Virus record (IMG/VR): IMGVR_UViG_3300021185_000221
Location: 1-29,031 of that record
Length of the DNA stretch: 29,031 nucleotides
Strand: one strand, 5' to 3'
Source: a virus
The notes beneath the pieces were generated by a model, which saw only the letters and a list, made by a program, of their open reading frames with translations, was not told the DNA's origin and did no database searches. Positions 1 through 29,031 of this stretch are shown here, in pieces; position 1 is the stretch's first letter, and the number at the start of each line of letters is the position of its first letter. The position numbers and the translations under genes are program-made.

Positions 1-1
1 C

Positions 2-463
2 AAAAAACAAAAGATTTATACATCTACTCCGTACACAATCTCGTTTCAGTTGAATATCTATGCGAAGTCACAGGATGACGCACTACAGATCGTAGAACAG
101 ATTCTTCCGTACTTTGCACCACAGTACACTGCGACAATCAAACCTTTCGCAGACATACCTAGTCTGACCGAAGATGTGCCTATCGCATTATCGGGGGTTC
201 AGTTCTCGGATGACTACGAAGGTGCTATTGAGCAACGAAGAACGATTATATATACATTAGACTTTGAAATGAAGATAGCACTGTATGGGCCCGAGGGGAC
301 TGGTAACATCATTCGTGATGTTCGTAACAACTACTTCTTACAGGAAGCAGGAAATCTTGATAGTGATCTCTATGTAAAAACACAGAAGATTACTCCAACC
401 CCAAATTCAATCTCGGCAGACAGTGACTATGGATTTTCTACCATTGACTTGGATAGTGCTTAA
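2..463 (+). CDS. 15: Tail sheath stabilizer and completion protein gp15, 5' partial
   Basis: The reading frame is open from the window edge, so the start lies upstream; the first candidate start visible is a TTG at 50, which is internal. The 153 visible residues match the C-terminal part of T4 gp15. In particular ALQIVEQILPYFAPQY corresponds to the T4 segment FQIVEQILPYFQPHF, and IYTSTPYTISFQLNIYAKS upstream fits the preceding beta strand of that family. In T4, gp15 forms the hexameric ring capping the contracted or extended tail and joins it to the head. The stop codon TAA overlaps the ATG of the next gene by one base, which is the usual translational coupling in a late structural operon (15-16-17 as in T4). 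Family assignment is from remembered T4 sequence; confident. Confidence 0.88.
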   Translation, partial: KKQKIYTSTPYTISFQLNIYAKSQDDALQIVEQILPYFAPQYTATIKPFADIPSLTEDVPIALSGVQFSDDYEGAIEQRRTIIYTLDFEMKIALYGPEGTGNIIRDVRNNYFLQEAGNLDSDLYVKTQKITPTPNSISADSDYGFSTIDLDSA

Positions 464-828
464 TGAGTGATAAGAGTAACGATAAGAATATTAGAGATGA
501 CTATACTACCTCTCGTGATACCTACCATGATATAATTGAGAAGGGTAGAGAGAGTATGGACTTGATGATCGAAGTCGCACGAGAGAGTGAACACCCCCGT
601 GCCTTTGAAGTCTTATCTGGTATGATGAAGAACATGGCAGATGTCACCGACAAACTGATGGACTTGAATAAGAAACACAAGGAAATCAATAAGGAAGATG
701 ACCAACCCAAGCAACTCGGTAATACAACAAACAATCTATTTGTAGGAACTACAACAGACCTACAGAGACTTATACAGAATGAAACCCAAGTGGAAAATGT
801 AATTGATGTCGAACCCGAAGACGAATGA
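463..828 (+). CDS. 16: Terminase small subunit gp16
   Basis: This 121-residue acidic, helix-rich protein sits directly before the large terminase, as gene 16 does in T4 (T4 gp16 is 164 aa, so this one is short). Shared features are an N-terminal DDY..SR motif followed by a helical hairpin (residues about 13-70, with EHPRAFEVLSGMMKNM matching the T4 segment around SPRHMEVFATLM) and a C-terminal segment with LFVGTTTDLQRL, which parallels T4 FMGSPTELMDE. In T4 the small subunit forms rings that regulate the gp17 ATPase and nuclease and help recognise concatemeric DNA. The gene overlaps gp15 by one base and gp17 by 23 bases, so the three are probably co-translated. Confidence 0.85.
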   Translation: MSDKSNDKNIRDDYTTSRDTYHDIIEKGRESMDLMIEVARESEHPRAFEVLSGMMKNMADVTDKLMDLNKKHKEINKEDDQPKQLGNTTNNLFVGTTTDLQRLIQNETQVENVIDVEPEDE

Positions 829-2425
829 ATCCTACCTCGGAAACATTAATGTTAAACGAGACGGAGTACAGCACCAATTTACCGAAGAAGAAGTCAAAGA
901 ATATATAAAGTGTTCTAAAGACCCCGTACACTTCTGTAAAAAATATCTCAAGGTAATCTCTCTAGATGACGGACTTGTCCCATTTAGATTGTACCCATAT
1001 CAAGAGAAAATGTTCGACCACTTCAATAACAATCGTTTCTCTATCGTACTCGCATGTAGACAGTCTGGTAAATCAATCAGTTCGGTTGGTTACATAATCT
1101 GGTATGCTTGTTTCCATAGTGAGAAAACTATTGCTGTGTTGGCAAACAAAGGTGCGACTGCTAGGGAGATGTTGGCACGAGTCACATTGATGCTAGAGAA
1201 TCTTCCGTTCTTTCTCCAACCGGGAACCAAGGCACTCAACAAGGGTTCTATCGAATTTAGTAACAACTCTCGAATCATTGCCGCGGCAACCTCTGGTAGT
1301 TCTATCCGTGGTATGTCGGTCAACCTCTTGTTCCTAGACGAGTTCGCATTTGTTGAAAGAGCAAATGAGTTCTACACATCTACCTATCCAGTAATTTCTG
1401 CGGGTAAAGACACCAAGGTAATTATCACATCGACTGCCAATGGTATTGGTAATACCTTCCACAAGATATGGGAAGGTGCGGTACAGAAGATAAATGAGTT
1501 TGTTCCGTTCACCGTAAACTGGTACGATGTGCCGGGAAGGGATGATGATTGGAAGAAACAGACGATAGCAAACACTTCCCAATTACAGTTTGACCAAGAG
1601 TTTGGCAACACTTTCTTTGGGACAGGTGATACTCTAATCAATGCCGAGACATTACTAGGGTTTCGAGCATCACAACCTTCATCTCATCGTGAAGGGGGTG
1701 ACTTATTAATATATGACAACCCACAGAAAGAACATGAATATGTTATGTGTGTGGACGTATCAAAAGGAAGAGGACAGGATTATTCTACGTTTAACGTAAT
1801 CGACATTAGCACGAGACCTTTCAAACAGGTTGCTGTCTATCGCAATAATACTATATCTCCTTTACTCTTTCCTAATGTTATATATAAGTACGCAAATCTC
1901 TACAATGAGGCATATGTCGTTATTGAGTCCAATGATTCGGGACAGGTAGTGTGTAATGGATTATATCAGGACTTGGAGTATGATAATATTCATATGGAAT
2001 CAGCCGTCAAGGCAGATCGTATCGGTATCGAAATGAACCGCAAGGTCAAACGTCTGGGTTGTTCCTCTATCAAGGATATTCTTGAAGAGAAGAAGTTAGA
2101 CATCCTAGATGAAAATACCATCATGGAGATTTCTACATTTACTGCGAGAGGTCAATCATACGAGGCATCTGATGGTAACCATGATGACTTGATGATGAAC
2201 CTAGTAATGTTCGGATACTTTGTTACATCTCAATTCTTTGCTGATATGACAGACATCAATCTAAAAGAGATGATGTTTGCAAAGAAGATGAAAGAGATTG
2301 ATGATGATGTACCACCTGTTGGTTTTATTGATGATGGATTGAATGATATTCGAGTAGAAGAAGAACAAGAGAAGATGGGATGGCATAACTTCGAAGGTAC
2401 AGGTATTGGTATTGAGGATTGGTAG
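806..2425 (+). CDS. 17: Terminase large subunit gp17, DNA packaging ATPase/nuclease
   Basis: A 539-residue packaging motor (T4 gp17 is 610 aa, with a longer N terminus). The ATPase domain shows Walker A ACRQSGKS at about 83-90, Walker B LLFLDE at 174-179 and the coupling motif STANG near 209-213. The RNase H-like nuclease domain has acidic residues in CVDVSKGRGQDY (D317), VVIESND (E374) and DGNHDDLMM (D460/D461). It translocates DNA into the prohead through the portal and cuts the concatemer. I chose ATG 806 over TTG 803 one codon upstream. The start lies inside gp16 with a weak GGAAAA ribosome site. The TAG stop is the first base triplet of a repeated element holding a minus-strand promoter, described separately. 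Confidence 0.97.
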   Translation: MSNPKTNESYLGNINVKRDGVQHQFTEEEVKEYIKCSKDPVHFCKKYLKVISLDDGLVPFRLYPYQEKMFDHFNNNRFSIVLACRQSGKSISSVGYIIWYACFHSEKTIAVLANKGATAREMLARVTLMLENLPFFLQPGTKALNKGSIEFSNNSRIIAAATSGSSIRGMSVNLLFLDEFAFVERANEFYTSTYPVISAGKDTKVIITSTANGIGNTFHKIWEGAVQKINEFVPFTVNWYDVPGRDDDWKKQTIANTSQLQFDQEFGNTFFGTGDTLINAETLLGFRASQPSSHREGGDLLIYDNPQKEHEYVMCVDVSKGRGQDYSTFNVIDISTRPFKQVAVYRNNTISPLLFPNVIYKYANLYNEAYVVIESNDSGQVVCNGLYQDLEYDNIHMESAVKADRIGIEMNRKVKRLGCSSIKDILEEKKLDILDENTIMEISTFTARGQSYEASDGNHDDLMMNLVMFGYFVTSQFFADMTDINLKEMMFAKKMKEIDDDVPPVGFIDDGLNDIRVEEEQEKMGWHNFEGTGIGIEDW

Positions 2426-2453
2426 TATTCAACTCTCCCCGAACACAGCTTAG

Positions 2454-2482
2454 ATTATACACGCAATTACAAGAAATGTCAA
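2454..2482 (-). promoter_or_regulatory. Perfect sigma70 promoter on the minus strand behind gp17
   Basis: Read on the minus strand: TTGACA (plus 2477-2482), a 17-nt spacer, then TATAAT (plus 2454-2459). Transcription would start near 2447 and run antisense into the 3' end of gp17. The promoter and its first transcribed bases, down to the TAG stop of gp17 at 2423, are nearly repeated at 16027-16086. No minus-strand gene follows. Confidence 0.65.
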
Positions 2483-2507
2483 GTATTTTTTTCAAAAAGA
2501 CCAAACT

Positions 2508-2515
2508 TATAAATA
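2508..2515 (+). promoter_or_regulatory. T4-type late promoter before gp18
   Basis: Exact TATAAATA box. In T4 this box lies at about -13 to -6 and is recognised by gp55 with gp33 and the gp45 clamp. The predicted start is near 2521, which leaves a leader of about 78 nt before the gp18 ATG. The box is intergenic and in the correct orientation. Confidence 0.85.
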
Positions 2516-2539
2516 AATGTATTGAAACTACCGTATTTA

Positions 2540-2559
2540 ATGCGGTGTTCGCACCGTAT
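2540..2559 (+). promoter_or_regulatory. Hairpin in the gp18 mRNA leader
   Basis: ATGCGGTG and CACCGTAT can pair over 8 positions (one G-U) around a TTCG loop. A second copy of ACCGTATT lies just upstream at 2530-2537 and could compete for the same 5' arm. There is no following T-run, so it looks like a leader structure (stability or translation control) rather than a terminator. Confidence 0.5.
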
Positions 2560-2598
2560 TATGTTAACTTATAATTAGATAAACGAAAGGATAAAGTT

Positions 2599-4374
2599 AT
2601 GGCACTTTTTACACCCTCTGCTTCTCCTGCTGTAACAGTAAAAGAAATTGACCTGACGGGCGTAGTCCCTAATGTTCAGACTTCTACTGGTGCATTTGTG
2701 GGGAACTTCGGATGGGGCCCTGTGGGTGAAGCAATTCTGATCTCTGATGAGACCGGACTTGTAAGCACTTACTCAGCACCAACCGACAACAATTCGGTAG
2801 ATTTCCATTCTGCCGCATATTTTTTACGATACTCAAATCAACTACACGTTGTACGTCAACAGAATGATGACGCTAGGAACGCTTTAGGTGCTCACGCAAG
2901 TATAGGTAGTCCAACCGCTCAGGCGATCAACACTCTAGAAGACTTTGAAAATCTCTCAGTTGATAGTAGTGATGGATCATTTATTGGTAAGTACCCAGGC
3001 GAGATCGGTAACTCACTTACAGTCTCTATCGTAGGTTCTGGTACTGGAGCTGACCAAACAACCAACTTTAATGCTTGGGCGTATAAGGATGCGTTTGATG
3101 GCCCAACTGGAACATCAACATCCATCGCTGCATTAGATGGTTCTAACGATGAAATCCATGTTGCGGTTGTTGACCGTGATGGTGGAATTTCTGGTGTTGC
3201 TGGAACTGTACTGGAAGCATTCCCATTCTTATCAGTCGCATCCAATGCGAAGAATGATGATGGAACTTCAAACTTTTTCAAAGATGTATTGAAGACTAAA
3301 TCTCAATGGATTTACGCTGGACAACTACACGGTGGTGATTCTGATTCAACCAGCGACTTTGGTGGTGGTGTTAGTACATGGGGTTCTGCCGCAGTTAAAG
3401 GTTCTGCTGTTGACTTCAAAACAGGACAGACATACGCTGATACTCAGTCCACATGGGACTTTGGAAATGGTGTATCTACTGGAACACTTACTAGTGCAAA
3501 TGTGTTACTTGGATTTGCTAAGTTCAACGATGCGGATAACATCGAAGTAGACTTCCTGATTTCACCTGAATGTGCGGATAATACTGCGGCAACTACTGTA
3601 GTAAATGACCTAGTCTCTATTGCTGAATCACGCAAAGACTGTGTTGCTGTCGCATCACCTTCTCGTGCCGCTGCAGTTACTACTGGTACTAATGCAGCAG
3701 TCATCACTTGTGGTAACACATACACCAAGTCATCTTACTTGGTACAGGACAACAACTTCCTCAAAGTATTTGACAAGTATAATGACAAGTACATTAAGAT
3801 TCCTGCCTCATCATCCACTGCGGGTCTCATGGCTGCAACTGACCTAGTCGCTGCACCTTGGTTCTCACCTGCTGGTGCAAGACGTGGTCGTTACCTTGGT
3901 GTCACCGACATCGTTCTTTCTCCGACTAAGACAGAAAGAGATGCGTTGTACAAAGTCGGAATCAACCCAATTGCAAACATCCCAGGCGATGGTGTTGTAC
4001 TCTTTGGAGACAAGACCAATCTGTCAAGACCATCTGCGTTTGATCGTATCAATGTACGTAGATTGTTCCTTGGTATCGAAAGAGCAATTGGTATCGCAGG
4101 TCGTAACGTAATGTTCGAATTCAATGACGAGTTTACTCGTGCAGAATTCGTAAACATCGTTGAACCTTTCTTACGAGAGATTCAAGGTAGGAGAGGTATC
4201 ACAGACTTTAAAGTAGTTTGTGATGAGTCCAACAATCCTGCTTCAGTTGTTGACCGTAATGAATTTATTGCATCTATCTTCATCAAACCCGCACGTTCTA
4301 TTAACTACGTAACATTGAATTTTGTTGCAGTTAGAACTGGTGTTGAGTTTGAAGAAGTAGTCGGCACAGTATAA
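2599..4374 (+). CDS. 18: Contractile tail sheath protein gp18
   Basis: 591 residues (T4 gp18 is 659). The N terminus, with FVGNFGWGPVGEA near 33-45, matches the T4 AGKFQWGPAFQI region. The conserved C-terminal half carries YNDKYIKIPASSSTAGLMA, then WFSPAGARRGRYLGV, FDRINVRRLF and RNEFIASIFIKPARSINYVT, all landmark segments of the phage sheath family. The central insertion is variable, as expected for the surface domain. Sheath subunits stack around the gp19 tube and contract during infection. A good ribosome site (AAAGGAT) precedes the ATG. The gene has its own late promoter and a structured leader, fitting very high late expression, and gp19 follows after 13 bases. Confidence 0.97.
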   Translation: MALFTPSASPAVTVKEIDLTGVVPNVQTSTGAFVGNFGWGPVGEAILISDETGLVSTYSAPTDNNSVDFHSAAYFLRYSNQLHVVRQQNDDARNALGAHASIGSPTAQAINTLEDFENLSVDSSDGSFIGKYPGEIGNSLTVSIVGSGTGADQTTNFNAWAYKDAFDGPTGTSTSIAALDGSNDEIHVAVVDRDGGISGVAGTVLEAFPFLSVASNAKNDDGTSNFFKDVLKTKSQWIYAGQLHGGDSDSTSDFGGGVSTWGSAAVKGSAVDFKTGQTYADTQSTWDFGNGVSTGTLTSANVLLGFAKFNDADNIEVDFLISPECADNTAATTVVNDLVSIAESRKDCVAVASPSRAAAVTTGTNAAVITCGNTYTKSSYLVQDNNFLKVFDKYNDKYIKIPASSSTAGLMAATDLVAAPWFSPAGARRGRYLGVTDIVLSPTKTERDALYKVGINPIANIPGDGVVLFGDKTNLSRPSAFDRINVRRLFLGIERAIGIAGRNVMFEFNDEFTRAEFVNIVEPFLREIQGRRGITDFKVVCDESNNPASVVDRNEFIASIFIKPARSINYVTLNFVAVRTGVEFEEVVGTV

Positions 4375-4387
4375 GGAGTATTGAGAA

Positions 4388-4915
4388 ATGGCAATTTTAG
4401 GTGTAGATGATTTTAAATCGAAACTCAGAGGGGGTGGCGCTCGCCCCAATCTGTTCAAAGCAACGATCAACTTTCCATCATATGCGGGGGGAGATGTAGA
4501 ACTTACATCATTCCTCTGTAAAGCAGCGCAACTTCCTGCTTCCATAATGGCAGTTTTACCTGTTCCATTCCGTGGTAGACAGTTGCAGATGGCAGGAGAT
4601 CGTACCTTTGAACCTTGGACAGTAACCATTATTAACGATACCGATTTCGGTACTCGTAATGCAATGGAACGCTGGATGAATGGTATCAACGGTCACCAAG
4701 CAAATACTGGTCTGGTCAATCCTGTGGATTACCAAGCAGATTTGATTGTTGATCAGTTAGATCGTGATGGTTCTTCAATCAAAACTTACAACTTCCGTGG
4801 TTGTTTTCCAACTAATGTCAGTGCTATTGACGTTAACTACGAAACCAATGATGCAATTGAAGAGTTTACGGTTGAGTTCCAGATACAATATTGGGAAAGC
4901 GATACAACATCCTAG
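4388..4915 (+). CDS. 19: Tail tube protein gp19
   Basis: 175 residues (T4 gp19 is 163). It follows gp18 directly with a strong AAGGAG ribosome site. The N-terminal MAILGVDDFKSKLRGGGARP is typical of tube proteins, followed by the PNLFKATINFP strand, and LPVPFRGRQLQMAGDRTFEPW matches the tube-family core (about residues 59-79); the mid region has the RNAMERWMNGINGH helix. It polymerises into the inner tail tube through which DNA passes. A stem-loop terminator-like structure follows within 20 bases of the stop, so sheath and tube may form one transcription unit. A second, diverged member of the fold is encoded at 12905. Confidence 0.94.
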   Translation: MAILGVDDFKSKLRGGGARPNLFKATINFPSYAGGDVELTSFLCKAAQLPASIMAVLPVPFRGRQLQMAGDRTFEPWTVTIINDTDFGTRNAMERWMNGINGHQANTGLVNPVDYQADLIVDQLDRDGSSIKTYNFRGCFPTNVSAIDVNYETNDAIEEFTVEFQIQYWESDTTS

Positions 4916-4934
4916 AGTTAATCTAGTTATAGAT

Positions 4935-4970
4935 AGAGGGGTAAGGGTATGATCCCTTACCTCTTTATTA
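4935..4970 (+). terminator. Stem-loop terminator between gp19 and gp20
   Basis: GGTAAGGG (4940-4947) pairs perfectly with CCCTTACC (4954-4961) around a 6-nt loop, and the stem extends to about 13 pairs including two wobbles (4935-4966). It is followed by a short, imperfect T-rich stretch (TTTATTA), so termination is probably partial. Confidence 0.6.
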
Positions 4971-4986
4971 TAGAAAAGGTACGTAC

Positions 4987-6492
4987 ATGGCAGAACAAGA
5001 CAACAGTATTCTCAAACTGTTTGGTTTTGAATTAAAAAAACAAGACAAACCAGTTAAAGAGAAGGATAAATTAAAGTCTATTGTTGCTCCCACCGATGAT
5101 GATGGTGCGGGGTACGTTACTGCGTCTGGTAGTCACTATGGTCAATACATTGACATGGAAGGCAACAAGGCAAAGGACAACCAACAACTAATTCTAAAGT
5201 ACCGTGGTGTCGCTACCCATCCAGAAGTAGATGCCGCAATCGAAGATATTGTGAATGAATCTATTGTAGGTTCTGAACAAGACATCTCTTGCGAAATTAA
5301 TCTGGACAAAGTAGAAGCACCCGACAACATCAAAAAACAGATGACCGAAGAGTTCAACAACATCTATAGTATGTTGAAGTTTACTGAACTAGGTCACGAC
5401 ATATTCCGTTCATTCTATGTTGATGGTCGTATCTATCACCACCTCGTAGTCAATGAATCAAATATCAAGGCGGGTATCCAAGAAATCAGAACGATTGATG
5501 CCGCTAAGATTCGTAAAGTTAAAGAAGTAAAACACGAGAAAGACCCTATCACTGGTGCAAAGGTGGTCAGGGATGTTAAAGAGTTTTACATCTTCCAAGA
5601 GAAAGCAGGAACCAACCAAGGTGTAAGACTTTCTCCTGACAGTGTTTCATATGTTTCCAGTGGTCTGTTAGACCCTAGTAAGAAACAGGTTGTGTCCTAT
5701 CTACATAAGTCACTAAAACCAATTAACCAATTACGCATGATGGAAGATTCACTTGTAATCTACCGTCTTGCTCGTGCTCCCGAACGCAGAATCTTCTATA
5801 TAGACGTGGGTAATATGCCACGTAATAAGTCAGAAGCGTACATGAAAGACATCATGTCTAAGTATCGAAACAAGATTGTTTACGATTCAAATACGGGGCA
5901 ACTCAAAGATGACCGCAAACATATGTCCATGCTCGAAGACTTCTGGTTACCTCGTAGAGAAGGTGGTCGTGGTACAGAGATAAGTACATTGCCAGGCGGA
6001 GAGAACCTTGGACAGATTGATGACATCCTGTACTTCCAGAAGAGACTGTATCGTTCCTTGAACGTACCAGTATCTCGTTTGGAACAGGAAGCACAATTTA
6101 CGTTAGGTAGATCAACCGAAATCTCTAGGGATGAAGTTAAGTTCCAGAAATTCATTGACCGCCTGCGTAAACGTTTCTCTGCTTTGTTTACTGGTATTCT
6201 CAAGAAACAACTCATACTGAAAGGTGTTATCACTGAACAGGACTGGGAAGAGTGGAAGAGTTTTATCACAGTAGACTTCCAGAGAGACAACCACTTTACT
6301 GAGTTGAAAAATGCTGAACTGTTGCAAAACAGATTACAGACTCTTGACCAAGTATCTCAGTATGTGGGCGAGTACTTCTCCCGTGAGTGGGCAATGAAGA
6401 ACGTAATGATGATGTCTGATGAGGACATTGAAGAAATGAAAAAACAAGTCGAAGGCGAAAATGCCACCGTAGACGAAGATGAGGAAGTATAA
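4987..6492 (+). CDS. 20: Portal protein gp20
   Basis: 501 residues (T4 gp20 is 524). Portal-family features are the N-terminal clip/wing region with YRGVATHPEVDAAIEDIVNE at about 70-89, FRSFYVDGRIYHHLVV, IRTIDAAKIRKV, and the long core with LARAPERRIFYIDVGNMP and LEDFWLPRREGGRGTEIST, which is nearly invariant in T4-like portals. The acidic C terminus (TVDEDEEV) also fits. The dodecameric portal sits at one vertex, initiates prohead assembly and is the docking site of terminase gp17. No late box is visible in the 71 bases upstream, so expression probably relies on read-through past the preceding hairpin or an unrecognised promoter. The stop overlaps the next ATG by one base. Confidence 0.96.
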   Translation: MAEQDNSILKLFGFELKKQDKPVKEKDKLKSIVAPTDDDGAGYVTASGSHYGQYIDMEGNKAKDNQQLILKYRGVATHPEVDAAIEDIVNESIVGSEQDISCEINLDKVEAPDNIKKQMTEEFNNIYSMLKFTELGHDIFRSFYVDGRIYHHLVVNESNIKAGIQEIRTIDAAKIRKVKEVKHEKDPITGAKVVRDVKEFYIFQEKAGTNQGVRLSPDSVSYVSSGLLDPSKKQVVSYLHKSLKPINQLRMMEDSLVIYRLARAPERRIFYIDVGNMPRNKSEAYMKDIMSKYRNKIVYDSNTGQLKDDRKHMSMLEDFWLPRREGGRGTEISTLPGGENLGQIDDILYFQKRLYRSLNVPVSRLEQEAQFTLGRSTEISRDEVKFQKFIDRLRKRFSALFTGILKKQLILKGVITEQDWEEWKSFITVDFQRDNHFTELKNAELLQNRLQTLDQVSQYVGEYFSREWAMKNVMMMSDEDIEEMKKQVEGENATVDEDEEV

Positions 6493-6791
6493 TGAGTGAA
6501 GTAGAAGAAGTAGAAGTATCGGCAGTAGAAAATTTAATCAACCAGATCACTGATGGTGATTTGAATAATGCGGAAGGTTCATTCCAAAGTCTTATACAAG
6601 ACAAGATGACAGATGCACTAGAAGCACAACGCATTGCGGTCGCACAGTCAATCTTCAATGACCAAGACGGTGATCTTGAAGATGATTCCGATATCTCTGA
6701 CGAAGAGATTGAGTTGGAAGATGGTGTTGAAGAGGAAGAAGAAGTAGTAGTAGACACCGAAGAAGTAGAGGAAGAGGAAACCGATGATTAG
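6492..6791 (+). CDS. 67: Prohead core protein gp67-like
   Basis: A 99-residue, extremely acidic protein: the last 45 residues are almost all D/E with V (EEEEEVVVDTEEVEEEETDD). A short helical N-terminal part (about 1-60) contains LEAQRIAVAQSIFNDQ, which resembles the T4 gp67 helix LIEAEKIQIAESF. Gene 67 occupies the same place in T4, between 20 and 68/21. T4 gp67 is an essential minor component of the scaffolding core and is degraded by gp21 during head maturation. The start overlaps the gp20 stop and the end overlaps the next gene by 8 bases. Assignment rests on position, composition and the short helix match. Confidence 0.75.
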   Translation: MSEVEEVEVSAVENLINQITDGDLNNAEGSFQSLIQDKMTDALEAQRIAVAQSIFNDQDGDLEDDSDISDEEIELEDGVEEEEEVVVDTEEVEEEETDD

Positions 6792-7164
6792 TTTCAAGAC
6801 ATTCACAGAAGAATTTGATTTAATCGAAGTTCTAACTGATGAAGACATTGATGAAGCAATCACGGAATCCATTAAAATTCCAACTGACATCGCAGTAAAA
6901 ATTCCTGGCGTAAAGGGCATGCTATATAAGAAAGCAATCCGTTACTACCTTGATTGGAGAAAGAAGAATCCAAATAAAGGAACCGCAGGATTAGCAAAGA
7001 TTTCTAGAGAACTTGGAGTAGACGCACATGAACTCAGTAAAGTTTTACACAAGTTGATAAAGCAGGGTAAGTTACCAAGTCATCTAGCAACTAATCCAAA
7101 TATGCTAAAGGGTAAACAACCAGTAGCAAAGATGTTAGGAAAGGCAGGGTTTTTACAGAGATAA
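6784..7164 (+). CDS. Candidate internal head protein at the gene 68 position
   Basis: 126 residues, not recognised by sequence. Its place between gp67 and gp21 is that of T4 gene 68 (prohead core). The protein has two parts. Residues 1-28 are acidic and begin MISFKTFTEEFDLIE, with several (I/L)-x-E triplets (after 15, 24 and 28) of the kind cut by gp21. Residues 29-126 are strongly basic, with YYLDWRKKNPNKG and a possible helix-turn-helix (LAKISRELGVDAHELSKVLH, about 72-91). I infer a core or internal protein whose acidic propeptide targets it to the prohead and is removed at maturation, leaving a DNA-binding remainder. It overlaps gp67 by 8 bases. The family equivalence to gp68 is positional only. 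Confidence 0.6.
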   Translation: MISFKTFTEEFDLIEVLTDEDIDEAITESIKIPTDIAVKIPGVKGMLYKKAIRYYLDWRKKNPNKGTAGLAKISRELGVDAHELSKVLHKLIKQGKLPSHLATNPNMLKGKQPVAKMLGKAGFLQR

Positions 7165-7187
7165 TTACTTTTGTAAATATTAATTTG

Positions 7188-7195
7188 TATAAATA
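7188..7195 (+). promoter_or_regulatory. T4-type late promoter before the small gene at 7201
   Basis: Exact TATAAATA. With T4 geometry (+1 six bases after the last A of the box) transcription would start at 7201, the A of the next ATG. It would also serve gp21, gp22 and gp23 downstream. Confidence 0.8.
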
Positions 7196-7200
7196 ATACT

Positions 7201-7422
7201 ATGAAATCTTATAAACAACTTATTTCTGAATTAAAGTCAAAAGAACCTAAAGGTAAAGTTGTCTTAAATAAAAAAATAAATCGTATCCCCGTCAAGATAA
7301 TTGAACTTGGCAAGGGAACTTTGCCGTTTGTTGTATATATTGACGGTGATAAGTTAGACGCATTTAAGTCACTGAAGGATGCGGAGAAGTCTGCTACCAA
7401 AGTAATCAAGGAACTAACATGA
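7201..7422 (+). CDS. Small basic protein with a capsid-targeting-like N terminus
   Basis: 73 residues. The N terminus MKSYKQLISE closely resembles the capsid targeting sequence of T4 internal proteins and Alt (MKTYQEFIAE), and ends in I-S-E, a match to the gp21 cleavage rule (L/I-x-E). Cleavage after residue 10 would leave a basic 63-residue protein starting LKSKEPKGK. I infer an internal head protein that could be packaged and injected with the DNA; its activity is unknown. No Shine-Dalgarno sequence is visible before the ATG, and the late promoter at 7188 would place +1 on the ATG itself, so the message may be leaderless. It ends in an ATGA overlap with gp21. Alternative: an additional core protein degraded during maturation. 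Confidence 0.75.
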   Translation: MKSYKQLISELKSKEPKGKVVLNKKINRIPVKIIELGKGTLPFVVYIDGDKLDAFKSLKDAEKSATKVIKELT

Positions 7423-8081
7423 AACTTATTACTGAATTTAACGAAAACGAAACTCTACAGTGTATCGTAGAGAAGAAAGAGAATGGCGAAAAGAACTACG
7501 TCATCGAAGGCGTTTTCGCACAGGCAGATAAGAAGAATAGAAACGGACGTGTCTACCCCAAACCAATTATGGAGAAGGCGGTAGGTAAGTACGTAAAAGA
7601 ACAAGTATCTAAGAAACGGGCAGTAGGGGAACTAAACCACCCCGAAGGGCCGACAGTTAACTTAGACAAAGTTTCACACCTCATCACAGACCTCAAGTTT
7701 GAGGGAAATGATGTGGTTGGAAAGGCACAAATATTGGATACTCCAATGGGTAAGATTGTTAAAGGTCTTCTTGAAGGTGGTGTTCAACTAGGAGTGTCAA
7801 CTCGTGGTATGGGTAGTCTTGAGAACCGAAACGGCGCAATGGTCGTCAAAGATGACTTTATTCTTAGTACGATTGACATCGTACAAGACCCAAGTGCACC
7901 AGAAGCATTTGTTAATGGTATTATGGAAGGTGTTGACTGGGTCTGGAATAACGGTGTTTTGTGTCCTCAAGTAATTGAAAAAATGGAGACTGAAATTAAA
8001 ACTGCTCCGAAAACTGTCTTATATGAGACAAGTGTTCGAGAGTTCAAAAATTTCCTCTCGTTAATCAAATCTAGTATGTAA
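7419..8081 (+). CDS. 21: Prohead maturation protease gp21
   Basis: 220 residues (T4 gp21 is 212). It is a serine protease of the herpesvirus-assemblin-like fold used by T4-like phages. Visible landmarks are KNRNGRVYPKPIMEKAV (39-55), the catalytic histidine in GELNHPEGP (H74) and the catalytic serine in LGVSTRGMGSL (S127), then STIDIVQDPSAPEAFV. It acts inside the prohead, cutting gp22, gp23, gp67 and internal proteins after L/I-x-E. Its own N terminus contains LITE, which matches that rule and may be an autocleavage site. It overlaps the preceding small gene by four bases (ATGA) and is followed by gp22. Confidence 0.96.
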   Translation: MKLITEFNENETLQCIVEKKENGEKNYVIEGVFAQADKKNRNGRVYPKPIMEKAVGKYVKEQVSKKRAVGELNHPEGPTVNLDKVSHLITDLKFEGNDVVGKAQILDTPMGKIVKGLLEGGVQLGVSTRGMGSLENRNGAMVVKDDFILSTIDIVQDPSAPEAFVNGIMEGVDWVWNNGVLCPQVIEKMETEIKTAPKTVLYETSVREFKNFLSLIKSSM

Positions 8082-8091
8082 GGAGTCAATT

Positions 8092-9117
8092 ATGACTGAA
8101 GAAAGTAAAGTCGAAGTTGAACTTCACGATGAAGAAATTAACGACATTGTGGAAGAAACTCTCGAAGAGACAGCAGGTGGTGAAGAAGAAGATTCTATCA
8201 CATCTGTTGATAAAGCTGCGAAAGCAGTAAAAAAATCTCCTGTTCCAAAAACAAAGGCGGGAATGATTAGTGCTATGAACAACATGCTTGTAAAATCTAA
8301 TAAAGCAGATATACAAGCGGCATACGAAAAAGTATGCGGTGTTGAAGAATCAGTAGATATGGATGAAGTTGACGCAATCGTGGAAACACAGATTGATACT
8401 ACTGCTGAAATTGATGCATTGGTCGAGTCTGAAGCAACACTCAGTGATGAGTTTAAAGCTAAAACCGCAGTAATTTTTGAATCTGCTGTTAAATCTAAAT
8501 TGTCAGAAGAAGTTGATCGTTTAGAAGCACAGTACAAGGAAGAATTGGCAGAAGAAGTATCTTCTACTAAGGCAGACCTTGTGGAGAAGGTAGACAGTTA
8601 CCTGAACTATGTAGTTGAATCTTGGATGGAAAGTAATCAAGTAGCAATCCATAACGGTCTCCGTACCGAAATTGCTGAAACTTTCATGGACAAAATGAAA
8701 GACCTGTTCACAGAGTCTTACATTGATGTACCTGAGTCTAAGGTAGACCTAGTTGACGAACTTGCTGAGTCTGTTGAAGAGTTAGAAACTAAACTCAACG
8801 AAAGCACTCAAAGAGTTATCGATACTACTTGTGAATTGGAAGCATATAAACGTGACTCGATCATTCGTGAATCATCACGCGATCTTGCTGAAACACAAGT
8901 AGAAAAACTGAAGTCACTCGTAGAAGACATCGACTTTGAAGACGAAGATCAATTTGCTTCAAAAGTACGAACTGTTGTCGAGTCATACTTCACCAAAGAA
9001 ATCGCAAGTAGTGAAGAAGTAGAACAAATTGTAGAAGATGCTGACAGTACTGTCGAAGTATCATCTGTGATGGAAGGTTACCTCTCTGCTATTCGCAAAA
9101 CAACACCTAAATATTAA
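8092..9117 (+). CDS. 22: Prohead scaffold (core) protein gp22
   Basis: 341 residues (T4 gp22 is 269), very rich in E, D, S and K and predicted to be mostly coiled coil, with long heptad-like stretches at about 140-180 and 220-250 (for example VDELAESVEELETKLNES). It lies between protease gp21 and capsid gp23 exactly as in T4. The scaffold core organises gp23 assembly and is then cut to small peptides by gp21; many (V/I/L)-x-E triplets are present. A basic segment near 42-60 (KAAKAVKKSPVPKTKAGM) stands out in an otherwise acidic chain. A strong ribosome site (TAAGGAG) lies 9 bases before the ATG. Sequence conservation in this family is low; position and composition carry the call. Confidence 0.88.
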   Translation: MTEESKVEVELHDEEINDIVEETLEETAGGEEEDSITSVDKAAKAVKKSPVPKTKAGMISAMNNMLVKSNKADIQAAYEKVCGVEESVDMDEVDAIVETQIDTTAEIDALVESEATLSDEFKAKTAVIFESAVKSKLSEEVDRLEAQYKEELAEEVSSTKADLVEKVDSYLNYVVESWMESNQVAIHNGLRTEIAETFMDKMKDLFTESYIDVPESKVDLVDELAESVEELETKLNESTQRVIDTTCELEAYKRDSIIRESSRDLAETQVEKLKSLVEDIDFEDEDQFASKVRTVVESYFTKEIASSEEVEQIVEDADSTVEVSSVMEGYLSAIRKTTPKY

Positions 9118-9132
9118 TCAAGGAAAATTAAA

Positions 9133-10446
9133 ATGCAATCTTACGATAGTTTAATGGAAAAGTGGGCACCAGTCCTGAACGAAGAGTCTGCCGGTAAAAT
9201 CACCGACAATCACAGACGTTCTGTAACTGCCGCAATCCTAGAAAACCAAGAAAAAGCAATCATGGAGCAGTCTGCTCAAGAGAGTGGTTTCTTGTCCGAA
9301 AATGCCGCGGCACCTGCGAACAGCACTGGTTCCGTAAACAACTTTAACCCCGTTCTTATCTCTTTGGTAAGACGCGCAATGCCTAACCTCATCGCATATG
9401 ATGTGTGTGGTGTTCAACCTATGAATGGCCCAACTGGTCTCATCTTTGCGATGAAGTCACGTTATCAGGGTGGTTCTACTTCAAACCGTGAAGCACTTGT
9501 CAACGAAGCAGAGACTCGTTTCTCTGGTGACAGTTCTGGTACTCACGATTCAGACAATGCTTCTGGTTGGAATGGTATTGATTCCGAAGGTGCTCGTCTG
9601 ACTTCACTTGCCGCAGGTGGTATGCCTACTGCTGATGCTGAAGCACTTGGAGCAACTGGTGGTTCTTCTTTCAACGAGATGGGTTTCACAATCGAACGTC
9701 AGACTGTTACTGCTAAGAGTCGTGCTCTTAAAGCAGAATACACTCTGGAACTTGCTCAAGACCTTAAAGCAATCCACGGTCTGGACGCAGAAACTGAGTT
9801 GGCAAACATTTTGTCTACTGAGATTCTTGCTGAAATCAACCGCGAAGTAATTCGTACTATCAACAGTCAAGCAAAGACTGGTGCTCAACAGGCAAACGTA
9901 ACTGCCAAGGGTATCTTCAACATGTCTTCTGACACTGATGGTCGTTGGTCTGCTGAGAAGTTCAAAGGTCTGGGTGTACAGATTGATCGTGAGTGTAACA
10001 CTATTGCTAAAGAAACGCGTCGTGGTAAAGGTAACGTAGTAATCTGTTCTTCAGATGTTGCTACTGCTCTTGCCGCTGCCGGTACTTTGGACTATAGTCC
10101 TGCTCTGTCTAACAACCTTCAGGTTGATGACACTGGCAACACTTTCGCAGGTCTTCTGAATGGTCGTATCCGTGTATACATCGATCCATATGCCAACACT
10201 GACTATGTAACTGTTGGTTATAAGGGTCAGAACCCATATGACAGTGGTGTATTCTACTGCCCATATGTACCATTACAGATGGTTAAAGCAGTTGGTGAAG
10301 ATGACTTCCAACCACGTATCGGGTTCAAAACTCGTTACGGAATGGCGTCTAACCCATTTGTTGGTTCTACTCCTTCTGACGGTCTTGCTACTGCTAAGAC
10401 TAACCAGTACTACCGCATCTTCAAGGTGACTAACATCTTGACCTAA
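9133..10446 (+). CDS. 23: Major capsid protein gp23
   Basis: 437 residues (T4 gp23 is 521), HK97 fold. Diagnostic segments are VRRAMPNLIAYDVCGVQPMN (about 75-94; T4 has VRRAIPNLIAFDICGVQPMN), WNEMGFTIERQTVTAKSRALKAEY-type core with ELAQDLKAIHGLDAE, and GFKTRYGMASNPF near the C terminus. The propeptide likely ends after GFLSE (E56), an L-S-E site for gp21 that corresponds to T4 E65. The N terminus MQSYDSLMEKW also resembles the targeting motif of internal proteins. The reduced length comes from a shorter region between the N-terminal arm and the E-loop side. A twin hairpin terminator follows. Gene 24 (vertex protein) does not follow, as in cyanophages. Confidence 0.98.
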   Translation: MQSYDSLMEKWAPVLNEESAGKITDNHRRSVTAAILENQEKAIMEQSAQESGFLSENAAAPANSTGSVNNFNPVLISLVRRAMPNLIAYDVCGVQPMNGPTGLIFAMKSRYQGGSTSNREALVNEAETRFSGDSSGTHDSDNASGWNGIDSEGARLTSLAAGGMPTADAEALGATGGSSFNEMGFTIERQTVTAKSRALKAEYTLELAQDLKAIHGLDAETELANILSTEILAEINREVIRTINSQAKTGAQQANVTAKGIFNMSSDTDGRWSAEKFKGLGVQIDRECNTIAKETRRGKGNVVICSSDVATALAAAGTLDYSPALSNNLQVDDTGNTFAGLLNGRIRVYIDPYANTDYVTVGYKGQNPYDSGVFYCPYVPLQMVKAVGEDDFQPRIGFKTRYGMASNPFVGSTPSDGLATAKTNQYYRIFKVTNILT

Positions 10447-10466
10447 GATTAGGTATAAAAATAAGA

Positions 10467-10480
10467 GTAGGGTAACCTAC
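10467..10480 (+). promoter_or_regulatory. Small GTAA-tetraloop hairpin after gp23
   Basis: GTAGG and CCTAC pair around a GTAA loop (a GNRA tetraloop in RNA). It lies 20 bases behind the gp23 stop and just before the main terminator. It may protect the gp23 message end. Confidence 0.45.
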
Positions 10481-10488
10481 CACTTTTT

Positions 10489-10516
10489 AAGGGACTCTTC
10501 GGAGTCCCTTTTTTTA
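10489..10516 (+). terminator. Rho-independent terminator of the head gene cluster
   Basis: Nine-pair perfect stem, AAGGGACTC (10489-10497) and GAGTCCCTT (10502-10510), closed by a C(TTCG)G tetraloop and followed by a T-run. This is a textbook intrinsic terminator behind the most highly expressed late gene. Confidence 0.92.
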
Positions 10517-10520
10517 TTTG

Positions 10521-10528
10521 TATAAATA
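10521..10528 (+). promoter_or_regulatory. T4-type late promoter before the lipoprotein gene
   Basis: Exact TATAAATA, only a few bases behind the terminator T-run. T4 geometry puts +1 at 10534, the first base of a hairpin stem (GTTCA/TGAAC). Confidence 0.8.
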
Positions 10529-10533
10529 ACAGT

Positions 10534-10619
10534 GTTCACGATCTGAACAAAGAGTAGTAAAAGGGGATGCCCAGACTGGAGTGCCCAGATGGGTAAGCGT
10601 TCGGTATCTGGTTATCCAG
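10534..10619 (+). ncRNA. Folded leader with competing CCAG/CTGG hairpins
   Basis: From the predicted +1: a hairpin GTTCA(10534-10538)/TGAAC(10544-10548), then a segment with alternating CCAG and CTGG tetramers. CCAGAT (10585-10590) can pair with ATCTGG (10606-10611); CTGG (10608-10611) can instead pair with CCAG (10616-10619), and CTGG (10576-10579) with CCAG (10585-10588). These are mutually exclusive. It is unusually long and GC-rich for this genome and has no ORF. It is either a structured 5' leader of the lipoprotein message or a small RNA; inference from pairing only. Confidence 0.4.
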
Positions 10620-10644
10620 TAATCTAGAAAAACAGGAGAGTACT

Positions 10645-10854
10645 ATGCGTATTATTGCAATTGCGTTCGCATTAGTTTTGTCTGCATGTTCAACTGTCGA
10701 TGCAACCATTGACGGTACTGGTGGTGTTATTAAAGGTGTCGGTTCTGATGTCTTTGGTGTGACCGCAGGTGTATTGGATGTAACATCTAATCTTATTAAA
10801 GATGTTGCTGATAAGACGGGAACTGCCGCAACTAAACCAGAAGAAGCAGAGTAA
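10645..10854 (+). CDS. Small predicted lipoprotein
   Basis: 69 residues, start set by AGGAG 7 bases upstream. The N terminus has one basic residue, a hydrophobic h-region (IIAIAFALVL) and a lipobox LSAC, predicting signal peptidase II cleavage before Cys15. The mature part is short and glycine/valine/threonine-rich with an alternating pattern (VIKGVGSDVFGVTAGVLDV) resembling small bacterial entericidin-like lipoproteins, and ends acidic (KPEEAE). It would sit in the inner leaflet of the outer membrane or in the inner membrane. It has its own late promoter and structured leader, so it is made late. Possible roles are lysis (an Rz1-like spanin part would be expected to be proline-rich, which this is not) or superinfection exclusion; not known. 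Confidence 0.75.
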   Translation: MRIIAIAFALVLSACSTVDATIDGTGGVIKGVGSDVFGVTAGVLDVTSNLIKDVADKTGTAATKPEEAE

Positions 10855-10861
10855 CAAAACT

Positions 10862-10880
10862 AGGGGACAGGAAGTCCCCT
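10862..10880 (+). terminator. Stem-loop after the lipoprotein gene
   Basis: AGGGGAC (10862-10868) and GTCCCCT (10874-10880) form a perfect 7-pair stem with a 5-nt loop, 8 bases after the stop codon. It is followed by a C-rich tract, not a T-run, so intrinsic termination is uncertain; it may stabilise the 3' end. Confidence 0.5.
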
Positions 10881-10885
10881 CATAC

Positions 10886-10904
10886 CACCCATCCCCCTCC
10901 CCCC
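10886..10904. other. C-rich tract (G-rich on the minus strand)
   Basis: Runs of 3, 5 and 6 C separated by one or two bases (10888-10890, 10893-10897, 10899-10904). It is strikingly out of character with the surrounding AT-rich DNA. The minus strand could form a G-quadruplex, at least with two tetrads. No gene overlaps it. Confidence 0.45.
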
Positions 10905-10945
10905 ATAAAATATCTAATTTATTTCACTTATTTTGAAAATAATCC

Positions 10946-10975
10946 TTGACAAAAGATGTACCAGAATGTTATAAT
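10946..10975 (+). promoter_or_regulatory. Early promoter, module copy A
   Basis: TTGACA (10946-10951), 18-nt spacer, TATAAT (10970-10975) preceded by TGT (extended -10). The -10 box and the following ACTTGTATTGAGAATGAG are shared with copies B and C. It drives the gene at 11011. Confidence 0.8.
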
Positions 10976-11010
10976 ACTTGTATTGAGAATGAGAACTGAG
11001 AGAGTAAATT

Positions 11011-11310
11011 ATGATTATATTTGAAAATGACTATGTAAGACTGACCGAAGAATCGCACTGGTTGCGTGTTGAAGAGATCATCTTTGTTGATGCCGATCCT
11101 GCTAATAACAGACTGCGACTGTCTGATGATTACATAGTCCCTGCTCCTATTGAGAGATACATTGATGAGGTTCGTTCCGAGGATGAGCAGATGGAAGCAT
11201 ATGCTGATGAGGTTCGTGAACAAGAGGAACGGTCTGCTCCTACTGCTGATAAGTGGGAAGAGAATTACTATGCTGATGCCATCCACCACGCAGAAGCAAA
11301 TCAGTACTAA
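11011..11310 (+). CDS. Unknown acidic protein, first gene of the early cassette
   Basis: 99 residues, not recognised. It is acidic, with an N-terminal part likely rich in beta strands (MIIFENDYVRLTEESHWLRV, then EEIIFVDADP and RLSDDYIVPAP) and a helical, charged C-terminal part (about 50-99, rich in E, A, D and Y). No membrane segment or known motif. It follows early promoter copy A with a purine-rich ribosome site (GAGAGAG). Promoter type, small size and acidity fit an early host-takeover protein; that is inference. The next promoter module starts 13 bases after its stop. Confidence 0.72.
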   Translation: MIIFENDYVRLTEESHWLRVEEIIFVDADPANNRLRLSDDYIVPAPIERYIDEVRSEDEQMEAYADEVREQEERSAPTADKWEENYYADAIHHAEANQY

Positions 11311-11322
11311 GAAAGGTCTTCC

Positions 11323-11352
11323 TTATAACAAAACGGTATTAGACAAAACCTG
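11323..11352 (+). repeat. 30-bp exact direct repeat, first copy
   Basis: Identical over 30 bases to 11928-11957. It begins TTATAACAAAACGG and ends ACAAAACCTG, and it contains the -35 region of promoter copy B. It marks the front half of the repeated promoter module. Confidence 0.85.
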
Positions 11353-11368
11353 CTACGGATGCTATAAT
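11339..11368 (+). promoter_or_regulatory. Early promoter, module copy B
   Basis: TTAGAC (11339-11344), 18-nt spacer, TATAAT (11363-11368) with TGC in front (extended -10). The downstream sequence resembles copies A and C, with one or two extra bases and a G-to-T change. It drives 11404. Confidence 0.75.
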
Positions 11369-11403
11369 ACCCTTGTATTGATAATGAGAAAAGAGAGAAA
11401 AAT

Positions 11404-11736
11404 ATGACTGCATTTACTAAAGAAGACTTCACTTGGGACGGTATGTACTTGATGTACCGTGGTAGACACACTGAGTCTGTCAACATGGAGGTCGCAAGTC
11501 CTAACTGTCACCCATCATGGCATGGTTCACCCAAACCTGAGTTCATTGCCCGATTCAAGTATGGTTACAAACCTTGGAAGGCATGGGTCAACTTCCTAGT
11601 GAAAAATGTGACTGTTGAGAAGTATCTTGAATTGTCTTCTCACGATAACAAGTTTCACAGTGAGAAGTACGGTTACGAAGTTTGTGGTTCACCAGTGTTT
11701 GCGATGGAATCACTTGGTTACAAAGGTAAGAAATAA
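11404..11736 (+). CDS. Unknown protein of the early cassette
   Basis: 110 residues, not recognised. It is rich in aromatic residues, histidine and lysine (DFTWDGMYLMYRGRHTES; PNCHPSWHGSPKPEFIAR; YGYKPWKAWVNFL) and has two cysteines, C45-equivalent in PNCHPSWH and one near 92 in YEVCGSP. Composition suggests a compact globular protein, neutral to basic, without a membrane segment. It follows promoter copy B; the ribosome site is AGAGAG. Its stop overlaps the next ATG by one base (TAATG), so the two genes are probably translated together. Confidence 0.72.
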   Translation: MTAFTKEDFTWDGMYLMYRGRHTESVNMEVASPNCHPSWHGSPKPEFIARFKYGYKPWKAWVNFLVKNVTVEKYLELSSHDNKFHSEKYGYEVCGSPVFAMESLGYKGKK

Positions 11737-11933
11737 TGAATGATTATTTGAAAGAAGTTACAGAGTGGGATGACTTGGGATATAAGGTTCCGAGTCACAC
11801 CTACATTGTGAACAAGGCAACCCAATTAGTGGGTTACATCAAAGAGGGTACTACTGAGGAAATCATCTTCAAGAAACCCATGAAACAGTTTTCAAAGGCA
11901 CGAAGAAAGTTCTTAAAAGTCTCTCCGTTATAA
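11736..11933 (+). CDS. Unknown small basic protein of the early cassette
   Basis: 65 residues, not recognised. Visible features are SHTYIVNKATQLVGYIKEGT followed by a basic tail (KKPMKQFSKARRKFLKV), which could contact nucleic acid or RNA polymerase. It is coupled to the previous gene. The last codon and the TAA stop are supplied by the 30-bp repeat that opens promoter copy C, so the end of this protein was set by arrival of that repeat, or the repeat was fixed on it. Confidence 0.7.
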   Translation: MNDYLKEVTEWDDLGYKVPSHTYIVNKATQLVGYIKEGTTEEIIFKKPMKQFSKARRKFLKVSPL

Positions 11934-11957
11934 CAAAACGGTATTAGACAAAACCTG
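11928..11957 (+). repeat. 30-bp exact direct repeat, second copy
   Basis: Exact copy of 11323-11352, again carrying the -35 region of an early promoter (copy C). Its bases 4-6 form the stop codon of the gene at 11736. Confidence 0.85.
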
Positions 11958-11973
11958 TTGAATGTTGTATAAT
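11944..11973 (+). promoter_or_regulatory. Early promoter, module copy C
   Basis: TTAGAC (11944-11949), 18-nt spacer, TATAAT (11968-11973), followed by ACTTGTATTGAGAATGAG exactly as in copy A. It drives the four-gene run starting at 12000. Confidence 0.78.
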
Positions 11974-11999
11974 ACTTGTATTGAGAATGAGGAATGGTT

Positions 12000-12167
12000 A
12001 TGAGAATTATTGAAGTGAATATCAACGAAGTCAGAAACTTCCGTGCGGGTTTCGAGTTAGTCGAATACGAGAACGGTACTGACCCAATGGACGGTTTTGT
12101 CCTGTTAGGTTTTGACGAAGTCGGTCAGTTTTGTAAAGACCCCAAATACGCATTTATCGGAGAGTAA
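12000..12167 (+). CDS. Unknown 55-residue protein
   Basis: A short gene with ATG at 12000, 20-odd bases behind promoter copy C, with GAGGA 7 bases upstream. The product is acidic (MRIIEVNINEVRNFRAGFEL; VEYENGTDPMDGF; DEVGQFCKDP) and probably a small alpha/beta domain. Not recognised. The stop is followed at once by the next ATG (TAATATG), and that gene's ribosome site lies inside this one. Position, ribosome site and tight packing support it as real. Confidence 0.65.
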   Translation: MRIIEVNINEVRNFRAGFELVEYENGTDPMDGFVLLGFDEVGQFCKDPKYAFIGE

Positions 12168-12168
12168 T

Positions 12169-12546
12169 ATGAAGATTGTAATCCACACACAATATCGTGA
12201 GAACTATGGTGCCCATGACTGGGATGGTACTGGGGAATGCCCACAGTACTGGAAGTGCAAGGGTGGGTCTACCTATGTGGTAGAGGGTGTATCCGTTGAG
12301 GATGCACAATCCGAGGGGTACTATGATACCCTGTTCGACCTCGTGTCGAAAAGCAACGAGTACCTCCAAGAGTATGTTCTTGGTTCCGACCTCGTTGATG
12401 AAGCAGACTTCAAGGAGTCTGACATCTGTGAACACTGGGAACGTCCAGTGTACATCAAGGTTGAGGGTGACAAGTATGTTGCTTCTCAAGCACATTATAT
12501 GGAGGGACGACCTCCCGTAACTTGGGAATTAGGAGAACAAGTATGA
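12169..12546 (+). CDS. Conserved phage protein of unknown function
   Basis: 125 residues from ATG 12169. A longer frame from 12112 exists but overlaps the previous gene, and GGAGAG lies just before 12169, so the shorter start is chosen. It begins MKIVIHTQYRENYGAHDWDG and continues with a short C-x-YWKCKGGS segment and ...YVVEGVSVEDA; I recognise this N terminus as recurring in small proteins of T4-like and other phages, without known function. The C-terminal part (HWERPVYIKVEGDKY, MEGRPPVTWE) looks like strands. Two cysteines flank the YW motif. It ends in an ATGA overlap with the next gene. Confidence 0.78.
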   Translation: MKIVIHTQYRENYGAHDWDGTGECPQYWKCKGGSTYVVEGVSVEDAQSEGYYDTLFDLVSKSNEYLQEYVLGSDLVDEADFKESDICEHWERPVYIKVEGDKYVASQAHYMEGRPPVTWELGEQV

Positions 12547-12737
12547 AGTATGAAGTAAGGTTAGCAAATCAGGGTCGTGAGTGCTTGACTTGGTATACAT
12601 TTGATACCCCAAAAGAAGCAGTCAAGTTCGTACTGAAGGAACTTCACGAGGTTGGGTTTACTGTGTTTGGTAAGACCTACGAAGAGAAGTTTGAAGAGAT
12701 CGTTTGGGTCGGTAAAGGGAGAACTGTCAATGTATGA
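12543..12737 (+). CDS. Unknown small protein
   Basis: 64 residues from ATG 12543, with AGGAGA well placed upstream; an in-frame upstream start at 12522 is inside the preceding gene and lacks support. It begins MKYEVRLANQGRECLTWYTF, then a helix (KEAVKFVLKELHEVGF) and a strand (YEEKFEEIVWVGKGRTVNV): a plausible small beta-alpha-beta fold. Not recognised. It overlaps its neighbours by 4 and 8 bases. Confidence 0.68.
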   Translation: MKYEVRLANQGRECLTWYTFDTPKEAVKFVLKELHEVGFTVFGKTYEEKFEEIVWVGKGRTVNV

Positions 12738-12867
12738 TTATGCCCGATTGATCCAAAACGCAAAGGGTGCTCGTTCTCGTACAGGTTCCGAGTGGGGTAA
12801 AAAATACTGGTCTACTGTTATCCAGAAACTTCTGGTAAATATGCGTGAACAGGAAACTATACATTAA
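12730..12867 (+). CDS. Unknown 45-residue basic protein
   Basis: Starts at ATG 12730 (ribosome site AGGGAGA), overlapping the previous gene by 8 bases; the longer in-frame opening from 12652 is not supported. The product is basic and helical (MYDYARLIQNAKGARSRTGS, EWGKKYWSTVIQKLLVNM). Not recognised. It is the last gene of the early cassette; a late promoter follows 7 bases after the stop. Confidence 0.62.
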   Translation: MYDYARLIQNAKGARSRTGSEWGKKYWSTVIQKLLVNMREQETIH

Positions 12868-12873
12868 ATCTCT

Positions 12874-12881
12874 TATAAATA
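12874..12881 (+). promoter_or_regulatory. T4-type late promoter before the second tube gene
   Basis: Exact TATAAATA with predicted +1 near 12887 and a ribosome site (AGAGG) before ATG 12905. It separates the early cassette from a late tail gene. Confidence 0.82.
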
Positions 12882-12904
12882 GAAGTATAATATAAGAGGT
12901 CTTT

Positions 12905-13432
12905 ATGCCAGTACAAAGTAGTATTCAAGTTTCCGATGCGGAACTGACAACCAATCTAAACTACCTGCAACCCACGGGTTTTAAGTTAGTCATGGACAGA
13001 ACAAAGTATCCCAATATGGAGTACTTTGTTCAAGCAGTATCTCATCCCGGTGCGTCTGTCGCACCACTGGAATTACCTGTCCGAAGAATCACATCTGTCC
13101 CCTTGGCAGGAGACAAGATCACATTCACCGAGGTAAACTTTACAATCATTCTTGACGAGAACATGACATCCTATACAGAGATGATGGATTGGTTAAATCG
13201 AATAGTTAATGATGGGCAAGTATCTTCTGCTGAACGGGGTTCTAAATTCCCAACCTATGCTGACATCACACTTCATGTATTGTCAAGTCATAACAACACC
13301 ACCAAGAAGATCGTGTACAGAGATTGCGTACCTACCTCACTTGGTAATATTGAATTCACTTCCACAACAGGAGATGTGAACTATCTGACATTTGATGCGT
13401 CATTTAGGTTCTCTCAATTCGAGATAATTTAA
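12905..13432 (+). CDS. Tail-tube-fold protein (gp19-like)
   Basis: 175 residues, the same length as gp19 at 4388 but only distantly similar. The layout is that of the tube family: GFKLVMDRTKYPNMEYFVQA (about 26-45), LPVRRITSVPLAGDKITFTE (58-77), FTIILDENMTSYTEMMDWLN and a C-terminal NYLTFDASFRFSQFEII strand. T4-like phages encode other proteins with this fold at the tube base (gp48, gp54), and marine relatives often carry an extra gp19-like protein; which of these roles applies is not clear. It has its own late promoter, as expected for a virion protein, though it lies far from the other tail genes and next to uvsY. Confidence 0.72.
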   Translation: MPVQSSIQVSDAELTTNLNYLQPTGFKLVMDRTKYPNMEYFVQAVSHPGASVAPLELPVRRITSVPLAGDKITFTEVNFTIILDENMTSYTEMMDWLNRIVNDGQVSSAERGSKFPTYADITLHVLSSHNNTTKKIVYRDCVPTSLGNIEFTSTTGDVNYLTFDASFRFSQFEII

Positions 13433-13465
13433 CCCTATATAATTTTACAGTATGGAGAATATATT

Positions 13466-13915
13466 ATGATAGACCTAGAAAGTATTCTAGCAGAGTGGAG
13501 AGAAGACTCCGAAATTTCTAAACACCAACTAGACGAAACCTCTCGTGTGACACCTGCGTTACACGCAAAGTATCTGGAGTATCTCTCGTTGACCAAACTG
13601 CGTCTGAAGCAGTCTGAGTTCAAACAGAAGATTCTACTCAAAGAAAAGTACCTCTACTACGAGGGTAAGATGTCCAAGGAGGACATTGAGACTCGTGGGT
13701 GGGCATATGATCCATACGAGGGTCTCAGTGCCACCACCAAGAACTTCAAAGAATATTATTACGACTCCGATAAGGAGATACAAGAGTCTGAGATGAAAAT
13801 CCAGTACCTTAAAACTCTGATAGATACTCTTACGGAAATTGTTAATAATCTAAACTGGAGGCACCAGACAATCGGAAATATGATTAGATGGAGGTCTTTC
13901 GAGGCAGGACAATAA
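13466..13915 (+). CDS. uvsY: Recombination mediator UvsY
   Basis: 149 residues (T4 UvsY is 137). It matches T4 UvsY in architecture: an N-terminal LESILAEWREDSEI helix, KYLEYLSLTKLRLKQSEFK, a LLKEKYLYYEGKMS segment equal to T4 ALKARLDYYSGRG, and the signature C terminus MIRWRSFEAGQ (T4 MRAFEAGK). UvsY loads the UvsX recombinase onto gp32-coated single-stranded DNA in recombination-dependent replication. The neighbour uvsW is also as in T4. The ribosome site GGAG is 9 bases before the ATG. No clear promoter of its own is visible; read-through from the upstream late or early promoters is likely. Confidence 0.93.
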   Translation: MIDLESILAEWREDSEISKHQLDETSRVTPALHAKYLEYLSLTKLRLKQSEFKQKILLKEKYLYYEGKMSKEDIETRGWAYDPYEGLSATTKNFKEYYYDSDKEIQESEMKIQYLKTLIDTLTEIVNNLNWRHQTIGNMIRWRSFEAGQ

Positions 13916-14052
13916 TGCTAAAAGAAATGAAGGAAACATTTACAGTAAATAAAGTATACCAGTCTCGGTGGGTGTGGTATCACACAATACTTGCGGCAGA
14001 GATATTTCTAACCAATATATTGTTGATTGCTATCTTGGTGAAGATGCCCTAA
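13915..14052 (+). CDS. Mini membrane protein between uvsY and uvsW
   Basis: 45 residues, ATG at 13915 overlapping the uvsY stop (TAATG); its stop TAA is directly followed by the uvsW ATG. The N-terminal half is hydrophilic (MLKEMKETFTVNKVYQSRW) and residues about 23-42 form one hydrophobic helix (HTILAAEIFLTNILLIAILV). It is in the position of the small uvsY.-1/uvsY.-2 genes of T4, but no sequence relation is claimed. Function unknown; a single-pass inner membrane peptide. Confidence 0.68.
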   Translation: MLKEMKETFTVNKVYQSRWVWYHTILAAEIFLTNILLIAILVKMP

Positions 14053-15537
14053 ATGAGTATACCTAATACCATTCGTGTCGGTCTCCGTGATCATGCGATG
14101 ATGATCATTGATGCTGAAGCACACCAGATTCCCGAACTCCGAGAATACTTCTCGTTTTTTGTTCCGGGACATAAGTATATGCCGGCATTTAAGTCTCGCA
14201 AATGGGATGGTAAGATCAAACTTTTTAATCAGGTCACTCGTGAACTCAATGTGGGACTTTACGCACATCTGAAGAAGTTCTGTGCGGATAGGATGTATCC
14301 TATTGAGTTGATGGACAACGATGAGTACGGACACCCTGAGAATAAGAACCATGTCCAACACCAGAACCTAGTAAAGTTCCAGAGTGAACTTGATATGCCG
14401 TTTGGATTGCGTGACTATCAGTACGATGCGGTGACCCACGGTATCAAAGAGAAACGAGCAATTCTGTTGTCACCCACAGGTTCGGGTAAGTCGTTCATCA
14501 TCTATAATCTGATGCGGTGGTATATGGCAAATCACGATCAGAAGATTCTCATAGTTGTTCCGACAACAAGTCTGGTAGAACAAATGTACAAAGACTTTGA
14601 GGACTATGGATTTGATTCTGACTTAGTACATAAGATATATTCTGGTAAGGAGAAGGTGACCGACAAGCAGATCATAGTCTCTACTTGGCAGTCCATATAC
14701 AAGTTTCCGAAGGAGTGGTTCGAGCAGTTTGGTTGTGTGTTCGGTGACGAGGTACATTTGTTCAAGGCAAAGTCACTGTCTGGTATTATGAATAAGTGTA
14801 CAAATGCTCCATATAGATTTGGAACTACTGGTACCTTAGATGGCACCGAGACTAACAAACTGGTACTAGAGGGTCTGTTCGGGCCTACCAAAACCGTAAC
14901 CCAAACTCGTGATCTACAGGTTCAAGGAACACTCGCACAAATAGACATATCTGTCCTGTTACTGCGTTATCATAATGATGTGTGTCATATGATGCAGGGT
15001 AAGACCTATCAAGAAGAGATGGACTATATCGTTACCCACGAGAAACGCAACAAGTTGATTACCAACCTTGCGTTAGACCAGAAAGGTAACACTCTGGTAC
15101 TATTCCAGTTCGTGGAGAAACACGGTAAAATTCTCTTTGATATGATGAGAGACAAGGCAGAGGATGGTCGAAAAATATTCTATGTGTCTGGAGAAGTGGA
15201 TGCCGCAGACCGAGAGCAAATTCGTGGCATAGTGGAGAAACAGAAAAATGCAATTATTGTTGCTAGTTTGGGCACTTTCAGCACTGGTATTAATATTAGG
15301 AATCTTCATAATATAGTATTCGCATCCCCTAGTAAGAGTCAGGTTAAGGTGCTACAGTCGATAGGACGAGCATTGAGGCAGTCTGACGATGGGTCTAATG
15401 CTAAGTTATACGATATTGCGGATGATATGCATGTCAAGTCACACAAAAACTTTACACTGCGACATAGTGCCGAAAGAATAAAGATATATACTAAAGAACA
15501 GTTTCCTTATAAGATACATCAAATTAACTTGAAATAA
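14053..15537 (+). CDS. uvsW: RNA-DNA and DNA helicase UvsW
   Basis: 494 residues, close to the T4 protein. An N-terminal small domain (1-110, with GHKYMPAFKSRKWDGKIKLF as in T4-like UvsW) precedes an SF2 core: the Q-like LRDYQYDAV at 119-127, Walker A LLSPTGSGKSF at 138-148, motif II DEVH at 232-235, motif III GTTGTLD, and motif VI QSIGRALRQ near the C terminus. UvsW unwinds R-loops and branched DNA, ends origin-dependent replication and promotes recombination-dependent replication. In T4 it is a late protein, which fits the late promoter upstream of this gene group. It directly follows the mini membrane gene. Confidence 0.95.
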   Translation: MSIPNTIRVGLRDHAMMIIDAEAHQIPELREYFSFFVPGHKYMPAFKSRKWDGKIKLFNQVTRELNVGLYAHLKKFCADRMYPIELMDNDEYGHPENKNHVQHQNLVKFQSELDMPFGLRDYQYDAVTHGIKEKRAILLSPTGSGKSFIIYNLMRWYMANHDQKILIVVPTTSLVEQMYKDFEDYGFDSDLVHKIYSGKEKVTDKQIIVSTWQSIYKFPKEWFEQFGCVFGDEVHLFKAKSLSGIMNKCTNAPYRFGTTGTLDGTETNKLVLEGLFGPTKTVTQTRDLQVQGTLAQIDISVLLLRYHNDVCHMMQGKTYQEEMDYIVTHEKRNKLITNLALDQKGNTLVLFQFVEKHGKILFDMMRDKAEDGRKIFYVSGEVDAADREQIRGIVEKQKNAIIVASLGTFSTGINIRNLHNIVFASPSKSQVKVLQSIGRALRQSDDGSNAKLYDIADDMHVKSHKNFTLRHSAERIKIYTKEQFPYKIHQINLK

Positions 15538-15549
15538 AAGGGATTTAGC

Positions 15550-16029
15550 ATGGACACAGATGTAAGACAGTTAAAACTAGCAAGTGGAGAAGAGATTCTC
15601 TGTGAAGTGGTTCAATGGCAAGAAGGTGATGACTATGAAATATTAGTCCGAAAAGCAATGCGTCTTATTATGATGGAGAATGGTGATGGCATGAAGTACT
15701 ATGCTTTCAGACCTTGGATGGTTTACCAAGAATCTTCGGATGATTTATTAATTATTAATTCTTCGCACATCGTAGGAATGGGATTTCCTACTGACAGTCT
15801 AATGGTACAGTGGCATGAAGCAGTTGCCGATATGGGAGAAATGCACCTAGTAAGAGAGTCAGAGCATACTGAAAAGTATGGTGATCAACAATCTGCGGTA
15901 GATAAGATGTCTAGTCGTGTCAAATCTGCGGCAGACAAAATAGACGATTACCTAGAGAGAATGGGTGGAGACTCTGCGTCCAATAATGTTATTTCTTTGG
16001 ATAGCATAAGAGATAAGACGGTTCATTAG
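15550..16029 (+). CDS. Predicted Sm-like fold protein, unknown role
   Basis: 159 residues. Residues 1-80 have the strand pattern of a small Sm/LSm barrel: RQLKLASGEEILCEVVQW, then YEILVRKAMRLIMM, YYAFRPWMVYQE and LLIINSSHIVGMGFPT. The SGEEI..EV turn followed by a final I-V-G-M-G strand is typical of that fold. The rest is a helical, charged tail (MSSRVKSAADKIDDYLERMG). If the fold is right, RNA binding as in Hfq is possible; this is inference and other small barrels fit too. It lies between uvsW and the cytidylyltransferase gene. The TAG stop begins the second copy of the minus-strand promoter element. Confidence 0.6.
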   Translation: MDTDVRQLKLASGEEILCEVVQWQEGDDYEILVRKAMRLIMMENGDGMKYYAFRPWMVYQESSDDLLIINSSHIVGMGFPTDSLMVQWHEAVADMGEMHLVRESEHTEKYGDQQSAVDKMSSRVKSAADKIDDYLERMGGDSASNNVISLDSIRDKTVH

Positions 16030-16057
16030 TATTCAACCCTCCCGAAACACAAAGCTT

Positions 16058-16086
16058 ATTATACAGTGAGTAACAACTTTTGTCAA
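16058..16086 (-). promoter_or_regulatory. Second perfect sigma70 promoter on the minus strand
   Basis: Minus strand: TTGACA (plus 16081-16086), 17-nt spacer, TATAAT (plus 16058-16063). The flanks down to the TAG stop at 16027 repeat those behind gp17 (TAGTATTCAAC, CTCCC, GAA, ACA, GCTTA). Transcription would start near 16051 and run antisense into the Sm-like gene and uvsW. The -35 box overlaps the first codons of the next plus-strand gene. Confidence 0.65.
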
Positions 16087-16505
16087 GTGAAAAGAAAAAA
16101 ATAATTGGATTTACCTGTTCGGCATTTGACCTGTTTCATGCGGGTCATGTAAAGATGTTGGAAGAGGCAAGGACTGTCTGTGACTATCTTATCGTGGGGT
16201 TACAGACTGATCCCACTGTAGATCGTCCAAAGAAGAACAAACCAATTCAGTCGGTAACCGAAAGATATATACAAGTTGATGCCTGTAAGTGGGTAGATCA
16301 GATCATTCCGTATGAGACAGAAGAAGACTTACTGGACTTGATGCAACTAGTTGACTTTGATGTTCGTATCATTGGAGAGGAGTATAGGGAAAAAGATTTC
16401 ACTGGAAAGGATTATTGTCTTGACAATTATATCCGAGTGTATTATAATGGTAGACATCATAGATTTGCAAGTAGTGAACTAAGGAAAAAAATAGGAATTA
16501 AATAA
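16080..16505 (+). CDS. TagD-like cytidylyltransferase
   Basis: 141 residues from TTG 16080. It is a small nucleotidyltransferase of the glycerol-3-phosphate cytidylyltransferase type: GFTCSAFDLFHAGHVKMLEE holds the HxGH motif (H-A-G-H), LIVGLQTDPTVD follows, and the C-terminal RFASSELRKKI replaces the usual ISTT loop that binds CTP phosphates. It would make a CDP-activated polyol or a similar nucleotide conjugate; the substrate cannot be read. The start is uncertain: an in-frame stop at 16071 bounds it, there is no ATG before the conserved GFTC strand, and the only TTG is at 16080; ATA/ATT near 16101 are less likely. The ribosome site is weak. It is coupled to gp55 by a TAATG overlap. Confidence 0.82.
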   Translation: MSSEKKKIIGFTCSAFDLFHAGHVKMLEEARTVCDYLIVGLQTDPTVDRPKKNKPIQSVTERYIQVDACKWVDQIIPYETEEDLLDLMQLVDFDVRIIGEEYREKDFTGKDYCLDNYIRVYYNGRHHRFASSELRKKIGIK

Positions 16506-17116
16506 TGGAACAAAAAACTAAAGTAAAGATAAAACCAAAAGACAAACCGCATTATGTGAACAACGCACAGTTTTCACAAGCAGTTGTTGATTATGTTACT
16601 GATCTTAATGGTGCGAGAGATGCGTGTGTGACACTACCCAAGGTGCCTGACTACATCGCATTATGCTTCCTAAAGATTTGTGAGGGACTATCCCACAAGT
16701 CTAACTTTGTTCGTTACACTTATCGTGAAGAGATGGTGATGGATGCGGTAGAGAATTGTCTCAAGGCAATCGAGAACTACAACCTAGAGGCGGCAACCCG
16801 TACTGGTAAACCGAACGCATTTGCCTACTTCACACAGATTTCTTGGTTCGCATTCCTCCGCAGGATTGAGAAAGAGAAGAAGCAACAAGACATCAAGATG
16901 CGTTATATGGAACAGGCAAGTGTTGATCTGTTCATTGATAATCCTAATGGTGATGTCGAGGCAGAGCAGTATGCCAGTGCCTTTGTTGATCAACTGCGTA
17001 TGCGAATTGATGATGTGAAAGACAAAGACCTTGAGTGGAAAGAGATTGTAAAGAAAGAACGGAAGAGACGAACTGTCAAAGTAGATTCCGATTTAACCGA
17101 TTTTTTAGTTGACTAA
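16505..17116 (+). CDS. 55: Late transcription sigma factor gp55
   Basis: 203 residues (T4 gp55 is 185). It matches T4 in HYVNNAQFSQAVVDY near 16-30 (T4 YNYVNNKELLQAIIDW), ICEGLSHKSNFVRYTYREEM (T4 [22 protein letters not shown]), the FAYFTQISWFAFLRRIEKE helix of sigma region 2, and the C-terminal clamp-binding tail DLTDFLVD (T4 SLDFLYE). gp55 directs host RNA polymerase to TATAAATA promoters, several of which are present in this window, and contacts sliding clamp gp45, encoded 3.4 kb downstream. The stop codon overlaps the -35 box of a promoter for the gp47 region. Confidence 0.96.
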   Translation: MEQKTKVKIKPKDKPHYVNNAQFSQAVVDYVTDLNGARDACVTLPKVPDYIALCFLKICEGLSHKSNFVRYTYREEMVMDAVENCLKAIENYNLEAATRTGKPNAFAYFTQISWFAFLRRIEKEKKQQDIKMRYMEQASVDLFIDNPNGDVEAEQYASAFVDQLRMRIDDVKDKDLEWKEIVKKERKRRTVKVDSDLTDFLVD

Positions 17117-17137
17117 AGTTGAGAGATGGTGTATAAT
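17109..17137 (+). promoter_or_regulatory. Sigma70-type promoter before gp47
   Basis: TTGACT (17109-17114), 17-nt spacer, TATAAT (17132-17137). The -35 box overlaps the gp55 stop codon. The predicted start, about 17144, lies just inside the small gene at 17139, so it mainly serves gp47. Confidence 0.7.
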
Positions 17138-17138
17138 T

Positions 17139-17279
17139 ATGGATAAAGCAAAACAAAGAAAAAGTGAAATGAAGTTACTGCGTAGGAAAGCAATCAAGTT
17201 ACAGAATGCGAGTGCGAATAAAGTTCCTATGGCAGAAGCAATGAAGATGGTAAAGGCATCTAAATCAGAAGAAGGTTAA
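17139..17279 (+). CDS. Unknown 46-residue basic protein
   Basis: ATG at 17139, stop three bases before gp47. The product is strongly basic and helical (MDKAKQRKSEMKLLRRKAIK, then LQNASANKVPMAEAMKMVKA) and could bind nucleic acid. Not recognised. The ribosome site is weak, and the promoter at 17109 would start within the gene, so full-length product needs read-through from gp55; an internal ATG at 17169 is an alternative. Moderate support only. Confidence 0.5.
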   Translation: MDKAKQRKSEMKLLRRKAIKLQNASANKVPMAEAMKMVKASKSEEG

Positions 17280-17282
17280 ATT

Positions 17283-18341
17283 ATGAAGGTCGCAATATTG
17301 AACGATACCCATGCAGGGTGTCGTAACTCGTCTGACATTTTTATGGCATATCAGGAACGATTCTATAGTGAAGTGTTCTTCCCATATCTGTTAGAGAATG
17401 ATATAAAGCATATCATCCACCTTGGGGACTACTACGATAATCGCAAGACTATCAACTTCAAGGCACTACAGCACAACCGTAAGATATTCCTAGAACCTAT
17501 GCGTAAGCATGGGATTACTATGGACATCATACCGGGAAATCACGATGTGTACTATAAGAACACCAACGAGTTGAACGCACTGAAGGAACTCCAAGGTCAC
17601 TATATGAATGAGGTGAACCTTATTATGGAACCAACAGTGATGAACTATGATGGTACGGAGATGGCACTGATTCCTTGGATCAACCCTGAGAACGAGAAAT
17701 CAACACTGGAGTTTCTTGCCAACACCAAAGCAACACTTGTGGGTGCCCACCTAGAACTACAGGGGTTCGAGATGGCACGAGGTCAGGTGTGTATGGATGG
17801 CATGGACAGGAGTGTGTTCGACAGATTCGATACTGTTTTGACTGGTCACTTCCATGCCAAATCCAGTATGAACAACATCCACTATCTTGGTGCTCAGATG
17901 GAGTTCTTCTGGAATGACTGCGGTGACCCCAAGCACTTCCATGTACTTGATATGGAAACAAGAGAACTAACACCTGTTCATAACCCGATCACTATCTTTG
18001 AGAAGATTTACTATGATCACGAGAACATGAACAAGTTCAAAGACCTCTCTTATCTTGACAACAAGTTCGTCAAGGTTATCGTTACCAACAAGGGTGACCC
18101 CTATGAGTTTGAACGATTCATTGATCGGGTACAGGCACAGAAGATTCACGAACTGAAGATTGCCGAAGACTTCTCGGAGTTCCTTGGTGACAATGTTGGA
18201 GATGACAACATATCTGTAGACGATACCGAGACATTGGTATACGATTATGTTGACAATGTAGTTACAGACCTAGATAAAGATCGGATCAAGAAAGAGATAT
18301 CTCACTTGATGAAAGAAGCACAGAGTATGGAGATCGTATAA
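17283..18341 (+). CDS. 47: Recombination endonuclease subunit gp47 (Mre11-like)
   Basis: 352 residues (T4 gp47 is 339). Metallophosphatase motifs are in order: ILNDTHAG (D8, H10), LGDYYDNRKTINF (D49), IPGNHDVY (N86, H87) and a final GHFHAKS near 187-193 with two metal-binding histidines. With gp46 it forms the Mre11/Rad50-type complex that resects double-strand ends and starts recombination-dependent replication. Other family segments are ALIPWINPEN and GAQMEFFWNDCGDPKHFHVL. Gene order 47-46 is as in T4, with one extra small gene between them. It is preceded by a TTGACT-N17-TATAAT promoter. Confidence 0.97.
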   Translation: MKVAILNDTHAGCRNSSDIFMAYQERFYSEVFFPYLLENDIKHIIHLGDYYDNRKTINFKALQHNRKIFLEPMRKHGITMDIIPGNHDVYYKNTNELNALKELQGHYMNEVNLIMEPTVMNYDGTEMALIPWINPENEKSTLEFLANTKATLVGAHLELQGFEMARGQVCMDGMDRSVFDRFDTVLTGHFHAKSSMNNIHYLGAQMEFFWNDCGDPKHFHVLDMETRELTPVHNPITIFEKIYYDHENMNKFKDLSYLDNKFVKVIVTNKGDPYEFERFIDRVQAQKIHELKIAEDFSEFLGDNVGDDNISVDDTETLVYDYVDNVVTDLDKDRIKKEISHLMKEAQSMEIV

Positions 18342-18661
18342 TGGGTGACGGTGGCAAGGGGGATTCCCCAAGACCAATTCCTAATAAAAAGCAGTACGAA
18401 GATAATTGGGATTCTATCTTTGGTAAGAACCAGAAACATAAGCAACAGGACATGACTGAACTCAATGGTGATGGTAACCGTGATCGTAATGAGGATGGTG
18501 AGGAAGAGTTGATGGAGTTTCATGGTATCCCTACCAAGAAGAGTATTCAGAAACTAAAGGAAAAGTTTAATACTTGGGAACACTACTGTACAGCAGAGGC
18601 AAGTACCATGAGGATCGGCAAGGATGAAGAATGTAACTGGTGCGGTATGACCGAAAAATAA
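18341..18661 (+). CDS. Unknown hydrophilic protein between gp47 and gp46
   Basis: 106 residues, overlapping the gp47 stop by one base, with GGAGAT upstream. Segments: a Gly/Pro-rich start (MGDGGKGDSPRPIPNKKQY), EDNWDSIFGKN, a very polar middle (GDGNRDRNEDGEEELMEF) and a C-terminal part (SIQKLKEKFNTWEHYC) with CNWCGM, a possible half zinc ribbon with a third cysteine at WEHYC. I recall similar small proteins with a Y-x-D-N-W-D-x-I-F start in marine T4-like phages; function unknown. Position inside the 47-46 pair suggests a replication or recombination accessory, which is inference. Confidence 0.75.
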   Translation: MGDGGKGDSPRPIPNKKQYEDNWDSIFGKNQKHKQQDMTELNGDGNRDRNEDGEEELMEFHGIPTKKSIQKLKEKFNTWEHYCTAEASTMRIGKDEECNWCGMTEK

Positions 18662-18663
18662 AT

Positions 18664-18692
18664 TTGACTTTATATGATGAGTGTGGTAATAT
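18664..18692 (+). promoter_or_regulatory. Sigma70-type promoter before gp46
   Basis: TTGACT (18664-18669), 17-nt spacer, TAATAT (18687-18692) with TGG directly in front (extended -10). The gp46 ATG at 18699 lies where +1 is expected. Confidence 0.7.
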
Positions 18693-18698
18693 ACCCCA

Positions 18699-20414
18699 AT
18701 GATAAATTTTAAGAAACTCCGTTTTAAGAATTTCCTCAGTACAGGAAATAATTTCACAGATATCAGTTTTGATACTACTCCGACTACCCTAGTGGTAGGA
18801 CACAATGGTGCGGGTAAGTCTACTATGTTGGACGCACTCTCGTTTGGTCTGTTCGGCAAACCCCATCGTAAGATATCTAAGAACCAACTGATCAACACTA
18901 TCAATGGCAAAGGCACGGTGGTGGAGGTTGAGTTTGATATTGGTAAACAGCAGTACAAGGTTATCCGTGGCATCAAACCCAATAAGTTTGAGATATGGGT
19001 CAATGGTAATATGGTGAATCAAGATTCCCATGCCAAAGAATACCAGTCCCTGCTTGAGAAGAACATCATCAAGTTGAACCACAAATCGTTTCACCAGATT
19101 GTGGTACTGGGTTCTAGTTCGTTTGTGCCGTTTATGCAGTTGGCAGGAGGTTCTAGACGAGAGGTGATCGAAGACCTCTTGGACATCAATATGTTCTCCA
19201 AGATGAACTCTCTGTTGAAGGAGAAGATGTCTATACTCAAGGATCAGATTGCCAACAATACCCATCAACTGAATCTGTGTGATACCAAGATCAATGCTCA
19301 AAAGAAATATCTGCGTGATCTAAGTGCGATATCCAGTCACCAGAAGAAGCAGAAGTTGGATAGTATTAAGAAGTTGCAGGAGGACATTCGTGTACTCAAT
19401 GAGGCAAATGCCAAGGTTACCGAGGAGGTCACCGCATCCAAAGAAGTCACTACCGAGATCGTCAATGTTGGTAAGGAACTACAATCTCTGGGTGAGTTTG
19501 CGGCAGGGTTCAAGGCACAACAGAAGGATGTGGTCAAACAGGCAAAGTTCTTTGAGAATAATGACAAGTGCCCTACCTGTGATCAGGATATTGATCATAG
19601 GTTGAAAGAGTTTCATCTGAACAAATGTAAGACTCGTGCGGGTACTATTGATGGTGCGTTACAAATGCACGATCTCCGTAAGGCAGACTTGGATGCGAAG
19701 ATGGAAGAACTCAGTCGTATGCAAGATCACATTCGCAACTGGCAGTCTAAGATTGACGCAAACACCCAAGAGATTATGAGTATCAATCGAAACATTGATA
19801 CACTGAATGGTGAGGTCTCTAGTATTGACGAAGGTACTGGTGATCTGTCAGAAGCAAATGCTGAGTTAGAAACACTGCGTACCGATAAGGAAGAGTTGCA
19901 AGATTCCAAGTACCGACTGAACGAACAATTCTCGTACAATCAAGTGTATGCTGAGTTGCTCAAAGACACTGGTATCAAGACCAAGATTATTAAACAGTAC
20001 TTACCAGTCATCAATCAGTTGACCAACAAGTACTTGAACATCCTAGACTTCTTTGTACACTTTGATCTGGACGAGTCTTTCCAAGAGACTATCCGATCTA
20101 GACATCGTGATGCCTTTTCGTATGACTCATTCTCTGAGGGTGAGAAGCAACGGATTGACCTGTCCCTACTATTTACTTGGAGACAGATCGCAAAGATGAA
20201 GAACAGTGTGGCAACCAATCTACTGATCCTTGATGAGACATTTGACTCTTCTCTGGACGAGGATGGTATTGAGAATCTGATGAAGATTATCTCTACACTG
20301 GGTGAGGATACCAATGTGTTTGTTATCTCTCACAAGAGTGAACTTGAGGATGCGGCATTCCACCGTAAGATTGAGTTTGTGAAAGAAAAGAACTTTAGTA
20401 AAATTAAGTCTTGA
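18699..20414 (+). CDS. 46: Recombination endonuclease subunit gp46 (Rad50-like)
   Basis: 571 residues (T4 gp46 is 560). SMC/Rad50 ATPase: Walker A GHNGAGKST (34-42), the LIN...GK and QIVVLGSSSFVPFMQL segments typical of T4 gp46, two coiled-coil arms around a zinc hook CPTC (C291/C294), ABC signature SFSEGEKQRIDLSLLF (about 477-492), Walker B LLILDETFD (about 508-516) and the SHKSE switch. It partners gp47. The N terminus MINFKKLRFKNFLSTG aligns with T4, so ATG 18699 is right, yet no Shine-Dalgarno sequence precedes it and the upstream promoter predicts +1 at or next to the ATG. The stop TGA lies inside the -35 box of the gp45 promoter. Confidence 0.97.
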   Translation: MINFKKLRFKNFLSTGNNFTDISFDTTPTTLVVGHNGAGKSTMLDALSFGLFGKPHRKISKNQLINTINGKGTVVEVEFDIGKQQYKVIRGIKPNKFEIWVNGNMVNQDSHAKEYQSLLEKNIIKLNHKSFHQIVVLGSSSFVPFMQLAGGSRREVIEDLLDINMFSKMNSLLKEKMSILKDQIANNTHQLNLCDTKINAQKKYLRDLSAISSHQKKQKLDSIKKLQEDIRVLNEANAKVTEEVTASKEVTTEIVNVGKELQSLGEFAAGFKAQQKDVVKQAKFFENNDKCPTCDQDIDHRLKEFHLNKCKTRAGTIDGALQMHDLRKADLDAKMEELSRMQDHIRNWQSKIDANTQEIMSINRNIDTLNGEVSSIDEGTGDLSEANAELETLRTDKEELQDSKYRLNEQFSYNQVYAELLKDTGIKTKIIKQYLPVINQLTNKYLNILDFFVHFDLDESFQETIRSRHRDAFSYDSFSEGEKQRIDLSLLFTWRQIAKMKNSVATNLLILDETFDSSLDEDGIENLMKIISTLGEDTNVFVISHKSELEDAAFHRKIEFVKEKNFSKIKS

Positions 20415-20439
20415 CTTTAAATGATCCATGTGCTATTAT
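20411..20439 (+). promoter_or_regulatory. Sigma70-type promoter before gp45
   Basis: TTGACT (20411-20416), 17-nt spacer, TATTAT (20434-20439) with TGC in front. It starts TTGACTTTNNATGAT like the gp46 promoter. The -35 box contains the gp46 stop TGA. Confidence 0.75.
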
Positions 20440-20468
20440 ACACTATAAATTAACTGAGGAAATATATT

Positions 20469-21146
20469 ATGGAACTATCCGATACTACCATGCAGGTTCT
20501 CAAGAACTATGCGACCATTAACCCGAACATCGTTATCACCGAAGGTAGTACTGTAAAGACTATATCGGTAGCACGGAATGTTCTATCAACCGCAGAACTC
20601 CCCGAAGAGTTTCCTGCATCATTTGGCATCTATGACCTAACAGAGTTTTTGAATGTTCTGTCCTTGGTTGATTCACCCCGACTCACCTTTGAGAAAGACT
20701 ATGTGACTGTCGGAGATTCTACTGGTCGTTCATCGGTGAAGTACTTCTTCTCTGATCCAGAGATGCTTACCAGTCCCGGTAAAGATATTGTCATGCCAGA
20801 TGCCGATGTTAAATTTGTGCTAGATACAGATACTTTGGGCAAAGTCAAACGTGCCGCTGCCGCACTTGGACATGATGAGATTTCTATCACTCCAACCACT
20901 GGTGCGATTCGTTTGTCTGTCATTGACAGTAAGGATGCGACAAGTAATGCATTCTCTATTGATGTAGAGGGTGAGTATCCAGAAGGAGTTGATTTCAACT
21001 TCATTATGAATGTGAGTAACCTAAAAGTAATTAACGAAGACTTTGCTGTGAACATCTCTAAGAAGTTGATCTCGCAGTTTAAATCACAACAATCCGCAAT
21101 AGAATATTATATTGCACTTGAAAAATCATCTACATATGGAGCATAA
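20469..21146 (+). CDS. 45: Sliding clamp gp45
   Basis: 225 residues (T4 gp45 is 228). Family landmarks are the N-terminal MELSDTTMQVLKNYATINPN (T4 starts MKLSKDTTALLKNFATINSG), LPEEFPASFGIYDLTEFLNV near 38-57, and the C-terminal half with DTLGKVKRAAAALGHDEISI. The trimeric clamp tethers polymerase gp43 and also activates late transcription through the C-terminal tails of gp55 and gp33. The ribosome site GAGGA is well placed; the leader is short (about 23 nt) from its own promoter. In T4, RegA represses several replication messages including this one; RegA is encoded at 25602. Confidence 0.96.
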   Translation: MELSDTTMQVLKNYATINPNIVITEGSTVKTISVARNVLSTAELPEEFPASFGIYDLTEFLNVLSLVDSPRLTFEKDYVTVGDSTGRSSVKYFFSDPEMLTSPGKDIVMPDADVKFVLDTDTLGKVKRAAAALGHDEISITPTTGAIRLSVIDSKDATSNAFSIDVEGEYPEGVDFNFIMNVSNLKVINEDFAVNISKKLISQFKSQQSAIEYYIALEKSSTYGA

Positions 21147-21151
21147 TTGAG

Positions 21152-21364
21152 ATGGCAGAAGCAAAGAAAGCAAAGAAAGATCATACCGCAATCTACGAAC
21201 TGGGTAACCGAGTTGCTCGTTCGTCAGTCGCAGTAATTGATACTGTGGTACAACGAGGTGGTTTCAAGGGTGAAGAACTCACCACCATTGGTCAGTTGAG
21301 AGACCAAGCAGTCCAGATCATCCAACTCTGTGAAGAGTACCAGTCTGAACAGTCTGTTGATTAA
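21152..21364 (+). CDS. Unknown small protein between gp45 and gp44
   Basis: 70 residues, not recognised. It starts with a lysine-rich stretch (MAEAKKAKKDHTAIYELGNR) and continues as helices (SSVAVIDTVVQRGGF, GEELTTIGQLRDQAVQIIQL), ending acidic (EEYQSEQSVD). It starts 5 bases after the gp45 stop and is followed by a strong intrinsic terminator. T4 has small genes such as rpbA next to gene 45, but on the other side, and no similarity is visible. A helical-hairpin protein expressed with the clamp is a fair description. Confidence 0.75.
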   Translation: MAEAKKAKKDHTAIYELGNRVARSSVAVIDTVVQRGGFKGEELTTIGQLRDQAVQIIQLCEEYQSEQSVD

Positions 21365-21371
21365 GACTTTG

Positions 21372-21399
21372 GGGGGTGTTAATTCACCCCCTTTTTTTT
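21372..21399 (+). terminator. Rho-independent terminator before gp44
   Basis: GGGGGTG (21372-21378) pairs with CACCCCC (21385-21391) around a 6-nt loop, followed by eight T. It isolates the clamp unit from the clamp-loader unit, whose promoter begins two bases later. Confidence 0.92.
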
Positions 21400-21400
21400 C

Positions 21401-21429
21401 TTGACTTTTTGTTTCATATAATGTACAAT
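21401..21429 (+). promoter_or_regulatory. Sigma70-type promoter before gp44
   Basis: TTGACT (21401-21406), 17-nt spacer, TACAAT (21424-21429). It sits directly behind the terminator, with a leader of about 36 nt and a GGAG ribosome site before the gp44 ATG. Confidence 0.7.
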
Positions 21430-21471
21430 GTATATTACTAGAAACACTTTTACTTTTATTATGGAGACACA

Positions 21472-22410
21472 ATGTCTAAAGAATTCCTATGGGTTGAGAA
21501 GTATCGACCCCGATTGATCAGTACAACCGTACTGCCCCAAGACCTAAAAGACACTTTCCAGAAGATTGTCGATTCGGGTGAAGTCCCTAATATGATGTTC
21601 ACTGGTACTGCGGGTACTGGTAAAACTACGATTGCTCGTGCGATCTGTGACGAACTTGGTCTTGATTATATCATTATCAATGGTTCGGAAGAAGGGAACA
21701 TTGATACCCTGCGGGGTAAGATCAAACAGTTTGCCTCATCCGTTTCTCTCTCTGGTGGTTACAAAGTCGTAATCTTGGATGAGGCAGACTATCTAAACGC
21801 ACAATCCACCCAACCCGCACTGCGTGGATTCATCGAAGAGTTCTCTCAGAACTGTCGATTCATTCTGACCTGTAACTTCAAGAACAAGGTCATCGAACCT
21901 CTACACTCCCGATGTGGTGTGTATGAGTTCAACACATCCAAGAAGTCTATGGCACAACTCTGTGGTGAGTTTATGACTCGACTACAAATCATCCTAGATG
22001 GTGAGGGTGTCAAGTATAACAATGATGTGATTGCAGGACTAATTGGTAAACACGCACCAGACTGGAGACGAGTGCTCAACGAAGCACAACGTCATTCCAT
22101 CTCTGGTAAGTTGGAAACTTCGGTACTCATTAATGATAGTAATGGCAACTATAGTGGTCTTTTTCAATCATTAAAGAGTAAGGATTTCAAGAAGATGCGG
22201 TCATGGGTGGTCAACAATATGGACACCGAACCTGCCGCAATCTTCCGTGGCATCTATGACTCTATGGAAGGAAAGGTACAACCTCAATCCATTCCGCAAC
22301 TGGTATTGATCCTTGCTGATTATCAATACAAGAATGCGTTTGTCGCAGACCACGAACTAAACCTTGTTGCTTGTCTGACCGAATGTATGGCAAATGTGGA
22401 GTTCATATAA
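21472..22410 (+). CDS. 44: Clamp loader large subunit gp44
   Basis: 312 residues (T4 gp44 is 319). AAA+ ATPase: N-terminal FLWVEKYRPR (as in all clamp loaders), Walker A GTAGTGKTT (45-53), Walker B ILDEAD (101-106), sensor 1 LTCNF (132-136) and the arginine-finger motif SRC (146-148), followed by the collar domain. Four gp44 and one gp62 load the gp45 ring. In T4 and most relatives gene 62 follows directly; here it does not, and lies about 2.8 kb downstream. The stop codon lies within a TATAAATA box just before the next gene. Confidence 0.97.
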   Translation: MSKEFLWVEKYRPRLISTTVLPQDLKDTFQKIVDSGEVPNMMFTGTAGTGKTTIARAICDELGLDYIIINGSEEGNIDTLRGKIKQFASSVSLSGGYKVVILDEADYLNAQSTQPALRGFIEEFSQNCRFILTCNFKNKVIEPLHSRCGVYEFNTSKKSMAQLCGEFMTRLQIILDGEGVKYNNDVIAGLIGKHAPDWRRVLNEAQRHSISGKLETSVLINDSNGNYSGLFQSLKSKDFKKMRSWVVNNMDTEPAAIFRGIYDSMEGKVQPQSIPQLVLILADYQYKNAFVADHELNLVACLTECMANVEFI

Positions 22411-22413
22411 ATA
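22406..22413 (+). promoter_or_regulatory. Possible late box overlapping the gp44 stop
   Basis: Exact TATAAATA. With T4 geometry +1 is 22419, the second ATG of the next gene. One or two exact matches per strand are expected by chance in a window of this size, so position is the only support. Confidence 0.35.
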
Positions 22414-22616
22414 TGACCATGCCCAACGAACGAAGAGAATCAATAGAACGCACCGAGAAGTTTCTGATTGACTTGTTGAACCCCACGGTAACTCCAAGAG
22501 TTCCTAGTGAGGTTCGTCAACGAGCATACAGTTGTCTCAGGCATTTCCCACGAGAGTATGATATGGAACGTGCCGCAGAGACTTCTCCACAAATCTTCGG
22601 GGAATGGGATGACTAA
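22413..22616 (+). CDS. Unknown small protein after gp44
   Basis: 67 residues from ATG 22413 (or 65 from ATG 22419); a longer frame from 22371 lies inside gp44. Features: a helical RRESIERTEKFLIDLL, then LNPTVTPRVPSEVRQRA and YSCLRHFPREYDMERAAE, ending PQIFGEWDD. I recall the CLRHFP..yDm..AAE block in small proteins of marine T4-like phages, with no known function. It is not gp62, despite the position. The downstream ATPase gene overlaps its end by 8 bases and reads in another frame. Confidence 0.72.
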   Translation: MTMPNERRESIERTEKFLIDLLNPTVTPRVPSEVRQRAYSCLRHFPREYDMERAAETSPQIFGEWDD

Positions 22617-23700
22617 GATTTCTCATCCACCAGTACAACAGGATGAGATTACAAAATCTTTGTCTCTTGCCTTCGAGTATTCCTTTGATGGTGTCTCGGA
22701 GTTCACTGTACCCGATATGCCAGACATCTGTGGTTCTTTTAATATAGGACTCATTGTCGGGGCATCGGGTAGTGGCAAGTCAACCCTACTCAAGAGATTT
22801 GGACAAGAACTGTTTCCCTATTGGTTTGATGATAAGTGTATTGCGTCTCATTTTGATAATGAGGATGAGGCAATGACTCTGATGGGTGCGGTGGGTCTAA
22901 ACTCGGTTCCTACTTGGTTCAGACCGTATAATGTATTGTCTGTCGGTGAACAGTATCGAGCAGACCTATCACGGAGACTTGTAGACAATGCGGTGATTGA
23001 TGAGTTTACCTCGGTGGTGAACAGATCAGTTGCCAAGTCGTGTGCCCACTCAGTGGCAAAACATATTCGTAAAGAGGACATACAAGGTGTCGTGTTCTCA
23101 TCGTGTCATTATGATATCGCAGAATGGTTAGAACCAGACTGGATATATGACACTGCGACTGGGGAACTCACCTATAGGGGGTCACTTCATCGACCAACTA
23201 GGAGACCCGAAATCAAACTTGACATCATTCCATGTGGGGTCGAAGCGTGGTCAATGTTCAAAGACCATCACTATCTGACCGAGGATATAAATACATCTGC
23301 CAAACATTGGTTGTGTTGGTGGGGTGATGTTGTGGTAGGATTCGCATCGGCAATACCGTTTCCAAGTGGAACACTCAGGAATGCGTTCCGAGGACACCGA
23401 ACAGTGGTACTGCCAGATTTCCAAGGATTGGGTATAGGAGTAAGACTGAGTGATGCGATAGCACAGATACACTTGGATGAAGGGAAAAGATATTTCAGTA
23501 AAACCGCACACCCAAGGATGGGTAAGTATAGGAACGAGTCGAAACTATGGAAACCGACATCTAAGAATATGCGAGTGAGACAGCATAGTGTAACCGAAAA
23601 CAGTGAAGACCGAATGTGGGTTGCCCGAAACTGTTTCTCTTATTCTCACGAGTACATAGGTGATACGACTCATAAAAAAATCAGGATATTGAACGTATAG
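22609..23700 (+). CDS. ABC-type ATPase fused to a GNAT acetyltransferase domain
   Basis: 363 residues from ATG 22609 (GGGGA upstream; the open frame to 22507 overlaps the previous gene). Residues 1-195 are an ABC ATPase: Walker A VGASGSGKST (50-59), signature LSVGEQYRADLSRRL (110-124), Walker B AVIDEF (128-133) and an H-loop SCH (165-167). Residues 205-363 are a GNAT domain: FKDHHYLTEDIN (217-228), WWGDVVVGFASAIPFPSG and the acetyl-CoA site VVLPDFQGLGIGVRL (266-280), then GKRYFSKTAHPRMGKYR. This architecture is COG2401; its function is unknown. The GNAT part resembles the superfamily that includes phage Mu Mom, so nucleic-acid modification is one possibility. No transmembrane partner is nearby, so transport is unlikely. 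Confidence 0.88.
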   Translation: MTKISHPPVQQDEITKSLSLAFEYSFDGVSEFTVPDMPDICGSFNIGLIVGASGSGKSTLLKRFGQELFPYWFDDKCIASHFDNEDEAMTLMGAVGLNSVPTWFRPYNVLSVGEQYRADLSRRLVDNAVIDEFTSVVNRSVAKSCAHSVAKHIRKEDIQGVVFSSCHYDIAEWLEPDWIYDTATGELTYRGSLHRPTRRPEIKLDIIPCGVEAWSMFKDHHYLTEDINTSAKHWLCWWGDVVVGFASAIPFPSGTLRNAFRGHRTVVLPDFQGLGIGVRLSDAIAQIHLDEGKRYFSKTAHPRMGKYRNESKLWKPTSKNMRVRQHSVTENSEDRMWVARNCFSYSHEYIGDTTHKKIRILNV

Positions 23701-23711
23701 AGGTGATCTAG

Positions 23712-23882
23712 ATGACTAAGAAGAATCCAAAGATTAAACTGAAGGGTGGTTCGGAGTACGATACATTTAGTTATGGTAGACAAATATATTGCTATCTTTC
23801 ACGAAGTGGGGTTGCAAAAAGTATCAAAAGAGGGTATAATAAGAGATTCAGGAAAGAGGGTAAGAAGAACCTAGATGCGTAG
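23712..23882 (+). CDS. Unknown 56-residue basic protein
   Basis: ATG 23712 with AGGTGAT upstream, 11 bases after the ATPase-GNAT gene. Very basic (MTKKNPKIKLKGGSEYDTFS; GVAKSIKRGYNKRFRKEGKK), likely nucleic-acid binding. Not recognised. It overlaps the next small gene by 8 bases. Confidence 0.6.
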   Translation: MTKKNPKIKLKGGSEYDTFSYGRQIYCYLSRSGVAKSIKRGYNKRFRKEGKKNLDA

Positions 23883-24042
23883 AGGAGAGAAACCACTAAA
23901 CATCCGTGCCAAGCAACAGATTTCTATTTGTTGTAAGACACTATGTGAGAGAGAAGTGGTTGAAGAATACATCAATAAACTGGAAGATAGGGTAAAGGAA
24001 CTTGAGCAAATGGTGGAGAATCTGGGCAAAGAGTCTAGGTGA
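23875..24042 (+). CDS. Unknown 55-residue coiled-coil protein
   Basis: ATG 23875, overlapping the previous stop. The N-terminal half is basic and has three cysteines (KQQISICCKTLCEREV); the C-terminal half is a heptad-patterned helix (YINKLEDRVKELEQMVENLG), probably a dimeric coiled coil. Not recognised. The ribosome site is weak. Both neighbours overlap it, as is usual in this run of small genes. Confidence 0.55.
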   Translation: MRRGEKPLNIRAKQQISICCKTLCEREVVEEYINKLEDRVKELEQMVENLGKESR

Positions 24043-24181
24043 GAAAGTTGGAGAAACCGACAAGCAAGCAAACACAGTTGCGGTCATTCGTACTGTGTGG
24101 TGGATAACCCACATGGCAACTTGTTGGTTCATTATATTAAACGCAATTGCCAATCACGGTTGGCACCTAATAGGATTATAG
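24002..24181 (+). CDS. Small membrane protein, TTG start
   Basis: 59 residues if read from TTG 24002 (AAAGGAA lies just upstream); the only in-frame ATG is at residue 39, inside the hydrophobic part. Sequence: MSKWWRIWAKSLGEKVGETD, KQANTVAVIR, then one hydrophobic segment (TVWWITHMATCWFIILNAIA, about 31-50). The block SLG.KVG.TD..A..VA..RT.W followed by a membrane helix is one I recall in small proteins of marine T4-like phages, which supports the frame. The start could be slightly different because the upstream in-frame stop is at 23993. Function unknown. Confidence 0.65.
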   Translation: MSKWWRIWAKSLGEKVGETDKQANTVAVIRTVWWITHMATCWFIILNAIANHGWHLIGL

Positions 24182-24182
24182 T

Positions 24183-24548
24183 ATGGATTATCAAACAGAT
24201 GTAGAAACTTTTATGATGGCAGGGCAACAAGACTATCCTGACTTTGGGGGACTTGAATCTGATCAAGCACAACTCTACATGAACCTAATCAGTGAGGAGT
24301 ATATTGAGACACTCCAAGCATTCAAAAACAAAGACATTGTAGAAGTCGCAGATGGTCTTGCCGATATGGTATGGGTCATCATGGGTATGGCGTCCACCTT
24401 AGACATCCCCTTTGATACGGTCTGGAACGAAGTCAAGGCATCCAATATGTCTAAGTTCGTTGACGGTAAAGTGGTCAAGGACGAGAACGGTAAGATTATG
24501 AAACCTGACGGATACTTCCGTCCTAACATAAAGAAGTTGATGGAATGA
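24183..24548 (+). CDS. MazG-like NTP pyrophosphohydrolase
   Basis: 121 residues, all-alpha NTP pyrophosphatase fold. The metal-binding acidic residues are visible in ISEEYIETLQAF (about 36-47, E-E-x-x-E) and EVADGLADMVWVIMGM (about 54-69, E...D), and the NMSKFVDGKVVKDENGKIMK segment with PDGYFRP follows, typical of phage MazG/PRA-PH-like proteins. It would hydrolyse a nucleoside triphosphate or (p)ppGpp-like substrate to the monophosphate; phage versions are thought to adjust nucleotide pools or alarmone signalling. It starts one base after the small membrane gene and overlaps the next gene by four bases. Confidence 0.88.
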   Translation: MDYQTDVETFMMAGQQDYPDFGGLESDQAQLYMNLISEEYIETLQAFKNKDIVEVADGLADMVWVIMGMASTLDIPFDTVWNEVKASNMSKFVDGKVVKDENGKIMKPDGYFRPNIKKLME

Positions 24549-24742
24549 TTAAATATGTATTTGAAGATGAGATACAGGACAATATCAGAGTAGACTCTAT
24601 GGGTAATAGACTCTGGAAAGAGACCGATGAGTATGTGATCGTTCTTGGTAAAGAGAAACCTAGACCTATACACACCCCAATAGCACTGGTCTGGAACGAT
24701 GGTCAGTGGGTAGACAAACAACTGGAGTTTGACTTTGGATAA
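24545..24742 (+). CDS. Unknown 65-residue protein
   Basis: Overlaps the MazG gene by four bases (ATGA). Probably all beta: MIKYVFEDEIQDNIRVDSMG, ETDEYVIVLGKEKPRPIHTP, IALVWNDGQWVDKQLEFDFG. The ending QLEFDFG resembles a short clamp-binding or exposed acidic peptide, but no claim is made. Not recognised. The last codons contain the ribosome site (GGAG) and TTG start of the dCMP deaminase gene. Confidence 0.72.
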   Translation: MIKYVFEDEIQDNIRVDSMGNRLWKETDEYVIVLGKEKPRPIHTPIALVWNDGQWVDKQLEFDFG

Positions 24743-25199
24743 GTGGGATGTCGCACATCTAGAAGTTGCAAAGACTTACGCACAACTATCATCTGCAAGA
24801 AGGATGAAGGTCGGTGCGGTCATAGTAAAAGACAACCGAATCATCTCTATTGGTTACAATGGTATGCCTAGTGGTTGGGACAACAACTGCGAAGATGAAA
24901 TAAAATCTGGTAACACTGGATACGGTAGAAAACTAAAAACTAAAAAGGAAGTTCTTCATGCGGAATCGAATGCAATCACGAAGGTTGCAAAGTCAACGGA
25001 ATCGGCGGAGGGTGCAGTTCTTTACACAACGTGTGCGCCATGCATCGACTGTGCCAAACTCATCCACCAAGCAGGAATCAAACGAGTTGTCTATGGACAC
25101 AACTATAAGTCTGAAGAAGGATTGACTTTCCTTGATAAGTGTGGTATAGTACTTGACACATCAACCGAAAAACCTTGGCAACGGAGTTTATACCCCTAA
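24735..25199 (+). CDS. Deoxycytidylate deaminase
   Basis: 154 residues from TTG 24735, which has GGAG seven bases upstream; TTG 24729 is an alternative two codons earlier. Zinc-dependent deaminase motifs: MKVGAVIVKDNRIISIGYNG (about 21-40), HAESNAI with the zinc His and catalytic Glu, and TTCAPCIDCAKLI with the two zinc cysteines (P-C-x-x-C). It converts dCMP to dUMP, feeding thymidylate synthesis and the dNTP pool. T4 has such an enzyme (cd), there elsewhere in the genome. A TTGACT-N17-TATAGT promoter lies within the 3' part of this gene. The stop overlaps the gp62 ATG (TAATG). Confidence 0.92.
   Translation: MDKWDVAHLEVAKTYAQLSSARRMKVGAVIVKDNRIISIGYNGMPSGWDNNCEDEIKSGNTGYGRKLKTKKEVLHAESNAITKVAKSTESAEGAVLYTTCAPCIDCAKLIHQAGIKRVVYGHNYKSEEGLTFLDKCGIVLDTSTEKPWQRSLYP
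25122..25150 (+). promoter_or_regulatory. Sigma70-type promoter inside the deaminase gene
   Basis: TTGACT (25122-25127), 17-nt spacer, TATAGT (25145-25150) with TGG in front. The spacer shares TGATAAGTGTGG-like bases with the gp46 promoter. It could drive gp62 and regA separately. Confidence 0.55.
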
Positions 25200-25576
25200 T
25201 GAATCCCTTTGATTATGTAAATGCGATTAACTATTCCAAGAAAGACATCATGGTAACTCGTGATGACGAGAAGGCATACAATGGTTTTATGGTAAACCGT
25301 TCACTGTCTTACTTCTCTGATACTGTTGTTATCGCAAATGAGATGAACAAGTGCCACCACCTAGACTCACGTCTACAATTTTCTTTTCTTATAAATATCA
25401 TTAGGAAACGGAAACGTTTCTCTAAATGGGTAAAACCTGAATTAGAAAATGACCTTGAGTCGGTGAAAGAATATTATGGATATAGTAATGAAAAGGCACG
25501 ACAAATACTATCCCTCTTATCACCTTCTCAAATTAAACAAATAAAAGAAAAGGTGAATAAAGGTGGAAGAAAGTAA
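25199..25576 (+). CDS. 62: Clamp loader small subunit gp62
   Basis: 125 residues from ATG 25199, overlapping the deaminase stop. T4 gp62 is longer (187 aa) and barely similar, but the block structure is that of cyanophage and other marine gp62 proteins: MNPFDYVNAINYSKKDIMV, FMVNRSLSYFSDTVVIANEM, LQFSFLINIIRKRKRFSKW, VKEYYGYSNEKARQILSLL and a K-rich end with NKGG. It forms the 4:1 clamp loader with gp44, encoded 2.8 kb upstream; the two are normally adjacent. RegA follows directly, as it does in T4. The assignment is from memory of that family and the regA neighbour. Confidence 0.85.
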   Translation: MNPFDYVNAINYSKKDIMVTRDDEKAYNGFMVNRSLSYFSDTVVIANEMNKCHHLDSRLQFSFLINIIRKRKRFSKWVKPELENDLESVKEYYGYSNEKARQILSLLSPSQIKQIKEKVNKGGRK

Positions 25577-25601
25577 CTTAGTATCATGGAGTCCTGTGAG
25601 T

Positions 25602-25973
25602 ATGCTAGAGATCACTCTGGCAGAACCCGATGATTTCCTCAAAGTGCGTGAAACTCTAACCAGAATCGGAGTGGCATCACGCAAAGAACAAAAACTGTTT
25701 CAGTCGTGTCACATTCTACATAAGCAGGGAAGGTACTATATCGTACACTTCAAAGAACTGTTTATCTTGGATGGTAAGAAAGCAAACCTAGAGAAGTCAG
25801 ACGTAGAGAGACGTAATACCATTGCGACATTATTGTCGGACTGGGGACTCGTTGAGATACAGAACAAGGAAGTCGCAGTAGAGTGTGCGCCCCTAAGACA
25901 GATCAAGATCATTGGATTCAAAGACAAAGACCAGTGGGAGTTGTGTCCCAAATATAACATAGGTAATAAGTGA
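25602..25973 (+). CDS. regA: Translational repressor RegA
   Basis: 123 residues from ATG 25602 (T4 RegA is 122). Strong match to T4: MLEITLAEPDDFLKVRETLT (T4 MIEITLKKPEDFLKVKETLT), QSCHILHKQGRYYIVHFKEL, LLSDWGLVEI and the end WELCPKYNIGN (T4 WKLVPKYTIGN). RegA binds near start codons of early and replication messages, including gp44 and gp45 in T4, and also represses itself. An alternative GTG start at 25563 adds 13 residues, has a better AAAGG ribosome site and overlaps gp62; I keep the ATG because it aligns with T4. The stop overlaps the next ATG. Confidence 0.95.
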   Translation: MLEITLAEPDDFLKVRETLTRIGVASRKEQKLFQSCHILHKQGRYYIVHFKELFILDGKKANLEKSDVERRNTIATLLSDWGLVEIQNKEVAVECAPLRQIKIIGFKDKDQWELCPKYNIGNK

Positions 25974-26134
25974 TGAGCATGAAAATTGAAGTGACCCTTG
26001 ATGGTCACCAAATAGATGATATTATAATTGAACAATTGACTATGGCATTAGACAGTTTACACGCAAGTGATGTTCCCGAAGATAAGGAATACATTGCCGC
26101 ATTCGAGAAGGTCATCGACTGGCATGGTGGTTAA
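25973..26134 (+). CDS. Unknown 53-residue acidic protein after regA
   Basis: Overlaps the regA stop (TGATG). MSMKIEVTLDGHQIDDIIIE, then a helical acidic part (QLTMALDSLHASDVPEDKEY, IAAFEKVIDWHGG). The ...EVTLDGHQIDDIII start reads like a small protein I recall next to regA in marine T4-like phages; function unknown. Possibly dimeric helices. The gene lies 6 bases before the oxygenase gene. Confidence 0.65.
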   Translation: MSMKIEVTLDGHQIDDIIIEQLTMALDSLHASDVPEDKEYIAAFEKVIDWHGG

Positions 26135-26139
26135 ATGGA

Positions 26140-26706
26140 ATGATAGGGTTTGAAACTCATAAAGAAGAGATTCGAAACAAGGTATATTGGTGGGGCCCTA
26201 AACAAGACATCAATTGGTCTTGGGATGAGGCGATGGAACTCATTGACACTCATCCTGAAGACTTGTACGATTGGAATAGAGAGAAGAATCGACTAGGTTG
26301 TAATAGTTTTCATCTACGTGATTCTGCGCCTCAAATTGCAAAAGACATTCATAGAGAGATGCATGAGTTCTTTGTACTTCCCGCACCAAAGAAGGATACC
26401 TACACGAAAGGTCTTCCCCACGTTACAAACATTGCGTTTTGTGGATTTGGTCAGGCGTCTGGTTCGTACCCTAGACATTGTGACAGGATGGATGTGTTCC
26501 TACTTCAGATGATCGGTGAGTGCAAGATCACCATCGGTTACAATGAAGAACCGAGGAACGCAGATCAGGTTCATATTATGCAGCCAGGCGAATGCGTGTT
26601 TCTTCCAAGAGGAACATGGCATCAACTAGAACCATCAGTATCACGAGTCACATTCTCGTTTGGATTTGAGAGTGATCAAGATTGTGACCCCTCCGATTAT
26701 CTCTAA
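26140..26706 (+). CDS. Cupin/JmjC-like Fe(II) 2-oxoglutarate oxygenase (putative)
   Basis: 188 residues. The C-terminal half has the double-stranded beta helix pattern of cupin-type oxygenases: SYPRHCDRMDVFLLQMIGEC (about 108-127) gives an H-x-D pair followed by D-x-F-x-x-Q and G, as in JmjC/ribosomal oxygenases, and ECVFLPRGTWHQLEPS (about 149-164) supplies the distal histidine. The N-terminal half (WWGPKQDINWSWDEAMELID) is helical. It may hydroxylate a protein, nucleotide or small molecule; the substrate is not readable, and a non-oxygenase cupin is possible. The ribosome site is weak. It lies between the regA unit and a terminator-bounded gene. Confidence 0.7.
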   Translation: MIGFETHKEEIRNKVYWWGPKQDINWSWDEAMELIDTHPEDLYDWNREKNRLGCNSFHLRDSAPQIAKDIHREMHEFFVLPAPKKDTYTKGLPHVTNIAFCGFGQASGSYPRHCDRMDVFLLQMIGECKITIGYNEEPRNADQVHIMQPGECVFLPRGTWHQLEPSVSRVTFSFGFESDQDCDPSDYL

Positions 26707-26805
26707 AAGTGACATGACATTTGGTTATGACCTCTATCAGAGAACATTACCATTATATATAATATCGGAAGAATAATCTTCCCACCAATCTGGAGCAAAA
26801 AAGTT

Positions 26806-26907
26806 ATGAAGACCCGCACATTTGGACGAGTAGAGAGACTCGGAGATGCGCTACTGAGTATGATAGTTTTAGTTACATCAATTATTGCTATCTTACCACT
26901 TATATAG
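26806..26907 (+). CDS. 33-residue membrane peptide (possible)
   Basis: ATG 26806 with GGAG about 10 bases upstream. Short basic start (MKTRTFGRVERLGDALL) followed by one hydrophobic helix (SMIVLVTSIIAILPLI, about 18-33). It fills an otherwise empty stretch and is followed within 14 bases by a terminator. Similar in type to the other mini membrane genes in this window. Not recognised; could be fortuitous. Confidence 0.5.
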   Translation: MKTRTFGRVERLGDALLSMIVLVTSIIAILPLI

Positions 26908-26920
26908 ATAGACAGAACTA

Positions 26921-26951
26921 GGGTGACTTAATAGGTCACCCGACACTTTTT
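26921..26951 (+). terminator. Rho-independent terminator before 26961
   Basis: GGGTGAC (26921-26927) pairs perfectly with GTCACCC (26935-26941) around a 7-nt loop; after GACAC comes a TTTTT run. It closes the regA/oxygenase unit. Confidence 0.75.
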
Positions 26952-26960
26952 GGATATATT

Positions 26961-27719
26961 ATGAAAGCATATATGATTGCGGATTTGAACAATCCGACCT
27001 CTGTGAAGTATACAGAGATTGCGTTAGAATCGTGGCAGAAACAAGACCTCCTTGACATTGAAGTTATTCAGTGTTACACCCCCGACACTATTTCAGAACT
27101 AGAACCCCTCTATAACTGGCAAACTCTGCGACAGGTTATGCAACTGGGTAAAGAAAGTAGTAAGTCAGAACGTGCGGGTGATATAACCCATTGGCAACTT
27201 ATTAAAAAACGAACCGAGAGTATGGATCGTTTCTATGTAATGGAACATGACTCATATCTAGAAGACCCCGATGAATTCAAATATCAGTTTGATTTCACTA
27301 TGGAACACGGACTTGACTGGGCAAATCACGGACTATTCATGTCTTGCTATTCATTCTCTCGTAGGTGTGCCATATACATGGATGACTTATTATTGAATCG
27401 AGCATTCCCATTGAATGGTGGGCCCTATGGTTGTGTAGAGAGAATGGTCAAAACCTATCTAGATCATAAGAATAACAACAATCGTAAGTATACATTTATG
27501 ACTCATTATGGTGATTGTACTAATGTTGGTGTAGGTTCAACCGCAATAGAACTGCGTGACATATATAATTTTCGATGTAAAAGAGATGATCCTCCGTTTA
27601 AGAGGGCATCGACCCAAGTGATATCTAAGTCACTTGGTATCACTCAAACCCATGATGGTATGGATAAGTATGAGACTCCTTGGCAACGTGCCAAAGGAGG
27701 ATTTAAAATTATTGATTGA
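26961..27719 (+). CDS. Putative glycosyltransferase-like protein
   Basis: 252 residues, soluble. The N terminus KAYMIADLNNPTSVKYTEIA, followed by a strand (LDIEVIQCYTPDTISE), looks like the nucleotide-binding half of a GT-A fold. FYVMEHDSYLEDPDEF at about 91-106 sits where the acidic metal-binding motif is expected (E-H-D in place of D-x-D). Later come FPLNGGPYGCVERMVKTYL and YGDCTNVGVGSTAIELRDIY. I recall similar phage proteins labelled glycosyltransferase family 25-like, but the match is weak. If right, it could modify DNA bases, a virion protein or host sugars. The stop TGA lies within the -35 box of the gp43 promoter. No promoter of its own is clear. Confidence 0.5.
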   Translation: MKAYMIADLNNPTSVKYTEIALESWQKQDLLDIEVIQCYTPDTISELEPLYNWQTLRQVMQLGKESSKSERAGDITHWQLIKKRTESMDRFYVMEHDSYLEDPDEFKYQFDFTMEHGLDWANHGLFMSCYSFSRRCAIYMDDLLLNRAFPLNGGPYGCVERMVKTYLDHKNNNNRKYTFMTHYGDCTNVGVGSTAIELRDIYNFRCKRDDPPFKRASTQVISKSLGITQTHDGMDKYETPWQRAKGGFKIID

Positions 27720-27744
27720 CATTGCCTGTTTGTTCGTGTATAAT
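27716..27744 (+). promoter_or_regulatory. Consensus sigma70 promoter before gp43
   Basis: TTGACA (27716-27721), 17-nt spacer, TATAAT (27739-27744): full consensus. A leader of about 19 nt carries GAGG before the ATG at 27770. The -35 box contains the TGA stop of the preceding gene. Confidence 0.88.
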
Positions 27745-27769
27745 GGGTACTAAATTATGAGGAATCTAT

Positions 27770-29031
27770 ATGGACTTTTACACAAGCATTGACCGATACG
27801 GTTCTGCCCTGCTCTATCGTGGGTACAAAGACGGTCAACGTGTCAAGAAACGCATCCCCTTCAAACCTACCATGTATGTCAGTGGTCGTAAGAATGTTGG
27901 ATGGTCTACACTAGATGGTAGACCTGTCGAACCCATTCAGTTCGAGACCATGCGAGAAGCAACCGAGTTTAGCAAACGATACCAACATGTAGACACCTTC
28001 AAGGTCTACGGGCAGAACAACTTCATCGCACAGTATATCGCAGAGAAGTTTCCAAACGATATTAAGTTTGATCGTGACCTCCCTGTAATCACCACCATTG
28101 ATATTGAGGTTCAGTCGGACGAAGGTTTCCCCGAACCAGATCAAGCAAACTATCCAGTCACCGCAATCTGTACCAAGTCCAGTAAGGAAGAGTTCTTTCG
28201 TGTCTGGGGTCTGGGTGAGTACACTGCCAAAGAGAACTGCATCTATACTCAGTGCAACTCAGAGTTGCAACTACTGGATCAGTTCCTTGACTACTGGCAG
28301 AATCATGGTTCACCTGACATCGTGACTGGTTGGAACTCCAAGCAGTTTGATATCCCCTACCTTGTTAACAGAACAAGAAAGGTCATCGGAGAAGAATCCA
28401 CCAAACGATTCTCACCTTGGGGAACTGTCTCGTCTCGCACCATTCGTGGTAAGATGGGTATGAAGGATGTGGACACCTATGATCTGATGGGTATTGCTCA
28501 GTTGGATTACTATGATCTGTTCCGCAAGTTTACTGGTAATACTCTGGGACAGCAAGAGTCCTATCGACTGGATCACATTGCCCATGTCGTACTGGGTGAA
28601 CGCAAACTCTCGTATGAGGAGCACGGCAACCTACACACACTGTACAAGGAAGATCACCAGAAGTTCATTGACTACAACATCCGAGATGTTGAACTGGTTG
28701 ACCTACTGGAAGAGAAACTCGGTCTGATCACTCTGGCAATGACTATGGCATACCGTGGTGGTGTGAACTATGAGGATGTGTTTGGTACGACTACTATCTG
28801 GGACACTATCATCTATCGTCTGTTGAACAAGCAGAAGATTGCGGTTCCTGCCAAGACCGAAAAACCCAAGGGTGATTTTGCGGGTGGTTATGTGAAGGAA
28901 CCCCAAGTCGGTTCTCACGAGTGGGTGACATCCTTTGACTTGAACTCCCTGTATCCGATGATCATTGTACAATACAATATGTCACCTGAGACTGTGGTAG
29001 ATGGTCTGGTTGATACTGATGTAGAACGGAT
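27770..29031 (+). CDS. 43: DNA polymerase gp43, 3' partial
   Basis: 420 residues are visible; the gene runs off the window (T4 gp43 is 898 aa). Family B polymerase. The N-terminal domain starts MDFYTSIDRYGSALLYRGYK. The 3'-5' exonuclease has Exo I ITTIDIEV (D111, E113), Exo II VTGWNSKQFDIPYL (185-198) and Exo III YNIRDVELV (D306). RLDHIAHVVLG and AYRGGVNYEDVF follow. Polymerase motif A SFDLNSLYPMII (388-399) carries the first catalytic Asp. It replicates the genome with clamp gp45 and loader gp44/62. The start is set by GAGG and the consensus promoter just upstream. There is no sign of a split gene or intein in the visible part. Confidence 0.97.
   Translation, partial: MDFYTSIDRYGSALLYRGYKDGQRVKKRIPFKPTMYVSGRKNVGWSTLDGRPVEPIQFETMREATEFSKRYQHVDTFKVYGQNNFIAQYIAEKFPNDIKFDRDLPVITTIDIEVQSDEGFPEPDQANYPVTAICTKSSKEEFFRVWGLGEYTAKENCIYTQCNSELQLLDQFLDYWQNHGSPDIVTGWNSKQFDIPYLVNRTRKVIGEESTKRFSPWGTVSSRTIRGKMGMKDVDTYDLMGIAQLDYYDLFRKFTGNTLGQQESYRLDHIAHVVLGERKLSYEEHGNLHTLYKEDHQKFIDYNIRDVELVDLLEEKLGLITLAMTMAYRGGVNYEDVFGTTTIWDTIIYRLLNKQKIAVPAKTEKPKGDFAGGYVKEPQVGSHEWVTSFDLNSLYPMIIVQYNMSPETVVDGLVDTDVER

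Follow-up and report, generated by a model that had tools for sequence, protein, structure and literature searches.

In the window analysed here, the whole 29,031 nucleotides of IMG/VR virus record IMGVR_UViG_3300021185_000221, an uninterrupted open reading frame of 363 amino acids (22609-23700, + strand) encodes an ABC-type ATPase fused to a GNAT domain. The identified neighbours of this gene, assigned with Pfam and PHROG, are replication and nucleotide genes, and the locus reads as follows.

20469-21146, flank: gp45 (PHROG and Pfam)
21472-22410, + strand, flank: gp44, clamp-loader large subunit (PHROG and Pfam)
22416-22616, + strand: BPSL0761-family ORF of 66-67 amino acids (NF041728, E 6.4e-17)
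22609-23700, + strand: ABC-ATPase/GNAT fusion protein, phrog_11143 (PHROG, E 2.8e-107)
24183-24548, + strand: MazG/PRA-PH-like pyrophosphohydrolase (Pfam)
24729-25199, + strand: dCMP deaminase (Pfam)
25175-25576, + strand: gp62, clamp-loader small subunit (PF16790, E 1.2e-11; phrog_225, E 3e-43)
25563-25973, flank: RegA (PHROG and Pfam)

A sequence-only reading had placed such a fusion between clamp-loader genes, and the positions of T4-type gp44 and gp62, with the MazG-like and dCMP-deaminase genes in the same interval, confirm this. An alternative GTG start in the same frame at 22507 would give a protein of 397 amino acids; the ATG at 22609 appears preferable, as it agrees with the homologues and with the 8-nt overlap between the fusion gene and the preceding BPSL0761-family ORF. 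The latter is probably not part of the system, and in relatives (L003-L007) its position is taken by MazG. Beside regA lies a 188-aa JmjC/cupin-like protein (26140-26706; PF08007, E 1.4e-9), which may hydroxylate protein or nucleic acid and for which a relative was seen in only one named phage, C48C1.

The gp44-gp62 interval as a variable slot

In four related contigs (L003, L004, L006 and L007) the ABC-GNAT gene likewise lies between gp44 and gp62, beside MazG and dCMP deaminase. Across 80 relatives found through gp44, this interval ranged from an overlap to about 2.5 kb and its contents varied, with MazG and dCMP deaminase as frequent members. Contigs whose gp44 is 94-99% identical to that of the window carry other ORFs instead of ABC-GNAT; in one of them (L207, gp44 99% identical) a 175-aa ORF replaces it. 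The family gave no match in five long relatives (G005-G009, 144-149 kb), whose records may be incomplete. This marks ABC-GNAT as an accessory gene of patchy distribution, and the gp44-gp62 interval as a variable slot. In another phage, an ABC-GNAT remnant of only about the first 45 residues adjoins thymidylate synthase (L065:7989-8150) and looks like a sign of gene loss.

The slot ORFs of two near relatives (L207:1975-2502 and L225:2047-2601, 175-184 amino acids) gave no PHROG or family match; by eye, their 'IDIKT' stretch resembles a PD-(D/E)XK nuclease. If they are nucleases, their alternation with a DNA modifier would make sense.

Because the slot varies and relatives with a 94-99% identical gp44 do without the gene, its location is uninformative about a replication target. 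The replication cluster had been taken in the sequence-only reading to imply such a target; that step is not supported, the more so as most relatives lie beside a terminase gene.

Two conserved domains in one protein

The phrog_11143 match covers residues 9-355, that is, both domains; the PHROG entry carries no assigned function. By tblastn, the window protein is 41% identical to its relative in Tenacibaculum phage pT24 and 47% identical to PX29p085, and full-length similarity to the family extends across both domains. The predicted structure (pLDDT 84.6) combines an ABC fold with a GNAT fold. Aligning 33 homologues, we found the catalytic motifs of both domains to be invariant or almost so, which bears out the earlier description of an intact Walker A, signature, Walker B and H-loop and of a well-formed acetyl-CoA site. 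The domains and motifs map as follows.

22609-23184, + strand: compact ABC-type ATPase domain, about residues 1-192 (alignment and predicted structure)
22759-22782, + strand: Walker A GASGSGKS, residues 51-58 (G51, G54, G56 and K57 invariant)
22936-22953, + strand: ABC signature LSVGEQ, residues 110-115 (L110, S111 and G113 invariant)
22990-23007, + strand: Walker B AVIDEF, residues 128-133 (D131, E132 and F133 invariant)
23104-23142, + strand: H-loop and family-specific CHYDIAEWLEPDW motif, residues 166-178 (alignment of 33 homologues; C166, H167, Y168, D169, I170, E172, W173, L174 and W178 invariant)
23200-23697, + strand: GNAT domain, residues 198-363 (PF00583; domain model pLDDT 85.9)
23266-23274, + strand: HHY motif, residues 220-222, aligned to the invariant H48-Y49 of Mom (alignment and profile comparison)
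23422-23439, + strand: acyl-CoA pyrophosphate loop QGLGIG, residues 272-277 (alignment)

In seven relatives (L046, L047, L048, L057, L068, L069 and L070) ABC and GNAT are separate ORFs, adjoining or overlapping, so the fusion itself seems not to be needed for function.

Pfam ABC_tran gave only a weak P-loop match (E 2.7e-4, under the gathering score); it is the family alignment that establishes the ABC class (Walker A G51-x4-GK57-S, LS-x-GE, D131-E132 and H167). The sequence-only reading had called this domain SMC-type. We rejected an SMC/Rad50/RecN-type ATPase, since the spacing from K57 in Walker A to S111 in the signature, 54-63 residues in the 33 homologues, leaves no room for a coiled coil; the best structural matches to this compact domain are transporter-type nucleotide-binding domains. 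In the family alignment, judged by eye, no glutamine occupies the usual Q-loop position, and the window protein thus lacks this mark of an ABC transporter ATPase. As regards a permease partner, the neighbours that could be identified belong to replication and nucleotide metabolism. These features bear on the idea that the protein is a defence or superinfection-exclusion factor, a small-molecule acetyltransferase or a transporter ATPase that acylates no nucleic acid. Matches in PADLOC and to transporter ATPases, the accessory slot and the patchy distribution would agree with it, but both sets of matches are weak, those in PADLOC being mostly to the P-loop only, and the short spacing, the missing Q-loop glutamine and the DNA modifiers among the operon partners described below make it highly improbable.

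The GNAT domain was recognized by Pfam Acetyltransf_1 (PF00583, residues 212-295, E 1.1e-6, above the gathering score), and its invariant residues in the family alignment are Q272-G273-x-G275-x-G277, R264 and H221-Y222. Other substrates of GNAT domains include proteins and small molecules. When the GNAT model was compared alone, many GNATs matched about equally (Z 11-13), and the matches (Foldseek, VIA) were generic: IAA acetyltransferase, RimI and SpeG, together with N-terminal acetyltransferases. Since so many match alike, the modelled fold gives no indication of the substrate, and DNA, protein and small-molecule substrates are not told apart by these structural matches.

A protein target is one alternative to be weighed here: the enzyme could be a protein acetyltransferase like Rac of phiKMV, regulated by its ABC domain and acting on host RNA polymerase or on a replication or host defence protein. 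Phage GNATs that act on proteins have been described (PMC7824862), RimI and N-terminal acetyltransferases are among the closest solved folds, and the window gene sits among replication genes. Against this, the variability of the gp44-gp62 interval lowers the case for a replication protein, and the slot sharing and gene swap reported below favour DNA; we regard this alternative as improbable.

The GNAT domain had also been described as Mom-like. A motif in common with Mom stands: the His-Tyr pair in the N-terminal part of the domain is invariant in both. Membership is not supported, in that the Mom family profile PF25680 gave no match in the window protein at E<=0.1, while the same profile does match Mom of phage Mu and the Mom proteins of two contigs (L011 and L164). 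A comparison by hhalign with a Mom alignment gave a probability of 15% (E 0.0018) over 46 columns that include the HHY motif. Mu Mom (8bv8) was not among the 50 matches listed for the GNAT model, a listing that does not exclude likeness. With no PF25680 match, and with a canonical QxxGxG loop that Mom lacks, the GNAT domain does not appear to belong to the Mom family.

ParB-linked relatives and a gene-for-gene replacement

Named carriers of the family infect Aeromonas, Vibrio, Pseudomonas, Streptococcus, Lactococcus, Gordonia, Tenacibaculum and Leptospira, and many planctomycete contigs carry members in prophage-like loci. Outside the clade of the window protein, the gene usually comes right after a ParB-like gene, mostly with an overlap: this holds for 34 of the 48 phage or viral clusters for which it could be determined, and for 65 of 75 such bacterial or archaeal contigs. 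Downstream genes in the latter are mostly terminases, which identifies these loci as (pro)phages. In one Gemmataceae contig (L340), ParB, ABC and GNAT form a triple fusion in a single 611-aa ORF. The paper on LE3/LE4 classes ParB and ABC among the replication genes and nowhere mentions restriction.

We took a census of the fused or next-gene partners of ParB at 80 IMG/VR loci, all relatives of one ABC-GNAT-linked ParB; the single query biases the census toward relatives of that ParB, not toward any partner. The partners were DPPY methylases (32 by profile, 2 by motif), ABC-GNAT-type ATPases (13), TGT-like proteins (13), TAGT glycosyltransferases (6), Mom (5), C5 methylases (2) and radical-SAM-like proteins (2), and scarcely anything else. 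Within one cluster of near-identical ParBs, some members are joined to ABC and others to a methylase. Mom genes of the non-Mu type in IMG/VR and in Psychrobacter phage Y8A have an overlapping upstream ParB, as ABC-GNAT does, and in Y8A this ParB-linked Mom sits before the terminase; Mu-type Mom loci gave no ParB match. In one phage contig (L011), Mom and ABC-GNAT genes lie near each other. These ParB-like neighbours show association rather than substrate.

Two of the partner classes contain further candidates. TGT/queuine-transferase-like proteins linked to ParB (L163, L169, L170, L173, L174, L175, L178, L180, L186, L187 and L197; phrog_887 for L173 and L174) are probable deazaguanine inserters. 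The ParB-linked radical-SAM-like proteins of L204 (3554-4576) and L206 belong to phrog_13321, which has no assigned function, and are candidate DNA modifiers of other chemistry.

TmcA, in which an ATPase and a GNAT acetylate a nucleic-acid base, offers a precedent for ATP-driven acetylation of RNA, and among the partners in the ParB census, the TGT-like proteins come from a superfamily whose name refers to tRNA modification. An enzyme acting in this way on phage or host tRNA is nevertheless very improbable: the ATPase of TmcA is a helicase module and not an ABC domain, most ABC-GNAT relatives adjoin a terminase gene, and the gene changes places with DNA enzymes.

One such exchange is seen in Aeromonas T4-like phages, of which PX29 and Aeh1 are closely related. 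In PX29, ABC-GNAT (L067:5947-7125) is the sole gene of its interval; the corresponding interval of Aeh1 and Ah1 is taken up by a TAGT glycosyltransferase (PF20691, E 3.6e-44) plus an ORF of 66 amino acids, and nothing else. The flanks align right to the edges of the interval at 74-79% identity, with about 78% between PX29 and Aeh1. In these phages, ABC-GNAT replaces a DNA glycosyltransferase gene for gene.

As the TAGT glycosyltransferase is itself a second-step enzyme, the swap also bears on the idea that the GNAT acylates a base already modified, adding a second tailoring step to an amino- or hydroxyl-bearing base made by another pathway. Companion chemistry exists in some phages: in Pseudomonas phage Komp_PAO1_1 a formyltransferase gene (PF00551, L073:5984-6601) overlaps the end of ABC-GNAT. 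In the window, however, the profiles used found no other modification gene, and the genes right after the ParB/ABC-GNAT operons are mostly terminases and not second modifiers. We consider a second-step role unlikely. The Komp_PAO1_1 formyltransferase-domain protein may supply or transfer a formyl group.

The window gene itself has no ParB gene directly upstream, and a profile search found no ParB match in the window. In a tree of 112 proteins built with a quick method, the window protein falls within a set of 16 (SH-aLRT 98), 15 of which are without ParB; the set includes PX29, Vibrio phage VmeM-32 and Nonlabens phage P12024S. The complete records of these three phages and of jumbo phage pT24 likewise gave no ParB match. 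As other full-length members also lack ParB, its absence does not exclude the window protein from the family. In Komp_PAO1_1 the upstream match is to the C-terminal module of ParB only, so ParB seems to be modular and dispensable. The ParB link, the strongest of the operon arguments, applies to the window only through homology and the PX29 swap.

A predicted DNA acyltransferase and its known counterparts

Our comparisons strongly indicate DNA as the substrate, because of the PX29/Aeh1 swap, the ParB slot shared with DNA modifiers, the ParB-ABC-GNAT triple fusion, the placement of most relatives before terminase and the presence of Mom and ABC-GNAT together in L011. The sequence-only reading had proposed acylation of DNA, RNA or a replication protein; of these, gene-swap and operon evidence favour DNA, with evasion of restriction, and not a replication target. 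The earlier interpretation is therefore partly supported, about half of it being right, and the observation beneath it is confirmed.

We predict that the fusion is very probably a DNA-disguising enzyme. It is likely that it modifies phage DNA by combining an ATP-dependent clamp with a GNAT that acylates a base, so that packaged DNA resists host nucleases. Two ATPase domains would close head to tail around ATP and form a clamp on phage DNA. By analogy with ABC proteins that work on DNA, the clamp may take hold of the duplex and deform it, bringing a base into the GNAT site, where an acyl group would be moved from acyl-CoA to the presented base; ATP hydrolysis would then free the product, and the acylated DNA, once packaged, would withstand host nucleases. 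In the ParB-less clade, targeting would have to rest with the ABC domain or with a further protein. The intact motifs are observed; the substrate (DNA), the clamp action of the ATPase, the acyl donor, the base acylated and a benefit against restriction are inferred. With somewhat less confidence, we favour an acyltransferase driven by an ABC ATPase that makes an as yet undescribed acylated nucleobase in phage DNA: in most relatives, the triple fusion among them, as a ParB-guided module acting before packaging, and in large lytic T4-like phages such as that of the window, without ParB.

Both the family and the prediction that it acylates DNA are already published, and the window protein is a further member. 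Iyer et al. 2021 recount a prediction made in 2013 that a GNAT coupled with an ABC ATPase adds an acyl group, of a kind not characterised, to a DNA base, and give phage pT24 as an example (PMC7824862); a 2021 review of Tevenvirinae bases calls PX29p085 a presumptive DNA modifier, its base not known (PMC8056088). The earlier statement that this architecture has no established function is accurate experimentally, in that the literature searched yielded no experimental test of the family or its chemistry in any carrier, but it passed over this prediction. To these two papers we add the exact PX29/Aeh1 displacement, the ParB-partner census including Mom, the ParB-ABC-GNAT triple fusion, the ParB-less clade and the variable gp44-gp62 slot. 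With ABC-GNAT in PX29 and TAGT in Aeh1 at one locus, the old prediction becomes directly testable in cultured phages. If it is correct, the enzyme would be an ATP-driven DNA base acyltransferase, a kind for which we found no characterised example, and would probably provide a barrier to host nucleases spread over phages of very different hosts.

The closest counterparts are the named carriers themselves: pT24 and PX29p085 belong to the same protein family (phrog_11143) with the same predicted base acylation, whereas the window gene comes from a different, marine T4-like lineage and lies between gp44 and gp62. The TAGT glycosyltransferases share the PX29/Aeh1 locus and the ParB-partner slot with ABC-GNAT, and ParB-linked phage DNA methylases share that slot, but the catalytic domains and chemistries of both are unrelated to those of ABC-GNAT. 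The proposed enzyme may be likened to Mom of phage Mu in outcome and to TmcA in mechanism. Mom (PF25680; methylcarbamoylase, PDB 8bv8) belongs to the same GNAT superfamily, and Mom genes also occupy the slot between ParB and terminase; Mom has neither an ATPase domain nor a QxxGxG loop, whereas the window protein has both, the loop in canonical form. The tRNA N4-acetylcytidine synthases TmcA and Kre33 couple an ATPase to a GNAT that acts on a nucleic-acid base, as proposed here, but with a helicase-type ATPase and an RNA substrate; the likeness to the ABC-GNAT protein is drawn from their described domains and substrates.
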